Source: Gammaproteobacteria bacterium (GTDB lineage Bacteria; Pseudomonadota; Gammaproteobacteria; SZUA-152). Taken from it: a DNA stretch of 59,673 bases. A program made the translations under genes and the position numbers. Shown one piece after another: positions 1-59,673 of this stretch. The first letter of the stretch is position 1. Every line of letters begins with the position of its first letter. The stretch is from positions 1-59,673 of the forward strand of contig JAKIUN010000017.1 of NCBI GenBank assembly GCA_021647505.1, given 5' to 3'. The notes under the pieces are model-generated. The model did no database searches. It saw nothing but the letters and a program-made list of their open reading frames with translations, and was not told the DNA's origin.

Positions 1-126
1 GATTCAGACCGTCAAGTCAAATGCCAGGGGTTATCGTTCATTCGATGGATTCAGAAATAGCATATTGTTTTATTGTGGTGGCCTGAAAATGGCCCCATAG
101 GCCTTCACACAATTCTTCGAAGAACC
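1..126 (+). mobile_element. ISL3-family insertion sequence, right end (partial)
   Basis: The window opens inside an insertion sequence. It holds the last codons of a transposase and then a terminal inverted repeat at about 104-126. Read on the opposite strand the repeat starts GGTTCTTCG and continues to TGTGTGAA. It matches the repeat at 59548-59570 at most positions, so both belong to the same IS type. The 8 bases outside this end (127-134) do not match the 8 bases outside the other end, so no target duplication links the two. Family assignment rests on the transposase fragments and is an inference. Confidence 0.7.
2..100 (+). CDS. ISL3-family transposase, C-terminal fragment
   Basis: A frame open from base 2 to a TAG at 98-100 encodes 32 residues containing ARGYRSF and FRNSILF. 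This arginine/aromatic block is typical of the extreme C-terminus of ISL3-family DDE transposases. It is partial because the window starts inside the gene. Whether the full gene is intact cannot be seen. Alternative: another DDE family with a similar tail, but the matching ISL3-like N-terminus at the other window end makes ISL3 the best call. Confidence 0.65.
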   Translation: MQTVKSNARGYRSFDGFRNSILFYCGGLKMAP

Positions 127-142
127 AGAAGAAAGTCAAATA

Positions 143-400
143 ATGAAGAACGATATCCTAAATAAACTATTGTTGCTGTATAAAAAATACTCACAGAATA
201 ATAAGCCAAATGCAGATTCACAGATGTGCTTATTTTGGCCCATAAAGAATCCACCTGATATTCTGGAAGGAACAAAACAACTTAAAGTAATTGAGGATGA
301 ATTCGAACTTGAAATTACTGAAGATGAGGCAGTGGAAATGTATGATATGAATTTACAGGAAGCAAGCGAATATATTCAAAAACTAATTTCTGCTCAATGA
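143..400 (+). CDS. Small acidic hypothetical protein
   Basis: An 85-residue ORF starting 16 bp beyond the insertion-sequence end. It is AT-rich compared with the isc genes and rich in Asp, Glu, Asn and Lys. It has no signal peptide or membrane segment, and a helical acidic C-terminal half (EDEFELEITEDEAVEMYDM). The start is preceded by a weak purine stretch (AGAAGAAAG). I do not recognise the family. It could be an accessory-island gene or the truncated tail of a longer gene cut by the IS. Nothing supports a function. Confidence 0.45.
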   Translation: MKNDILNKLLLLYKKYSQNNKPNADSQMCLFWPIKNPPDILEGTKQLKVIEDEFELEITEDEAVEMYDMNLQEASEYIQKLISAQ

Positions 401-429
401 TACAAGCAATTATAAACGTAAATAAACAA

Positions 430-529
430 CCCCGCAGCAAGCTATTTCGCTACGCGAAAGCGGGGTATTTGACTGCCAGTTAAAACGCTTAGGCGTTTGA
501 ACAAAAAGCCTACGCAGCAAGCTGCGGGG
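430..529. repeat. Palindromic intergenic repeat (CCCCGCAGC arms)
   Basis: CCCCGCAGC at 430-438 pairs with GCTGCGGGG at 521-529. Inside are two smaller hairpins: one around TTTCGCTACGCGAAA, and one made of AAACGC-TTAG-GCGTTT. The stretch lies between the 85-residue ORF and the toxin remnant and contains no gene. It could act as a bidirectional terminator or be a REP-like repeat. Confidence 0.5.
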
Positions 530-616
530 AATTAAACCCCCAGAGATTAAAAAAGCGATAGGTATCAGGTTACGTATCCAGGAAATAGATTTTGGCCATA
601 ATAATATTTTACTTCG

Positions 617-1038
617 TTATTTAAGGTAAATACCCACATCGGCCTTTTTGGCGGCTTTTATCAGTTTTTTATCCAACGTAGCTAATGGCAACCCGACACG
701 AATTGCCAGCTCAAGGTATGAAGCATCAGAACTGCTAATGTCGTAAGCCCGGGCCAGAATCAAGATTCGACTAAATGCATGATGTGTTGTCGATGAATCC
801 GTATGAATCGGGAGGTTTTCCAGCTGGGATATAAATCTTTCTATCTCGCCTAAGCTCGCAGCGCAGCGTTTTCAGCACCGAGCAGAACACTCACAGCTTC
901 TAGCTGCCAAAGGTTTGGCACAAACGCATCGGAATCTGTCATGCTTTTTAATACTTCTTCTGCTTATTTTTGATCAGAAGATTTTCCAGTTTCTAACAAC
1001 CAGCGCATAGCGACTGAATTATCTAATACAAAATCCAT
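617..1038 (-). pseudogene. VapC-like PIN-domain toxin, broken
   Basis: Conceptual translation from the ATG at 1038 gives MDFVLDNSVAMRWLLETG, the usual PIN-domain opening with its first catalytic Asp. It then meets an in-frame TAA at codon 25. The same frame continues as EEVLKSM...LWQLEAVSVLL. Near 850-856 the reading frame must shift by one base to recover LGEIERFISQLENL...YDISSSDASYLELAIR...LATLDKKLIKAAKKA and the terminal stop at 617. The SSSDASYLELA block carries the conserved C-terminal Asp of PIN nucleases. The start overlaps the antitoxin stop by one base (TGATG), as in functional vapBC operons. Two independent lesions imply the toxin is dead. Confidence 0.8.
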
Positions 1039-1277
1039 CACTTCCTACCAGCTTCTTTCAGTTCTGTGTAAAGTGAATCCGAAATGCGGTGCTTCTTGGA
1101 TTTTAGTATATTGCCAATCGCAGACTCCGCCTTAAGTCTCTGACTTGAGCGGCTTGGAATAAGATCGGCAACAGGTTTCCCTCGGTTGGTAATGGTAAAG
1201 GATTCACCCGCCTCAACCCGGCGTAGAATTTCTGGCAATTTAGTTTTTGCGTCGTAAGAACCCACTTGTTTCGGCAT
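1038..1277 (-). CDS. Phd/YefM-type antitoxin
   Basis: About 79 residues beginning MPKQVGSYDAKTKLPEIL. This is the N-terminal beta-alpha DNA-binding fold of the Phd/YefM antitoxin family, with RVEAGESFTITNRGKPVADLIP as the conserved core. The C-terminal half (SRSSQRLKAESAIGNILKSKK) would be the toxin-binding tail. I chose the ATG at 1277 because GAGG sits 8 bases upstream; an in-frame ATG at 1298 is also possible. The gene is intact, while the partner toxin downstream carries a nonsense codon and a frameshift. It would be an orphan repressor or antitoxin. Such pairs are normally autoregulated by the antitoxin. Confidence 0.8.
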   Translation of the reverse strand: MPKQVGSYDAKTKLPEILRRVEAGESFTITNRGKPVADLIPSRSSQRLKAESAIGNILKSKKHRISDSLYTELKEAGRK

Positions 1278-1326
1278 GACATATACCTCATCACTCAATG
1301 CAGACCAGAATACGAGTCCACTCGAA

Positions 1327-1502
1327 TTATATCAATAAGAAGGTCGGGTTTCCGGTACTGGTGTCGATCACCGAAACAGTATTCGCTGTCTGCTTGGTCA
1401 GCGCCAGCACCCACTCACGCAGCTCGACGAAATTCACCTGCAAGGGATCGGGTGCGTCTCATCCAGGGCAATGGCAATCTCCAGCGAATCGATCCACTTC
1501 AT
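1327..1502 (-). pseudogene. iscX: iscX remnant, frameshifted and 3'-truncated
   Basis: The ATG at 1502 overlaps the fdx stop by one base (TGATG), the normal iscX position. Codons 1-17 read MKWIDSLEIAIALDETH, the start of IscX (YfhJ). After a small deletion near 1450 the frame shifts and continues as DPLQVNFVELREWVLAL down to 1399, which is also IscX-like. Beyond 1399 the expected C-terminus is lost and unrelated sequence runs to a stop at 1327. IscX is a small acidic iron-binding adaptor of IscS. Here it cannot be made whole. The break coincides with the start of the AT-richer toxin-antitoxin segment. Confidence 0.75.
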
Positions 1503-1840
1503 CAATGACTCTCGGACACCATGTTGATGGTGTACTTGGGAATCTCCACCACCAGATCTTTATCATCGACTACCGCCTGGCAACTGAGACGGGAATCCGG
1601 CTCCAGCCCCCAGGCTTTGTCCAGCATGTCTTCTTCGTCCTCGGTGGCCTCGGGCAGGGACTCAAAACCCTCGCGCACGATGACGTGGCAGGTGGTGCAG
1701 GCACAGGATTTCTCGCAGGCGTGCTCGATCTCGATGCCGTTAGCCAGTGCCGCATCACAGATGGTGGTGCCTGGCTCGGCCTCGATGACGGCGCCCTCGG
1801 GACAGATTTCTTGGTGGGGCAAAAAAATGATTTTTGGCAT
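1502..1840 (-). CDS. fdx: ISC-type [2Fe-2S] ferredoxin
   Basis: 112 residues, full length for the adrenodoxin-like ferredoxin of the Isc system, which supplies electrons during Fe-S cluster assembly on IscU. Ligand cysteines are visible at 42, 48, 51 and 87, with the extra conserved Cys46 (ACEKSCACTTCH and SRLSCQAVV). The LPHQEICPEG opening and the TINMVSE end are characteristic. It starts 17 bp downstream of the hscA stop and overlaps the iscX remnant by one base, so it is cotranscribed in the isc operon. Confidence 0.95.
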   Translation of the reverse strand: MPKIIFLPHQEICPEGAVIEAEPGTTICDAALANGIEIEHACEKSCACTTCHVIVREGFESLPEATEDEEDMLDKAWGLEPDSRLSCQAVVDDKDLVVEIPKYTINMVSESH

Positions 1841-1857
1841 GTTGATGTCGCGTTCGC

Positions 1858-3738
1858 TTAGCTGAACTCTTCCAGTTTATGGCCCGCCATGGCCGCATGG
1901 ATGCCAGCATCCATGCGGCGTGCAGCGAAGTCATCACTGGCGGCATTGAGGGTTTCGATGGCCTGTTTAATGTGCACATGGTCACTGCCTTCGGCCTGCA
2001 CACGCAGGTCTTCGAGGGCGGCATCGAGACGTGCACGCTCACCGGCGCTGAGCAGGTTGGCATCGGTGACCAGGGCCGATTCCACCGCCTCGATAGCACG
2101 CCCGGCCTCCACCTGCATCTCACGTAGATTGCGCGCGGCGACATCCTCTTCGGCATGCGCCATGGAGTCACGCAGCATCTGTTCGATCTCGCTGTCGCTG
2201 AGGCCGTAGGACGGCTTTACCTGTACGCTGCTCTCGACGCCGGAGGCCTGTTCGCGCGCAGTGACGGAAAGCAGGCCATCGGCATCCACCTGAAAGGTAA
2301 CGCGGATACGTGCTGCGCCGGCAACCATGGGAGGGATGCCGCGTAGCTCGAAACGCGCCAGCGAGCGGCAATCGCTGACCAGCTCACGCTCGCCTTGCAC
2401 GACATGCACGGCAAGCGCGGTCTGACCATCCTTGAAGGTGGTGAATTCCTGCGCCTTTGCGCAAGGGATGGTGGCGTTACGCGGGATCACTTTCTCCACC
2501 AGGCCGCCCATGGTCTCGATACCCAGCGACAGCGGAATTACGTCCAGCAGCAACATTTCGTTGTCGGGCTTGTTACCCACCAGTATGTCGGCCTGGATGG
2601 CGGCGCCGACGGCGACGACCTTGTCCGGGTCGATGTCCACCAGTACGTCGCAGTGGAAAAACTCGCCCACCTGTTCGCGCACCCGCGGTGAACGGGTGGA
2701 GCCACCGACCATCACCACGTCTTCTATCTCATCCAGTTCAATGCCGGCATCGCGCAGGGCGCGGCGACAGGGTGAAAGTGTCTTCTGGATCAGAGGGTCG
2801 ATGAGGATATTGAGCTGCTCGCGATCCAGTTCGCCTTGCCATACGCTGCCGTCATCACGGGACACGGAGACGCTCACCGATTCAACAGCGGACAAAGCTT
2901 CTTTGGCGCGGCAGGCCTCGGCACGCAGGACGCGCATTTTGTGCACCGTCATTTCCGTACCCAGCCCGGCCTGCTCAGCCAACCACTGGGCGATAGTGCG
3001 GTCGAAATCATCGCCGCCAAGGGCGGTATTGCCTGCGGTGGACATGACCTCGAACACACCGCGGTTGAGGCGCAGGATGGAAATATCGAAGGTACCACCG
3101 CCCAGGTCGTAGACCACATGCACGCCCTCGGATTTGCGATCCAGGCCGTAAGCCACGGCGGCTGCAGTGGGTTCGTTGAGCAGGCGCAACACCGTGAGAC
3201 TGGCCAGCTGCGCGGCGTCCTTGGTGGCCTGCCGCTGGGCGTCGTCAAAATAGGCCGGTACGGTAATCACCACGCCGGTGAGTTCACCACCGAGGGTTTT
3301 TTCCGCACGCGCCTTGAGGATCTTGAGGATTTCTGCCGAGGCCTCCACCGGGCTGATATCACCGGCCACGGTGCGGATGCGCGGCACCGTGGAATCGCTC
3401 CCGGTATTCTCGGCAAAATCGTACTCAGAACAGCTGCAACCCTTACAGATGTCCGCCAGTCCACGGCCCATGAAGCGCTTCACCGAGCTAATGGTATTGT
3501 GCGGATCCTCGGTCAGCGCAGCTCTGGCCTCCTCGCCCACCTGCGGCGGCAAGCCGAGGCGATAACGCACCACAGAGGGCAACAGGTGCTTGCCGTTCTC
3601 GTCCGGTAGAATCTCCGCCAGACCGCTGCGCACGGTGGCGACGAGGGAATTGGTAGTGCCGAGGTCGATGCCGGCCGCTAGTTTGTGCTGATGCGGGGCG
3701 GCGGTCTGTCCCGGCTCGCTGATCTGTAATAAGGCCAT
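1858..3738 (-). CDS. hscA: Fe-S assembly chaperone HscA (Hsp70 family)
   Basis: 626 residues, normal for HscA. This ATP-driven Hsp70 binds the LPPVK motif of IscU and promotes cluster transfer together with HscB. The nucleotide-binding domain is seen from [14 protein letters not shown] (about 21-35), through [21 protein letters not shown] and [16 protein letters not shown], to [14 protein letters not shown]. The substrate domain begins near [14 protein letters not shown]. An odd feature is a CxxCxC cluster at Cys98, Cys101 and Cys103, in a loop after GRGLADI where typical HscA has a non-cysteine segment. It sits between hscB (63-bp gap) and fdx (17-bp gap). Confidence 0.95.
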
Positions 3739-3801
3739 AGAATGTTTACAACTTTAATCGGCTTGTTGGCAACGAAAGCCTGTCGTTAAAAAACGTCGGG
3801 T

Positions 3802-4347
3802 TCAGGACATGGCCAGCTCATCTTCCAGCTGGGCCAACTCTTCACCAAGACGGTGGAAAAACTGTAATTTTCGGCTCGCATCACGCGCCTGCTGCAAGGC
3901 CTGTGGCGAGCCAGCGGCGAACAGCGAGGCCAACTCGTCCACCAGCTGGCGCTCCAGTGTGCGGATGGCGTCGCGTAACTCGTGTAGACGCTGCCCGGCA
4001 TCGGTCGCGCCCTTCACCGCACCCATGCGCTCTCTCAACTCAATCTGCTGCATCAGAAAACCACTGTCGAGGCGGGTATCGGTGTCGTCGAGGACAACAC
4101 CCTTGAATTCAAGCAGATAGCGGGCACGCGCCAACGGATCCTTCAGCGTCCGAAAACCCTCGTTGACACGCGTGGCCAGCTGCATGGACAGACGCCGCTC
4201 GGCATCCGAGGCATTAACGAACCTGTCCGGGTGCACGGCGCGCTGTAGTTCGCGGTAACGCTCGGCCAGTACCTTGTCATCAATATCGAAGGATACTGGC
4301 AAGGCGAACAACTTAAAGTAGTCGCTAGTCAGGTCGCCGGATTGCAT
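3802..4347 (-). CDS. hscB: Co-chaperone HscB (J-protein)
   Basis: 181 residues. The N-terminal J-domain carries the HPD motif at 39-41 (RAVHPDRF), which stimulates the HscA ATPase. The C-terminal part is the three-helix IscU-binding domain typical of HscB. The ATG at 4347 overlaps the iscA stop as TGATG; a TTG just upstream is possible but less likely. The one-base overlap implies translational coupling with iscA. All visible parts are ordinary. Confidence 0.93.
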   Translation of the reverse strand: MQSGDLTSDYFKLFALPVSFDIDDKVLAERYRELQRAVHPDRFVNASDAERRLSMQLATRVNEGFRTLKDPLARARYLLEFKGVVLDDTDTRLDSGFLMQQIELRERMGAVKGATDAGQRLHELRDAIRTLERQLVDELASLFAAGSPQALQQARDASRKLQFFHRLGEELAQLEDELAMS

Positions 4348-4670
4348 CAAACGGTAAAGCTCTCGCCGCAGCCGCAGCTATCCTTGACGTTCGGATTGTT
4401 GAACTTGAAACCTTCATTCAGGCCTTCTTTTGCATAATCCAGCTCGGTGCCATCGAGATAGACCAAACTCTTCGGGTCGATGATGATTTTTACGCCCTTG
4501 TCCTCGAACACCGCATCTTCTGCCTCAGTCTGATCGGCGAATTCCAGCACATAGGCCATGCCGGAGCAGCCGCTGGTCTTCACGCCCAGGCGCAGACCAT
4601 AACCGCTGCCACGGTTTTCGAGAAAGGTCTTGATACGCGCGGCGGCAGCGTCGGTCAGTGTCAGTGCCAT
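4347..4670 (-). CDS. iscA: Iron-sulfur assembly protein IscA
   Basis: 107 residues, standard A-type carrier length. The three conserved cysteines are visible: Cys35 (TSGCSGMAY), and Cys99 and Cys101 (DSCGCGESF). A-type carriers bind iron or a cluster and pass it to target apoproteins. It lies between iscU (14-bp gap) and hscB (one-base overlap) in the isc operon. Confidence 0.95.
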
Positions 4671-4684
4671 AGTTGCTTGCCGCC

Positions 4685-5098
4685 TCAGGCCGACTCGGCC
4701 CTATTGTCGTCCGGTTTGCCTGCCTGCTTGCTACGAAAATCCTCAATAGCCGCCTTGATGGCGTCTTCAGCCAGTACCGAACAATGAATTTTCACCGGTG
4801 GCAGGGCCAACTCTTCGGCCAGCTCGGTGTTCTTGATCTTGCCGGCCTCATCCAGGGTCTTGCCCTTCACCCACTCGGTGAGCAGGGAACTGGAGGCGAT
4901 GGCCGAACCGCAGCCGTAAGTCTTGAAGCGTGCGTCCTCGATGACACCCTCGTCGTTGACCTTGATCTGCAGGCGCATCACGTCGCCGCAGGCGGGCGCG
5001 CCCACCATGCCGGTGCCGACGCTTTTTTCCTCGGCGTCCATGTTACCGACGTTGCGAGGATTTTCGTAATGATCCAGAACCTTGTCACTGTATGCCAT
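4685..5098 (-). CDS. iscU: Fe-S cluster scaffold IscU
   Basis: 137 residues, slightly longer than the typical 128 because of a short hydrophilic tail ([15 protein letters not shown]). Ligands are present: Cys37 (GAPACGD) with Asp39, Cys63 ([11 protein letters not shown]), and the His-Cys pair in [20 protein letters not shown] is the HscA recognition site. It receives sulfur from IscS and builds [2Fe-2S] clusters. It lies between iscS and iscA. Confidence 0.96.
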
Positions 5099-5168
5099 GA
5101 TGTTTGACCTCTAATCTGTTCGTTTGCAAGGCTTGTCGCGTGCCGGGAAAAGGCCCCGTGACATGACA

Positions 5169-6395
5169 CTAGTGCGCCGCCCACTTGACCTGCGACAGGT
5201 CGATGCCTTCCTTGTACATGTCCCACAGCGGAGACAGTTCGCGCAGCTTGCCGATGGCCCCGCGCACGTATTCAATGGTGTCGTCGATCTCTTCCCCGGT
5301 GGTAAAGCGACCGATGCTGAAGCGAATGGAGCTGTGCGCCAGTTCGTCACTGCGGCCCAGGGCGCGCAACACGTAGGACGGCTCCAGGCTGGCCGAGGTG
5401 CAGGCGGAACCGGACGACACCGCCAAATCCTTCAGCGCCATGATCAGCGATTCACCCTCGACGAAATTAAAACTGATATTGAGCACATTGGGCACGCCGC
5501 GCTCGAGGTCGCCATTGACGTACACCTCTTCCATATCCTTGAGACCATTGTACAGGCGATCACGCAGGTCGGTGAGACGCGCGGTCTCGGCCACCATTTC
5601 CTCGCCAGCGATGCGGAAGGCCTCACCCATGGCGGCGATCTGGTGGGTGGCCAGGGTGCCGGAGCGCATGCCGCGCTCGTGGCCACCACCGTGCATCTGC
5701 GCCTCCAGGCGTACGCGCGGCTTGCGGCGCACATAGAGGGCGCCGATACCCTTGGGGCCGTAGATTTTATGCCCGGAAAAGGACATCAGATCCACCTTCA
5801 AGGTCGACAGGTCGATGGGCAGCTTGCCGGCGGATTGGGCGGCGTCGACGTGAAACAGGATTTTACGCGCACGGGTCAACTCACCGATAGCGGCAATGTC
5901 CTGGATGATCCCCAGCTCGTTATTGACGTGCATAATGGAGACCAGCGTGGTGTCGTCGCGCAGGGCCGCTTCCAGCTTGCCCAGGTCGATGAGACCGTTG
6001 GCTTCGGGATCGAGATAGGTGACCTCGAAGCCCTCGCGCTCCAATTGGCGGCAACTGTCCAGCACCGCCTTGTGTTCGGTCTTGCTGGTGACGATGTGCT
6101 TGCCCTTCCTGATATGAAAGTGCGCTACGCCCTTGATGGCCAGGTTATCGGACTCGGTGGCGCCAGAGGTCCAGACAATCTCTTTGGGGTTGGCATTGAG
6201 CAGATCGGCAACCTGCTTGCGCGCCGCCTCCACGGCCTCTTCGGCATGCCAGCCATAGACATGAGAGCGCGAGGCCGGGTTGCCGAATTCACCGTCCGGG
6301 GTCAGAAACTGCTTCAACTTTTCGGCGACGCGTGGATCCATCGGCGTGGTGGCCGCATAATCCATGTAAATGGGACGTTTTCTCGTGATGCTCAT
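5169..6395 (-). CDS. iscS: Cysteine desulfurase IscS
   Basis: 408 residues, close to canonical IscS. The PLP lysine lies in [16 protein letters not shown]. The catalytic loop cysteine is in [17 protein letters not shown]. The C-terminus ([19 protein letters not shown]) is the IscU-interacting tail specific to true IscS. It converts cysteine to alanine and hands persulfide sulfur to IscU and to tRNA-thiolation partners. It sits directly upstream of iscU. Unlike the usual order, iscR is separated from it by a second desulfurase and a lipoprotein gene. Confidence 0.96.
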
Positions 6396-6662
6396 GGTGT
6401 TTGGCTATACCTTTATTATCTGCTTACGCTTTGCTCAGTGGAAATTCAAAGTAGTGCATTTTTGCAAATACAAAACAAGTGCCGCGTTAAATTTCCGAGG
6501 ATGCTATTCCCTGCTGCGTGCGGCGAACAAACGCCAAGCAATGCGAAGCGAACGAATTTCTCTAAATACCCCGGCCCTTGGGGCGAAGGTGTTTATTTGT
6601 CCGCTAGAGCTGTGTTAGCTCCTATTTTGATTCCTGTCGTTACAAGTTTTGTACAGACATAA

Positions 6663-7218
6663 TTATTCATTCTCTATTAGATCTATAACGGTTGCCTCTC
6701 GCACCCCTGCGTTTTTTGCAGCCTCCGAAAATCTTTTCGCGTTGATTTTTTGAATCTCAAACAAATCTTCCGCGACTATGGCCAGATCAGCCCCATCGCC
6801 GATTTCCACTAATTTAAAGAGAATATTCAGGGCATCATCATTTGTTTTGCTGTAATACGCGAGCTGTTTATATATCGGACTACCAACCGAAATCCAGCTT
6901 GAATTATTCTCCAGAATAATACTAATATTGTCTTTAGAGCTATTAATGAAAGCAATTATATATTGTTCTTCCTGCGTCCTTTTAGCCAACAAATATTCGT
7001 AATAATACCTTCTGCTTTTATCTTCCTCTCTCTCATAATCTTTTTTTATTTTTTCAATGTCACTTTCTGACAAATACATATTTGATAAAATAATGAATGC
7101 AGTGACTGATTCATTATCATCATCTCCAGTATGTTTATAAATATCACTCACTAAGTCCCTACTACAGCCGACAGCACTAATAATAAATATCAAATAAGAG
7201 TAATATTTTTTTTCTCAT
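6663..7218 (-). CDS. AT-rich putative lipoprotein, signal peptide out of frame at an A8 tract
   Basis: An AT-rich gene unlike its neighbours. The open frame runs from a TTG at 7193 (FIISAVGCSRDLVSDIYKH...) to 6663, about 176 residues. It is mainly charged helices with a repeat-like C-terminal half (ALNILFKLVEIGDGADLAIVAEDL). An ATG at 7218 begins MRKK but runs out of frame through eight A residues (7206-7213). With seven A residues it would read MRKKYYSYLIFIISAVGC, a good lipoprotein signal peptide ending in a lipobox. So either the gene is phase-variable, or broken, or this is a homopolymer sequencing error. I do not recognise a family. It interrupts the isc operon between the two desulfurase genes. 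Confidence 0.55.
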
Positions 7219-7266
7219 CTTGACGCCATAATGATTATTCGGACTAATACGTCTATCGACAACTGC

Positions 7267-8418
7267 TCAGGCGCAGGCCAGAGAGCCGAAACTTTGCAAC
7301 ATCTTCACCTGCACCTTGAGCTGGTCGACGAAGGCATCGACCTCCTCGCGGCACGTATCCTTGCCCAGGCTGACCCGCACCGCGGCGCTGGCCAAGGCCC
7401 GATCCACCCCCATGGCTAGCAGCACATGGCTGGGATCGACATCACCACTACCACAGGCGGAGCCGCTGGCCACCGCCACCCCGGCCTGATCGAGACTACC
7501 AATCAGCGTCTCACCATCAATGCCGGGAATGGCGAAATAAGTGGTGTTCGGCAGGCGCTCCACCTCCGCGCCAAACAGCACAATCTTCGACATCTCCACC
7601 CGCAAACGCTGCTCCAGGTGCTGCTGTAGTGCACGCATGTGTGTGTGCCGTTGTTCCAGCTCGGCCAGTGCCAATTCCGCCGCCTTGCCAAAGCCGACGA
7701 TGGCGGCGACGTTCTCGGTGCCGGCGCGGCGGCTCTTCTCCTGTTCACCACCGTGCAATAGCGGCTCAATGTCCAAGGCCTTGTCGACGATCAGCGCCCC
7801 GGCACCCTTGGGGCCGTAAATCTTGTGCGCCGACAGGCTCATCAGATGGGCGCCGCTGGCGGCAAAATCAACCGGCAGCTTGCCCACCGCCTGTACGGCA
7901 TCGACCAGCAGTACCGTGCCCGCCTCGTGGATCGTCGGCGCCACGCCGGCGACGTCAAACAAGACACCGGTCTCGTTGTTGGCCATCATCAACGCCAACA
8001 GAGCCGGGCGACGATCCAACACATCCTGTAGCGAATCGCCATCCAGCTGACCGCTGTCAGCCAGCGCCACCGCTTGCAACTGCCAGCCCTGACGGGCCAG
8101 GGCCTGTGCCGGGCCTATCACCGAGGCATGCTCGGCGGCACTCAGTGCCAGCAGACCCGGAGCGCGGCGCATGGCAATGCCCTTGAGGGCCAGATTATTG
8201 GCCTCGGTGCCACCGCTGGTAAATACCACCTGCGAGGGGTGCGCATTAACCAGCGCCGCCACCTGCTCGCGGGCCGTATCCAGTGCCGTACGAGCACGGC
8301 GGCCCGACTGGTGGAGACTGGACGGGTTGCCGTATTCCTCGCGGAAATATGGCAGCATGGCCTGCAATACGCGTTCGTCGAGCGCGGTAGTCGCATTGTG
8401 ATCCAGATAGATTGCCAT
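7267..8418 (-). CDS. Second cysteine desulfurase (IscS/NifS-like)
   Basis: 383 residues of the class V aminotransferase fold. The N-terminus MAIYLDHNATTALD, the PLP lysine in [16 protein letters not shown] and the loop cysteine in VASGSACGSGDVDPSHVL are all present. It lacks the IscS-specific C-terminal IscU-binding tail seen in the neighbouring iscS. It lies 18 bp downstream of iscR, so it is the first structural gene of the operon. Known paralogues in this position are annotated NifS- or IscS2-like. The specific sulfur acceptor is unknown. The catalytic set is complete, so it is probably active. Confidence 0.9.
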   Translation of the reverse strand: MAIYLDHNATTALDERVLQAMLPYFREEYGNPSSLHQSGRRARTALDTAREQVAALVNAHPSQVVFTSGGTEANNLALKGIAMRRAPGLLALSAAEHASVIGPAQALARQGWQLQAVALADSGQLDGDSLQDVLDRRPALLALMMANNETGVLFDVAGVAPTIHEAGTVLLVDAVQAVGKLPVDFAASGAHLMSLSAHKIYGPKGAGALIVDKALDIEPLLHGGEQEKSRRAGTENVAAIVGFGKAAELALAELEQRHTHMRALQQHLEQRLRVEMSKIVLFGAEVERLPNTTYFAIPGIDGETLIGSLDQAGVAVASGSACGSGDVDPSHVLLAMGVDRALASAAVRVSLGKDTCREEVDAFVDQLKVQVKMLQSFGSLACA

Positions 8419-8436
8419 ACCGATATCCGCAGGCTG

Positions 8437-8892
8437 TCAGCCGCGCAGGCCGGCTACCTGCCGCTCCTGACGCAGATTGACTTCCTGTACGAACTCCCGC
8501 TTCACCAACTGGCCCAGGGTGATGCCATCAAGGAAGCTGTAGATCTGTGCACTGAGATCACACCACAGTTCATGCGTCAGGCAGGCCTCGCCGTTCTGAC
8601 AGTCACCGCGCCCTTCACACTTGGTAACGTGAACCTTTTCATCCACGGCGGTAATGACGGCCGCCACATTGATATCGTCGGCGGCACGACTCAGGCGATA
8701 ACCACCACCCGGCCCTCGGGCGCTGATCACCAACCCCTGTTTGCGCAAACGGGAAAACAATTGCTCCAGATAGGATAGGGAAATACCCTGGCGTTGAGAA
8801 ATATCCGCCAGCGTAATCGGTCGGTCGGTGGCGTGCAGCGCCAGATCCAACATTGCGGTTACGGCGTAACGGCCCTTGGTTGTCAGTCTCAT
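8437..8892 (-). CDS. iscR: Fe-S cluster-sensing regulator IscR (Rrf2 family)
   Basis: 151 residues from the ATG at 8892, which follows AGGAGAG. The frame stays open to 8985, but homology starts at [19 protein letters not shown]. The winged-helix DNA-binding domain includes [19 protein letters not shown] and [10 protein letters not shown]. Cluster ligands Cys92, Cys98, Cys104 and His107 (KCEGRGDC...[10 protein letters not shown]) match IscR. The [2Fe-2S] form represses the isc operon. A palindrome-like site overlaps the predicted -35 box upstream. Confidence 0.95.
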
Positions 8893-9024
8893 CAGTCTCT
8901 CTCCTGCGGCATTTAACTTCAGACCCGGCGTACGGCGTGCCAGTCCCTTGTGATTAACCGGGCGACACAGACAGCGTGTCCCCATTCGCTTGATCGAGCC
9001 AATGTCCTATTTGATCACTTAGTT

Positions 9025-9056
9025 ATTATCTATAACCAAGCAATATAGTCAAGTTA
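9025..9056 (-). promoter_or_regulatory. Predicted isc promoter with IscR type-1-like site
   Basis: On the minus strand TTGACT (9052-9047) and GATAAT (9030-9025) are 16 bp apart, forming a good sigma-70 promoter about 130 bp upstream of iscR. A sequence from 9056 to 9032, TAACTTGACT then 5 bp then GCTTGGTTAT, resembles the 25-bp type-1 IscR motif and covers the -35 element. This fits autorepression by holo-IscR. It is inferred from motif similarity only. Confidence 0.5.
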
Positions 9057-9872
9057 ATTCGACTCGTCCAATTTTTTGTGCTTTGCCTCTGCGCCATCTG
9101 TCTCTTTGCCAATATCCTCTGCAATAGCATCCGAGATACTGCAATCACCCAGCTCAGGCAGGGCGACATCCGCATAATCGGCGTCCAGGCGTTTCAGTGC
9201 AGCACACATAGTTTCCATTTTGCTATCCATGACATGCACATGATCCAGCAAACTATTGATAGCATTGGCCACCGGGTCCGGCGCATCCTGAGTGGCACCG
9301 TAGGCATCGAAACCCAGCTTCTGCGCAGTGGTGTGGCGGCGACGCTCGGCCTCGGAACGATCCGGGCAGACCACCCGCCCCGGCACACCCACCACCGTGG
9401 CGCCGGACAACACGTCCTTCACCACCACTGAATTAGAGCCGACCCGCACGCCGTCACCGAGGGTGATCGGCCCCAGCACCTTGGCGCCGGCGCCCACCAC
9501 CACGTTGTTGCCCAGGGTGGGATGGCGCTTGCCTCCCTCCCAGCTGGTGCCACCCAGGGTAACGCCGTGGTAGAGGGTGCAGTCATCACCGATCTCCGCC
9601 GTCTCACCAATCACTACGCCCATGCCATGATCAATAAAAAAGCGCTGGCCGATATTGGCGCCTGGGTGGATCTCGATCCCTGTGAGCCAGCGGCCGATGG
9701 CGGAAATCCAGCGTGCCAACCAGCGCAGCCCCAGGTGCCAAAGACCATGGCTCAGGCGATGAAACATCAACGCATGCACCCCCGGATAGGTGGTCAGCAC
9801 CTCGAAAATGGTGCGCGCTGCCGGGTCGCGGTCAAATACGCAGCGGATGTCTTCACGAATCTGTTTAAACAT
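9054..9872 (-). CDS. cysE: Serine O-acetyltransferase (short CysE/EpsC type)
   Basis: 272 residues from the ATG at 9872 (an in-frame GTG at 9890 is an alternative). Left-handed beta-helix hexapeptides run through [35 protein letters not shown] and [15 protein letters not shown]. The catalytic His and the GGT region are present. The enzyme makes O-acetylserine for cysteine synthesis, which feeds the desulfurases of the isc operon immediately downstream. The C-terminal 60-70 residues are an acidic, Lys-ending extension beyond the usual end. The stop lies at the edge of the isc promoter. Confidence 0.93.
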
Positions 9873-9970
9873 GTTTCCCGTCTGAAACACTCAACATATC
9901 AACACTAATACCCCACCCTGAAGGTAGGCTGAACAGGGGCAGGATATCCCCGGAAAAAACTGTGAAATTA

Positions 9971-10699
9971 TTATTTTTGCCGCGAACGCGGCTTTTGGCT
10001 GGCGGTGAGGATACCACGGAGGATATTCATCTCCACCTGATTGGGGCGGGCACGATTGAACAGCCGCCGCAGGCGACGCATCATCACTCGCGGGTTGTCT
10101 GGATTGAGAAAACCGATGTCCACCAGGGTCTCACGCAGGTGGGCATAAAAACGTTCCATCTCGTCGGCACTGGCCGGCGGCTCCGATTCACCCTCGACCG
10201 CCTCCACGCCCGGGGCGCCACGCGCCATCAAGAGTTCATAAGTAACGACCTGCACCGCAGCGGCGATATTCAGTGAACTATAGTCCGGGTTGCTGGGGAT
10301 GTGCAGCAGATAATGACACAGCGCCAGCTCTTCGTTGGTCAGCCCGGAGTGTTCGCGACCAAAGATGATCGCGACGTCCCTCTGCCGGGCCTCCTCGACC
10401 ACCCGTTCGGCGCATTGACGAGGATCCCACTGAGGCAGCTTCAGATGCCGCAGGCGCGCGCTGGCGCCCACCACCAGCCCACACCCCACCAATGCCTCCG
10501 GCAGAGAATCACACACCACTGCCGAGGCCAGCAAATCATCGGCGCCGGAGGCGCGCGCCGTCGCTTCGGCATGGGGAAACTGCTGCGGCTGCACCAGATA
10601 CAGCTGGCTCAGGCACATGTTTTTCATCGCCCGCGCCACCGCACCGATATTCCCGGGGTGGGAGGTATCCACCAAGACAATTCTGACTCTGTTCAACAT
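9971..10699 (-). CDS. trmJ: tRNA (cytidine/uridine-2'-O)-methyltransferase TrmJ
   Basis: About 242 residues from MLNRVRIVLVDTSHPGN. This is a SPOUT-class methyltransferase with the knot motifs IIFGREHSGLTNEEL and IPSNPDYSSLNIAAAVQVVTYEL. It 2'-O-methylates position 32 of several tRNAs. The C-terminal helical extension (ADEMERFYAHLRETL...) is usual for TrmJ. The order trmJ-cysE-iscR is a known gammaproteobacterial arrangement. The ORF also allows a start 12 bp upstream. Confidence 0.93.
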   Translation of the reverse strand: MLNRVRIVLVDTSHPGNIGAVARAMKNMCLSQLYLVQPQQFPHAEATARASGADDLLASAVVCDSLPEALVGCGLVVGASARLRHLKLPQWDPRQCAERVVEEARQRDVAIIFGREHSGLTNEELALCHYLLHIPSNPDYSSLNIAAAVQVVTYELLMARGAPGVEAVEGESEPPASADEMERFYAHLRETLVDIGFLNPDNPRVMMRRLRRLFNRARPNQVEMNILRGILTASQKPRSRQK

Positions 10700-10785
10700 C
10701 GCGCACACCATACCGGACTCTCTTCAGGAGTGGAACCGGCACACGGCGACGATCCACCAAGGGCGGAGAGAGTATTTCCAAGCCA

Positions 10786-11457
10786 CTACAGGCGGACTCT
10801 CTGTCGCTCCATGTGACGAAACTGTCCTTGCTGCAAGAATCGGCCCTCACGCAAGAAAGTACACACAGCCATCGCCACCTCGGGAGAAAACAGCAAACCA
10901 CTATGGCTGGTGTGAAACACACGGTAATCCGTCATCCCCGGCAAACGTGTCTCAGTGAGTGTCACGACACCATCATTGGAACCCGTGAAGGAGCCCACCA
11001 AACGCCCCAAACCCACTCCCAGGTCACCGGCAATCACACCAATTTCCCGCTCCACCGTCCACGCCGGCACATCACCGCGCAGACCGTGGTCGAGACTCTT
11101 ACCCAGCAACAATCGGCCAATCCGTCGCTGCGCCATGCGCAGGGCAGCCACACTACCTGCATGCGGCGTACCCAAAGTCACTACGCGTCCCGGGCGCAGA
11201 GGGAAATAATCGTGAAAAAACTGTCGCAGCAGCAAACCGCCCAGACTGTGGGCGACGAAGTGGACGGTATCGGTGTCAATTCGCTCGATAAAGCGCTGCA
11301 GACGTACGGCGTTGTCCGCCAGACTGCAACGCACCGTGGGATAGGAAAACTGCCGGGGGACGAATCCGCAACGCCGCAAACGCTGGCGCAATAGTGACAT
11401 TTCCAGCCCCGTCATCCACAGGCCATGGACGAGAACGACGGTTTCGGGCCAGCACAT
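10786..11457 (-). CDS. Alpha/beta hydrolase, lipase-like
   Basis: 223 residues. VLVHGLWMTG near the start is the oxyanion-hole HG motif. FVAHSLGGLLLRQFF is the nucleophile elbow with the catalytic Ser. VTLGTPHAGS follows, as in PGAP1/triacylglycerol lipase-like hydrolases. A late His in FHTSHSGLL is a candidate catalytic base. It has no signal peptide, so it is likely cytoplasmic. The ATG lies 4 bp after the nadA stop, suggesting coupling with nadA. The substrate is unknown, probably an ester or lipid. Confidence 0.75.
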   Translation of the reverse strand: MCWPETVVLVHGLWMTGLEMSLLRQRLRRCGFVPRQFSYPTVRCSLADNAVRLQRFIERIDTDTVHFVAHSLGGLLLRQFFHDYFPLRPGRVVTLGTPHAGSVAALRMAQRRIGRLLLGKSLDHGLRGDVPAWTVEREIGVIAGDLGVGLGRLVGSFTGSNDGVVTLTETRLPGMTDYRVFHTSHSGLLFSPEVAMAVCTFLREGRFLQQGQFRHMERQRVRL

Positions 11458-11461
11458 GGGT

Positions 11462-12565
11462 TTAGGAGGGTGAAACTTCCAGCATCCGATTCAGCGCCAG
11501 CAGGGCCGGCTCGGCCTCCGCTTCAGGAACCTTGATCTGATTCACCACCTTGCCCTCCACGAGATTTTCCAAGCTCCATAGCAAAGCCTCAGGGCCGATG
11601 CGGAACATGGTGGAACACATGCACACGGTGCCGGACATGAAGTGCACGAACTTGCCCTCATGCTTAAACCGTTCGTGCAGGCGGTTGACCAGGTTCAGCT
11701 CGGTGCCCACCAGCCAACGGGTGCCCGGCTCACTGTCGCGGATGGTGTTGATGATGTACTCGGTGGAACCGACGTAATCAGACTTCTGGCACACCTCGAA
11801 GGAACTCTCCGGGTGGGAAATAACTTTTGTCTCCGGATGGCGGATCTTGAACTGGTCGATGAACGCCGGCTTGAACATCTGGTGCACGGAGCAGAAGCCC
11901 TTCCACAGGATCATCTTCGCGCCTCGGATCTGCTCCGGGGTCAAACCGCCCATGGGCTGATCGTAATCCCATACCACCATGTCTTGCAGCGGGATACCCA
12001 TGTTGAACGCGGTATTGCGACCGAGGTGCTGATCGGGGAAGAACAGCACCTTTTCACGTCGCTCAAAAGACCAGTCCAGTACATGGCGGGCATTGGTGGA
12101 CGTGCAGACAATGCCGCCGTGGCGGCCGCAAAAGGCCTTCAGGTCGGCGGCAGAATTGATGTAGGTAACGGGGGTGATCTGCTCGTCCGGGGCCAATACT
12201 TGCGACAGCTCGCGCCAGGCCCGTTCGACATTGGCGAGATTGGCCATGTCGGCCATGGAGCAACCGGCGGCCAGGTCAGGCAACATAGCAATCTGCTCGG
12301 GACGCGAGACAATGTCTGCTACCTCAGCCATGAAGTGCACGCCGCAGAAGACGATGTATTCAGCATCAGAGTCCGCAGCACGGCGCGACAGCTTCAGTGA
12401 ATCGCCGCTGACATCGGCATGACGGAACACCTCCTCGCGCTGATAGTGGTGGCCGAGGATAATCAGACGCTCGCCGAGGGCCTGCTTGGCAGCGACGATT
12501 CGTTGCTGGATTTCCGCTTCACCGAGGCCGGTGAGACTTTGTATTTCGAGGGGATTGGCAGACAT
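11462..12565 (-). CDS. nadA: Quinolinate synthase
   Basis: 367 residues, full length. This [4Fe-4S] enzyme condenses iminoaspartate with dihydroxyacetone phosphate to quinolinate in NAD synthesis. Recognisable blocks are LGHHYQREEVFRHAD, FCGVHFMAEVADI, GGIVCTSTNARHVLDW, FFPDQHLGRNTA, SHPESSFEVC and SGTVCMCSTMFR, which include the conserved cluster cysteines. nadB is not in the window. As an Fe-S enzyme near the isc locus it is a client of that system. Confidence 0.96.
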   Translation of the reverse strand: MSANPLEIQSLTGLGEAEIQQRIVAAKQALGERLIILGHHYQREEVFRHADVSGDSLKLSRRAADSDAEYIVFCGVHFMAEVADIVSRPEQIAMLPDLAAGCSMADMANLANVERAWRELSQVLAPDEQITPVTYINSAADLKAFCGRHGGIVCTSTNARHVLDWSFERREKVLFFPDQHLGRNTAFNMGIPLQDMVVWDYDQPMGGLTPEQIRGAKMILWKGFCSVHQMFKPAFIDQFKIRHPETKVISHPESSFEVCQKSDYVGSTEYIINTIRDSEPGTRWLVGTELNLVNRLHERFKHEGKFVHFMSGTVCMCSTMFRIGPEALLWSLENLVEGKVVNQIKVPEAEAEPALLALNRMLEVSPS

Positions 12566-12709
12566 TATAGTACAACTCCCGGATACCCATTTCAGGCGAT
12601 GGTATCACTTCCCTGTTTGAGCTCAAACGAGCCGGAAAGTTGCCGGTTGTCCGTTGCCGACAGGTGAAAACCCGGATTCAGGCATTTCATGCCAGGGGCC
12701 AAAAAATTG

Positions 12710-14506
12710 TTACGCCTTATTGCCCTCTTCCGTCTTGGGCTGGCGCAGACGAATGCCCAGCTCACGCAACTGACTGGGGTCGGCCTCAGACGGTGCCTGG
12801 GTCAGCAGACAAGCGGCAGTCTGGGTCTTGGGGAAGGCCATCACTTCGCGGATCGAGCTGGCGCCGGTCATCAACATCACCAGACGGTCGAGACCAAAGG
12901 CGATGCCGCCATGGGGCGGACAGCCGTAATTGAGGGCATCGAGCAGAAAACCGAACTTGTCGCGCGCCTCTTCGTCACTAATGCCGAGCAGGCGGAACAC
13001 GGTGGTCTGCACCTCTTGGCGATAAATACGCTGCGAACCGCCACCGACCTCGGTGCCATTGAGCACCATGTCGTAGGCACGCGACAGGCAGTCACCGGGA
13101 TTGCTCTCCAGCCTTTCAATGTCTTCCTCGCGCGGCGCGGTAAAGGGGTGATGCAGGGCGGTCCAGCGGCCGGCCTTGAGGTCGCGTTCAAACATGGGAA
13201 AGTCCACCACCCACAGCGGGCGCCAGCCACGCTCCACCAGCTCGCGGTCGTGGCCCAGCTTGACGCGCAGGGCGCCCAGGGCTTCGTTGACGATGTTGGC
13301 CTTGTCGGCGCCAAAAAAGATCAGGTCGCCGTCTTCCGCACCCGTACGGGCGAGAATACCGTCGATGGCCTCGTCCGGCAGGAATTTGAGGATTGGCGAC
13401 TGCAGGCCATCGCGGCCCTTGGCGATGTCGTTAACCTTGATATAGGCCAGGCCTCGGGCGCCGTAGATACCGACATATTTGGTGTAGTCGTCGATCTCCT
13501 TGCGCGTCAGCTCACAGCCCTGGGGCAGACGCAGCGCGGCGACGCGGCCATCGGGATCCTGCGCCGGGCCGGCAAAAACCTTGAATTCCACACCAGACAT
13601 AAGGTCATCCACGTCCACCAATTCCAGTGAGATACGCAGATCGGGCTTGTCGGAGCCAAAGCGCTGCATGGCCTCGGCGTAAGTCATGCGCGGGAAGGGC
13701 TTGGGCAACGCCACCTCAAGGGTCTTGGCGAACAGCTCGCGCATCATGTCTTCTATCAGCCCCATCAGCGCCTCCTCGTCCATGAACGAGGCCTCGATAT
13801 CGAGCTGAGTGAATTCGGGCTGACGGTCGGCACGCAGATCTTCATCACGGAAACAACGCACGACCTGATAATAACGATCCATACCGGACATCATCAGCAG
13901 CTGTTTGAACAACTGTGGTGACTGTGGCAGGGCAAAGAAGTGGCCCGGGTGGGTGCGACTGGGCACCAGGTAATCACGCGCACCTTCCGGCGTGGCCTTG
14001 GTGAGCATCGGGGTCTCGATGTCGAGAAAGCCGTGCCCATCGAGATAGTCGCGCAGGGTACGACTGATGTTGGCGCGCAGGCGCAGGCGCTGAAACATGG
14101 CTGGGCGGCGCAGGTCGACATAACGATAACGCAGGCGGTGCTCTTCGGAGACTTCATCGTCGTCGATATCGAGCTGGAAGGGCGGCGTCTCGGCGCGATT
14201 GAAAATCTCCAGCTCTTTGCCCAATACCTCGATCATGCCGGTCGGCATGTCAGGGTTTTCGGTACCCTTGGGGCGGTGTCGCACACGGCCTTTGACGCGC
14301 AGCACAAACTCGCTGCGCACCGTTTCGGCGCTAGCGAAGGCCTCGACCGTATCCGGATCGAACACGACTTGCGAGATGCCCTCGCGGTCACGCAAATCAA
14401 TAAAAATCACCCCACCATGATCACGTCGGCGATGCACCCAGCCACAGAGGGTGATTTCTTCGTCGATATGAGATTCGTTGAGATGCCCGCAATAGTGGCT
14501 TCGCAT
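12710..14506 (-). CDS. aspS: Aspartyl-tRNA synthetase
   Basis: 598 residues, the length of the bacterial type. The N-terminal OB-fold anticodon domain ([29 protein letters not shown] region) is followed by the class II core with motif 2 ([18 protein letters not shown]) and motif 3 ([13 protein letters not shown]). The bacterial GAD insertion is present. Whether it also charges tRNA-Asn is not decidable here. It follows DUF502 by 59 bp in the common fmdB-DUF502-aspS arrangement. Confidence 0.97.
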
Positions 14507-14565
14507 GTTACTGATCCTTCGAAAAAAAGACGGAAATAGTACGGATTGGGCGCCACCGGTGCAAC

Positions 14566-15219
14566 TCAGGCGGCATTCTCCGCGTCGGGCCGAGCAGGTG
14601 GTTTGGCATTACCCGGCAGCTGCGCCGGACGCCATTCCGGCACCACCACGCCGGCGGAAATAATCATTTTCAGGCCATCGTCCACACTCATGTCCAGCTC
14701 GACCACATCGTCACTGGGCACCATAATGAAGAAACCCGAGGTGGGGTTGGGCGTGGTAGGGATAAAGACATTGACCACCGCCCTGCCCGTCTTGGTCTGC
14801 GCCTCACCACTGGTGGTACTGGACTGAAAGGCCAGTGTCCATAGACCCCGGCGTGGATATTCCACCAGCAGCACCTTGCGAAAGGACTGCCCATTGGAGG
14901 AAAACACCGTTTCCAAAATCTGCTTCACACCGGTATAAATAGTGCGCACTAGTGGAATCTGCGCCAGCACTGACTCCCACAGTTTGACCAATTTGCGGCC
15001 AAATAAATTGGCCACCACCATGCCCGTGACCAACACGATAATGGTGGTCAGCACCACCCCCAGACCCGGCACGTGAAAGCCCAGCAGATTGTCCGGGCGG
15101 TAGGACTCGGGCAGCAGCAACAGGCTGCGATCCATCAGGCCCACCAGCAGCTTGATGACCATCACAGTCACCCCCAGCGGCACCCACACCAACAGGCCGG
15201 CGATGAGATAGCGCTTCAT
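14566..15219 (-). CDS. DUF502 membrane protein
   Basis: 217 residues. Two transmembrane helices are visible, at about 5-28 ([23 protein letters not shown]) and 52-75 ([19 protein letters not shown]). A conserved soluble C-terminal domain carries [34 protein letters not shown] and the ending about SAGVVVPEW. This is the DUF502 family, whose function is unknown. It sits between fmdB and aspS as in many proteobacteria. Confidence 0.88.
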
Positions 15220-15268
15220 GCGGCGTGCCTCGTGCGGGCTGGATCAGCGATACGCATCAGTGACAGCC

Positions 15269-15553
15269 TCAACCGCCGGAACCGCAGCCGCCCACGGCAG
15301 CCTTCTTCGGTGCACTGTCGCTGCTACCGGCACCGCTGTCAGTGTCACCCTTGTCGGCATTCTTTTTACTGCCGCCCTTGAAGTCGGTTTCATACCAGCC
15401 ACTGCCCTTAAGGCGAAAACCCGCTGCCGACACCAGTTTTTTCAACGCTGGCTTGCCGCATTCGGGGCAATCGGTAAGGGCGTCATCACTCATCTTCTGC
15501 AGGGCTTCATGGCGGTAACCACAAGCCTTGCAGGCGTATTCATAAATCGGCAT
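15269..15553 (-). CDS. FmdB-type zinc-ribbon protein
   Basis: 94 residues from the ATG at 15553, which has GAGGA seven bases upstream. MPIYEYACKACGYRHE and LTDCPECGKPALKKLVS provide two CxxC pairs of a zinc ribbon. GFRLKGSGWYETDF is the conserved block after it. The tail is low-complexity Ser/Gly/Asp/Lys and ends in GGCGSGG. Proteins of this family are putative regulatory or nucleic-acid-binding factors with no settled function. It heads the fmdB-DUF502-aspS set. Confidence 0.88.
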   Translation of the reverse strand: MPIYEYACKACGYRHEALQKMSDDALTDCPECGKPALKKLVSAAGFRLKGSGWYETDFKGGSKKNADKGDTDSGAGSSDSAPKKAAVGGCGSGG

Positions 15554-15712
15554 TACTACGTCCTCTTCATTCATGCGTATCCCGACAGAGAGACATTGGG
15601 ATCAACACAAAAAAATCAAGCCGGGGATTATACCCCGCTGCGGGCAGGAGCGTCTCCCCCGCCGGCAAAGCTGCTAAGATGCGCGCCATTGAACACCATC
15701 CGAAGCTCCATC

Positions 15713-16111
15713 ATGGCGCAGAAAAAAATCACAACCACCACCGAAAATAAATGCAGCTTCTGCCGGGGCGCAAAATGCTGCGTTTACTTCACTGAACAGC
15801 TGGAAACGCCACGCAGCATGCACGACTTCGACCACCTGCTGTGGCAGATATCACACCGAGACGTACGCATCTACAAGGATGACGATGGCTGGTATTTATT
15901 GATAGAGACACCCTGCCTGCACCTGCAGTCCGATGGCCGCTGCGGCATTTATGCGACCCGGCCTACGGTGTGCCGCGAACACAGTAACGACTACTGCGAA
16001 TATGATGCCCCTGCCGAGGAGGGTTTTGAACTCTATTTCGACAGCTACGAGGCCCTGCTGAAATACTGTCGCCAGCGTTTCAAAACCTGGGATAAGCGCA
16101 TGCAGCGATGA
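15713..16111 (+). CDS. YkgJ-family cysteine-cluster protein
   Basis: 132 residues from the ATG at 15713 (the open frame extends much further upstream but without homology). Cysteine-rich motifs are CSFCRGAKCCVYF, then TPCLHLQSDGRCGIYATRPTVCREHSNDYC, the typical CxxxCC...C...C pattern of the YkgJ/UPF0153 family thought to bind a metal or cluster. Divergent from fmdB, with about 160 bp between starts. No biochemical function can be named. Confidence 0.85.
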   Translation: MAQKKITTTTENKCSFCRGAKCCVYFTEQLETPRSMHDFDHLLWQISHRDVRIYKDDDGWYLLIETPCLHLQSDGRCGIYATRPTVCREHSNDYCEYDAPAEEGFELYFDSYEALLKYCRQRFKTWDKRMQR

Positions 16112-16130
16112 GATAAATAATTACCAGCTT

Positions 16131-16190
16131 TGAGCCGGAGCGGGCCATGCCCACCACGGTAGGTTGGGGTGAACGTTTTTTGTGAACCCC
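16131..16190. repeat. Palindrome pair: REP-like plus GTGAAC hairpin
   Basis: GGAGCGGGCCATGCCC at about 16137-16152 is a degenerate copy of the GCGGGCCATGCCCGC palindrome found elsewhere in the window. It is followed by a hairpin with GTTGGGGT and ACCCCAAC-type arms around ACGTTTTTTG. The latter resembles the GGTGGGCACGTTTTTTG repeats near 58 kb. It is intergenic between ykgJ and yrfG. Confidence 0.5.
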
Positions 16191-16247
16191 AACGTTCCCG
16201 CCGCCAGGATGATTCGATAGCCAACAAAGACTTCGATGATAAACCTG

Positions 16248-16317
16248 TTTGCCACAGAGAGCACAGAGATAATAGAATATTGCCTTTCTCCGTATCCTCA
16301 GTGCCTCTGTGGCAAAA
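16248..16317. repeat. CCACAGAG hairpin repeat, copy A
   Basis: TTTGCCACAGAGAGCACAGAG opens the element on one side and GCCTCTGTGGCAAAAA closes it, with AT-rich sequence between. It lies in the convergent gap between ykgJ and yrfG. Four more copies occur at 21.3, 38.9, 55.7 and 57.0 kb. Confidence 0.7.
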
Positions 16318-16360
16318 ATTTTTTATGGGGGGTCGGAGTCATCGCTAGCATGGCCCATCC

Positions 16361-17032
16361 CTACGCGCCCTTCCCCTCCACCGGCGGCATAATATCGTGA
16401 AATCCCCGAATGGCGGCAAACTCACCCACGTCCTTGTCCCGCGCCCGGCTGTCCGGCCGGTGCACGCACAACAGCTGACCGATACCGGCCTCCTGTGCCG
16501 AACGCAGCACTGGCAGGCTGTCGTCGATCAGCAGTGTCGTCTCAGGCGTGAAGGGTTCCGCCGTCTTCAGCAATCCCCAGAACTGCGGGTCTTCCTTGGG
16601 CCGGCCAAAATCATGCGCACAAAAAACGGCATCGAGGTGTCCCGCCAAGCGGGTGCGGTCCATCTTCAGCTGTAAGCTTTTCATATGTGCATTGGTCACC
16701 AGCACCGTGCGGCGGCCTGAATCCCGCACCGCATCGAGAAAGACCACCACGTTGGGATGCACGGCAATCAGGTGATCCACCTCCTGTTTCAGCGCCGCGA
16801 TATCCATGTCCAGTTCATTGCTCCAGTAATCCAGGCAGTACCAGTCCATAGTGCCCTCGACCTGCTGATAACGCTGCATCAGCTCACTGCGCGCTGCTTC
16901 CAGACTCACTTCACGTAATTCGGCATAGCGCCGGGGCATGTGTTCCAGCCAGAAATGATTGTCGAAATGCAGATCCAACAGAGTGCCGTCCATATCCAGC
17001 AGCACGGTATCGATACGCGTCCAGTCGATCAC
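16361..17032 (-). CDS. yrfG: GMP/IMP nucleotidase YrfG (HAD family)
   Basis: About 223 residues from a GTG at 17032, which has GGGAG upstream and begins just after the neighbouring stop; a TTG at 17050 is the longer option. The HAD motif I DMDGTLLDLHFDNHFW, motif II VLVTNAH, and motif III/IV FGRPKEDPQFWG and LLIDDSLPVLR are all present. The MDWYCLDYW block is diagnostic for YrfG. The family hydrolyses purine 5'-monophosphates. It is probably cotranscribed with the ABM gene. Confidence 0.88.
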   Translation of the reverse strand: MIDWTRIDTVLLDMDGTLLDLHFDNHFWLEHMPRRYAELREVSLEAARSELMQRYQQVEGTMDWYCLDYWSNELDMDIAALKQEVDHLIAVHPNVVVFLDAVRDSGRRTVLVTNAHMKSLQLKMDRTRLAGHLDAVFCAHDFGRPKEDPQFWGLLKTAEPFTPETTLLIDDSLPVLRSAQEAGIGQLLCVHRPDSRARDKDVGEFAAIRGFHDIMPPVEGKGA

Positions 17033-17034
17033 CC

Positions 17035-17346
17035 TCAGTTCTCCCGCCAAGCCGAAATCACCACCTCATGCCGCTCCAGCCGTCCCTCGCCACTAAAGGC
17101 CTCCTTAGGCAATGGGTTTTGGTGGGCCAGTTTGAAATCCTCGCTGCCAACCCAGTCGTTGAAAGCAGCCTCGTCCTCCCAAGTGGTCAGCACCACGTAG
17201 GGACTGTCTTCGTCAGCAGGACGCAGTATGTCCATGCGCACAAAGCCCGCTTGCTTATCCACCTGCCCTGCACGATGTCGAAAACGCGCCTCAAACCGCT
17301 CTTCCCAGCCACTGGCGACCGGCACTCGATTGGCAACTACGTACAT
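17035..17346 (-). CDS. ABM-domain monooxygenase, IsdG-like
   Basis: 103 residues of the dimeric alpha/beta ABM fold. MYVVANRVPVASGWEERFE is the first strand and helix, GFVRMDILRP and YVVLTTWEDEAAFNDWV are the core, and SEDFKLAHQN follows. Relatives include haem-degrading IsdG/HmoB proteins and quinone-type monooxygenases. The haem-degrading assignment would need the Asn/Trp/His set; Asn6, Trp and His are present in plausible places but I cannot confirm the geometry. It precedes yrfG with about 2 bp between. Confidence 0.75.
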   Translation of the reverse strand: MYVVANRVPVASGWEERFEARFRHRAGQVDKQAGFVRMDILRPADEDSPYVVLTTWEDEAAFNDWVGSEDFKLAHQNPLPKEAFSGEGRLERHEVVISAWREN

Positions 17347-17701
17347 TGTTGTTTCTCTCCTCTACCGCCACACGCCCCGAAAAACGGGTGGCCTATCAAA
17401 TTACTTTATATCTGCAAGCGAAGATAACCTGAAAACAACCAGAATTCGACCACTGGGAACCCACCTCTGTGTATCAATCCTGAGGCAGGGCGTCGATATT
17501 TCTTACAGAGCCTAAATCGCCCCCATCGGCCACTAACCCCCGCCGTTCCAAGACTTTGGACAAAAATCTGAGGAATATACAGAGAAACCCCCAGATCATT
17601 CCGCAAATACCCGTCGACAAACCTTACAGTCACCCCAACCCGCAACTAAATTACAGCCAACATATTTCTTAACCTATTGTTAATTAAGTAAAATATAAAT
17701 T

Positions 17702-17717
17702 AGGCATGATTTCTGCT
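17702..17717 (+). promoter_or_regulatory. Sigma-54-like promoter upstream of the PEP-CTERM gene
   Basis: AGGCATGATTTCTGCT matches the sigma-54 consensus TGGCACG-N4-TTGCW at the invariant GG (-24) and GC (-12), with correct spacing and three mismatches. It lies 65 bp upstream of the GTG start. PEP-CTERM genes in several lineages depend on RpoN with the PrsK/PrsR system, which makes this placement meaningful. It is a motif match only. Confidence 0.5.
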
Positions 17718-17781
17718 CTAGTTACAACACAAGAGATAAAATTCCCCGCATCAACCACCTATTAAGTTGTAGAGGTATGTC

Positions 17782-18663
17782 GTGAAATACTCCAAGTTGT
17801 ATTGCAGTACCGTTCTTACCAGCCTCCTGGTCTTCCCTGCCATCCAGGCCCATGCCGCCCCTATCACCATCGACGGCAGCCTGAACGACTGGGGCATCAG
17901 CGTCGCCGATGGCACCGGCGCACAGCCTGTCGGTACCGATTACAGCGGCCTGCGCAGTGATCTCGCAGGCTCCATGATCGAAGACACTGACGACACCACC
18001 AATAATCTGTTCCTCGGCCCCAACTCCGGCGGCCAGAATTACGACGGCGAATTCATGGGCGTACTGACCCAGGGCTCGACCCTGTATCTATCCATTCTCA
18101 CTGGCCAACGCCCGGATAACGGATTTTCCGGCAGCAACGGCCTGTATTCCCCTGGCGACATCCGCATCGAAACCAGCATGGGCACTTTCGGCATCGAAGT
18201 AGGCGGCGGCGCCGTAGCTGGTGCCGGCAACGCACTCACCGAGGGCGCCACCGGCACGACCTATGCTGTCGACAGCAACGGGCATACCACTGGCAGCAGC
18301 GACACCGCCGCCGCACAGACCGTGGGCTCTGTATGGAAGGACGTAGACTGGATTCTCGACCCCATCAACCCCCAGCAGCCGGTGCAATTCGAGATCAATG
18401 GCAGTAGCAGCCAAGTAGGTGAGGCCGATTTCATCTTCACCCGCAACAGCGTCACTGCCGAGCATGCCATCATCGAACTGGCCCTGGATATCAGCGTCTT
18501 CGGCGGCGCCACTCTGCAGGAATTCTACTGGCTGCCCTCCTGCGGTAACGATGAGCTGCACGTCAGCACCGACATCACCAGCGTACCCGAACCCGCCTCA
18601 CTAGCGCTGATGGGGCTGGGCCTGCTGGGCATGATAGGCGTCGCACGCCGTCGTCGTACCTGA
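17782..18663 (+). CDS. PEP-CTERM sorted exported protein
   Basis: 293 residues from a GTG with AGAGG upstream. A signal peptide (about 1-26, ending QAHA) is followed by an IDGSLNDWG segment like those of carbohydrate-binding, DOMON-like domains, and a Gly/Ser/Thr-rich body. The C-terminus (268-293) is VPEPASLALMGLGLLG, a hydrophobic span, then ARRRRT, the classical PEP-CTERM sorting signal read by exosortase. The mature product would be exported and anchored or released at the surface, often with EPS or biofilm matrix. No exosortase lies in the window. A terminator follows at 18684. Confidence 0.9.
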   Translation: MKYSKLYCSTVLTSLLVFPAIQAHAAPITIDGSLNDWGISVADGTGAQPVGTDYSGLRSDLAGSMIEDTDDTTNNLFLGPNSGGQNYDGEFMGVLTQGSTLYLSILTGQRPDNGFSGSNGLYSPGDIRIETSMGTFGIEVGGGAVAGAGNALTEGATGTTYAVDSNGHTTGSSDTAAAQTVGSVWKDVDWILDPINPQQPVQFEINGSSSQVGEADFIFTRNSVTAEHAIIELALDISVFGGATLQEFYWLPSCGNDELHVSTDITSVPEPASLALMGLGLLGMIGVARRRRT

Positions 18664-18683
18664 TCGGCAAGCAAAAACCAAAG

Positions 18684-18718
18684 CGGCCGCTTCGCTACCT
18701 GCGTCGCGGCCGTTTTTT
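18684..18718. terminator. Bidirectional rho-independent terminator
   Basis: Stem CGGCCGC (18684-18690) pairs with GCGGCCG (18706-18712), followed by six T. Read on the other strand it is followed by TTTGGTTTTT. It therefore can end both the PEP-CTERM gene and rpoS, which converge here. Confidence 0.8.
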
Positions 18719-18781
18719 ATTCGTCTCGTTTTTTCGCAAGCTCAGGCTACTTGCTGGCCCAGTCCTGTGCGCCCAGTCCTA

Positions 18782-19837
18782 TTATTTGAGTATCGTATCC
18801 ACCGAAAAACCCTCGCGCTCCATCACACCGCGCAGGCGTTTGAGGGCCTCGATCTGAATCTGTCGCACCCGCTCACGGGTCACGCCAAGGACATTGCCAA
18901 CCTCCTCCAGGGTCGCCACATCCAGTCCACGCAGGCCGAAACGTCGCTCCACGACCTCTCGCTGTTTGGCGGTAAGCTGGCCCAACCACGACGCGATGCA
19001 CTGCTGCATATCTTCGTCCTGCAGCAGTACGGAGGGGTCGGGATTATACTCATCGGGGATGGCGTCGATAAGGGTCTTGTCACTGTCACGGCCCAGCGGC
19101 ACATCCACCGAGGTCACGCGTTCATTGAGACCCATCATGCGTTTCACATCCTCGATGGGCTTATCGAGCATCTGCGCGACCTCCTCCGGCCGCGGCTCGT
19201 GATCCAGCGACTGCGCCAGGTGCCGGGCGGCTCGCAGGTAGACATTGATCTCTTTCACGACGTGAATGGGCAGGCGAATAGTGCGGGTCTGATTCATGAT
19301 GCCGCGTTCGATGGTCTGACGGATCCACCATGTGGCGTAGGTTGAAAAGCGGAAACCGCGTTCGGGATCAAATTTTTCCACCGCGCGGATCAGACCCAGA
19401 TTACCCTCCTCGATGAGATCCAGCAGCGCCAGGCCGCGATTGAGATAACGCCGCGCAATCTTTACCACCAAGCGCAGGTTGCTCTCAATCATATGCCGAC
19501 GCGCATCCTGGTCACCCTTCTGGATACGGCGCGCGATGGTGACTTCCTCTTCGGCGTTCAGCAGGGGGGAAAAGCCTATTTCACCGAGATAGAGCCGGGT
19601 AGCATCGAGATCACGGTCACTGAGATCAGAACGCTGCGCGCGGCGGCGTTCCCGACGCACAACAGGCTTATCCTCCACCCGGGGTGTTTCCGGCAGTGGT
19701 TCTCTCGTCGCTTCCGTAACAGCCATTTCCACAATCACATCTTCGATAGATATCTCATCCATCGGCGCCAGCTCGATCTCTTCATCCATGATTTCAAGAA
19801 CTTCCGGCTTTACTTTTTCATCTTCTTTATTGCGCAT
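18782..19837 (-). CDS. rpoS: Stationary-phase sigma factor RpoS
   Basis: 351 residues, slightly longer than the 330 of E. coli because of an acidic N-terminal region 1.1. Region 1.2 ([16 protein letters not shown]), region 2 ([25 protein letters not shown] and [20 protein letters not shown]), region 3 ([14 protein letters not shown]) and region 4 ([29 protein letters not shown]) are intact. It is the master regulator of general stress and stationary phase. It is downstream of nlpD by 27 bp. In known species one rpoS promoter lies inside nlpD. Confidence 0.97.
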
Positions 19838-19864
19838 GGTTTCCGTTTCTAGTGCATTGCCGGG

Positions 19865-20644
19865 TCAGCGCTGGGGTAGATAGCGCAGGGGATTGACGGG
19901 CTTGCCGTTGCGACGAATCTCGAAATGCAGCATCGGGCGCTGGGCGCCACTGCTGCCCATATCCGCAATCCGTTGACCAGCCCTTATCACGTCCCCTTCC
20001 TTGACACGCAATTTATCGTTATGCGCATATGCGCTAAGGTATTTCTCATTGTGCTTGATGATAATAAGCTGACCATATCTCACAAGTCCACTACCGGCAT
20101 AAACTACCCTTCCTGCCGCCGCCGCATGAACCGGATTGCCACGCTGTCCGGCAAGGTTGATACCCTTGCGGCCGGGATCATTGACGGAAAATGTCTCTAA
20201 AACCTTGCGGCTTTTTACCGGCCACCGCCACTGTGGATTTTTGGGCAAAGCAACGTCCGTGCGCTTTACCGGCAACGGCGCAATGGGCGTCACCGCAGGG
20301 GTCTCCGCCCTATCGACCGCACGCGGCCCCTCTCGGGCCGGCCCCACCACCGGGGCCGGTTTACGCACTGGTGGCTTAGACCGTACTTTGGGTGGAGGGG
20401 TTCCAACCTCCGGCGGCACCACACGCAGCACCTGTCCGGCATTCAGGCCATAGGGTGGGCGGATGCCGTTCCATTGCGCGATCTTGCGATAGTCGTAACC
20501 ATACAGAAAGCCAATAGAATACAGGGTTTCGCCGGGTTCGACGACATGGTGCATATGCGCGCCACAGCCCGTCAACAATACCGCAGGCAGCAACGAGGAC
20601 AACAACAGCCATCGACGTATCAACTGTGTTGCCAGGGAATGCAT
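19865..20644 (-). CDS. nlpD: NlpD-like amidase activator lipoprotein
   Basis: 259 residues. A lipoprotein signal ends in LLTGC. A LysM domain (HHVVEPGETLYSIGFLYGYDYRKIAQWNGI) is followed by a Pro/Lys/Arg-rich linker and a C-terminal M23/LytM domain (NLAGQRGNPVHAAAAGRVVYAGSGLVRYG...). The catalytic zinc histidines of true M23 peptidases are not all evident, as in NlpD/EnvC, which activate cell-separation amidases rather than cutting themselves. It lies directly upstream of rpoS. Confidence 0.92.
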   Translation of the reverse strand: MHSLATQLIRRWLLLSSLLPAVLLTGCGAHMHHVVEPGETLYSIGFLYGYDYRKIAQWNGIRPPYGLNAGQVLRVVPPEVGTPPPKVRSKPPVRKPAPVVGPAREGPRAVDRAETPAVTPIAPLPVKRTDVALPKNPQWRWPVKSRKVLETFSVNDPGRKGINLAGQRGNPVHAAAAGRVVYAGSGLVRYGQLIIIKHNEKYLSAYAHNDKLRVKEGDVIRAGQRIADMGSSGAQRPMLHFEIRRNGKPVNPLRYLPQR

Positions 20645-20657
20645 CCGCGTGCAGACA

Positions 20658-21230
20658 TCAATACAGGATGATGAACAGGATCACCAACGCGACCACCAGC
20701 CAACCCAGGATGTCCACGTAGCGATGCAGCTTTTCTTCCATGCTTTTTCCACCCCACTTCATTAATCCGGCGACGAGAAAAAAGCGCGCCCCGCGCCCGA
20801 CCAGTGAGGCCAGCACGAAGGGCAGGAAGGCCATGGAAATGGCGCCGGCGGCGAGGGTAAAGATCTTGTAAGGGATCGGTGAAAAACCGGCGATGAAGAT
20901 GGCCCATACACCCCACTCATCAAACCAGGCCACGGCCAGCTGATAGCGATCCCAGTAATGGGAGGTCTGTAGCCAGGTCTCGATCTGGCCGAAGGCGAGA
21001 TAGCCGATGAGGTAGCCCAGCATACCGCCCAGCACCGAGCAAATGGTGGTGATCGTGGCAAAGCGCCAAGCCCGATCCGTGCGCGCCAGGGCCATCGGTG
21101 CCAGCATCACGTCAGGTGGAATGGGGAAAAAGGAGGACTCAGCGAAACTTAGCCCACCCAGATACCACGGTGCATGTCGGTGTTCCGCCCAGTGCATGAC
21201 GCGTTCGTACAAACGGGAAAAGAGTTTCAT
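20658..21230 (-). CDS. yqaA: YqaA-type DedA-family membrane protein
   Basis: 190 residues from MKLFSRLYERVMHWAEHRHAPWYLG at 21230; upstream codons in the frame come from the intergenic repeat. Membrane segments include SSFFPIPPDVMLAPMAL, IGYLAFG and AGFSPIPYKIFTLAAGA, the PxPPD and SPIPYK motifs of the YqaA (SNARE-associated/DedA) family. Related proteins take part in lipid scrambling or proton-linked homeostasis; the exact role here is unknown. It sits between pcm and nlpD. Confidence 0.85.
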   Translation of the reverse strand: MKLFSRLYERVMHWAEHRHAPWYLGGLSFAESSFFPIPPDVMLAPMALARTDRAWRFATITTICSVLGGMLGYLIGYLAFGQIETWLQTSHYWDRYQLAVAWFDEWGVWAIFIAGFSPIPYKIFTLAAGAISMAFLPFVLASLVGRGARFFLVAGLMKWGGKSMEEKLHRYVDILGWLVVALVILFIILY

Positions 21231-21260
21231 TGGGGGCCTTTTGCGTTTTTCATATTTTAT

Positions 21261-21376
21261 TTCGCCACAGAGACACGGAGGACACAGAGAACAGATGACG
21301 CTATTCCAGCACAGGCCGGAATGACAACTTTCATAATCGCTATTCTCCATGCCCTCCGTGTCTCTGTGGCAAAAAA
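21261..21376. repeat. CCACAGAG hairpin repeat, copy B
   Basis: TTCGCCACAGAGACACGGAG at one end and CCTCCGTGTCTCTGTGGC at the other, with about 75 bp between, form a long imperfect palindrome. It fills the gap between pcm and yqaA, both on the minus strand, so it would be transcribed with them. Confidence 0.75.
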
Positions 21377-21390
21377 TCCATTGAAATCAA

Positions 21391-22050
21391 CTACTGTGTA
21401 CCACTCAACATGGGCACAAAACTAACCCGATCCAGCGTCTGCTGCTCAAAGCCGTCGATGGTACGGGTAATCAGGATCAGCGTCTGTGCACCACGCCCCC
21501 CCACCGGTACCACCAGTCGCCCGCCGGGCGCCAATTGCTGCAATAATGCATCCGGCACCTGTTGCGGCGCCGCAGTGGCAATGATGCCATCAAAAAGTCC
21601 GGCCTCCGGCCAGCCCCAGCTGCCGTCGCTGTATTTGCAGCGGATATTGTTGAGCTTGAGGTCAAAAAAACGCTGCCGCGCCTGATCCAGCAGTGGACGA
21701 ATGCGTTCCACGGTGTACACCTCGCCCACCAACGGCGAGAGAATGGCCGCCTGATAGCCGGAACCGGTACCCACCTCCAGTACCTTATTCGGCATGCCAC
21801 CATCCAATAGGGCCTCGGTCATGCGCGCCACGATATAGGGCTGGGAAATGGTCTGGCCGAAGCCGATGGGCAACGCGGTATCCTCGTAGGATCGGCTCGC
21901 CAGGGCCTCGTCGACGAACATGTGCCGGGGTGTATTGCGGATCACGTCTAACACCTGCTGATTCTTGATTCCTTCATCCGCCAAGCGTCGCACCAAACGG
22001 TCACGGGTGCGCTGAGAAGTCATACCGATACCGCTGCGACTCTGCTTCAC
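21391..22050 (-). CDS. pcm: Protein-L-isoaspartate O-methyltransferase
   Basis: About 219 residues. I chose the GTG at 22050 because it overlaps the surE stop (GTGA) and retains [18 protein letters not shown]; an in-frame TTG lies upstream. The SAM-binding motif is [28 protein letters not shown] and [21 protein letters not shown] match Pcm. It repairs isoaspartyl damage in aged proteins. It is translationally coupled to surE in the surE-pcm-nlpD-rpoS set. Confidence 0.94.
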
Positions 22051-22793
22051 AGGCCCTCCAGCCAACTGGCCACCTGGTCGAGGGCGCGATAGCGTGTGAG
22101 ATCCACATGCAGCGGCGTCAGTGAGACATGGTTATTACGCACGGCAAAGAAATCGGTGCCGGGGCCGGCATCCTGCTCGGCGCCCACTGGCCCCACCCAG
22201 TAGATATCGCGGCCGCGCGGATCCTGCATCTTCACCACCGGCTCGGACTTGTGGCGCCGTCCAAGTCGGGTGGCCTCGAAACCTTCAATGATCTCCCAGG
22301 GTACATCGGGCACATTGACGTTGAGGATCGTATCCGCCGGTAACGGGTCATTCTTCAGTAGTTCCAGCAGTTGCACCACCGCCTGCGCGGCGCTGGCGTA
22401 GTGGCGCAGCTCCTCACCCACCAGCGACACGGCGATGGCCGGCAGGCCGAGGAAACGCCCCTCCATGGCGGCCGCCACAGTGCCGGAATAGATCACATCG
22501 TCACCCATGTTGGAGCCGGCGTTAATGCCGGCGATAACCATGTCCGGCTCCTCGTCCAACAGCCCGGTGATGGCCAGGTGTACGCAATCAGTGGGGGTGC
22601 CGTCCACACGCACCACGCCGTCGTCTCCATGCCAGGCACGGATAGGATTTTCCAGGGTCAGGGAATTACTCGCTGCGCTGCGATTGCGATCCGGGGCGAC
22701 CACGCGGATCTCGCCCAACGGCGCTAGGGCGGCGGCCAGGCAACGCAGGCCCGGCGCCTGATAACCGTCATCATTGCTCAACAGAATTCTCAT
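22047..22793 (-). CDS. surE: 5'/3'-nucleotidase SurE
   Basis: 248 residues. [16 protein letters not shown] carries the metal-binding Asp8-Asp9. [15 protein letters not shown] and [27 protein letters not shown] supply the Ser and Asn ligands. It dephosphorylates nucleoside monophosphates and is a stationary-phase survival factor. It overlaps pcm by 4 bases. A perfect inverted repeat lies immediately upstream, between it and smr. Confidence 0.96.
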
Positions 22794-22804
22794 GGGCGGG
22801 TATT

Positions 22805-22861
22805 ATAGGGGACTTCTATTTATTCGGGGAAAAATACCCCGAATAAATAGAAGTCCCCTAT
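22805..22861. repeat. Perfect 25-bp inverted repeat, 7-nt loop
   Basis: Left arm 22805-22829 starts ATAGGGGACTTC and ends TTCGGGG. The right arm 22837-22861 is its exact complement. The loop is AAAAATA. It occupies nearly the whole 85-bp divergent gap between surE and smr, so it must be part of the leader or promoter zone of both. Similar GGGGACTTCT...-type palindromes occur as REP elements in gammaproteobacteria. Confidence 0.9.
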
Positions 22862-22878
22862 TATCCACACCTTCCGCC

Positions 22879-23439
22879 ATGACTTCCTTTGCAAGCACAG
22901 CGATGACAAAGAAAAAGCCCTCCGATGATGACGACGCACTGTTCCGTGAACTGATGTCGGACGTAAAGCCACTGGCGGCAGAACCGCGCATCACCCCTGC
23001 CAAAGCACGCCCGGCACCGCGCCCCCGCCACGACAACCCGTCCGTCCCCGCCAGTCTGGGCTTCGTCGAGCGTGAACATGCCTCCGATATCAATCCCGAA
23101 GAGGCACTGTTTTTTGCTCGAAGCGGCCTGCAGCAGCGTCTGCTGCGTCAACTTAAGAGGGGTGAACTGCGCCCTGAGGCCCGTCTCGACCTGCACGGCT
23201 ACACCATCGCCGAGGCCGGCACCCGGCTCACCACCTTCCTGACCGACGCCCAGGGTGCCGGCCTGCGCTGCGTATGCATCATCCACGGCAAGGGCTACCG
23301 TTCTGCCGAGGGGCGCCCGGCACTCAAAACCCAGGTCAACCAATGGTTGCGCGACACGCCCACGGTTCTCGCCTTCAGCTCCACCCGCCCCCGCGACGGC
23401 GGCATGGGCGCCCTCTACGTGCTACTGAGGCGCCCCTGA
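22879..23439 (+). CDS. Smr-domain protein
   Basis: About 186 residues from MTSFASTAMTKKK; the second Met (22903) is equally possible, and no clear ribosome-binding site decides. The N-terminal third is charged and disordered (DDDDALFRELMSDVKPL). The C-terminal Smr domain has LDLHGYTIAEAGTRL and IIHGKGYRSAEGRPALK, then RDGGMGALYVLLRR. Small MutS-related domains have endonuclease or ribosome-collision roles. Related to SmrA/SmrB but the exact subtype is not certain. It is divergent from surE. Confidence 0.85.
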   Translation: MTSFASTAMTKKKPSDDDDALFRELMSDVKPLAAEPRITPAKARPAPRPRHDNPSVPASLGFVEREHASDINPEEALFFARSGLQQRLLRQLKRGELRPEARLDLHGYTIAEAGTRLTTFLTDAQGAGLRCVCIIHGKGYRSAEGRPALKTQVNQWLRDTPTVLAFSSTRPRDGGMGALYVLLRRP

Positions 23440-23575
23440 CACGCTCACACCAAGACCCTTCGGTGGCCTCCCCCGCCACCCCTCCCCTCAACAGGCAGCA
23501 CCCTATTTTTTCCCTAAAGAGTCGATATCAAGATGTCGATGATGCAGAAAGTGAGCGGAATTTTACCCGCGTATT

Positions 23576-25615
23576 ATGGAAAAAATCATAATGAGAAACC
23601 TGTTTCGCCCCGCCACCCTGGTCATGAATCGCTTTCGCTACCCGTTTAAATTCGGGCTCATTTTTGGCGTGATACTGATCCCGATGCTGATCCTCAGCGC
23701 CATGCTGGTGGCCAGCATTGACAACGAAATCAGCTCCCTACAAAACGGGCAACGGGGCTTAACCTATCTCAAGATTACAAGGCTGCCCATCGAACACATC
23801 CAGCAACACCGCGGCATGACCAGCGCCTACCTCAACGGCAATCAGGGCTTTCACGATCGCATCCTGCAAAAACGTCATGACGTCGACCAGCACCTGGCCA
23901 ACCTACAGGCCACCGACGAGGAACTGGGCAGTGCATTGGCAACCGCTGGCAGGTTGCAGGAGATATTCAGCCAGTGGGAGGCCATCAAGGACAATTCCCT
24001 CAATATCACATCGGCGAACAGCCTCAAGACCCACAATGCCCTTGTCGCCAGACTCATCGACCTCATGAGCCACGTGGCCGACACCTCTGAAATCACCCTG
24101 AATCCCACCTTGGACAGCTATTATCTGGGCAACGCCCTGGTACACCGTCTGCCCAACCTGACCGAAAACATGGGGCTGGCACGCGCACTCGGCTCTAGCG
24201 CCGCCGCAGCCGACACATTCAACCAGACCACGTATACCAAACTGGCGGTGTTCACAGAAAATATCCACAATTACAACAATAACCTGCGCAAGGGCCTGGC
24301 CGCTGCCTTCGACTATAATCCACAACTCGGCAAGACCCTGAGCAGCCAGGTCAAGGCCAACGATGAGGCCATCACCCAGTTGGCCACCATGCTGCGCCGG
24401 GATCTGCTGAATGCCGATCCCATCACCATCAGCAGCGATGCCGTGTTCTCCACGGCAACCCAGGCCATCACTAAGACCTATGCCCTGTTCGATACCATCG
24501 TGCCCCAATTGGACACACTGCTTGCCGAACGCATCGCCGCCGGCTACGCGAAAGAAATCAGCACCATCGCCATCGCCGTGGCCGTACTGTTGCTCACTGC
24601 CTATCTGTTTGCCGGCCTCTATCTTTCCGTCAACGACAGCGTGCAAGACATGCACGAAGCCACCCAGCACCTGGCAGCAGGAGACCTGACAACCCGGGTA
24701 CAGATTGCCAGCCGTGACGAAATGGGTGACATCGCCAAAAGCTTCAACAAGATGGCCGAGGGATTCAGCAATACCGTACGGGACATCATGGCCTCTTCCT
24801 CGCAACTGGCCACCGCCGCCCAAGAAGTGTCAGCCGTGACGGTACAGACCAGCCAAGGGATCCAGGAACAGCAGTCACAGACCGACCAGTTGGCCACCGC
24901 CATGAACGAAATGACCGCCACCGTACAGGAGGTCGCTCGACACGCCGAGGAGGCTGCGGGCGCCGCCTCCGCCGCCAACGACGAGTCAGCCAATGGACGG
25001 CAAGTGGTCAACAATGCCGTTAACACCATCGATGCCCTCGCCGAGGCCATTGGCCGGGCCGCCGACGCCATCCACCGCGTGGAGACCGACAGCGACCGCA
25101 TCGGCACCGTGCTGGACGTGATCCGCGGCATCGCCGAACAGACCAACCTGCTGGCGCTGAATGCCGCTATCGAGGCTGCGCGCGCCGGTGAACAGGGCCG
25201 CGGCTTTGCGGTGGTGGCCGATGAGGTGCGCACCCTGGCGGGGCGCACTCAGGAGTCGACACAGGAAATCCAGAAAATGGTCGAATCCCTGCAGGGCGGC
25301 ACCAAAGAGGCAGTACAACTCATGGAGCAGAGCCGTGAACAGACACAGTCCGGTGTCGAACAAACGGCAAAGGCAGGCGATGCCTTGAGCGCCATCGCCG
25401 ATGCCGTAGAGAAAATCAATGACATGAATACCCAGATCGCCAGCGCCGCCGAGGAACAGAACTCGGTCGCCGAAGAGATCAACCGTAACGTGGTCAGTAT
25501 CAGCCAGGTAACGGATGAATCTGCGCAAGGCGCCGAACAGACTGCCCGTGCCAGTGAAGACCTGGCCAACCTGGCCACCAACCTGCAGCAGGTCGTGGCC
25601 AAGTTCAAGGTCTGA
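23576..25615 (+). CDS. Methyl-accepting chemotaxis protein
   Basis: 679 residues. The first membrane helix (about 24-48, [22 protein letters not shown]) is followed by a periplasmic helical sensor domain of about 275 residues, with a [19 protein letters not shown] opening as in helical-bundle/nitrate-sensor-like domains. A second helix (about 330-350), a HAMP domain, and the cytoplasmic signalling domain follow; its hairpin tip is [20 protein letters not shown]. No CheR-binding pentapeptide is at the end (VVAKFKV). The ligand is unknown. Starts at 23576 or 23591. A hairpin terminator and a broken copy of its own tail follow. Confidence 0.92.
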
Positions 25616-25639
25616 TAGCCACCGCACATCAAATTACGC

Positions 25640-25664
25640 AAGCGGCCTTCTGGGCCGCTTTTAC
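25640..25664 (+). terminator. Rho-independent terminator after the chemoreceptor gene
   Basis: AAGCGGCC (25640-25647) pairs with GGCCGCTT (25653-25660), with a 5-nt loop and a short T run. It lies 25 bp after the chemoreceptor stop. Confidence 0.7.
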
Positions 25665-25683
25665 GTTTGGGACGACACCAAAC

Positions 25684-26226
25684 CAACCGTGCAACAACTG
25701 GAACAACACAGCGGGGAGATCAGCGGCGTCCTCGACGTCATCAAGGGCGTCGCCGAACAGACCAACCTGCTGGCGTTGAATGCCGCTATCGAGGCTGCGC
25801 GCGCCGGTGAACAGGGCCGCGGCTTTGCGGTGGTGGTCGATGAAGTGCGTACCCTGGCGAGCCGTACCCAGCAGTCCACGGAAGAGATCAACCAGATGAT
25901 CAATAGCCTCCAGTCGGTCTCTCAGGCGGCCGTGCAGGTCATGACAGAGAGCCGGCAACAGGTTCAGTCGGTGGTGACCAAGGCGACGGCGGCAGACACC
26001 ACCTTTACCGAAATCCGCAACGCTGTGGCACATATCAACGATATGAATGGCCAGATCGCCGGAAGAACAAAGCTGTGTCGCGGAAGAGATCAACCGCAAT
26101 ATCGTGCAGATCAACGACATCGCCGGAAAGACCGCCACGGGCGCAGAACACACTGCGGCCGCCAGTCAGGATCTGGCACACATGGCCACGGAGCTGCAAG
26201 GCATCGTGGGGCAATTCAAGGTCTGA
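25684..26226 (+). pseudogene. Chemoreceptor signalling-domain fragment, duplicated and frameshifted
   Basis: Begins [19 protein letters not shown] without start codon or sensor domain and continues through the receptor tip ([21 protein letters not shown]) and [19 protein letters not shown]. Near 26062 a small deletion shifts the frame. The other frame then continues [16 protein letters not shown]...[14 protein letters not shown] to the stop at 26226. The block 25749-25868 is nearly identical to 25131-25250 in the intact gene upstream, indicating tandem duplication or gene conversion. It has no visible promoter and is behind a terminator, so is probably silent. Confidence 0.85.
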
Positions 26227-26296
26227 CGGTCAATTTTTTGTGTAGGGGCGATTCCTCAGGCCACAATGGCATTGCGTATAACCTGAAGGATCGCTT

Positions 26297-27349
26297 CTAC
26301 CTTTCGGATATGACTAACTCCCTCAACACAGCGGTGGCATAAGTACCGGCAGACAGACTGAAGGTCAGCTGCAAATCCTGCCCACCATCCAGCCATTGCC
26401 ACTGTAAATCAGCCACCGGCAAACGCAGGGCGCGGCGTTCCTGTTTCAGACCCGCCTTTTCCAAGCCCTTACAGAAATCACGATGAGCGGCCAAAACCAC
26501 CTCTTCCACCGCCCGCGCGGCAGCTATTGATGGCAGCTCGCCCCTGCCCCACAGCGGCCCGCTGGGCAGCACATCACCGCTGGCCAGACGGGCAACAATC
26601 TCATCATCGATAACTTCGCCGACAAAAAAACTGCGGCTACCGGCCAGTTGTAGAACCTCGCCTGACAATGCCCGGTTCCAGCTGGCATCGTGTACCCGCG
26701 CTGCCAGCACCTCGTTGAACAAAAAAGAGCGAGCGGCGGAAAGAAACAGCCCGCGACGGTGACGGTCTTTCACCCGTCGCCCGGCAAACATGGCCAGGGC
26801 CGCTGCCAGATTGCCGCCATCGCGGCCAAAGCGCTGTTCACCAAAATAGTTAGGCACGCCGTATTCGAGCACCGTAGCCAGTCGGTTTCCCAGGGCCTCA
26901 CGATCACCCTGCACTTCGCGCAGCAACAGAGTGAACCGGTTACCGCGCAGGCCGCCACGTTGCAACTTGCGGCGGTGACGCACCTGACCCAGTAGCTCAA
27001 GATCCTCACCGAGAATGGGCGACCAGTCCGGATCTGGTTTACCCGGTAGCCAGACACTGAACCACTGGGTGGTCACTGCAACGCGATCTTTCAGCCCACA
27101 GTAAGCTACGTCACGCACACGCACCCCGGCATGACGCGCCAGGGCACGGGCCACCTCTTCAGTATTGCGGTTGCGCTTACGGATGTGCAGCAGCAGATGT
27201 TCGCCCTCACCGTCCGTCTCGCTGTCGCGCAGTTCATCGACACGGAAGTCCTCAGGACAGGCGCGCACCCGGGCGTAGGCCTCGGGCATGCCGAGGGCGC
27301 GGGGCCAGTCGGGGAGGCTTGGGGGAAGTGGGGAGGAAACATTGTTCAA
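26297..27349 (-). CDS. truD: tRNA pseudouridine(13) synthase TruD
   Basis: 350 residues. The catalytic Asp lies in [37 protein letters not shown] and [11 protein letters not shown] are further conserved TruD blocks. It modifies U13 in tRNA-Glu. The start at 27349 is the only good Met; the first 20 residues are Pro/Ser-rich. It is downstream of ispF with 144 bp holding a REP-like palindrome. In E. coli truD is followed by surE, but here smr and the chemoreceptor lie between. Confidence 0.94.
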
Positions 27350-27477
27350 AAAAGAATCCTTTTTAGTCTGTCTGCCCGACAGCGGATGATATCAACACAT
27401 TGGAGCAGATCATGCCCACGATATTTTTCCCGGCCATCACAGAGGTGGTTGTTTTAACCTTGCGGGAGAGCTTCATC

Positions 27478-27494
27478 GCGGGCATGGCCCGCTC
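27478..27494. repeat. GCGGGCATGGCCCGC palindrome
   Basis: Copy of the recurrent palindrome, abutting the ispF stop codon (TAG at 27496-27494). It is downstream of ispF and upstream of truD. Confidence 0.6.
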
Positions 27495-27964
27495 TACGAA
27501 ACCAGAAGACATACGGCGTGCGTGGCAACCCCCTCACCGCGGCCACAGAAACCCAGTCCCTCGGTGGTGGTAGCCTTAATGTTAACCTGGCCGGCACTCA
27601 CACCGAGATCGGCAGCGAGATTCGCGCGCATGGCGTCGATGTGCGGGGCCATCTTCGGCGCCTGGGCGATAAGGGTGATATCCACGTTACCGATGCCATA
27701 CCCCTGCTCTGCTAACAACTCAATCACCCGACGCAGCAGGATACGGCTGTCGATGTTTTCAAATTCACTGCTGGTATCGGGAAAGTGACGACCAATATCG
27801 CCCAGCCCGACGGCGCCCAGCAGAGCATCGCAGAGGGCGTGGATGGCCACATCGCCGTCGGAGTGGGCAATGAGGCCATGAGCAAAGGGAATGCACACGC
27901 CACACAACATCAAGTGGTCACCCTCACCGAAGCGGTGTACGTCATAGCCGTGGCCGATTCTCAT
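27494..27964 (-). CDS. ispF: 2-C-methyl-D-erythritol 2,4-cyclodiphosphate synthase
   Basis: 156 residues, full length. The metal ligands are in [12 protein letters not shown] (Asp and His) and the [21 protein letters not shown] block. [23 protein letters not shown] closes the protein. It is the fifth enzyme of the MEP isoprenoid pathway. ispD, usually its partner, is not adjacent; def is upstream with a 4-bp overlap, indicating coupling. Confidence 0.96.
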
Positions 27965-28485
27965 TTTTCGTCCCCTTTCTTGTAAACCTTACGCCGGAAC
28001 AGGTCGCTGCGGCGGCTCACCAGACGGTCGAGAAACAGCAGGCCATCGAGGTGATCCACTTCATGCTGAACAGCGCGGGCCTCAAAGCCCTCGCAAGTGT
28101 ATTCGCGCTGCTCGCCGAATTCATCGAAGGCGGTGAAACGGATGCTTTCCGCGCGGATCACATTGCCAGTGTAATCCGGCACCGACATGCAGCCCTCGCG
28201 GCCCATAACCATGCCTTCCCACTCAGTGATCTCCGAGTTGATGAGCAGCATACGGCCGGAGCTGGAGGAACCCTTCGGCAGCTTGCGCATAGCGGAGATA
28301 TCGACGATGACGATGCGATCGAAGCATCCCACCTGCGGCGCGGCAATACCCACCCCGCCGGATCCTGCGCGCAGGGTCTCTTCCAGGTCGACGACGAAGG
28401 CACGCAGTGCGTCATCGAAGACCACTACCGGCTGCGATTCCCGTTTCAGGCGCTCATCCGGGTATTTGAGGATATCCAAGGACAC
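27961..28485 (-). CDS. def: Peptide deformylase
   Basis: 174 residues. Motif 1 [12 protein letters not shown], motif 2 [11 protein letters not shown] (EGCxS with the metal Cys) and motif 3 QHEVDHLDG (HExxH) are all present, so it is catalytically complete. It removes the N-formyl group from nascent proteins. It is not in the usual def-fmt pair; it may be a second deformylase paralogue. It overlaps ispF by 4 bp and is 3 bp after gcvR. Confidence 0.93.
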
Positions 28486-28488
28486 CGC

Positions 28489-29013
28489 TCAACCCACCAT
28501 GAGTTCAATAGGGGCAATCTGCGCATCCACGCCCCTACCCTTGACGATCTCCAGCGCCGATGCCAGCGCCGGAATACCTTCCAGGGCACGGCCCTCAATG
28601 TGCAAAATATAGATGGGCGCCTGCTCGGTACCACCGACGTCGGAGATGAGATCGAAGATATCCAGCCCGGCCTCGGCCAAGGCACCCGTAACATGGGCGA
28701 CGATACCAGGGCGGTCGGCGCCGTAAACAGTAATGCGCACGTCTGGCTCCACGTGCTCGTGCAGTCCACCCTCGACGCGATCCACGTGCAAGCGCAGGCT
28801 GAGGGATTCGGCCTCCCCTGCCACTAACTGTTCGAGGGCATGGGTAGAGCCGGGAAATTGCACCATCATCATAATGGTGAAGTTACCACCGAGACGCATC
28901 ATCGAGGTCTCTCCGAGATGGCAACCGCCTTCGAATAGCGCGTGGCTGACGCAGGCAACGATACCCGGGCGGTCGCGCCCCACCAGGGTCAGCATGTACC
29001 AATGATCGTTCAT
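28489..29013 (-). CDS. GcvR-like tandem ACT-domain protein
   Basis: 174 residues with two ACT domains: WYMLTLVGRDRPGIVACVSHALFE and DVRITVYGADRPGIVAHVTGALAE, each with the GxDRPGI turn. In E. coli GcvR represses the glycine-cleavage operon by binding GcvA. Close homologues in other gammaproteobacteria are called transcriptional repressor of gcv. Neither gcvA nor gcv genes are here, so the target is not shown. The gene leads directly into def. Confidence 0.85.
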   Translation of the reverse strand: MNDHWYMLTLVGRDRPGIVACVSHALFEGGCHLGETSMMRLGGNFTIMMMVQFPGSTHALEQLVAGEAESLSLRLHVDRVEGGLHEHVEPDVRITVYGADRPGIVAHVTGALAEAGLDIFDLISDVGGTEQAPIYILHIEGRALEGIPALASALEIVKGRGVDAQIAPIELMVG

Positions 29014-29035
29014 GGGACTCTCCTAATTACGGAAT

Positions 29036-29827
29036 TCAATGCAAGCTTGAATGGGTCATGTAGATAAGCAGCACACCGGCACCGATCAATGCGACCTGTT
29101 CCAGAGTAGCGCGGGCCTCGGCACGCTTGTGCAGGCCGGGGATCAGATCGGCCACGGCAATATAGATAAAACTGGAGGCTGCTACCGCCAACACGTAGGG
29201 CAACAGCTCTTGCATATCACTCAGGCTCCAGTAAGCCAAGAGCGCACCGACGATGGTGGTGAGACTGGACAAGACATTGAACAACAGTGCTTTAGTGCGT
29301 GAAAAACCACTGTGCAGCAACACCACGAAGTCACCCACTTCCTGCGGGATTTCGTGTGCAGCGATGGCCAGGGCGGTCACGATACCGAGGTGAATATCGG
29401 TGAGAAAGGCGGCGGTAATAAGCACGCCATCGACAAAATTGTGCAGGCCATCGCCGATAAGGATCATGGAGCCGGCGGCACGCTTGCCCTGTCCGTCTTG
29501 GCCGTGCCCAGCCAGAGAGTGGGCCTCACAGTGGTCAGAATGGCAATGGCGCCACAGCACCAGTTTTTCCAGCACAAAGAACGTCAGCAGACCCAGCAAC
29601 ACCGCGAGGAAGATGTCGTGAAAATCCTCCACCCCCGGCGACATCAGCGCATGAGGCAACAAACCAAGGAAGGCCGCCCCCAGCAACGAACCGATAGCGA
29701 AGCTGACCAAGTGCGGCACCAATCGCGAACGCACCGAGGCCGGTAGCAGCAGGAAGCTGGCGGCTACCAGCACACTGAGCACACCGCCCAGCAGACTGAA
29801 GATGATAATCCAAGTGAGAAGACTCAT
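29036..29827 (-). CDS. ZIP-family metal transporter
   Basis: 263 residues with eight membrane helices. The metal-site helices carry LIGDGLHNFVDGVLI and ALAIAAHEIPQEVGDFV, the HNFxDG and HEIPQE motifs of ZIP transporters. A His-rich loop (WRHCHSDHCEAHSLAGHGQ) between helices 3 and 4 is typical for zinc binding. It likely takes up Zn2+ or another divalent cation. It is 22 bp upstream of gcvR. Metal specificity is not readable. Confidence 0.9.
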   Translation of the reverse strand: MSLLTWIIIFSLLGGVLSVLVAASFLLLPASVRSRLVPHLVSFAIGSLLGAAFLGLLPHALMSPGVEDFHDIFLAVLLGLLTFFVLEKLVLWRHCHSDHCEAHSLAGHGQDGQGKRAAGSMILIGDGLHNFVDGVLITAAFLTDIHLGIVTALAIAAHEIPQEVGDFVVLLHSGFSRTKALLFNVLSSLTTIVGALLAYWSLSDMQELLPYVLAVAASSFIYIAVADLIPGLHKRAEARATLEQVALIGAGVLLIYMTHSSLH

Positions 29828-30041
29828 AAAATACGGGGTACCTAGGGTTTGTGGCGAGACATTTTAACCTAGTGCCAGCCCGAAAACCCATGAAACAAGC
29901 CACGGTTTTGGGCGAAGCTAATTCACCTATTGACTATAAGGATATAATGGCGTATTTTGAGAGGTGCTTCAGTACCATTGGACAACCTTGTACAGGTTTT
30001 ACGAAATCCCGGCCAGCATCTGCCCTGCCGCACGACAGTTA

Positions 30042-30660
30042 AATCACCCCCGGCAAAGCCGGGGGCTTATTGGGTGAGCGCCTCAAAGGCGCCATAAAAC
30101 CATGAGCCGCCCAAGGCGGCTGGCGCTTTCTACAAATCAATCTTCATCTGATCGTACCGTTCGTCCTCTGCTTCTTGGTTACGGATGTAGGCCTTAACCA
30201 TCTCCTCATCCAACCCCACTGTCGATACAAAATACCCGCGAGCCCAGAAGCTTTCACCGGTGAAATTTCGGCGACGACCTCCAAACTGCCGAGCTATCTG
30301 TATCGCACTCTTGCCTTTGATGTATCCGACAACATTCGATACCGCATACTTTGGCGGTATACTGATGCAAAGATGAACATGATCTGGCATCAAGTGCCCT
30401 TCCACGATTTTCGATTCCTTACGACTGGCCAAATCATGGAATATATCCCCAAGATGCTTCCGTAATTCCCCAAATATCCGCGACTTCCTCCGTTTCGGAA
30501 TAAATACAACGTGATACTTACAGTCCCATCTTGTATGACTCAAACTCTGATATTCTTTCATTTGTAAATCTCCTTCTCTTGGTCGAGTTCGGAGATTTAC
30601 AATGACCGCGGTATAGGTCAAACCTTTGGGAGTCACCCCGGCAGAGCCGGGGGATTACCT
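30042..30660 (-). mobile_element. IS200/IS605-type insertion sequence
   Basis: A single-gene element bounded by subterminal hairpins rather than inverted repeats: CCCCCGGC-AAA-GCCGGGGG near 30047-30065 and CCCCGGCAGAGCCGGGG near 30637-30654. Further stem-loops (GCGCC-TCAAA-GGCGC) lie near 30079-30093. It encodes only a Y1 transposase and no TnpB. It lies just downstream of the AT-rich sulfhydrylase gene. End positions are approximate because this family makes no target duplication. Confidence 0.75.
30130..30561 (-). CDS. tnpA: IS200-type Y1 transposase TnpA
   Basis: 143 residues from the ATG at 30561, with GGAG 8 bp upstream. MKEYQSLSHTRWDCKYHVVF is the usual opening. The HUH pair is in MPDHVHLCISIPP and the catalytic Tyr is in KGYF/ARGYFVSTVGLDEE. 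The Y1 enzyme cuts and joins single-stranded DNA at hairpin ends. The gene is intact. Confidence 0.93.
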   Translation of the reverse strand: MKEYQSLSHTRWDCKYHVVFIPKRRKSRIFGELRKHLGDIFHDLASRKESKIVEGHLMPDHVHLCISIPPKYAVSNVVGYIKGKSAIQIARQFGGRRRNFTGESFWARGYFVSTVGLDEEMVKAYIRNQEAEDERYDQMKIDL

Positions 30661-30667
30661 CACTGAT

Positions 30668-31954
30668 TTAAACCACTTCTAACGCTTGACTAACATCCGC
30701 TAAAATATCTTCAATATTCTCAATACCGACAGAAATTCTTATTAGATCAGCACTAACGCCAGCGGCAGCTAATTCGTTCTCGTTTAATTGGCGATGCGTA
30801 GTTGATGCAGGGTGGCAAGCTAGTGATTTTGTATCACCTATATTGACTAAACGCAAAATCATTTGCAAGGCGTCTATAAATTTACCCCCAGCTTCTTTAC
30901 TACTGACTTTGTCATTGCCTTTAATACCAAAACTTATTATACCTGATGCTTTACCACCGGTGATTTTCTGACATACATCATAGTAAGGGCTGTCTTTTAG
31001 GGTTGCATAATTTACCCATGAAATTTTCTCATGATTTTGCAAGAAATCAGCTAATTTTTCTGTGTTTTCACAGTGCCTTTCCATGCGTAAGCCCAACGTC
31101 TCAAGCCCTTGTAATATCTGGAAAGAATTCATTGGAGAAATTGCTGCACCTGTATTTCGTAGCGGTACAACTCGGCAGCGACCGATATAAGCGGCAGCAC
31201 CTAATGCTTCGGTATACACCACACCATGGTAAGAGGGGTCAGGCTCATTTAGCATGGGAAAACGCTCTTTATTAGCTACCCAATCAAATTTACCAGAATC
31301 AATAATAACCCCGCCAATTGAGGTGCCATGACCACCGATATATTTGGTTAGTGAATGAATTATAATATCAGCACCAAAATTTATGGGCTTACATAAAAAA
31401 GGCGTAGCTACAGTGCTATCAACAATTAGAGGAATACCTCGCTTATGAGCAATTTCTGCCAACTTTTGAATATCAACAATATTACCTGCTGGATTACCAA
31501 TGGTTTCACAAAAAATAGCTTTAGTCTTATCATCAATGGACTTTTTAAAGGCATCAAAATCATCAGAAGAGATCATTTTAACTTCAATACCTTGCCGAGG
31601 GAATGTATGTGCAAATAGGTTATAAGTTCCTCCATACACCTGGCTAGTACTAAGGATATTATCACCTATCTGGCAAATGCACTGAATGGCATAAGTAATT
31701 GCTGCCATACCAGAAGCGACGACCAAACTAGCAACACCGCCTTCCATTGCGGCTAAACGCTGCTCCAACACATCGGTTGTGGGATTCATAATGCGAGTAT
31801 AGATATTCCCAGAAACTTTAAGATCAAATAGATCTGCACCATGTTGTGTGTCATCAAAGGTATAGGATGTTGTTTGATAAATAGGAACAGCTGCTGCTTT
31901 AGTTGTTTCTTCAGAGGTATAGCCATGGTGCAAAGCAAGTGATTCAAGTTTCAT
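30668..31954 (-). CDS. O-acetylhomoserine sulfhydrylase
   Basis: 428 residues, full length for the OAH/OAS sulfhydrylase (MetY) branch of the Cys/Met PLP enzymes. SLALHHGYTSEETTKAAAVP and IYTRIMNPTTDVLEQRLAAMEGG open the protein; the PLP lysine is in IIHSLTKYIGGHG; LRLVNIGDTKSLACHPASTTH is the conserved C-terminal block. It makes homocysteine from O-acetylhomoserine and sulfide. Base composition is markedly AT-richer than the neighbours. It starts 73 bp after an attC-like site and is followed by an IS200 element, suggesting acquisition, possibly as an integron cassette. Confidence 0.93.
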   Translation of the reverse strand: MKLESLALHHGYTSEETTKAAAVPIYQTTSYTFDDTQHGADLFDLKVSGNIYTRIMNPTTDVLEQRLAAMEGGVASLVVASGMAAITYAIQCICQIGDNILSTSQVYGGTYNLFAHTFPRQGIEVKMISSDDFDAFKKSIDDKTKAIFCETIGNPAGNIVDIQKLAEIAHKRGIPLIVDSTVATPFLCKPINFGADIIIHSLTKYIGGHGTSIGGVIIDSGKFDWVANKERFPMLNEPDPSYHGVVYTEALGAAAYIGRCRVVPLRNTGAAISPMNSFQILQGLETLGLRMERHCENTEKLADFLQNHEKISWVNYATLKDSPYYDVCQKITGGKASGIISFGIKGNDKVSSKEAGGKFIDALQMILRLVNIGDTKSLACHPASTTHRQLNENELAAAGVSADLIRISVGIENIEDILADVSQALEVV

Positions 31955-31982
31955 ACATTCTCCAAAATTATTTTTAGTTTAT

Positions 31983-32207
31983 TCAAAAATTTGTTTTTAT
32001 GTCTATTTCAGAATTCGCGTTTTTTTGCCTAACGACCAAGCTGTGCGGCGCAAACGAAGCATCAATATCAACAGTTACCTCCCATCCCTCTGAGGGAGGA
32101 AACTGCTGACGGATTAAATGATATTTTACTTCAAGCTGATACATTATTTTTAAGGCAACGCTCAACATACGGCATCCGCCGTATAACAAGAAAGTTTCCG
32201 CAAACAC
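31983..32207 (-). CDS. Small ORF, possible cassette gene
   Basis: Up to 74 residues. A start at the internal Met (MLSVALKIMYQLEVKYHL, 32168) is more protein-like than the TTG-type upstream start. The C-terminal part (EVTVDIDASFAPHSLVVRQKN) is encoded across the attC-like half-site. No family recognised. It lies between the integrase remnant and the sulfhydrylase gene, on the same strand as the latter, as a first cassette would. Confidence 0.35.
   Translation of the reverse strand: MFAETFLLYGGCRMLSVALKIMYQLEVKYHLIRQQFPPSEGWEVTVDIDASFAPHSLVVRQKNANSEIDIKTNF
32027..32051 (-). other. attC-like half-site
   Basis: On the minus strand GCGCCGCACAGC, then TTGGTC, then GTTAGGC. GTTAGGC fits the GTTRRRY core of integron attC sites and the GC-rich part resembles an attC stem. 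A matching RYYYAAC left half was not found, so this is a degenerate or partial site. Its orientation is right for a cassette gene read leftward. Confidence 0.35.
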
Positions 32208-32369
32208 CGTATAGCTCCCCTATACAGGATGATATCCGGCACTTGCAGTCTATTACTCCTTTCCTGATTTCGACAATACCCAGCAGACCATTGATTAACA
32301 AGCGTTATTCATATCGACACAAAATGCAAGGGTAATTATACGGCTTTTGCCTCGATATCATCGGTTTTG

Positions 32370-32401
32370 GCGTGCTATACGGCGATTGCCGTATAGCACG
32401 C
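32370..32401. repeat. Perfect 14-bp palindrome, GATT loop
   Basis: GCGTGCTATACGGC (32370-32383) pairs exactly with GCCGTATAGCACGC (32388-32401). The TATACGGC core recurs as a smaller palindrome at 32167-32184 and near 32205 and 32335. It lies between the small ORF and the integrase remnant. It could be a recombination or regulator site. Confidence 0.7.
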
Positions 32402-32462
32402 GGATATCAGTGCAAATTACGGCAGCATAGCTTGCTGATTAAAATGCCTTGGTTTTTCTTTA

Positions 32463-32660
32463 CAAAAGGATGTGAAAACAACACAAATCTATACCCATGT
32501 CTTGCAGCGCGGCGGGAATGCTGTGCGCAGCCCCCTGTCGCGTATGATGGGGTCTGTAGCGAACTGGACAGCAATTTCAAGTCAGGGGCACACCTCACGC
32601 CCAGGCAGCCTGGATAATGCGACATCTTCCTTGACAACTACCATAATCCGGGGAGCATAA
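32463..32660 (+). pseudogene. intI: Integron integrase (IntI), C-terminal remnant
   Basis: [18 protein letters not shown] then [12 protein letters not shown] is the very C-terminus of a tyrosine recombinase. It includes the catalytic Tyr (QIYTHV). GG..VRSPL is the end typical of integron integrases rather than XerC/XerD. Everything upstream is missing: no box I or core domain is found in the frame. The remaining frame runs on to a stop at 32660 through unrelated sequence. Orientation (+) is opposite to the genes on the left, as intI is to its cassettes. Confidence 0.7.
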
Positions 32661-32711
32661 TGCCACTCCCCGGATCCCACAACGTTTCATCAAGGCTACC
32701 TCAACCCGGCG

Positions 32712-33602
32712 TCAACGCCCAACGGGCAATAAAACACCGATGACCCGATCACCCCACACATGCATGCCCAGACCGGAAATAATCAACGCACTACCCAGCC
32801 AGATCTCCAGCGAGGGATGCTCGCCATTCAATACCAGGCCGATGATCAGCGCCAGCACTGGTGTCACCAGGGTGATCAATGCCACCCGGTTGGCCTCCAG
32901 GTGCTTCAACAGATAGAAATACAAGGTGAAGCCCAGCGCGGAACCGAACACACCAAGATACACCAACGCCATACCGGCCTGCGCACTGATATCCTCCGGC
33001 GCCGTGCCGTCATAAACCAACCAGGTCACAATGAACAGCGGCATAACTATAAAAAGACTACCACTGGTGACAGTCAGGCCCGGCAGACTGGCGCCCACCT
33101 GCTTCACCCATACACTGCTGAAACTGTGCAGAAAAACGGCGGCCAGCACGGCCAGCACACCCCACCAGACACGGCCTTCGAACAGGATGTCCGCGGCAAA
33201 AATGCTCAGCAGCCCACACAGACCCAGGGCCATGCCCAGCAGTTTGCCCGGCGTCAGACTCTTTTCTTGCAGCCACACGGCCGCAATCAATGCCGTCACC
33301 AGCGGGTTCAGCCCAAACAGCACAGCGATCAGGCCCGACGGCATGAATTGCGCACCCCAGTAAACGCTGAGCATGCCGCCATAGATCCCCAGTCCGGCGG
33401 CCATATAGGTTCGTCGCGCCTCACGATGCCAGGGCAGGCCCGGCTTGAACAGTTGCAGCAAAATAGCGCACACCAGTGCACCCAGTGCCATGCGCCCGGT
33501 AATACCAAACAGATAACCCCAGCCTTCGCTGCTCCATTGAATCGCCAGTGGGGTGGTGGCCCAGATAAGGATCACCCCCAGGTATGCCGCTGGCACAGAC
33601 AT
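32712..33602 (-). CDS. EamA/DMT-superfamily transporter
   Basis: 296 residues with ten hydrophobic helices in two EamA repeats (LGVILIWATTPLAIQW... and WGVLAVLAAVFLHSFSSVW...). Proteins of this family export amino acids or metabolites; the substrate cannot be told. A GGAGAAA ribosome-binding site precedes the ATG. A long hairpin 63 bp upstream might be a terminator or an attenuator. Confidence 0.88.
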   Translation of the reverse strand: MSVPAAYLGVILIWATTPLAIQWSSEGWGYLFGITGRMALGALVCAILLQLFKPGLPWHREARRTYMAAGLGIYGGMLSVYWGAQFMPSGLIAVLFGLNPLVTALIAAVWLQEKSLTPGKLLGMALGLCGLLSIFAADILFEGRVWWGVLAVLAAVFLHSFSSVWVKQVGASLPGLTVTSGSLFIVMPLFIVTWLVYDGTAPEDISAQAGMALVYLGVFGSALGFTLYFYLLKHLEANRVALITLVTPVLALIIGLVLNGEHPSLEIWLGSALIISGLGMHVWGDRVIGVLLPVGR

Positions 33603-33664
33603 GTCTTTTCTCCTTTTGATTGTGCCTTATTGGATACACCAAAATGTCACCACCCCGAAAACGA

Positions 33665-33699
33665 CAAAGGCCGCAGATGTTTCCAGTCTGCGGCCTTTG
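33665..33699. terminator. Symmetric GC-rich hairpin
   Basis: CAAAGGCCGCAGA (33665-33677) pairs with TCTGCGGCCTTTG (33687-33699), with a 9-nt loop, and the flanks give TTTGTT on both strands. It may terminate transcription from the DUF3943 gene or act in the EamA leader. The remainder of the 33603-33910 gap shows no gene. Confidence 0.55.
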
Positions 33700-33910
33700 T
33701 TGAATTCGGAATGTGCGAGTAATAATTACTGCCGATGAATTCTCCCTGACACGCAGACGGGCGATAGCTTGGCTGCCCAGCGGGACATCCAGACAATCTT
33801 GGTTCGGTGCAGTGCGTGGTGAGAATTCATGGGTTTCAGTGTGGTGTCCACAGCTGCGGCTGTCAACAGGGACGGGTAAAAAAAGCAAAATAGGCAGTCA
33901 CTATTCGACA

Positions 33911-34822
33911 TTACCAACGCATCTCCAGAGACAGACCCAGATAAGCTGCCTGTTGCCTATAGCTGTTTATCGGCGCAGCAGGTGCAGACCAACTTCCGTT
34001 GGGTGAGACCGGTGAAACAAGCCTGGGCGCCATAGTCTGAATCTTTATCCGTGTGTCGATGCCAAGCAGTCGGTCCACCTGATGATTGATAGCCCCAAAC
34101 GGGTCGGTCAACACCAGGAGGGTCTTGTCACCCCAGCCCAGTGCACTGCGGTCTTGCTTGATGCCATCGCGCACACTTTCGAAGTACATGCCCAGCAGGG
34201 AGCCCAGAGTCGGCGTGACAATGAGATCCTGAATTGATGGCTGTTCAAAAAAGGCCTCGGCGCCAAATTCAAACAGGGAGGACTGCAGTACGGAAAACCA
34301 GAAGGCACCGGTACGGCTCAGGCCCCGTTCCCGGCCGCGTGTATAGTACGTCGCACCCCAGTAGGGGTGCAGGATGTAATTGATGTAGGCATCGTCGGTA
34401 TCCCACGCAGGTTCCTTGACGTGATCACGCCATTTTTTCAGCTGGTTGTTCTCTTTTTTGCTGTCCGACCAACCCGAAAACTCATCCGGCAATACATAGA
34501 TGACGCCAATGGCCGCCCACTGCAGGCCAAAAAAATAATAGGTGTCCCTCCTCAAGCCCCGCCAGTCCGGCTCACTCTGACGGGGAGCGGCCAACGACCA
34601 GGGCATGTACTGTACCGATACATTCTCCGGGGTGGGTTTCTCGCCACCTTCAGCAAGTGCCAGCAGGACGCCTCGCGAGGTGTTGATCTGCAATCCATCC
34701 ATGTAGGAAACATGGAGTAAGGGCCGCAGCGGGGACTCGTCGGTTTCTCTCCCCCAGGACAACAGTGGCAATAACAATAATAGCAGGGTGGAAAATACGC
34801 GCATGATCATAGGTGTATTCAA
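33911..34822 (-). CDS. DUF3943 exported protein
   Basis: 303 residues. A signal peptide is followed by a domain with [51 protein letters not shown], the conserved core of DUF3943. No function is known; the pattern suggests a membrane-associated or outer-membrane protein. Its start overlaps the orn stop by 4 bp, so the two are probably cotranscribed. The Met at residue 7 gives an alternative start closer to the signal peptide. Confidence 0.8.
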
Positions 34823-35376
34823 TCCTGCAGGGGCAACCGAATAAAGGTGTCCCGGTAATATTTCAGTTCATTGATGGAATCGCGGATATCGTCCATGGCC
34901 AGATGGCTGGATTCCTTTTTAAACCCCTTGTAGACCTCTGGTGACCAACGCCGCGCCAGTTCTTTCAGTGTGCTTACGTCCAGATTCCGGTAGTGGAAAA
35001 ACGCCTCCAGCGTCGGCATGCAGCGGGCCATGAAGCGACGATCCTGGCAGATACTGTTGCCGCACATGGGCGACTTCCCCGCCGGCACGTACTGTTGCAG
35101 AAAAATAAGGGTCTGGCGCTCGGCCTCGGCCTCATCGATACGGCTGTTTTTCACTCGCTCCACCAGACCCGAGCCGCCGTGCTGTTGGGTGTTCCACTCG
35201 TCCATACCGGCCAGTACATCATCGCTTTGATGGATGGCCATCATCGGGCCTTCGGCGAGGATATTCAGCTCGCTGTCGGTGACAATTGTCGCAATTTCGA
35301 TGATGACATCGCCCTGTGTATCCAGTCCGGTCATCTCCAGATCGATCCAGACGAGATTATTGGCATCCTGACTCAT
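34819..35376 (-). CDS. orn: Oligoribonuclease
   Basis: 185 residues from the ATG at 35376. [12 protein letters not shown] holds the DEDD motif [17 protein letters not shown] and [17 protein letters not shown] hold the others. Orn degrades 2-5-mer RNA and pGpG, the breakdown product of cyclic-di-GMP. The open frame extends 24 codons upstream without homology. Common neighbour of rsgA, here divergent from it. Confidence 0.96.
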
Positions 35377-35753
35377 TGCTACCGCCCCCGATGATTCAAA
35401 GGCGCAGATAATAGCAAAAACAGGCACAAATCGCCTTTCTCTCACCACGCTGATCGACTAAACCGGCACTTTATGTGCAATAATCACGTAATTAAAGTGT
35501 ATCAAAGTGTATCAAAGTGCATGAAGTGCCACACAAACGAGCGCAGAAATAACCCCACAGAATGAACATCTCCCTAAAATGGCGCATGATCAGCCGCCTC
35601 ATCGACACCCAGCTCATGCAGCCCTTCATCACTGCCCGCGTCACCAGGCCGTTTTCCGTCCCCAGGGCCAGGACGCCGTGATCCTTCTGAAGCGGAATTT
35701 CTGCATATTCCCTGCTATGCCATGATCCCCTGCCCATGTGCCTGCGTTAGCGC
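35377..35753. other. Divergent intergenic region with short tandem repeat
   Basis: Between orn and rsgA. At 35494-35521 the 10-bp unit AAAGTGTATC is repeated about 2.7 times, next to ATGAAGTG. No tRNA or recognised gene; a 39-codon frame from 35562 has no family I know. Confidence 0.4.
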
Positions 35754-36761
35754 ATGAGCAAGCGTAAACTGAACCGCCGCCAGGCTTGGCGAGCGGAAAA
35801 GATCCAGCAGGAACGCCGCACACGCGCCGAAAAAAAGACCACAAAGCTCAGTCAGCAATTGGAAGGCTGCGAACTCGGCCCGGAACAACCGGGACGCGTC
35901 ATTACCCGCTACGGCGCCAGCGTCGACCTGGAAGACAACAATGGTCGCATCCATCGCTGCCTGCTGCGTCAAAACATGCCCTCGCTGGTCTGCGGTGACC
36001 GTGTTATCTGGCAGGAAGCCAGCACGGGCAATGGCGTGGTGGTGGCCATGGAACCGCGCAAGACCCTGCTGGAACGCCCCAATGCCGATGGCCACCTGAA
36101 ACCGGTCGCCGCCAACATCGATCAGATTCTGGTCGTGGCCGCACCGCTGCCGGCACTGGATCTGGGCCTCATCGACCGCTACCTGGTGGCCGCCGAGCTA
36201 ACCGGTATCCCGCCAGTGCTGCTAATCAATAAGATCGACCTGCTCGACGATGAACTGCTGGGCTTTATGCACAGCCGCGTCGCCGTTTACAGCGAGATAG
36301 GCTACCCGGTGCTGTTCGCCAGCGCCTATCAGGAACAAGGACTGGAGGCGCTGAGAGAGCGCTTGAAAAACCATACAAGTATCTTCGTCGGCCAGTCCGG
36401 GGTCGGCAAGTCGTCACTGATCAACGCCCTGATGCCGGGGCAGGACATCCGCGTCGGCGAACTCTCCGATGCCAGTGGCCTTGGCAGGCACACCACCACC
36501 ACCACCGTGCTCTACCACTTCCCCGAAGGTGGCGAACTCATCGACTCCCCCGGCGTGCGCGCCTTTGGCCTCGACCACGCCACACGCAACCAGATCGCTG
36601 ACGGCTTCCTTGAATTCCGTCCCTACCTTGGCCAGTGCAAATTCAACGATTGCCGCCACCAAGTAGAACCCGGCTGCGCCATGCAGGCAGCCATCAAGGA
36701 AGGTGCGATCCGACCGGAACGCTTCAAGAGTTATTTGCAGATTGTCGAGTCGCTAAACTGA
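35754..36761 (+). CDS. rsgA: Ribosome small-subunit GTPase RsgA
   Basis: 335 residues. An OB-fold N-terminus with a basic lead (MSKRKLNRRQAWRAEKIQ), then the circularly permuted GTPase: G4 LLINKIDLLD, G1 FVGQSGVGKSSLIN, G3 DSPGV. A C-terminal zinc site CKFNDCRHQVEPGCAM follows. It assists late 30S maturation. The start codon directly follows the GC-rich leader. Confidence 0.96.
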   Translation: MSKRKLNRRQAWRAEKIQQERRTRAEKKTTKLSQQLEGCELGPEQPGRVITRYGASVDLEDNNGRIHRCLLRQNMPSLVCGDRVIWQEASTGNGVVVAMEPRKTLLERPNADGHLKPVAANIDQILVVAAPLPALDLGLIDRYLVAAELTGIPPVLLINKIDLLDDELLGFMHSRVAVYSEIGYPVLFASAYQEQGLEALRERLKNHTSIFVGQSGVGKSSLINALMPGQDIRVGELSDASGLGRHTTTTTVLYHFPEGGELIDSPGVRAFGLDHATRNQIADGFLEFRPYLGQCKFNDCRHQVEPGCAMQAAIKEGAIRPERFKSYLQIVESLN

Positions 36762-36870
36762 CCCGTCTGCTGGCGCAGCTCAGACGTAGGTTGGCATCGA
36801 TCCCCTGCACCTGTGCGGCAAACTGGAAAGACACCACATACCTCGAATGACTGTAGGATCGCTGTCAGCG

Positions 36871-38079
36871 CTACCAATTAACGTCACTCAAATTACGGGC
36901 CTTCTCCAACCCCCTGGCCTTGAAGAGGTTTTTCGCCCTGCTGAGATTGGCATCGAGAAAATTGGCGCCGCGAATATCGGCATCGAGAAAATCTACGCCA
37001 CGCAGGTCGGCGTCACGCAAATCAGCCGCCATCAGGCTGGCGCCAGCTAACACCGCATGCAGCAGTTTAACACCCTGCATCTTCGCATCACGAAAATGGC
37101 TGCCGCTATAATCGCCCTTGCTCAGCACGGCCCCTCGCAGGTCGGCCCAGGAAAAGCCACACCGTAGAGCAGTAACCTCAAACAGATTGGCCTTGCGCAG
37201 GTCGGCACCGGTGAAGTCGGCATCACTGATATTGGCACCACGCAGGCGGGCCGCGCGCATATCGCTTTCCGCCAACTTCGCCAGGTGCAGGTTTGCGCCA
37301 CGCAGATCCGCATTGCTCAGATCCGCCGAGGTGAGATCGGCCCCCTGCATATGCGCCTGACTGAAATTGGCCCATTCGAGATTGGCTCGCCGCAGGTTTA
37401 CCCCCTGCAGATCGGCCTGCTGAAAATTGATGCCTTCGAGATCCGTTGCTTCCAGGTTTGAACCCCGCAGCACCACATTGCTCAGATCCGAGCCACGAAA
37501 ATCCACCTCACGCAGATCCAGCCCGCCCAGGTTGGTTTCGCCCAGATAGACGTTGACGAATTTCGCCTCATAGAGCACAGCATCTTTCAATGTGATACGC
37601 CGCACCAAGGCACGATTAAAATTAGTGTTCTGCAGAGTCGCGCCGGTAAGGTCGGCGTCGTCAAGATCCGCACCGGTGAGATCTGCACCAGTGAGATCCG
37701 CACCACGTAGGTTGGCGCTGCGTAAGTCAGCGCCGGCAAGATTCGCCCCGGTGAGGTCGGCATCCTTCAAATTGGCACGAATTAACTTGGTTTCGCGCAG
37801 GTCAATGCCGGCCATATAGGCCTTGCTGAAGATCACGCCGCTCAGATTAAACCCACGCAACTCCAGATAGGCAAGATTCTGTTCCTGAAAGGTGGCGGAG
37901 CTCCGGTCACGCTGGCTGACCAGGGTGCGCACGACGTCCAGCTTGCTGACGGGGGCCTTGAAGCGGCTGTCATCCAGAGGGACATCCATGCCAGCGCAAC
38001 CGACCAGCAGCAACAAAGCTAGGAGCAGGAGGCAAAGGCCGATAAATCTTTGGCCACACACACCGAGATCTGTACGCAT
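36871..38079 (-). CDS. Pentapeptide-repeat lipoprotein
   Basis: 402 residues from the ATG at 38079. A lipoprotein signal ends LLLLVGC near residue 28. From about residue 75 almost the whole protein is A(D/N)LxX repeats (LTGANLAGADLRSANLRGADL and so on), enough for a long right-handed beta-helix. No catalytic domain is seen. Lipid-anchored pentapeptide proteins are uncommon; the helix may serve as a scaffold or mimic nucleic acid. No clear ribosome-binding site; a TTG at 38154 is an alternative start without a better signal peptide. Confidence 0.85.
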   Translation of the reverse strand: MRTDLGVCGQRFIGLCLLLLALLLLVGCAGMDVPLDDSRFKAPVSKLDVVRTLVSQRDRSSATFQEQNLAYLELRGFNLSGVIFSKAYMAGIDLRETKLIRANLKDADLTGANLAGADLRSANLRGADLTGADLTGADLDDADLTGATLQNTNFNRALVRRITLKDAVLYEAKFVNVYLGETNLGGLDLREVDFRGSDLSNVVLRGSNLEATDLEGINFQQADLQGVNLRRANLEWANFSQAHMQGADLTSADLSNADLRGANLHLAKLAESDMRAARLRGANISDADFTGADLRKANLFEVTALRCGFSWADLRGAVLSKGDYSGSHFRDAKMQGVKLLHAVLAGASLMAADLRDADLRGVDFLDADIRGANFLDANLSRAKNLFKARGLEKARNLSDVNW

Positions 38080-38203
38080 TAATAGGGTGAGATGCGCGCT
38101 TTTGTCCCCACGGAAAACCGGGACGGTTGTTCGCTTATTGTCCCATATCGCCAAATCGCTTGATCCCTACTGTTTTACTACGAAGATAAAGTATACCACG
38201 CTG

Positions 38204-38875
38204 TCAGCGTATCTTTTTCCATGTCACCGTGTCGCGCAGATACACCGGCAGGGCCTGTTCGGCGCCGACTGCTTCGCCGGCAACAAGGGCGGCTACGGCC
38301 AGCCGCGACACCGCCGCTGCACGCGGCAGGGCATCGCTCACCACCCCACTCACCTGCCCGGCATGGCGCGCACGCAGGCTGTCGCCGTACACGCCCCAAC
38401 CGCTACCGGCCCCCAGCCAATCCTCACCACTCACCATGGGTGTCGCATCAGGGGCAGCCACACATTCTTCACCCTGTAAACACATCAGGCCGCTTTTATC
38501 ACGCCGGTACGAGCCCCAATAGACCTCATCCATACGCGCGTCGATGGCTGCCAGCACTTGCACGGCATCGGTGGCCTGCGCCAGCGCTGCCAAGGTCGAG
38601 ATGGCTAACACCGGCAAATCCGCGCCAAAGGCCACACCCTGCGCCACACCCACGCCGATACGGACGCCGGTGAAGGCCCCGGGGCCACGGCCAAAGGCCA
38701 GTGCATCCACCTGTTGCAGAGAGATATCGGCCTCTGTCAGCAAAGACTCCAGCATGGGCAAGATCAATTCCGAATGGCCGCGCGGGGCGATCTCGAAACG
38801 CTCACGGATGTCGCCGTCGATGTTCAACGCCGCAGAACAGGCCTCGGTGGCGGTTTCCAGTGCGAGTATTTTCAT
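38204..38875 (-). CDS. tsaB: tRNA t6A biosynthesis protein TsaB
   Basis: 223 residues from MKILALETATEACSAAL (38875), with GGGTG upstream. FGRGPGAFTGVRIGVGVAQGVAFG is the conserved ASKHA-fold motif of TsaB, the partner that activates TsaD for threonylcarbamoyl-adenosine synthesis in tRNA. The C-terminus is a normal length. A CCACAGAG repeat fills the gap to yoaA upstream. Confidence 0.95.
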   Translation of the reverse strand: MKILALETATEACSAALNIDGDIRERFEIAPRGHSELILPMLESLLTEADISLQQVDALAFGRGPGAFTGVRIGVGVAQGVAFGADLPVLAISTLAALAQATDAVQVLAAIDARMDEVYWGSYRRDKSGLMCLQGEECVAAPDATPMVSGEDWLGAGSGWGVYGDSLRARHAGQVSGVVSDALPRAAAVSRLAVAALVAGEAVGAEQALPVYLRDTVTWKKIR

Positions 38876-38897
38876 TTGTTCACCCTTGAAAAGACGT

Positions 38898-39000
38898 TTT
38901 CGCCACAGAAGCGCGGAGCACACAGAGCATACTCAGCTAAAAATATGGGAGCGGTGTTACACGTTAGTCTTGTTAAAAAACTCTGTGTCTCCGTGGCAAC
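38898..39000. repeat. CCACAGAG hairpin repeat, copy C
   Basis: TTTTCGCCACAGAAGCGCGG to CTCTGTGTCTCCGTGGC, an imperfect palindrome about 100 bp long between yoaA and tsaB, both on the minus strand. Confidence 0.7.
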
Positions 39001-39006
39001 CCAAAA

Positions 39007-40944
39007 TCAGTCCGCAAAAAATACCTGCACATCCGCCACATCACGCGTCACCGGCATCGGCGGCAGACTGGCACGGAATACACGGCCATAGGGCTTGGTT
39101 TGCAGGCGCGGATCACAAATCATCAGCACACCGCGATCACTGACGTCGCGGATCAGCCGTCCCACGCCCTGCTTGAGGGTTATGACCGCCTGCGGCAGCT
39201 GGTGTTGCATGAACGGGTTCATGCCCTGCTCGCGCATGGCCGCGAGACGTGCCTGCAGCACCGGGTCATCCGGGGCGGCAAAGGGCAGTTTGTCGATGAT
39301 CACACAAGACAGTGCCTCGCCGCGCACATCCACACCCTCCCAGAAACTGCTGGTACCCACCAATACCGCGTTACCCGCCGCGCGGAAACGATCCAGCAAT
39401 TCACCGCGCGGTGCATCGCCCTGCACCAACAAGGGGTAGGCAATATAGTCACGTAGTAGCTCAGCCGCCGCTTTCAGCGCGCGATGGCTGGTCATCAGGA
39501 AAAAGGCCCGCCCACGACTGGCGGCCAGCACCGGCAACGCCGCCTGCACCACCGCCTCGGTATGTTTGGGGCTGTTGGGTTCGGGCATCTGTGGTGGCAG
39601 GTACATGAGGGTCTGCTGGGGATAGTCGAAGGGGCTGTCCCACTGCCGGCCACAGTTTTCGTCGAGACCGAGGCCGTGGGCGAAGTGGGCGAAGCTGCTG
39701 CCGACCGCCAGGGTCGCGGAGGTAAAGATCCACGCGCTCTTCTGTCGGTCGACATAACTGCGAAAAGTATCACCAATATCCAGTGGTGTCTCGTGCAGCA
39801 TGAAACCACGTGGGGTGGTCTCAAACCACAGGATGGCTGACTTCTGTGCGGCCTCTGTATCCGCTATTTCTACGTCAGGTGCAGCGGCGGCGGACTCGAT
39901 GCTGTCGACGAAACGCAGCAACCGACCCTGCAATTCCTGACTGCGCCGCCAGCATCGCTCCAACCCCTTGCCACACTCGGCCACGGACTCCAGATAGGCC
40001 TCAAGCTCCCCCAGTGCCTGACGCAAAATGTCCATGGCTGAGCCACCGCCCTGCCAGGGTGCACGACGGGCAAAACGCCCCAGTGACAGACGAAAATCAC
40101 GCACGGCCTTTTCCAGCGTCGCCGCGATGTCCTTGGCCTCGCGCGGATCCGGGGCTTCAGCGTGGATCTCCAGCAGGGCGTCACGGCTCAAATCCAGCAA
40201 TTGGCGACTGCCGAGATTGACGCCAAAAAAATTGCTCGCCACGTCTGGCAGCTGGTGCGCCTCATCGAAGATAAAGGCGTTGACGCCGGGCAGTACCTCG
40301 CCAAAACCCTCGTCGCGCAGGGCCATATCGGCGAAGAACAGATGATGATTGACCACCAGTATTTCGGCCGCCTGCGCCGCCTTGCGCGCCTTGACCACGA
40401 AGCAGTCGGCGAAGGCCGGACATTCGCCGCCCAGGCAATTATCGGTGGTGGAAGTCACCCGTGGCCAGATGGGCGCGTCCTCGGGAATGCCGTCCAACTC
40501 GGCGATATCGCCGCTTTCGGTGCGTCCGGCCCAACTGCGCACGCGCGCCAGTTGATCCTGCTGCGCAGGTGGCAGGCGTCCACCCGCCTCGGTCACCTGC
40601 AAACGGTGCGGGCAAAGGTAATTGGCTCGCCCCTTGAGCAAGGCGATGGAGGTGGCAACGCCCAACGCCTTGCGTACCGTGGGCAGGTCGCGGTGGAAGA
40701 GTTGATCCTGCAGATTCTTGGTACCGGTGGAGATGAGCACCTTCTGACCGCACAGCAGTGCCGGCACCAGATAGGCGAAGGTCTTGCCGGTGCCGGTACC
40801 GGCCTCGGCGATGAGCAGACTGTTATTGTCCAGCGCCGCAGCCACCGCCTCGGCCATTTCCTGCTGCTGGCAGCGCGGGGCGAAACCGGGGATGTGCCGG
40901 GCAAGGGGGCCATCGGTATCGAGCAATTCGGAAATACTAAACAT
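39007..40944 (-). CDS. yoaA: ATP-dependent DNA helicase YoaA (DinG/XPD family)
   Basis: 645 residues. Walker A AEAGTGTGKTFAYLVP, DEAH box FDEAHQLPDVA, and the C-terminal motif VGRLIRDVSDRGVLMICDPR are intact. The Fe-S domain has Cys residues at YLCPHRL, then CLGGECPAFADC. Length and architecture fit YoaA rather than the longer DinG. It unwinds 5'-to-3' and takes part in replication repair. As an Fe-S helicase it is an Isc client. Followed by tsaB, preceded by a nuclease-like protein. Confidence 0.92.
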   Translation of the reverse strand: MFSISELLDTDGPLARHIPGFAPRCQQQEMAEAVAAALDNNSLLIAEAGTGTGKTFAYLVPALLCGQKVLISTGTKNLQDQLFHRDLPTVRKALGVATSIALLKGRANYLCPHRLQVTEAGGRLPPAQQDQLARVRSWAGRTESGDIAELDGIPEDAPIWPRVTSTTDNCLGGECPAFADCFVVKARKAAQAAEILVVNHHLFFADMALRDEGFGEVLPGVNAFIFDEAHQLPDVASNFFGVNLGSRQLLDLSRDALLEIHAEAPDPREAKDIAATLEKAVRDFRLSLGRFARRAPWQGGGSAMDILRQALGELEAYLESVAECGKGLERCWRRSQELQGRLLRFVDSIESAAAAPDVEIADTEAAQKSAILWFETTPRGFMLHETPLDIGDTFRSYVDRQKSAWIFTSATLAVGSSFAHFAHGLGLDENCGRQWDSPFDYPQQTLMYLPPQMPEPNSPKHTEAVVQAALPVLAASRGRAFFLMTSHRALKAAAELLRDYIAYPLLVQGDAPRGELLDRFRAAGNAVLVGTSSFWEGVDVRGEALSCVIIDKLPFAAPDDPVLQARLAAMREQGMNPFMQHQLPQAVITLKQGVGRLIRDVSDRGVLMICDPRLQTKPYGRVFRASLPPMPVTRDVADVQVFFAD

Positions 40945-40965
40945 GGGAAACGCGCCGGGCGGCGC

Positions 40966-41499
40966 TCAAGCCGCCGTTTCGTCTTCGATCAGGCCGCGTT
41001 CCTGTGACCACACCAGGCGGCCAATAGCGCGGAAACGCGCCACGGACATGGCGCCACGTTTGGCACGGCTGGCAGAGGTATCGGCCATGGCCTCGGTAAC
41101 AGCCTCGCGGGCGGCCTCGATGACCTGCTGCGGCTCATAGTTCTCGTCCATGATGATCAGCATCACGCTGTCCCAGTCCTGCTCCACCTTAATCTGACCA
41201 ATGCGCTGACCGCCCTTCTTATCGCTGAAAATGGTGCGGCCCTTGATCTGGATACGGCGGCCTTCACGCACTCCGGTGCCGATGGCATCGTAGCCACCAG
41301 CGCCCGGCTCGGCGGGAATCAGCTTCAGCAGACGAATCACGTCATGCACCGCGATTTCGGTACTGATACCCAGCGCCTTGCCGGTGGCTCGTCGGTAATC
41401 CGCCGCCAGCTTGCGTGCTTCCATCATCAGTTTGTCTACGTCGTATACCGCCATGAGTGTGGTGATCTGCCTGTCTTCATCTAATGAAACATTTTCCAT
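40966..41499 (-). CDS. Unrecognised protein, possible PD-(D/E)XK nuclease fold
   Basis: 177 residues. A start at the internal MAVYDVDKL (41454) is also plausible. Residues 48-90 read E48, then AGGYDAIGTG (Asp71), then RRIQIKGRTI (Gln84 and Lys86), a spacing like the E...D...Q/ExK core of restriction-endonuclease-type enzymes. The C-terminal part is basic (SASRAKRGAMSVARFRAIGRL). I know similar conserved proteins in gammaproteobacteria but no characterised one. It lies 22 bp upstream of yoaA, so it may act with that helicase. Function is an inference. Confidence 0.6.
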   Translation of the reverse strand: MENVSLDEDRQITTLMAVYDVDKLMMEARKLAADYRRATGKALGISTEIAVHDVIRLLKLIPAEPGAGGYDAIGTGVREGRRIQIKGRTIFSDKKGGQRIGQIKVEQDWDSVMLIIMDENYEPQQVIEAAREAVTEAMADTSASRAKRGAMSVARFRAIGRLVWSQERGLIEDETAA

Positions 41500-41542
41500 T
41501 ATGACGGTAAGTTATTGAAAAATCACTGGCGCGTTCCCGCCG

Positions 41543-41935
41543 TCAACCCCGCTCAGCGGCCTGGCGAGCCTCCTCGATGAGCCGGTGGTTCTTTTCCTGC
41601 AAGGCCGTGTTCCCCGGTGCCAGGCTGCTGGACTTGTTAGCCAGACTCACCGCCTGCGCGTAACGCCCCTGGCGGAAACGCACCGTGGCCAAATGGTGCC
41701 ATAGCCAGGCATTGCGTGGTTCAATGCGCAATGCACGCTCCAGCAGCGCTGCGGCCTGCTCCCATTGTCCAGCCTGGACGTGAGTATCGGCCCGAGCCAG
41801 CAACGAAGTCGCCGCCCGCCCGACCTCCGCCGGCACACTTTCCTCACCCGTCTGTGGCCCAGCGCAGGCGTTGATAAAGAGGACGAACAAAACAGGAAAA
41901 ATGCGTCGCAAAGAAAAGAAAAAATGTCTTGGCAT
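41543..41935 (-). CDS. TPR lipoprotein
   Basis: 130 residues. Signal peptide with lipobox FINAC. About two TPR motifs follow: HVQAGQWEQAAALLERALRIEP and HHLATVRFRQGRYAQAVSLANKS. TPR lipoproteins of this size are often cell-envelope assembly adaptors. Function unknown. Confidence 0.8.
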   Translation of the reverse strand: MPRHFFFSLRRIFPVLFVLFINACAGPQTGEESVPAEVGRAATSLLARADTHVQAGQWEQAAALLERALRIEPRNAWLWHHLATVRFRQGRYAQAVSLANKSSSLAPGNTALQEKNHRLIEEARQAAERG

Positions 41936-41995
41936 ATGTTAATTTATCCATACATTCAGGAAGCAGAAGAGATATTAACCCGGATAAACTCCCCC

Positions 41996-42145
41996 ATGAA
42001 CCACAAGTTCCTCCAACGCGTGAAAACAGTTTCACTGGAAGATGTAGACATACGCGTATTATCCTCTAAAGTACGCCCTCTCATTGGACGAAGTTCTCCC
42101 CTGTCGGCCACCGGCACCCTTTGCCTGACCTGCCACAGCAAATAA
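41996..42145 (+). CDS. Small ORF ending in a haem-type CxxCH motif
   Basis: 49 residues ending GTLCLTCHSK. The open frame continues upstream, so the true start is unclear. No signal peptide is seen. The motif is like a c-type haem site and the next gene encodes a haem c protein, but a single short match can be chance. May be the tail of a decayed gene. Confidence 0.25.
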   Translation: MNHKFLQRVKTVSLEDVDIRVLSSKVRPLIGRSSPLSATGTLCLTCHSK

Positions 42146-42267
42146 TATCGGGAATCAAAACCGTAACATCAACCATAGAAACAACCGGGTGTGACAAAGT
42201 TACAGTCAGCACGCTGTTGCCTCGCTAATGTCACCCCCATCAATAGTCATCCATCAAGGAAACCACC

Positions 42268-42840
42268 ATGAAAACGCTGCTTGGCGCCGCACTGATCTGC
42301 ACTCTTCCCTTTTCCGCCACCCTGTCCGCCGACGACCATTTTGCGCAGCGGCTCCAGGACAGTCGTGAGTCGGTACAGTCATTCGCCCGCGCCCTGAAGG
42401 GGAATCTGCAGAGTGCCCTACAGGAAAAGGGGCCGGCAGGGGCGGTGGAGGCTTGCAGCACCATCGCACCACTCATCGCCATGACCAAATCCAAGTCCTA
42501 CAGCTGGAAGATCAGTCGCACCAGCCTCAAGCTGCGCGATCCCGATAACGCTCCCGACACCTGGGAACGCGCCGTGATGGAACAGTTCGAGGCGCGCAAG
42601 ACCAAGGGCGAAGACGTGAGCAAGCTGGAATACTACGAAGTGGTGGAGATGGACGGCAACAGAATGTTTCGCTACATGAAGGCCATTCCCACGCTGGAGA
42701 AACCCTGCCTGATCTGCCACGGCAGTAACCTGCGTCCGGACGTCGCTGCGGCTATCGATAAGCATTTTCCCGATGACAAGGCGCGGGGCTACAAGGCCGG
42801 TGATATCCGCGGCGCCTTTACCATTATTCAGCCACTGTAG
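42268..42840 (+). CDS. DUF3365 exported haem protein
   Basis: 190 residues. Signal peptide (about 1-21, ATLSADD). A haem c motif CLICH at 147-151. The surrounding YYEVVEMDGNRMFRYMKAI and DIRGAFTIIQPL are typical of DUF3365 domains, which resemble extracellular sensor or electron-transfer haem domains. The ribosome-binding site AAGGAAACCACC precedes the ATG. Exact electron partner unknown. Confidence 0.85.
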   Translation: MKTLLGAALICTLPFSATLSADDHFAQRLQDSRESVQSFARALKGNLQSALQEKGPAGAVEACSTIAPLIAMTKSKSYSWKISRTSLKLRDPDNAPDTWERAVMEQFEARKTKGEDVSKLEYYEVVEMDGNRMFRYMKAIPTLEKPCLICHGSNLRPDVAAAIDKHFPDDKARGYKAGDIRGAFTIIQPL

Positions 42841-43107
42841 GCCTGCGAAAGGTCATTCACCCTGGTGATAGTTGAGAGTTTTTCATCATGCCCAGTGAAG
42901 GGCGCAGGCCGACAGGCGCCGGCAACCACGAGATAGGGCACCTCTAATGGTGCCCAGCGCCCCCTATCTTCGTTCTCTCGTATGCCATATTCTGAGTACA
43001 TACAACTTGACTTCCACTAACGAGGCAGCGGAAGCGGCGTGTCGGTATCAAGGCTTTCTGCCCATGCCTGGACGGGCGAAACCCGGACTGCTTGCTGAAA
43101 AACTCCG

Positions 43108-44136
43108 CTACAGCCAGTCGGTCAGAGCAATGCCGACGCCCAGGCGATTCACCCGGGCGTCGTAATCAATCAGACTTTCACCGTAGCCATTGAAATACTG
43201 CACATAGCCCTTCAGGCGCTCGCCCATGGGAAAGGACCAACCCAGCTCGACGGCGCCCCGGTTCGTACGGCGAAGGTTGTTGCGCAGCATCAGGCTGTAG
43301 GTATTCCTGCCGTGCTTGTAGATGGCACGCAGCTCACCGTGCCCCATATAGTCGAGGATATCAGGGTTGTCGTCACCACTCGGATCCGTCGCACTGCTCT
43401 TTGACTCTTCCGGAATCCGGTACCAGGGACGGAGACTGAGCACCATGTTGCGCCGCTCGAAGACAAAATTGGCATAGAGGCGATTCCAGCTGCGCGACTG
43501 GCTGCCCGGCTGGCCGTTGGACTGATGATTCAGGCCGAGGACGATGACACGGTTGCGCAGGCCGAACAGACTCCACTGCTGCGGCAACAGCAAGAACACC
43601 TCCGGCTCATGGTTGGTCTCACGGAAGGGGCTGGAAAATTCACTGTTGTAAGCCTGCCAGTAGGACTGGTTGGTATAGGCGAAGAACAGCAGGCTATTGC
43701 GGCCCAGCACACCGCTGGCCACCTGAAACTTGAGGCTCAGCTGGAATTTTACTTCCAGATTCTGCAGCCGCCCTTCCATATCTGCATAGGGGGTCTCATT
43801 GGGGCGGGAGTTATAGGTAACCGGCAGCACATAGTTGGGTTTGTGGGCGGTGATAACAAAAGGATTGTTTTCGATCAGGCGCTCATCGGACAGGCGCGCA
43901 CTCACCACCGAGGCCTCCTCCTCCTCCGCCACCACCTGCCTGCAATATTCCCGTAGTTCGCTCACAGAGGTGTCCACCGCCGCCTGTTTGAGACGCTCCA
44001 GCAGGCAGCGCTCCAGTACGGAACCATCCGCCACCGCAGCATTCTTGCCCATCACGACGTCATCGGCCGCCACCGCTGTCGCGCACAACAACACCATGCC
44101 CGCTAACATATAGCTGTAATACTGCTTAGCCCCCAT
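43108..44136 (-). CDS. pldA: Outer-membrane phospholipase A
   Basis: 342 residues from the ATG at 44136, near AGAGAGG. Signal peptide MGAKQYYSYMLAGM...AVAA. The catalytic His204, Ser206 and Asn218 lie in GLNHQSNGQPG and SRSWNRLY, as in OMPLA. The C-terminal beta strands end in ...GIALTDWL with a terminal aromatic-containing strand. The enzyme hydrolyses phospholipids in the outer membrane after damage. The long upstream open frame overlaps the end of mrcB out of frame and is not the gene start. Confidence 0.9.
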   Translation of the reverse strand: MGAKQYYSYMLAGMVLLCATAVAADDVVMGKNAAVADGSVLERCLLERLKQAAVDTSVSELREYCRQVVAEEEEASVVSARLSDERLIENNPFVITAHKPNYVLPVTYNSRPNETPYADMEGRLQNLEVKFQLSLKFQVASGVLGRNSLLFFAYTNQSYWQAYNSEFSSPFRETNHEPEVFLLLPQQWSLFGLRNRVIVLGLNHQSNGQPGSQSRSWNRLYANFVFERRNMVLSLRPWYRIPEESKSSATDPSGDDNPDILDYMGHGELRAIYKHGRNTYSLMLRNNLRRTNRGAVELGWSFPMGERLKGYVQYFNGYGESLIDYDARVNRLGVGIALTDWL

Positions 44137-44185
44137 CACCTCTCTCCCTCTACGTCGTACAATCCGTGCCGCGAAACGAAAGCAA

Positions 44186-46459
44186 TCAATCCGCACAGCG
44201 CACCCTCTCACGCGGCGCGGTGCCCTTTGCGAAGGGCAGGCGCACGGCGCTGCTGCAATCCTCTGCGATACGCAGGCCGGTATGCGCATCCACCCACACC
44301 CACTCGATACCCAGCGGCGCCGGCGGCTCAAAGGACTGGACATCGAGCCGCCGCAGGGTATCGGCCCACACGCGCAGGGCACCACGGGCACCCGTGAGGC
44401 CGGCGGGCCGGTTGTCATCACGCCCCAGCCACACCACCGCCAGGCGGTCGCCGCTGAAGCCGGCGAACCAACTGTCGCGAAGGTCATTGGTGGTACCGGT
44501 CTTGCCGGCCACAATGAGCGACTCGGGCAGGCTGCGATAGGCGGCCTCGCCGGTGCCATGGCGTACCGCATTGACCAGCGCGGCATCGAGCAAGAACACG
44601 GGCAGCGCCGGCGCCGCCTGCACCACTTCCAGTGGATAGCGTTGCAGCGGCTCACCCTGTGGCGTAAGCACGGCGCGAATGGCACGCAGCGGGGTACGGA
44701 AGCCACCAGCGGCGAGGGTGTGATACATCTGCGCCACCTCCAGTGGCGACAGGCTGGCGATGCCCAGCAGTTGCGCGGGCCAGGCGGGCAGCTCTCGCTC
44801 GATACCCAGCGCCTGCAGGGTATCGAGTACCGCCGGTACACCCAGCGCTAGGCCGAGGCGCGCCGTGGCTTGGTTGTAGGATTGCCCAAGGGCCTGAAAC
44901 AGCGGCACCTGGCCATGACTCAGGTGATCGAAATTGCGTGGTTGCCAAGTCTCACCAGCGCCCAGATCGAGGCTCAGCGGACCATCGTCGAGTAGCGTGG
45001 CGAGGGTGTAATCGCCGCGCGCCAGGGCCGTCAGGTAAATGGCCGGCTTAACCAGTGAGCCGATGGGCCGCTGTGCGTCCAAAGCGCGGTTAAAGCCGGC
45101 AAAACGTGGATCACGCCCGCCGACCACCGCCAGCACCTCACCCGAATTGACGTCCACAGTCACCAAACCACCCTGCAAATCCTCGCCCGGCAGGCGCGCG
45201 AGCTGCCCACTCAGCGCCAACTCGGCAGCCTGCTGCACTTCGGGGTCAAGACTAGTGAAGATACGCAGCCCCTCGGAGCGCAGATCCTCATCGCTATAGT
45301 CACGTCGCAGCTGCCGGCGCACCAAGTCCATAAAAGCCGGCAGCCGGGTAACACCGCTGGCGGCACGCGGCGTTACCCCCGGCTTATGCCCACGGGCATC
45401 CTCGGCGTACGCGGAATCGAGCATTCCTTGCTCCGTCATCAAGCGCAGTACCAGATCACGACGCTCGCTCGCTCGCGCCGGAAAACGCCGTGGATCGTAA
45501 TAGGACGGCCCCTTCACCAAGGCCACCAACAAAGTGATCTGCTCGATCTTCAGTTGCCTCAGCGGGCGTTCGAAGTAGAACTGGCTGGCAAGGCCAAAAC
45601 CGTGGATGGCGCGGCGTCCATCCTGGCCCAGGTAGATCTCGTTGAGGTAGGCCTCGAGGATTTCATCCTTGTCGTAGCGCCACTCCAGCAGCAAGGCCAT
45701 GATGGCCTCGTTGAGCTTACGCGTGAGGGTACGTTCGTTGCTGAGAAAAAAATTTTTCACCAGCTGCTGGGTCAGGGTGCTGCCGCCCTGTACCGTATGC
45801 CCGGCACGCAGATTGGCCCACAGGGCACGGCCAATGGCGCGCGGTGAGACGCCATGGTGCTGATAGAAATCGCGGTCTTCCACCGTCAGCAAGGCATCGA
45901 TGAGCAGTGGCGGCACCTCATCAAGACGTACCAACACACGGTCTTCCTTGTGGGCGGGATAGATGCGGCCAATCAGCGACGGATCCAGCCGAACCAAGTC
46001 GACCACATCACCGTTGTCGGCACGCCGGATATCACTCAGGTTCCGGCGGGAGAATTCCACCCGTAGGGTGCGCGAGGGCTCACGGCCATCCCAGAAATCA
46101 AAGCTGCGGGTGGTGATAACCAGACTACGGCCGAGCCAGGCATAGGTGCCAGGCTGATGCGGGCGATTGTGCTCACGGTAACCAAGACGCTGCAACTCAG
46201 CTTGTAGCTGCTCCACCGTCAATGCCTGACCGGGATACAACTCCAGCGGCCGCGCATAGACCTGTGCCGGCAACGCCCAGCGCTTACCCTCGAACTGCTG
46301 GCGTACCTGGTTATCGAGCCAGGCGACATAAACCAGCAGCGCTACAAAGCCGATAAGCATGACGGTAAACAGCGCGCGCAGCACAGGGCGCCTTTTCTGT
46401 GGGCGCCGACGGCGGCTGGCGGACTTGCGCCGGGGCTTGGAAGATTTGCGACGGGCCAT
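44186..46459 (-). CDS. mrcB: Penicillin-binding protein 1B
   Basis: 757 residues from the ATG at 46459 after GGAGCAC. Basic cytoplasmic N-terminus, one membrane helix (LFTVMLIGFVALLVYVAWL), UB2H-like region, glycosyltransferase domain (LTVEDRDFYQHHGVSPRAIGRA, QGGSTLTQQLVKN) and transpeptidase domain with SLVKP-type (GSLVKPAIYLTA), SYN (QSYNQA) and KTGT (AGKTGTTND). Bifunctional peptidoglycan synthase at the inner membrane. A C-terminal Cys pair closes the tail. It is divergent from the APH-kinase gene. Confidence 0.95.
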   Translation of the reverse strand: MARRKSSKPRRKSASRRRRPQKRRPVLRALFTVMLIGFVALLVYVAWLDNQVRQQFEGKRWALPAQVYARPLELYPGQALTVEQLQAELQRLGYREHNRPHQPGTYAWLGRSLVITTRSFDFWDGREPSRTLRVEFSRRNLSDIRRADNGDVVDLVRLDPSLIGRIYPAHKEDRVLVRLDEVPPLLIDALLTVEDRDFYQHHGVSPRAIGRALWANLRAGHTVQGGSTLTQQLVKNFFLSNERTLTRKLNEAIMALLLEWRYDKDEILEAYLNEIYLGQDGRRAIHGFGLASQFYFERPLRQLKIEQITLLVALVKGPSYYDPRRFPARASERRDLVLRLMTEQGMLDSAYAEDARGHKPGVTPRAASGVTRLPAFMDLVRRQLRRDYSDEDLRSEGLRIFTSLDPEVQQAAELALSGQLARLPGEDLQGGLVTVDVNSGEVLAVVGGRDPRFAGFNRALDAQRPIGSLVKPAIYLTALARGDYTLATLLDDGPLSLDLGAGETWQPRNFDHLSHGQVPLFQALGQSYNQATARLGLALGVPAVLDTLQALGIERELPAWPAQLLGIASLSPLEVAQMYHTLAAGGFRTPLRAIRAVLTPQGEPLQRYPLEVVQAAPALPVFLLDAALVNAVRHGTGEAAYRSLPESLIVAGKTGTTNDLRDSWFAGFSGDRLAVVWLGRDDNRPAGLTGARGALRVWADTLRRLDVQSFEPPAPLGIEWVWVDAHTGLRIAEDCSSAVRLPFAKGTAPRERVRCAD

Positions 46460-46581
46460 AGTGCTCCGTGAGAGTGCTCCGGGAGGAAAAAACCGCATTG
46501 TAACGCAATTCTGGTGGCTGATTTTTTGCCCCGCCAAGCCCATACTGAGGGCTGCGGGCAGACAAGAGGAAAAAACCGGAC

Positions 46582-48147
46582 ATGAGCCAACAAACCACTT
46601 CAGCGCTGATCACCGCCCTCCTCGACCCCGCCGCCTACAACCACCCATGCAGGGATATCCAGCTTATCGAGACGCATATCTCCTGGCTGCTGCTCACTGG
46701 CGACTATGCCTACAAAATCAAGAAACCGGTGAATTTTGGCTTTCTGAATTTCTCCACCCTGACCCTGCGCAAGCATTTCTGCGCTGAAGAGATCCGCCTC
46801 AATACCCGCCTTGCACCACAAATCTATCTGCAGGTGGTCACCATCACCGAGGGCCCCGATGGTGTACGCATTAACGGCAGAGGCGCGATACGGGAATATG
46901 CGGTAAAGATGCGACAGTTCGACAATGCCGGCCTCTTCAACCGACTCATCCACCGCAACCGGTTGAGCCGTGAGATTATCACCGACACAGCCCGTCGGCT
47001 GGCACATTTTCACGGTGAGATAGCTGTTGCTGATGAGGGCTCCCTCTTTGGTGGGCCCGCCGCAGTCCACCACCCGGTGCAGGAAAATTTCACGCAACTG
47101 GAGCAACAGGCGACGGACTTTCTCAGCAACAGGGAACACCGCCGCCGCTTCGAACACATTCACCAATGGAGCGAACAAACCTTCGCCGCACTCGAAACCA
47201 CTTTTGCCAAACGTAAAATAGATGGCTTCGTGCGCGAATGCCACGGTGATCTTCACTTAGGCAATATTGTGCTGATCGATGCACAGGTCACGCCCTTCGA
47301 CGGTATCGAATTCAACCCTGATCTGCGTTGGATCGACATCATGAGCGAGATGGCCTTCCTGCTCATGGATCTGCAGGATCATGGCCGCAGCGACCTTTCT
47401 CATCGCCTGCTTGATGCCTGGCTGGAAATCAGCGGTGATTACGGAGGGCTGGCGGTACTGCGCTATTACCAGTGTTACCGCGCCATGGTACGCGCTAAGG
47501 TCGCCGCATTGCGCGGCAGCCAAGCAAGATCAGAAAACACAGAAAGTGATCTAGCCAACTATATGCAGCTATCTCAAAAATACACCCGCCCCACACGCCC
47601 GGCACTGCTCATCACCCATGGCCTGTCCGGCTCCGGTAAGAGCTGGCTGACCCAGTCCCTGCTGGAGGCCACCGGCATGATTCGTTTGCGCTCAGATGTG
47701 GAACGCAAGCGTCTCGTCGGACTGGATCCACTGGCCCACAGTGATTCTGCAGCGGGAACGAGGCTCTACAGCGCCGGGTTTACGCAACGTACCTTTACAA
47801 GACTGGAAGATCTGTCTCGGCAGGTTCTGCGTGCAGGCTACATCGTCGTGGTGGACGCCACCTTTATCAAACACAGCGAACGGAAACGCTTTCGGCAATT
47901 AGCGCATTCACTCGCCGTCCCCTTTCGCATCATCCACTGCGAGACAGATATCGAGATCCTGCGCCGGCGCATCAGGGCACGGCAAGCCGAAGGCCGAGAT
48001 GCCTCCGAGGCAGGACTCAGCGTGCTGGAACTGCAACGGGAAAATCAGCAACCACTGGGCGAGGACGAACGGGATGAAACCTTTCACGTGGACACAACGG
48101 GCGACGTGGATCTGTCCGCCATCAAGGCCTGGTTGCAGAGCCTATGA
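46582..48147 (+). CDS. APH-like kinase fused to P-loop kinase
   Basis: 521 residues. The N-terminal half is an aminoglycoside phosphotransferase-type kinase: ECHGDLHLGNIVL (catalytic loop) and FDGIEFNPDLRWIDI (Asp of the metal site). The C-terminal half is a P-loop nucleoside-kinase-like domain: THGLSGSGKSWLTQSL (Walker A) and YIVVVDATFIK. This fusion is known across gammaproteobacteria but its substrate is not. It is not likely an antibiotic-resistance gene, since the fold is broad. A 25-residue Ser/Asn-rich linker joins the halves. Confidence 0.85.
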   Translation: MSQQTTSALITALLDPAAYNHPCRDIQLIETHISWLLLTGDYAYKIKKPVNFGFLNFSTLTLRKHFCAEEIRLNTRLAPQIYLQVVTITEGPDGVRINGRGAIREYAVKMRQFDNAGLFNRLIHRNRLSREIITDTARRLAHFHGEIAVADEGSLFGGPAAVHHPVQENFTQLEQQATDFLSNREHRRRFEHIHQWSEQTFAALETTFAKRKIDGFVRECHGDLHLGNIVLIDAQVTPFDGIEFNPDLRWIDIMSEMAFLLMDLQDHGRSDLSHRLLDAWLEISGDYGGLAVLRYYQCYRAMVRAKVAALRGSQARSENTESDLANYMQLSQKYTRPTRPALLITHGLSGSGKSWLTQSLLEATGMIRLRSDVERKRLVGLDPLAHSDSAAGTRLYSAGFTQRTFTRLEDLSRQVLRAGYIVVVDATFIKHSERKRFRQLAHSLAVPFRIIHCETDIEILRRRIRARQAEGRDASEAGLSVLELQRENQQPLGEDERDETFHVDTTGDVDLSAIKAWLQSL

Positions 48148-48176
48148 CCCAGGTATAAAAAAATCCGTCGGCGGAA

Positions 48177-49340
48177 TCAACCCTCCGCCGCCACGATACG
48201 GTAAATCCCCCCCCAGTGATGAACCACATAAAGTTCGCCATCACTCCCTTCACCAAAGGACGAGATTCTCAACGACGTATCCAGCAACAGACGGTTGTCG
48301 AAACCGCCATTACCATCCGGGAACAGCCCCCAGATCTTTCCGCTACAATAATCTCCGTACAGATACACGCCGTCCAGATCCTCGATGGCCTTGCCGCGAT
48401 AGACGTAACCACCGGTCACCGAGCAGTCTGAACCGTTAGGGTATTCGACCACCGGGTCGATAAGGCCACGACTGTCACATTGAATCGCGTTGTAACAGTG
48501 CTCACCCTCGCGAATATTCCAACCGTAGTTACCACCGAGCCGGATGCGATTGATCTCCTCCCACTTGTCCTGCCCCACATCGGCCAACCACAGGTCACCG
48601 GTCTGGCGGTCAAAGCTCCAGCGCCAGGGATTGCGCAGGCCCCAAGCATAGACCTCGGCGCGGCCATTGACCTGGGCAAAGGGATTGTCGGCGGGGATGG
48701 TGTAGCCACTGTTGCCGCTGACATCGATGCGCAACATGGCGCCGAGCAGGTTGTTTTTATTCTGGCTGTTGCCATCACGGTCACCGGCCCCTCCCCCGTC
48801 ACCAAAACCGATATAGAGGTAGCCATCCGGGCCGAAGGCGATCTGACCACCGTTGTGATTACCTTTGGGCTGATCCAGGGTGAGCAGCACCTGTTCAGAA
48901 TCCGCATCCAAAGTCAGACCGTCATCGTGGCTCACGAAACGGGAAATCACGGATTGCAGATTATCACGCGTGTAAGACAGATAAACCCGGCTGTTTGTCG
49001 CAAAATCAGGGTCGAAGGCCATACCCAACAGCCCCGCCTCGTTAGGGCCGCTGTTAACACGAATCCTGATGTCGGCAAACAGCGTCGCCGGCTGGCTATC
49101 GAGCAAACGTTGAATACGCCCCGGCTGTTCCACTACATAGACAGCGTTGGCGGGGCCAGCAATGAATGCCAGCGGACGACTGAACTGTTCTGTCTCGAAC
49201 ACCGGCGTCAGAGCAACAAGAGGAATCTCTGAAAAACTGTCATCGATACGCAGTGGAGGGGCATCGGCATTGTCACGTACGCAACCCACCTGTGTACCGA
49301 TCAGTAATATCGGCAGGGCTATCCATAATTTTCCGGGCAT
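48177..49340 (-). CDS. PQQ-dependent sugar dehydrogenase-like lipoprotein
   Basis: 387 residues. Lipoprotein signal with TQVGC. Six-bladed propeller of the GSDH family: RPLAFIAGPANAVYVVEQPG, GLLGMAFDPDFATNSRVYLSYT, LGAMLRIDVSGNSGYTIPADNP and the WRWSFDRQTGDLWLADVGQDKWEEIN block. Known relatives oxidise aldose sugars with PQQ and calcium. PQQ synthesis genes are not in the window. Located in the periplasm or on the outer membrane by inference. Confidence 0.88.
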   Translation of the reverse strand: MPGKLWIALPILLIGTQVGCVRDNADAPPLRIDDSFSEIPLVALTPVFETEQFSRPLAFIAGPANAVYVVEQPGRIQRLLDSQPATLFADIRIRVNSGPNEAGLLGMAFDPDFATNSRVYLSYTRDNLQSVISRFVSHDDGLTLDADSEQVLLTLDQPKGNHNGGQIAFGPDGYLYIGFGDGGGAGDRDGNSQNKNNLLGAMLRIDVSGNSGYTIPADNPFAQVNGRAEVYAWGLRNPWRWSFDRQTGDLWLADVGQDKWEEINRIRLGGNYGWNIREGEHCYNAIQCDSRGLIDPVVEYPNGSDCSVTGGYVYRGKAIEDLDGVYLYGDYCSGKIWGLFPDGNGGFDNRLLLDTSLRISSFGEGSDGELYVVHHWGGIYRIVAAEG

Positions 49341-49459
49341 GCTTCACCTCCTTAATTGGATTCCTTTCTCGGGGCGCTGACAGGCTGTGTAGAATAGAAT
49401 GGCGACAGCCGCCGTAACAAGCAGCACATATTTGCCATGTCCTCAGCCAGGAATCCAGT

Positions 49460-50278
49460 GTGCACCCCATGTTCGAAAATGTCACCACCCGCGCCGCCGG
49501 CCAGCTCGCCATCGATGCCCGCAACGATAGCAAACGCAGCCGCGAGCTGGTACTGCGGCTCGGCCTGCCCCTCTGCCGATCAGATCAAGACTGCGGTACC
49601 TTCACCTATCTGCTGACCTGGCTTGCCGACAGCGGCAATGCCAATGCACCGCTGGCCCTGTGGGACACCAGCGGTAACAGCGGCGACCCGCTGTGGGTGG
49701 ATTTCGTTGGCGGAAAAATAGGCCACCGCCGGCGCTTCGGTGGTGGCCGCAGCCAGCCGCTGGCACGGGCAATGGGATTGAAGGGCGGCGCCAATCCGCT
49801 CATCGTGGATGCCACCGCAGGGCTGGCCCGCGACAGCTTTGTACTCGCCAGCCTCGGCGCACGGGTCACCTTGCTGGAACGCTCACCAGTAATAGCTGCA
49901 CTGTTGGCCGATGGCCTGGATCGCGCCCGACAGCACGATGAAACTCGTATCATCGCCGACAAGCACTTGCAGTTAGTGAACACCGATGCCACACAATGGC
50001 TACAGCAATGTCCGCCACAGGAACGCCCGGATGTGGTCTATCTCGACCCCATGTACCCGCATCGCAGCAAGAGTGCATTGGTGAAAAAGGAGATGCGTGC
50101 CCTGCGCGCCATGGTGGGCGATGACATGGATGCCCCGGCCCTGCTGGTCGCAGCGCTGGGCTGTGCAAAGAAACGTGTGGTGGTCAAGAGACCCAAGGGG
50201 GCGCCACTGCTGGCAGGGCCGAAACCTTCGGCTGACATCGCGTCGAAAAATACCCGTTATGATCTCTATCCCTGCTGA
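49460..50278 (+). CDS. rsmJ: 16S rRNA (guanine1516-N2)-methyltransferase RsmJ
   Basis: 272 residues from a GTG; ATG at 49469 is the alternative. LVDFVGGKIGHRRRFGGGRSQ-like block, SAM site LIVDATAGLARDSFVLASLG, and YLDPMYPHRSKSALVKKEM (NPPY-type DPMYP) are diagnostic of RsmJ. It methylates 16S rRNA G1516. It is divergent from the sugar dehydrogenase gene. Confidence 0.93.
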   Translation: MHPMFENVTTRAAGQLAIDARNDSKRSRELVLRLGLPLCRSDQDCGTFTYLLTWLADSGNANAPLALWDTSGNSGDPLWVDFVGGKIGHRRRFGGGRSQPLARAMGLKGGANPLIVDATAGLARDSFVLASLGARVTLLERSPVIAALLADGLDRARQHDETRIIADKHLQLVNTDATQWLQQCPPQERPDVVYLDPMYPHRSKSALVKKEMRALRAMVGDDMDAPALLVAALGCAKKRVVVKRPKGAPLLAGPKPSADIASKNTRYDLYPC

Positions 50279-50366
50279 TTTATCGTCGCTCAACGGATCA
50301 ACCCAGCGGCAAAAAGGACACTGTACTCATCAATAGGCGAGTTACATCCACCCTGTGCAGTCTGTT

Positions 50367-50960
50367 TTATTGCAAGCAGTCAATCCGCACCTGAGGCTCG
50401 AAACTCAGGCCAATGGTCTCGAAAAGCATCCGGCTACTGAGTGGCTTTGGTACGCAGGCCTCGGCGCCGGCCATCATAATTCGCTGTTTCAGCGCCGCAT
50501 CATCGAAGCGGGTCAAGGCGATAATACGCACGCCCTGCGAGGCCGGGTCGGCCTTGATACGACGGCAGATCTCAAAGCCGTCGTGGCGTGGCAGATGGAA
50601 GTCGAGCAACACCACATCCGGACGGAAGGTGAGCATCTTGCGTCCGGCATCGAAGGCATCGTGTACCGCACAGGTCTCCAGCATTCCCGAAGATGTATCG
50701 AAAAGGCCCATCAGCAATTGGGAGACTCGACGATCACTCTCTACGATCAGAATACGCAGCTTTTCCCGGTCAGGACGGCTCAAGCCAATGCTCTGCTCAC
50801 GCGCAAAATGATGTACATCCTGCAAACTGAAGCGACGGCTGCCATCCATATCGATACGGGCATGCAACATGCCCCGCTGTAACCATTCGCACACCGTGAC
50901 CGGTGATACCATCAGCAGGGTGGCGACTTCTTCGTCACTCAAGTTGGTTTTTTTCGCCAT
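50367..50960 (-). CDS. Response regulator with N-terminal helix-turn-helix
   Basis: 197 residues. The first 60 residues are a MerR/excisionase-type helix-turn-helix (LSDEEVATLLMVSPVTVCEWLQRG). A REC domain follows: acidic pair Glu74 and Asp76 (LIVESD), phospho-acceptor Asp120 (VVLLDFHLP), Thr150 and Lys172 (PKPLS). So it can probably be phosphorylated. The order HTH-then-REC is the reverse of ordinary response regulators. No histidine kinase is adjacent. Target genes unknown. Confidence 0.85.
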   Translation of the reverse strand: MAKKTNLSDEEVATLLMVSPVTVCEWLQRGMLHARIDMDGSRRFSLQDVHHFAREQSIGLSRPDREKLRILIVESDRRVSQLLMGLFDTSSGMLETCAVHDAFDAGRKMLTFRPDVVLLDFHLPRHDGFEICRRIKADPASQGVRIIALTRFDDAALKQRIMMAGAEACVPKPLSSRMLFETIGLSFEPQVRIDCLQ

Positions 50961-51035
50961 TCATTCAAACTCTAGGCAAGCCATATCGCTCAAAGTGGGT
51001 AACGGCCGGAGGTATGACGATCTTTAGAGAGATCC

Positions 51036-51206
51036 CGGAGCGGGCCATGCCCGCGATAGTTTTCACCCCAGCACAGAGGCTATTGTTATTAATAGTGTGG
51101 GAGCGGCTTCAGCCGCGAAGTTAGAGGCGAGTTTCATTCGCGGCTGAAGCCGCTCCCACAGCTTTATTGTTTTCCAACCGCCAATCGCGGGCATGGCCCG
51201 CTCCAC
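51036..51206. repeat. Nested palindrome cluster
   Basis: GGAGCGGGCCATGCCCGCGA near 51037-51056 and TCGCGGGCATGGCCCGCTCC near 51185-51204 are inverted copies. Between them, at about 51099-51161, is another hairpin, GTGGGAGCGGCTTCAGCCGC facing GCGGCTGAAGCCGCTCCCAC. No gene is visible in 50961-51230. Confidence 0.8.
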
Positions 51207-51230
51207 GCTGATCAGTCGATACCCGTTGGG

Positions 51231-52421
51231 TCAAGGCGTATAACCATCGGTGAGGGTTTTCATGAAGGCGACGAGGTCAATGATGTCCTGTTCATCCAGC
51301 AACAGATCACCGCTAAAGGTGACATCCAGATTGTCTTCAACCTCTGGAGGGAGTGTGCTGGGCCAGCAAGCGATGAAATCGTTGCGTCCCGAATCCGTGA
51401 TCGTTGGATCGGCGCAGACGATTTCCCGAACATTATAGAAATTCATGACCTCCGTCAGTGTCGCAAAAACACCGTTGTGCATATACGGCGCCGTCTGTTC
51501 CACGTCGCGCAGAGTGGGCACCTTGAACTTACCCTTTTCTAAATCACTCGACGTGGTGAGGTTCGGATTGGCCGCCAGACCGACATCGGTAAACCCTGTG
51601 GCCACCGTACCCGCCGGATTGTTTGAGTTTTGCGGCACGCCAATGTTCCAGTAACTGAAATCGGTGAACAGCACGCCCGACGAACCACCGATCTTCTCCA
51701 GCTTATGGCATTCGGCACATTTTCCCTTGCCGTCAATCTGGAACAGGTCAAAACCCCGTTTCTCGGACAGAGAGAAACAGGACTGGTCGTCGGGGCAAAC
51801 ATCAAACTTGGACGTAAACGGGGCGAACAGTGCCGTGCGCTCGAAAGTAGCAATGGCATCGGCAATCAAATCATAGGCCGTGTCCACGTCATCCAGGCTG
51901 CTCGCCCCATAGACGGCCTTGAAGCCCGTCGCATAGCTGGCGACCCTGACCGCATCGACCACGCCCTGCTTGGTGTTGGCCATCTCCTTCGGGTTCACGA
52001 ACGGCCCCTTGGCCTGCCCTTCCAAATCGGCCTCGCGGCCATCGAGGAACTGACCACCGATATAGCGCGGATTGTCTCGATCGGTGGTGGTATCGTAGTG
52101 AAAATCCGGTGAAAACCGGGCATAGGCCGCCGTGGGGGCATTACGGTCACCGAATTCGCCCGAAACCGCACCTTCAGAGACGGGGCTGGTATGGGTACTG
52201 TCCGGGTCGGCAAAACCGTCACCCGGCAACAGGCTGTGGCAGGTTTCGCAAGATTGGCCCACCGGGTTCGACAGATTGGTATCCTTGTAGAGCATCGCGC
52301 CCAGCGCGGCCTTGGTCATGCCCGGCTCTCCTGGGCCAGCCGGGTCATCCGAATCACCCCCACCACAGCCCATCAGCAACAGGACGGCACACACACCAGC
52401 AAATACCCTCAGCTTTTTCAT
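51231..52421 (-). CDS. Di-haem cytochrome c peroxidase (MauG/CcpA-like)
   Basis: 396 residues from MKKLRVFAGVCAV. Lipoprotein signal LLLMGC. Two haem motifs CETCH (near 57) and CAECH (near 236). Other blocks are FLDGREADLEGQAKGPFVNPKEM and FKVPTLRDVEQTAPYMHNGVFATLTEVMNFYN, as in bacterial di-haem peroxidases. Peroxide is reduced with electrons from small cytochromes in the periplasm. The Gly/Asp linker after the lipobox is typical. Confidence 0.92.
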   Translation of the reverse strand: MKKLRVFAGVCAVLLLMGCGGGDSDDPAGPGEPGMTKAALGAMLYKDTNLSNPVGQSCETCHSLLPGDGFADPDSTHTSPVSEGAVSGEFGDRNAPTAAYARFSPDFHYDTTTDRDNPRYIGGQFLDGREADLEGQAKGPFVNPKEMANTKQGVVDAVRVASYATGFKAVYGASSLDDVDTAYDLIADAIATFERTALFAPFTSKFDVCPDDQSCFSLSEKRGFDLFQIDGKGKCAECHKLEKIGGSSGVLFTDFSYWNIGVPQNSNNPAGTVATGFTDVGLAANPNLTTSSDLEKGKFKVPTLRDVEQTAPYMHNGVFATLTEVMNFYNVREIVCADPTITDSGRNDFIACWPSTLPPEVEDNLDVTFSGDLLLDEQDIIDLVAFMKTLTDGYTP

Positions 52422-52832
52422 GGCTCTACCACTCAAGTCAATTAATAAGGATTAATCCATTAAATCTCTATGGATTCTAGTGGTTGGTAACACAACAGAA
52501 TGTGAATCAACCCACAGTTTTTACCCTTTGACTCAAGCTGTTATCCGTCATACCAGCGCAGTAAAACAGGGGTTATTGTGTAGAAATATGAGCACCACTA
52601 CTGAACCCAAACCAAACTCCCGGCATCAAATTCTTCCGTTGCTGTTATTAAACCTGTGAAATCTGCTGGAAACTACCCAGGCCGACACCGCCATGCCTGC
52701 CAGCGGGTGGGCGGGCGGGCGGGCGGCGAACCAACCCTGCTAAAGCTGGTGGCTTGGTTTTATGGACTGACGTCCGGATACGAGTCGAGATAGCCGTTTT
52801 TTCAGCTGCTATCGCGGCCTGAGGGATCGCTC
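52422..52832. other. Intergenic region with G-quadruplex-type sequence
   Basis: No gene recognised. At 52705-52726 GGGTGGGCGGGCGGGC then GGGCGG gives five consecutive G3 tracts with single-base loops. GGCCTGAGGGATCGCTCCTA near 52816 is a known type of dispersed repeat and resembles 26242-26266 reversed. The start-proximal part may hold the peroxidase promoter. Confidence 0.5.
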
Positions 52833-53327
52833 CTACAGATAATCGCCAAACCCCCAGGCCAGGGCCTGCAATACCAATGCCGCAAACACTCCCGCCAGTA
52901 GATCATCGAGCATGATGCCGAAGCCGCCATGCACCTGCCGGTCAATCCAGCGGATGGGCCAGGGCTTGAGGATGTCGAAAATACGGAACAGAACAAAACC
53001 GACGGTGATCCACAACCAGCCCGGCGGCGCGGCAATCATGGTGACAAGATAGCCGGCGAATTCATCCCAGACGATACCGGGATGATCATGCACACCGAGG
53101 TCACGGCTGGTGCGGTCGCACAACCAGATGCCCAGTAACGACACGGCCAACACGGCCAGCAGGTAGCCCCACAGGGGCAACGGCGCGAGCAACAGATAGA
53201 GCGGAACGGCGGCAAGGGTGCCAAAAGTGCCGGGAGCCACTGGCGCGGCGCCAGCACCAAGGCCAAAGGCGAAAAAATGCACCGGGTTGCGCCACACGCT
53301 GGGCGGTGCGGTGTTACGACGCTTCAT
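52833..53327 (-). CDS. pgpA: Phosphatidylglycerophosphatase A
   Basis: 164 residues with about three membrane helices. FFAFGLGAGAAPVAPGTFGTL opens the protein; WDEFAGYLVTMI holds the acidic active-site segment; FDILKPWPIRWIDRQVHGGFGIMLDDLLAG holds the second. It makes phosphatidylglycerol from its phosphate. Overlaps the end of thiL by 4 bp in the thiL-pgpA pair. Confidence 0.94.
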   Translation of the reverse strand: MKRRNTAPPSVWRNPVHFFAFGLGAGAAPVAPGTFGTLAAVPLYLLLAPLPLWGYLLAVLAVSLLGIWLCDRTSRDLGVHDHPGIVWDEFAGYLVTMIAAPPGWLWITVGFVLFRIFDILKPWPIRWIDRQVHGGFGIMLDDLLAGVFAALVLQALAWGFGDYL

Positions 53328-54286
53328 GCCTCACCCTGTGCGAAGTGATCCCAGCCGCGCGGTGGCGGCTCGCAGGGTACGCCTGCGACATCCTGCCAGC
53401 GTTGGCCAGGCTCAGCGGTGATACGACCGATGCAGGTGACCGGGCAACCCAGGCCATCACTCACACTAAGGCCGGCATCGGCCGGTACGGTAAAGCACAG
53501 CTCGTAGTCGTCACCAGCGCTGACCGCCAGACGCCAGGCCCGGTCGATACCGCTGGCCAGCAGTGCATTGGAGAGCGGAAGGTGGTCGATATCCAGCACC
53601 GCGCCCACGCCACTGGCGGTGAGAATATGACCGAGATCCTGGGCCAGGCCATCGGAGATATCAATGGCAGCGGTAGCCAGGCCACGCAGGCCCAAGCCAG
53701 CCCCGACGCGTGGCGTAGGTCTGTGCAGGCGTGCCAAGAGGAAATCCGCCGGCGGGCCTGTGAATTCCAATCGACCCTGCTCGATGGCCAACCCGGCGCC
53801 GGCGTCACCCAGACTGCCAGTGACAAAGACGTGATCGCCGGGCCGTGCGCCGCGGCGGGTCAGGGCCTTTTCCTGCGGCACAAAACCCTGCACTTGCACG
53901 GTGACGGAAAGCGGGCCACGGGTGGTGTCACCGCCCACCAGTTGCACGCCGTGACGCTCGGCGAGGGCGAAAAATCCCTCGGCAAAGGCCGTCAGCCAAG
54001 CCTCGTCGACCTGCGGCAGGCTCAGTGCCAGGGTCGCCCAAGCCGGTTCGGCACCCATCGCGGCGAGGTCGCTGAGATTGACGGCGAGGGCCTTATAGCC
54101 GAGATCGGCGGCTGGAATACCGGCGTCGAAATGGACGCCGCTGTGCAGGGTATCGACGGTCACCGCCAGTAACTGGCTCGGCGGTGGCGTGAGCAGAGCG
54201 GCGTCGTCGCCGATGCCCAGCGGCACGTCATCGCGCCGCACACCGCGCTCGGCGAAGTAGCGGCGGATGAGATCAAACTCGTTCAC
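53324..54286 (-). CDS. thiL: Thiamine-monophosphate kinase
   Basis: 320 residues. MNEFDLIRRYFAE, GIGDDAALL, VTVDTLHSGVHFDAGIPAADLGYKALAVNLSDLAAMGAEP, VGGDTTRGPLSVTV and DISDGLAQDLGHI are the ThiL/PurM-type metal and ATP sites. It makes thiamine pyrophosphate. Follows nusB by 18 bp. Confidence 0.96.
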   Translation of the reverse strand: MNEFDLIRRYFAERGVRRDDVPLGIGDDAALLTPPPSQLLAVTVDTLHSGVHFDAGIPAADLGYKALAVNLSDLAAMGAEPAWATLALSLPQVDEAWLTAFAEGFFALAERHGVQLVGGDTTRGPLSVTVQVQGFVPQEKALTRRGARPGDHVFVTGSLGDAGAGLAIEQGRLEFTGPPADFLLARLHRPTPRVGAGLGLRGLATAAIDISDGLAQDLGHILTASGVGAVLDIDHLPLSNALLASGIDRAWRLAVSAGDDYELCFTVPADAGLSVSDGLGCPVTCIGRITAEPGQRWQDVAGVPCEPPPRGWDHFAQGEA

Positions 54287-54304
54287 GGAGGCCTCGGGGT
54301 GGAC

Positions 54305-55111
54305 TCAGGATGCCGATTTTTTCTTGCCGGCGTAGAGGCTGGCACCACTTTTCTTTACCGGGATCCTTTCCTTTGTGGAGGGCTTTGCGGAAGGCTTTTT
54401 TACCGATGTTTTTTTTACGGCAATCTTCTTTGCGACAGTTTTCTTTGCTTCGGCCTTCTTTTTTGTGACCGCCTTCTTTGCCGTTATTTTCTTGGCAAAA
54501 TCTCGCTTTGTGGCAGGCTCATCGGCGACGGGCTTACGCCTCTGCGTCTCCTCTGGCTTCGCTATCGTGCGTTTTTTGATGACCCGTTTCTTGCTCGCCG
54601 TACGAATAATGGGCACGCGTTTCTGACCATATTTGCCCTTGCCCACAGAGGCATCGGCAAGCGCTGCCGGCTCCGGGATCGGGCGGCTGTCAGCGGCCAG
54701 CTCCGTGCCACGCAGCTCGCGTGCCATGCCATCGAGAATACCATTGACGAAACGGTGCCCCTGTTCAGCGCCGAACCGCTTGGCCAGCTCCACACCCTCA
54801 TTGATGGCCACACGATAGGGCACGTCGAGGCGGCATTTCAGTTCGTAGGCACCGAGACGCAGGATGGCGCGCTCCACGGGATCCACTTCGGCCAGTGGGC
54901 GCGTGAGCAGAGGGATGATATGACCATCCAGTTCTTCGCGCAGACGGGGAATCTCGCGCAGCAGCTCGCGAAAATAATCGACATCGACACCATCCATGTC
55001 GTTTTCAATGCGGAATGCCGCGTCAATATCGAATGGATCGCCATCGGTCAGCTGCCAGGAATAAAGCGCCTGCACCGCACATTGGCGGGCCAGTTGACGG
55101 GCATTGGCCAT
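54305..55111 (-). CDS. nusB: NusB with a lysine-rich C-terminal tail
   Basis: 268 residues; ordinary NusB is about 140. Residues 1-138 are complete NusB (ARQLARQCAVQALYSWQLTD; DPVERAILRLGAYEL; AINEGVELAKRFG). Residues 139-268 are a low-complexity tail, basic and rich in Lys, Ala, Thr and Val, of the KKxxAKK type (FAKKITAKKAVTKKKAEAKK and so on). This resembles histone H1-like or AlgP tails. NusB joins rRNA antitermination complexes at boxA. The tail could add nucleic-acid binding. Starts in the ribH stop (TGATG). The tail is in frame with the NusB part without break. Confidence 0.93.
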   Translation of the reverse strand: MANARQLARQCAVQALYSWQLTDGDPFDIDAAFRIENDMDGVDVDYFRELLREIPRLREELDGHIIPLLTRPLAEVDPVERAILRLGAYELKCRLDVPYRVAINEGVELAKRFGAEQGHRFVNGILDGMARELRGTELAADSRPIPEPAALADASVGKGKYGQKRVPIIRTASKKRVIKKRTIAKPEETQRRKPVADEPATKRDFAKKITAKKAVTKKKAEAKKTVAKKIAVKKTSVKKPSAKPSTKERIPVKKSGASLYAGKKKSAS

Positions 55112-55581
55112 CAGCCGAGGTTCTCCAGCAGATTGACCATTTCGATGGCCGACATGGCCGCTTCGGCGCCCTTATTGCCGGCCTTGGTGCCTGCACGCTC
55201 AATGGCCTGCTCAATGGAGTCCACGGTCAGTACACCGAAGGCCACTGGCACGTCGTGTTGTAGGGAAGCCTGTGCCAAACCCTTGGTGCACTCACTCGCC
55301 ACAAAGTCGAAGTGCGGGGTACCGCCGCGAATCACCGCGCCGAGGGCGATGATCACATCATAATCTCCGCTCGCCGCCATGCGCGCGGCGACAATGGGCA
55401 TCTCGAAGGCGCCGGGCACGCGCACCAGGGTGAGATCACCGTCCGTTGCACCGTGACGTTTGAGAGTATCGATGGCACCGCTGAGCAGGCTGTCGACGAT
55501 AAAACTGTTAAAGCGGGCGGCGATGAGGCCGAAGCGTTTGCCGTGCAGGGTCAGGCCGCCTTCGATGGTTTTGATGCTCAT
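55111..55581 (-). CDS. ribH: 6,7-dimethyl-8-ribityllumazine synthase
   Basis: 156 residues. [67 protein letters not shown] and [27 protein letters not shown] are typical lumazine synthase motifs, with the catalytic His in GGTPHFD. It makes lumazine from DHBP and the pyrimidine in riboflavin synthesis. Overlaps nusB by one base. Confidence 0.97.
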
Positions 55582-55651
55582 GGTTGTTTTCCGTGTGTCG
55601 GTTTATTCATGCGAAGGGCGAAACCGCCCGGTTTAGCAAATTTCATCCAAG

Positions 55652-55780
55652 GAGCGGGCCATGCCCGCGAAATACATCCTTTTTGCCACAGAGGCACGGA
55701 GAACACAGAGAAATCATTGATTTGTTTTTCTCCATGCCTCTTGTGGCAAACGGTCTTTTTATCGCGGGCATGGCCCGCGC
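55652..55780. repeat. Nested palindromes incl. CCACAGAG hairpin copy D
   Basis: GGAGCGGGCCATGCCCGCGA (about 55651-55670) and TCGCGGGCATGGCCCGCGCC (about 55762-55781) flank TTTTGCCACAGAGGCACGG...CATGCCTCTTGTGGCAAAC (55681-55751). It sits between ribBA and ribH, both on the minus strand. Confidence 0.8.
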
Positions 55781-55803
55781 CTACAAATGCTGGCGTAATC
55801 TTC

Positions 55804-56931
55804 TCACGCAGACGCTGCGGCGTCACCGCCAATATATTCCATCACTTCCAGACCGAAGCCGGACAGGCCGTGCATACGCATGGGCGCGGACAGCACACGC
55901 ATCTTGCGTACGCCGAGGTCGAGCAGGATCTGCGCGCCGAGACCATAGGTACGTAAATCCGGATTGGACTCGCGCTTACCAACACTCTGACCTTCGTCCT
56001 CTTCCTGATAGTGCGTGACACGCTGGATCAGCTCCTGCTCACCCTCACTCTGCCCCAGCAACACAATCACACCCTCGCCTTTGGCCTCAATGAAGGACAT
56101 GGCATCCTCCAACGGCCAGCTGGCATCAGAGCGCTTCATGCCCAGCACGTCGGCCAGATAGTGCGGCATGTGTACACGCACCAAGGTCGGCATATCGCGC
56201 TTGATCTGCCCCTTCACCAGGGCGAAATGCACCTGGCCGCTGATGCGGTCGCGGTAGGTGAGCAGGCGGAATTCACCGATGTCATTATGCATCGCACACT
56301 CGGCCACCCGCTCCACGCTGCGCTCATTCTCCAGTCGGTAGCGGATCAGGTCGGCGATGGTGCCGATCTTGATATTGAACTCGGCGGCGAATTTTTCCAG
56401 ATCCGGTCGCCGCGCCATGCTGCCGTCCTCGTTGAGGATCTCGACAATCACCGAGGCCGGCTCCAGCCTCGCCAGGCGCGCCAGGTCACAACCCGCCTCA
56501 GTATGGCCGGCACGCGTCAGCACCCCGCCCGGCTTGGCCATGATGGGGAACACATGGCCCGGCTGCACCAGATCCTCGGGCTGTGCATCCGGCGCCACGC
56601 TGGCCTGGATGGTCACCGCACGGTCGGCGGCGGAAATGCCGGTGGTCACGCCCTCCGCCGCTTCCACCGAGATGGTGAAATTAGTGGAATAGGCGGCATT
56701 GTTGTCAGTGACCATCGGCGGCAGACGCAGCTGCTCACAGCGCTCCTGGGTCAGGGTCAGGCAAATCAAACCACGACCATGTCGGGCCATAAAGTTGATA
56801 TCCTCCGCCCGCACCTTGGCCGCAGCCATGATCAGGTCACCCTCGTTTTCGCGGTCTTCGTCATCCATCAGGATGACCATCTTGCCCTCGCGCATGTCAC
56901 TAACGATTTCTTCGGTGCTGTTCAATTCCAT
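55804..56931 (-). CDS. ribB: DHBP synthase with degenerate GTP cyclohydrolase II domain (RibBA type)
   Basis: 375 residues from the ATG at 56931, preceded by GGAAAG. The N-terminal half is DHBP synthase: MVILMDDEDRENEGDLIMAA, ARHGRGLICLTLT and HTEAGCDLARLA. The C-terminal half has the GCH II fold but lacks the zinc cysteines (CxxxC-type CHSECLTGD expected; here VRVHMPHYLADVLGMKRSD) and the QEGRGIG motif. So it should give dihydroxybutanone phosphate only. A separate GCH II must exist elsewhere. Forms an operon with ribE and ribH. Confidence 0.92.
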   Translation of the reverse strand: MELNSTEEIVSDMREGKMVILMDDEDRENEGDLIMAAAKVRAEDINFMARHGRGLICLTLTQERCEQLRLPPMVTDNNAAYSTNFTISVEAAEGVTTGISAADRAVTIQASVAPDAQPEDLVQPGHVFPIMAKPGGVLTRAGHTEAGCDLARLARLEPASVIVEILNEDGSMARRPDLEKFAAEFNIKIGTIADLIRYRLENERSVERVAECAMHNDIGEFRLLTYRDRISGQVHFALVKGQIKRDMPTLVRVHMPHYLADVLGMKRSDASWPLEDAMSFIEAKGEGVIVLLGQSEGEQELIQRVTHYQEEDEGQSVGKRESNPDLRTYGLGAQILLDLGVRKMRVLSAPMRMHGLSGFGLEVMEYIGGDAAASA

Positions 56932-56980
56932 AATTCTTTCCTGCAATACCCGTATGGATTCAGGCATTGTTATCAATTTA

Positions 56981-57039
56981 TTTCGCCACAGAGGCAAGAG
57001 ATTCAATCATGTGATTTTCTCCGTGCCTCTGTGGCAAAC
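56981..57039. repeat. CCACAGAG hairpin repeat, copy E
   Basis: TTTCGCCACAGAGGCAAGAG to CCGTGCCTCTGTGGC, a 59-bp palindrome between ribE and ribBA within the operon. It would form an mRNA hairpin. Confidence 0.75.
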
Positions 57040-57044
57040 AATAT

Positions 57045-57701
57045 TCATGACTTGATGAAACCATGCTCCGCCAACAGCGTCTCGCTGACGCCGCTCGGTT
57101 CTACTGCCTTTTCACCCTGCAGCAGCCGTTCCAGATAGCGGGCAATGATATCCACTTCAAGATTCACGCGCTGGCCGGCCCTGAAATTACCCATGGTGGT
57201 TTCCAGCAACGTATGCGGCACGATGTTCAGTTCAAACTCCGCCCCCTCGACACGGTTCACGGTGAGACTGATGCCGTCAACACAGATAGAGCCCTTTTCG
57301 GCAATATATTTGGCCAGCCCGGCCGGCGCGCGGATGCGAAAACGCTCGGAGCGAGCATCTGGCCAGCGTCGCAGCACCTCGCCCACGCCATCGACATGGC
57401 CACTCACCCAATGCCCACCAAGGCGCGAGGTAGGCATCAGCGCCTTTTCCAGATTCACCCGCACACCCGGTAACAAATCGCCTAAGGTCGTGCATGCCAG
57501 GGTTTCAGCAGAGACATCGGCGACAAAACCATGCGCGTCGAGGCTCACCGCCGTCAGACACACGCCATTGACGGCAATGGAATCACCCAGTGCCACATCA
57601 TCCATGTCCAGTTGGCCGACGGCAATGGCCAGCCGCGCATCACCTTCGCGCTGTTCGAGGCTACGGATCTCGCCCACTGCCTGAATGATCCCGGTGAACA
57701 T
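57045..57701 (-). CDS. ribE: Riboflavin synthase alpha chain
   Basis: 218 residues, two lumazine-binding repeats: MFTGIIQAVGEIRSLEQREG and LGGHWVSGHVDGVGEVLRRW. SIAVNGVCLTAVSL and GSICVDGISLTVNRV hold the catalytic Cys/Thr-type residues. It makes riboflavin from two lumazines. Leads into ribBA. ribD and nrdR are not upstream. I saw no FMN riboswitch in the leader. Confidence 0.96.
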   Translation of the reverse strand: MFTGIIQAVGEIRSLEQREGDARLAIAVGQLDMDDVALGDSIAVNGVCLTAVSLDAHGFVADVSAETLACTTLGDLLPGVRVNLEKALMPTSRLGGHWVSGHVDGVGEVLRRWPDARSERFRIRAPAGLAKYIAEKGSICVDGISLTVNRVEGAEFELNIVPHTLLETTMGNFRAGQRVNLEVDIIARYLERLLQGEKAVEPSGVSETLLAEHGFIKS

Positions 57702-57958
57702 ATTTGCTTTGCTCGGTCTCTGTTTGAGGGGGGGGCAAATATATCAGTAAAACCGCAGAGTTTCAGCCGTCCCGGACAACAAGGTTCAAGTGATGGATAG
57801 CTGGCGTCCCGGTACAGGGAGTGGTACAGGACACCATCACCAACAAACCAGTCCCGGGCCTGCCTGGATGTCATTCAGGCCTTATCGTCAGGCACGTTGA
57901 TCTCGACCGACTGGGAAATAGACAAGCTCCGGAGGTGCGCCGTACGCCATGCGATTCT

Positions 57959-58078
57959 TTACGACCTACTCCGCGTGGGCACAAAAAACGTGCCCACCCT
58001 ACCTGCTCTTTCTTGAGCGGCTTTAACACCATCAACAATGGAAACAAGTGTTTCTGTTACAAATTCTTTTAGATCCAT
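57959..58078 (-). pseudogene. 5' fragment of an unknown gene
   Basis: MDLKEFVTETLVSIVDGVKAAQERA is encoded from the ATG at 58078. It looks like the N-terminal helix of a conserved small-protein family. From about 58008 the frame runs into the GGTGGGCACG repeat and stops at 57959. So only about 25 native residues remain. Upstream is an AT-rich non-coding stretch. Confidence 0.5.
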
Positions 58079-58238
58079 ATTGCACCTGTAAAATAAGAAA
58101 ATCACTTCTAACCAACATTTTTAAATGCTGTGGAACCAGAATTCTGCTTTGAGCATTTTTCCCAGTTGTTATTGTAGCGTATACCGAAGAAAAACGAATT
58201 CGAGAGCAGGTAGGGTGGGCACGTTTTTTGTGCCCACG
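57973..58238. repeat. 36-bp inverted repeats flanking a 194-bp core
   Basis: 57973-58008 and 58203-58238 are exact inverted copies. Each is itself a hairpin, GTGGGCAC-GTTTTTT-GTGCCCAC, with a GAGCAGGTAGGG arm facing inward. The gene fragment lies between. Looks like a small non-autonomous element or REP pair. Other parts of 57702-58421 contain no recognisable gene. Confidence 0.8.
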
Positions 58239-58421
58239 CAGGACAGAAAACACTACAGTAGGTTGGGCAAAGGGCTGGTCAATTAATAAGTTGATAATTT
58301 CAAATTAGATGTAACTAACATTGTACTGTAAAAATGCATAAAACCATCAAGTTATTTTTTGACAAGTCCATCCAAAGGAGCAAAGCAACGTACCCAGAGG
58401 GGTGCATAAATAATATTAGAC

Positions 58422-58955
58422 CTACATCACCAACACCGGCTCAGCACCCTGCCATGCCAGCTTCTGCCGCCAGGCCTCGGGGTCGTCATCACCGCTGTTG
58501 AGAATGAGCACGGTCTTACCCGCCATGATGGCGTCGTGCAGCGTCTCAAGATATTCCTCCGGAATACCCATGCGTCGCAGGCCAATGGTGACATGGGTGA
58601 CGGCGGCGCCACCGGTCATCAGGCCGGCGCCGGCAATCGCACCAGCAATGGCTTCAACGATGGGGCCAGCGATGAGTAGCGGGCCGACACCGGGCAACAA
58701 CACCAGACCAGCGGTTCCCGCCAGCAGTCCGCCCAGTGCGCCCCACAGCGCACCCTGTGTTCCCCAGACCCTGAAGCGCTCCTTTTCGTCGCTGTAGACA
58801 ATACCGAGCACGTCATCTCCCTGCCCGCCGGCACAGCGCAACACCGATACCTGATCCATGGGGAAATCGTGTTCGATCATGTCTTCCACCACGGTGAAGG
58901 CGCGATCCTCATTGCCGAAGACACCGGCGACAAAATGATATTTGTGTTTATTCAT
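58422..58955 (-). CDS. Glycine-zipper stress protein, DUF1269-like
   Basis: 177 residues from the ATG at 58955. HFVAGVFGNEDRAFTVVEDM is a YflT/general-stress-protein-type opening. A central Gly/Ala-rich hydrophobic zipper (GALGGLLAGTAGLVLLPGVG then GAIAGAGLMTGGA) looks membrane-associated. VTIGLRRMGIPEEYLETLHDAIMAGKTVLIL closes it. Function unknown. Adjacent to a P-type ATPase remnant. Confidence 0.75.
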   Translation of the reverse strand: MNKHKYHFVAGVFGNEDRAFTVVEDMIEHDFPMDQVSVLRCAGGQGDDVLGIVYSDEKERFRVWGTQGALWGALGGLLAGTAGLVLLPGVGPLLIAGPIVEAIAGAIAGAGLMTGGAAVTHVTIGLRRMGIPEEYLETLHDAIMAGKTVLILNSGDDDPEAWRQKLAWQGAEPVLVM

Positions 58956-59029
58956 GGCGCTGTCTCTTGAATATCTTTGTACTCTGCTGTGGTGAATAGA
59001 TATGGTATTTGTCAATAGAAAACCTGCTC

Positions 59030-59547
<518 letters not shown>

Positions 59548-59673
59548 GGCTCTTCGTAAAACTGTGTGAAATTCCGGTAAAATACCCTGCTTTAGCCATT
59601 GATTGGAGCGGTTTTTTCCATGGACATAGAAGAGCATTACAGCCAGCTACTGGGTGTCAATTCCCCGTGGGAT
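59548..59673 (+). mobile_element. ISL3-family insertion sequence, left end (partial)
   Basis: The terminal inverted repeat starts GGCTCTTCG at 59548 and runs to TGTGTGAA (59570), similar to the reverse of 104-126. The P-type ATPase reading frame is interrupted exactly here. The element continues out of the window. Confidence 0.7.
59620..59673 (+). CDS. ISL3-family transposase, N-terminal fragment
   Basis: [18 protein letters not shown] is open to the window end. LLGVxSPW is the typical beginning of ISL3 transposases. GGAG lies about 12 bp upstream. Partial only because of the window edge. Confidence 0.6.

What the first reader, a model, noticed from the sequence alone, without database searches (positions are those of the whole stretch)
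40966..41499. Possible uncharacterised nuclease next to the YoaA helicase
The Asp71 and Gln84-x-Lys86 spacing fits a PD-(D/E)XK core and the gene is 22 bp before an Fe-S repair helicase. A helicase-nuclease pair in DNA repair is a reasonable hypothesis.
Basis: inference. Interest (0 to 1): 0.5.

Follow-up and report, generated by a model that had tools for sequence, protein, structure and literature searches.

The report
BisI-type endonuclease in YoaA operon
The small gene is a relative of enzymes that cut DNA carrying methylated cytosine, and it sits next to a DNA-repair helicase in many related bacteria, so it may be a restriction enzyme turned into a genome-care enzyme.

Summary
The ORF and the residues are real. 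The gene encodes a PD-QxK endonuclease-fold protein of the BisI family (Esp638I/Pam7902I branch), so it is not a wholly uncharacterised nuclease. It is 38% identical over 151 aa to Pam7902I, a tested 5-methylcytosine-dependent restriction enzyme, and keeps all six residues mutated in that study. Its predicted structure finds Eco15I and NhoI first. The start is probably M16 (41454), giving 162 aa. PADLOC's 'mREase_II' model already matches it.

The unexpected part is the setting. Of 111 gammaproteobacterial genomes with a homologue (370 searched), 89 have it directly upstream of yoaA on the same strand, median gap 34 nt. In a tree of 127 rows the chromosomal members split from the Pam7902I-like, mostly plasmid-borne ones by a fully supported branch. 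In the window's genus it is under purifying selection like YoaA's.

A helicase-nuclease repair pair is possible but unproven: some genomes without a strong YoaA match keep the gene near tsaB, most genomes with YoaA lack it, and 16 of 170 members have altered core residues.

The parts
40966..41499 (-). PD-QxK endonuclease-fold ORF as reported (177 aa); the functional start is probably M16 at 41454 (162 aa)
41452..41454 (-). probable true start codon (ATG, M16)
   Evidence: similarity among homologues starts here; residues 1-15 little constrained
41356..41358 (-). codon of E48 (equivalent to Pam7902I E39; NhoI E50 if the chain numbering is offset by two, which I inferred)
   Evidence: 179 of 180 homologues
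41287..41289 (-). codon of D71 (Pam7902I D59)
   Evidence: 174 of 180
41248..41250 (-). codon of Q84 (Pam7902I Q72)
   Evidence: 168 of 180
41242..41244 (-). codon of K86 (Pam7902I K74)
   Evidence: 180 of 180
41170..41172 (-). codon of D110 (Pam7902I D98)
   Evidence: 178 of 180
41146..41148 (-). codon of D118 (Pam7902I D106)
   Evidence: D in 146, N in 32 of 180
39007..40944 (-). YoaA, XPD/DinG-family repair helicase
   Evidence: NF053712, 888.7 bits, cut-off 680
38204..38923 (-). TsaB, downstream neighbour of the cluster
   Evidence: TIGR03725, 205 bits, cut-off 69.3
41543..41935 (-). TPR protein upstream, same strand, perhaps a lipoprotein (reading by eye)
   Evidence: Pfam TPR_2 6.4e-12

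Best explanation
It is a chromosomal PD-QxK endonuclease of the BisI family, Esp638I/Pam7902I branch, inherited largely vertically. By homology it is a homodimer that binds duplex DNA without a separate sensor domain and cuts it with a divalent metal held by E48, D71 and Q84, with K86 assisting. Its relatives require 5-methyl- or hydroxymethyl-cytosine in short G+C-rich sites, so the likely substrate is duplex DNA with a modified or otherwise altered cytosine. The YoaA-linked clade is most likely a domesticated form working in DNA maintenance: it is encoded in one run of genes with YoaA and may incise aberrant duplex DNA so that YoaA can open it. Shown here: family, predicted fold, residues, linkage, purifying selection, separation from the Pam7902I-like clade. 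Inferred: vertical inheritance, dimerisation, metal use, cutting, substrate, maintenance role, co-expression and co-operation with YoaA. I hold the family assignment at about 0.9; the confidence given is for the whole statement, including the maintenance role.
For: 38% identity over 151 aa to Pam7902I, identified by accession WP_054068722, with all six mutated residues kept. PADLOC mREase_II matches 26 of 26 members scanned. Profile match to the solved NhoI (1.1e-05) and Eco15I (1.5e-05). The predicted structure (pLDDT 83.1) finds Eco15I and NhoI first by Foldseek; VIA Z 13.0 to NhoI, 11.6 to Eco15I, 10.5 to PvuII. Adjacent and co-directional with yoaA in 89 of 111 genomes, 2 more lacking room, and in 76 of 80 named loci, which partly overlap the 111. 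In a tree of 127 rows, 117 chromosomal rows lie apart from 10 Pam7902I-like ones, 100/100. dN/dS 0.05-0.12 against 0.06-0.11 for the part of YoaA covered and 0.06-0.20 for the TPR gene, four same-genus loci. R29, D53 and W109 are invariant in 170 of 170 rows and differ in 15, 15 and 14 of 15 Pam7902I-like rows. A strong NF053712 match (E under 1e-20, my own line, so DinG or fragments may be among them) in 102 of 111 genomes with the gene against 196 of 259 without it (counted by hand; Fisher p 1.8e-4, not corrected for relatedness).
Against: No activity was measured. BisI-family enzymes are described as restriction enzymes; no repair role came up in what I read. 9 of the 111 genomes lack a strong YoaA match; in 3 of these tsaB is the next gene and in a fourth one ORF lies between. 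196 of 259 genomes without the gene have a strong YoaA match, so YoaA does not need it. The gene is in only 111 of 370 genomes of the class, and several families (f52, f64, f80, f110) are split in the tree, so transfer, loss or poor resolution is not excluded. 16 of 170 rows have a changed core residue; three (L026, L117, L126) lack both D71 and Q84. Shared descent alone could explain the nuclease-YoaA distance correlation (0.43). No LexA-like box within one mismatch lies between the TPR gene and this gene.
Confidence: 0.5

Rival explanations
1. It is an ordinary 5mC/5hmC-dependent restriction enzyme (Type IIM/IV) for phage defence that simply settled at a stable chromosomal position next to yoaA.
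For: Closest tested relative Pam7902I cuts GCSSGC-type sites with m5C; all required residues present; PADLOC mREase_II. Genomes with it carry C5 methyltransferases slightly less often (33 of 111 against 101 of 259; p 0.10), the direction expected of such an enzyme. The own genome's methyltransferase beside a SinI-type enzyme would be expected (specificity recalled, GGWCC) to modify other sites.
Against: One match per genome, mostly the same neighbour, over 82 of 272 sampled genera, and strong purifying selection in the genus tested are unlike the scattered pattern of the Pam7902I-like sister clade. Core residues are lost in some lineages without loss of the gene.
Confidence: 0.35
2. In this clade the fold serves mainly to bind DNA or a partner (YoaA or the clamp loader), and cutting is dispensable.
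For: 16 of 170 rows have altered core residues, 10 of the 16 still beside yoaA; the clade-specific invariant residues R29, D53 and W109 lie outside the catalytic four.
Against: 154 of 170 rows keep E, D, Q and K, and K86 and R88 are invariant in 180 of 180; a pure binder would be expected to drift more at the catalytic residues.
Confidence: 0.12
3. The nuclease and YoaA are unrelated in function; the linkage is inherited gene order around tsaB.
For: The gene stays before tsaB where no strong YoaA match exists in 3 genomes, with one ORF between in a fourth.
Against: Co-occurrence is above expectation without phylogenetic correction (p 1.8e-4), and short gaps (median 34 nt) kept over great sequence divergence suggest co-expression. 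This reading overlaps with the defence rival.
Confidence: 0.3

Closest known systems
Pam7902I / Esp638I branch of the BisI family (m5C-dependent restriction endonucleases)
   Same: 38% identity over 151 aa, same length (162 aa from M16), same active-site spacing, all six mutated residues kept
   Different: Pam7902I is plasmid-borne among mostly hypothetical genes; the window gene lies in a cluster with yoaA and tsaB, in a separate clade with R29, D53 and W109. Methylation-dependent cutting is untested.
NhoI and Eco15I (BisI family, solved structures 8q5n/8rpx, 8q5m/8q5o)
   Same: Best sequence and fold matches in the PDB; equivalent E, D and QxK
   Different: Only 16-19% identity in the structural alignments of the listed rows; the GCNGC methyl-pocket motif could not be placed
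PvuII
   Same: Same PD-(D/E)XK fold type, Z up to 10.5 though with rmsd 8.5
   Different: About 10% identity; not modification-dependent (PMC11347163)
YoaA-chi repair complex of E. coli
   Same: The neighbour is YoaA; the published model has YoaA unwinding the nascent strand so that a nuclease, not named in the passages that I saw, can act (PMC11981726)
   Different: None of the 14 control genomes, E. coli among them, gave a hit with the mREase_II profile
ExoDinG and CasDinG-HNH (helicase-nuclease fusions)
   Same: DinG-family helicase combined with a nuclease (passages of PMC11981726)
   Different: Here the nuclease is a separate protein of another fold; the long frames that I looked at around five members do not look like fusions

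Membership tests
BisI family, Esp638I/Pam7902I branch | Significant sequence similarity to a characterised member | tested here: met
   38% over 151 aa to Pam7902I WP_054068722, pairwise E 1e-30
BisI family, Esp638I/Pam7902I branch | PD-QxK active site with E and D-X12-QxK | tested here: met
   E48, D71, Q84, K86 aligned to Pam7902I E39, D59, Q72, K74
BisI family, Esp638I/Pam7902I branch | Further residues needed by Pam7902I (D98, D106) | tested here: met
   D110 and D118
BisI family, Esp638I/Pam7902I branch | BisI-type fold | tested here: met
   AlphaFold2 model pLDDT 83.1; Foldseek 4.7e-07 to Eco15I; VIA Z 13.0 to NhoI, rmsd 3.2 over 121 residues; Foldseek TM-scores only 0.41-0.51 in the first ten rows
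BisI family, Esp638I/Pam7902I branch | 5mC- or 5hmC-dependent cleavage within a short site | not testable with these tools
   needs an in vitro assay
BisI family, Esp638I/Pam7902I branch | (H/R)(V/I/T/M) internal methyl pocket of GCNGC enzymes | tested here: inconclusive
   profile alignments to NhoI and Eco15I end before that motif
PADLOC mREase_II | Profile match | tested here: met
   PDLC03209, 3.6e-28 for the window protein, 26 of 26 members
Pfam DUF6998 | Score over the gathering cut-off | tested here: not met
   15.7 bits against 27
Type II restriction-modification system | Cognate methyltransferase beside the nuclease | tested here: not met
   immediate neighbours are a TPR protein, YoaA and TsaB; the two C5 methyltransferases found lie on other contigs; N4/N6 types were not searched for
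YoaA repair partner | Conserved linkage to yoaA | tested here: met
   89 of 111 genomes
YoaA repair partner | Physical or genetic interaction with YoaA | not testable with these tools
   needs the bench

The most novel reading that the evidence does not exclude
A modification-dependent restriction endonuclease was domesticated early in a large group of Gammaproteobacteria and became the dedicated nuclease partner of YoaA: it recognises modified or deaminated (T:G) cytosine sites in duplex DNA at stalled forks and nicks or cuts them, and YoaA with chi opens the end for repair.
Probability: 0.25. Interest if true: 0.78.

Novelty: new variant of a known kind. Interest (0 to 1): 0.5.

Why it matters
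The nuclease that acts after YoaA is not named in the passages of the DinG review that I saw (PMC11981726). If the YoaA-linked BisI clade works there, it offers a directly testable candidate and a case of a defence enzyme turned into a maintenance enzyme. If it is still a restriction enzyme, it is an unusually stable, core-like defence gene. Either way, a group of genes for which NCBIfam gave no convincing name in the 26 members scanned can be called BisI-type endonucleases.

Tried and rejected
DUF6998 as the family: below cut-off for the window protein, though 22 of 26 members match it at E up to 1, best 5.8e-10. phrog_24787 matched 12 of 26 members, best 0.00026, with no function given. One viral-contig scan confirmed no relative, and phages gave only partial matches at E 0.9, so phage origin was not pursued. 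A LexA box upstream: 26 one-mismatch sites in the window against 17.6 expected (5 of 100 shuffles as many), none between the TPR gene and this gene. Fusion with YoaA: the long frames around five members and L024 look like read-through upstream, judged by eye. Depletion of C5 methyltransferases in genomes with the gene: 33 of 111 against 101 of 259, p 0.10, not significant and not corrected for relatedness. Placing the GCNGC methyl pocket: alignments too short. Holliday-junction resolvases (Hjc, RecU) appear in the fold list at Z about 6 to 8, below NhoI, Eco15I and PvuII, and were not preferred. The mREase_II profile found 110 of the 370 genomes, one fewer than the protein search.

Literature searches, open-licence papers only. 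'DUF6998' gave no paper; 'BisI' with 'YoaA' gave one paper (listing only; by title and abstract not about this); 'YoaA' with 'restriction endonuclease' and 'neighbor' gave one, on Rpn proteins (listing only); 'BisI' with 'DinG' gave noise. I saw no report of this linkage there; REBASE was not searched. Papers seen: PMC11347163 (outline, abstract, sections 4, 20 to 23), PMC8281217 (outline, abstract, sections 17, 18, 24), PMC4926085 (parts 1 and 2 of 6), PMC11981726 (passages), PMC7641849 (one passage); the other papers named in listings were not opened.

Full report
Observation. The ORF at 40966-41499 (-) exists, with E48, D71, Q84 and K86. The gene downstream on the same strand is YoaA by an equivalog model well over its cut-off, followed by TsaB; a TPR protein lies upstream. 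The gap to yoaA is 21 nt. Among four same-genus loci (six pairs) residues 16-177 give dN/dS 0.05-0.12, close to YoaA (0.06-0.11, about 490 of its 645 codons) and somewhat below the TPR gene (0.06-0.20); residues 1-15 show pN 0.13-0.39 against pS 0.32-0.51, and in L002 and L005 the upstream ATG is out of frame. M16 (41454) is therefore the probable start.

What it is. Pfam gave only DUF6998 below cut-off and NCBIfam nothing for the window protein. phmmer against the PDB gave NhoI at 0.024 and Eco15I at 0.86; a 26-member profile brought both to about 1e-05. PADLOC's mREase_II model PDLC03209 matched 26 of 26 members. A tblastn of plasmids found 26 records, one of them P. amygdali YM7902. Its protein WP_054068722.1 is the accession that PMC8281217 gives for Pam7902I (section 17). 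All six residue numbers of that paper's mutagenesis (section 18) fit that protein, and all six are kept in the window protein. In the paper E39A, D59A, K74A, D98A and D106A abolish activity and Q72A leaves part. For NhoI and Eco15I the catalytic residues are E, D and QxK (PMC11347163 section 21); the E aligned here is the same one if the chain numbering is offset by two, which I inferred. The AlphaFold2 model (pLDDT 83.1) has its best Foldseek matches in Eco15I and NhoI, then PvuII. VIA-align gives Z 13.0 to NhoI (121 residues, rmsd 3.2), 11.6 to Eco15I and 10.5 to PvuII (rmsd 8.5). Foldseek TM-scores of the first ten rows are 0.41-0.51 with rmsd 6-12, so the match is of fold type, not of detail.

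Distribution. 111 of 370 gammaproteobacterial genomes (82 of 272 genera) gave one match each; the other 259 gave none. A phylum-wide sample gave 10 of 397: 3 of its loci (the window itself, L225, L226) lie beside YoaA; 5 (L227 to L231) are 50-63% identical to Pam7902I or its Cupriavidus relative and show no YoaA match in the fetched stretch; 2 are weak. The named loci (80 kept of 179 relatives found) are almost all metagenome-assembled Gammaproteobacteria, among them Thiogranum, Thiohalobacter, Chromatiales and Chromatiaceae.

Linkage. Of the 111 genomes, 89 have yoaA directly downstream on the same strand within 400 nt (median 34 nt), 3 at 900-1500 nt, 2 lack room, and 17 show none; the 17 include the Pam7902I-like L127. 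Of the 80 named loci 76 are adjacent; these partly overlap the 111. A tree of 127 rows puts nine plasmid proteins and one from a long contig (L127) on one side of a 100/100 branch and 117 rows on the other. Non-adjacent rows sit in several separate places within the latter, which suggests secondary loss of the linkage. Many GTDB families group together, but f52, f64, f80 and f110 are split, and the bootstrap had not settled. Nuclease and YoaA distances correlate (Spearman 0.43, 85 loci, 0 of 999 permutations as high), which common descent alone would also give.

Evidence against an obligate pair. Counting by hand, with E under 1e-20 as 'strong' (this includes matches below the YoaA cut-off, so perhaps DinG or fragments), 9 of the 111 genomes have no strong match (5 none, 4 with E above 1e-7). 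In three of these (L075, L128, L129) TsaB is the next gene, in L128 after about 300 nt; in L125 a TsaB/TsaD-family gene (PF00814) follows after one reverse ORF. 196 of 259 genomes without the nuclease have a strong YoaA match. Core residues differ from E-D-Q-K in 16 of 170 rows that are not Pam7902I-like, and in 0 of 15 that are (the 170 are defined by exclusion and not all were in the tree). 10 of those 16 are beside yoaA. L026, L117 and L126 lack both D71 and Q84; the first two are beside yoaA and the third lacks room. Cutting is probably the rule but not universal.

Defence or maintenance. For defence: the family. For maintenance: one match per genome at a mostly fixed place, selection like YoaA's in the genus tested, and three residues, R29, D53 and W109, invariant in 170 of 170 rows (in the 15 Pam7902I-like rows K 15, E 12 with V or L 3, F or C 14). 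C5 methyltransferases occur in 33 of 111 genomes with the gene against 101 of 259 without (p 0.10); the window's own genome has two, one beside a SinI-type enzyme gene. This neither excludes nor shows an m5C-cutting enzyme. That BisI enzymes tolerate T in place of 5mC and perhaps G:T mispairs (PMC11347163 section 22) makes a repair substrate conceivable; this is inference.

Verdict. The family is known (BisI type; PADLOC mREase_II). The YoaA-linked chromosomal clade is the new variant; in the searches I saw no report of it, and the DinG review was seen only in passages.

Noticed in passing
L222 572-1747 (+) and L223 1342-2799 (-), window's own genome: Two C5 DNA methyltransferases on other contigs; the second lies beside an ORF matching SinI restriction endonuclease (PF09570, 128 bits), a likely GGWCC-type R-M system (specificity recalled).
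   Followed up: partly
L026, L117, L126 (one family, f2): Members in which D71 became S or T and Q84 became L: probable pseudo-nucleases, two of them still beside yoaA and the third without enough flank to tell.
   Followed up: partly
L125, L128, L129 (one family, f92): Genomes without a strong YoaA match keep the nuclease near tsaB, with long branches in the tree (1.6, 2.9, 3.5), possibly relaxed selection; the tree program warns that long branches meet there.
   Followed up: no
window 44186-46543 (-): PBP1b-like bifunctional transglycosylase/transpeptidase upstream on the same strand; in L131 a PBP1b-like frame lies before the nuclease, so an older gene order PBP1b-TPR-nuclease-yoaA-tsaB is possible.
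   Followed up: partly
plasmid records H1 to H20: All 20 listed plasmid homologues (of 26 records) are annotated as hypothetical proteins, though Pam7902I (H7) is a tested enzyme.
   Followed up: partly
window 42268-42840 (+): ORF with a CxxCH motif, perhaps a haem protein (reading by eye, not searched).
   Followed up: no
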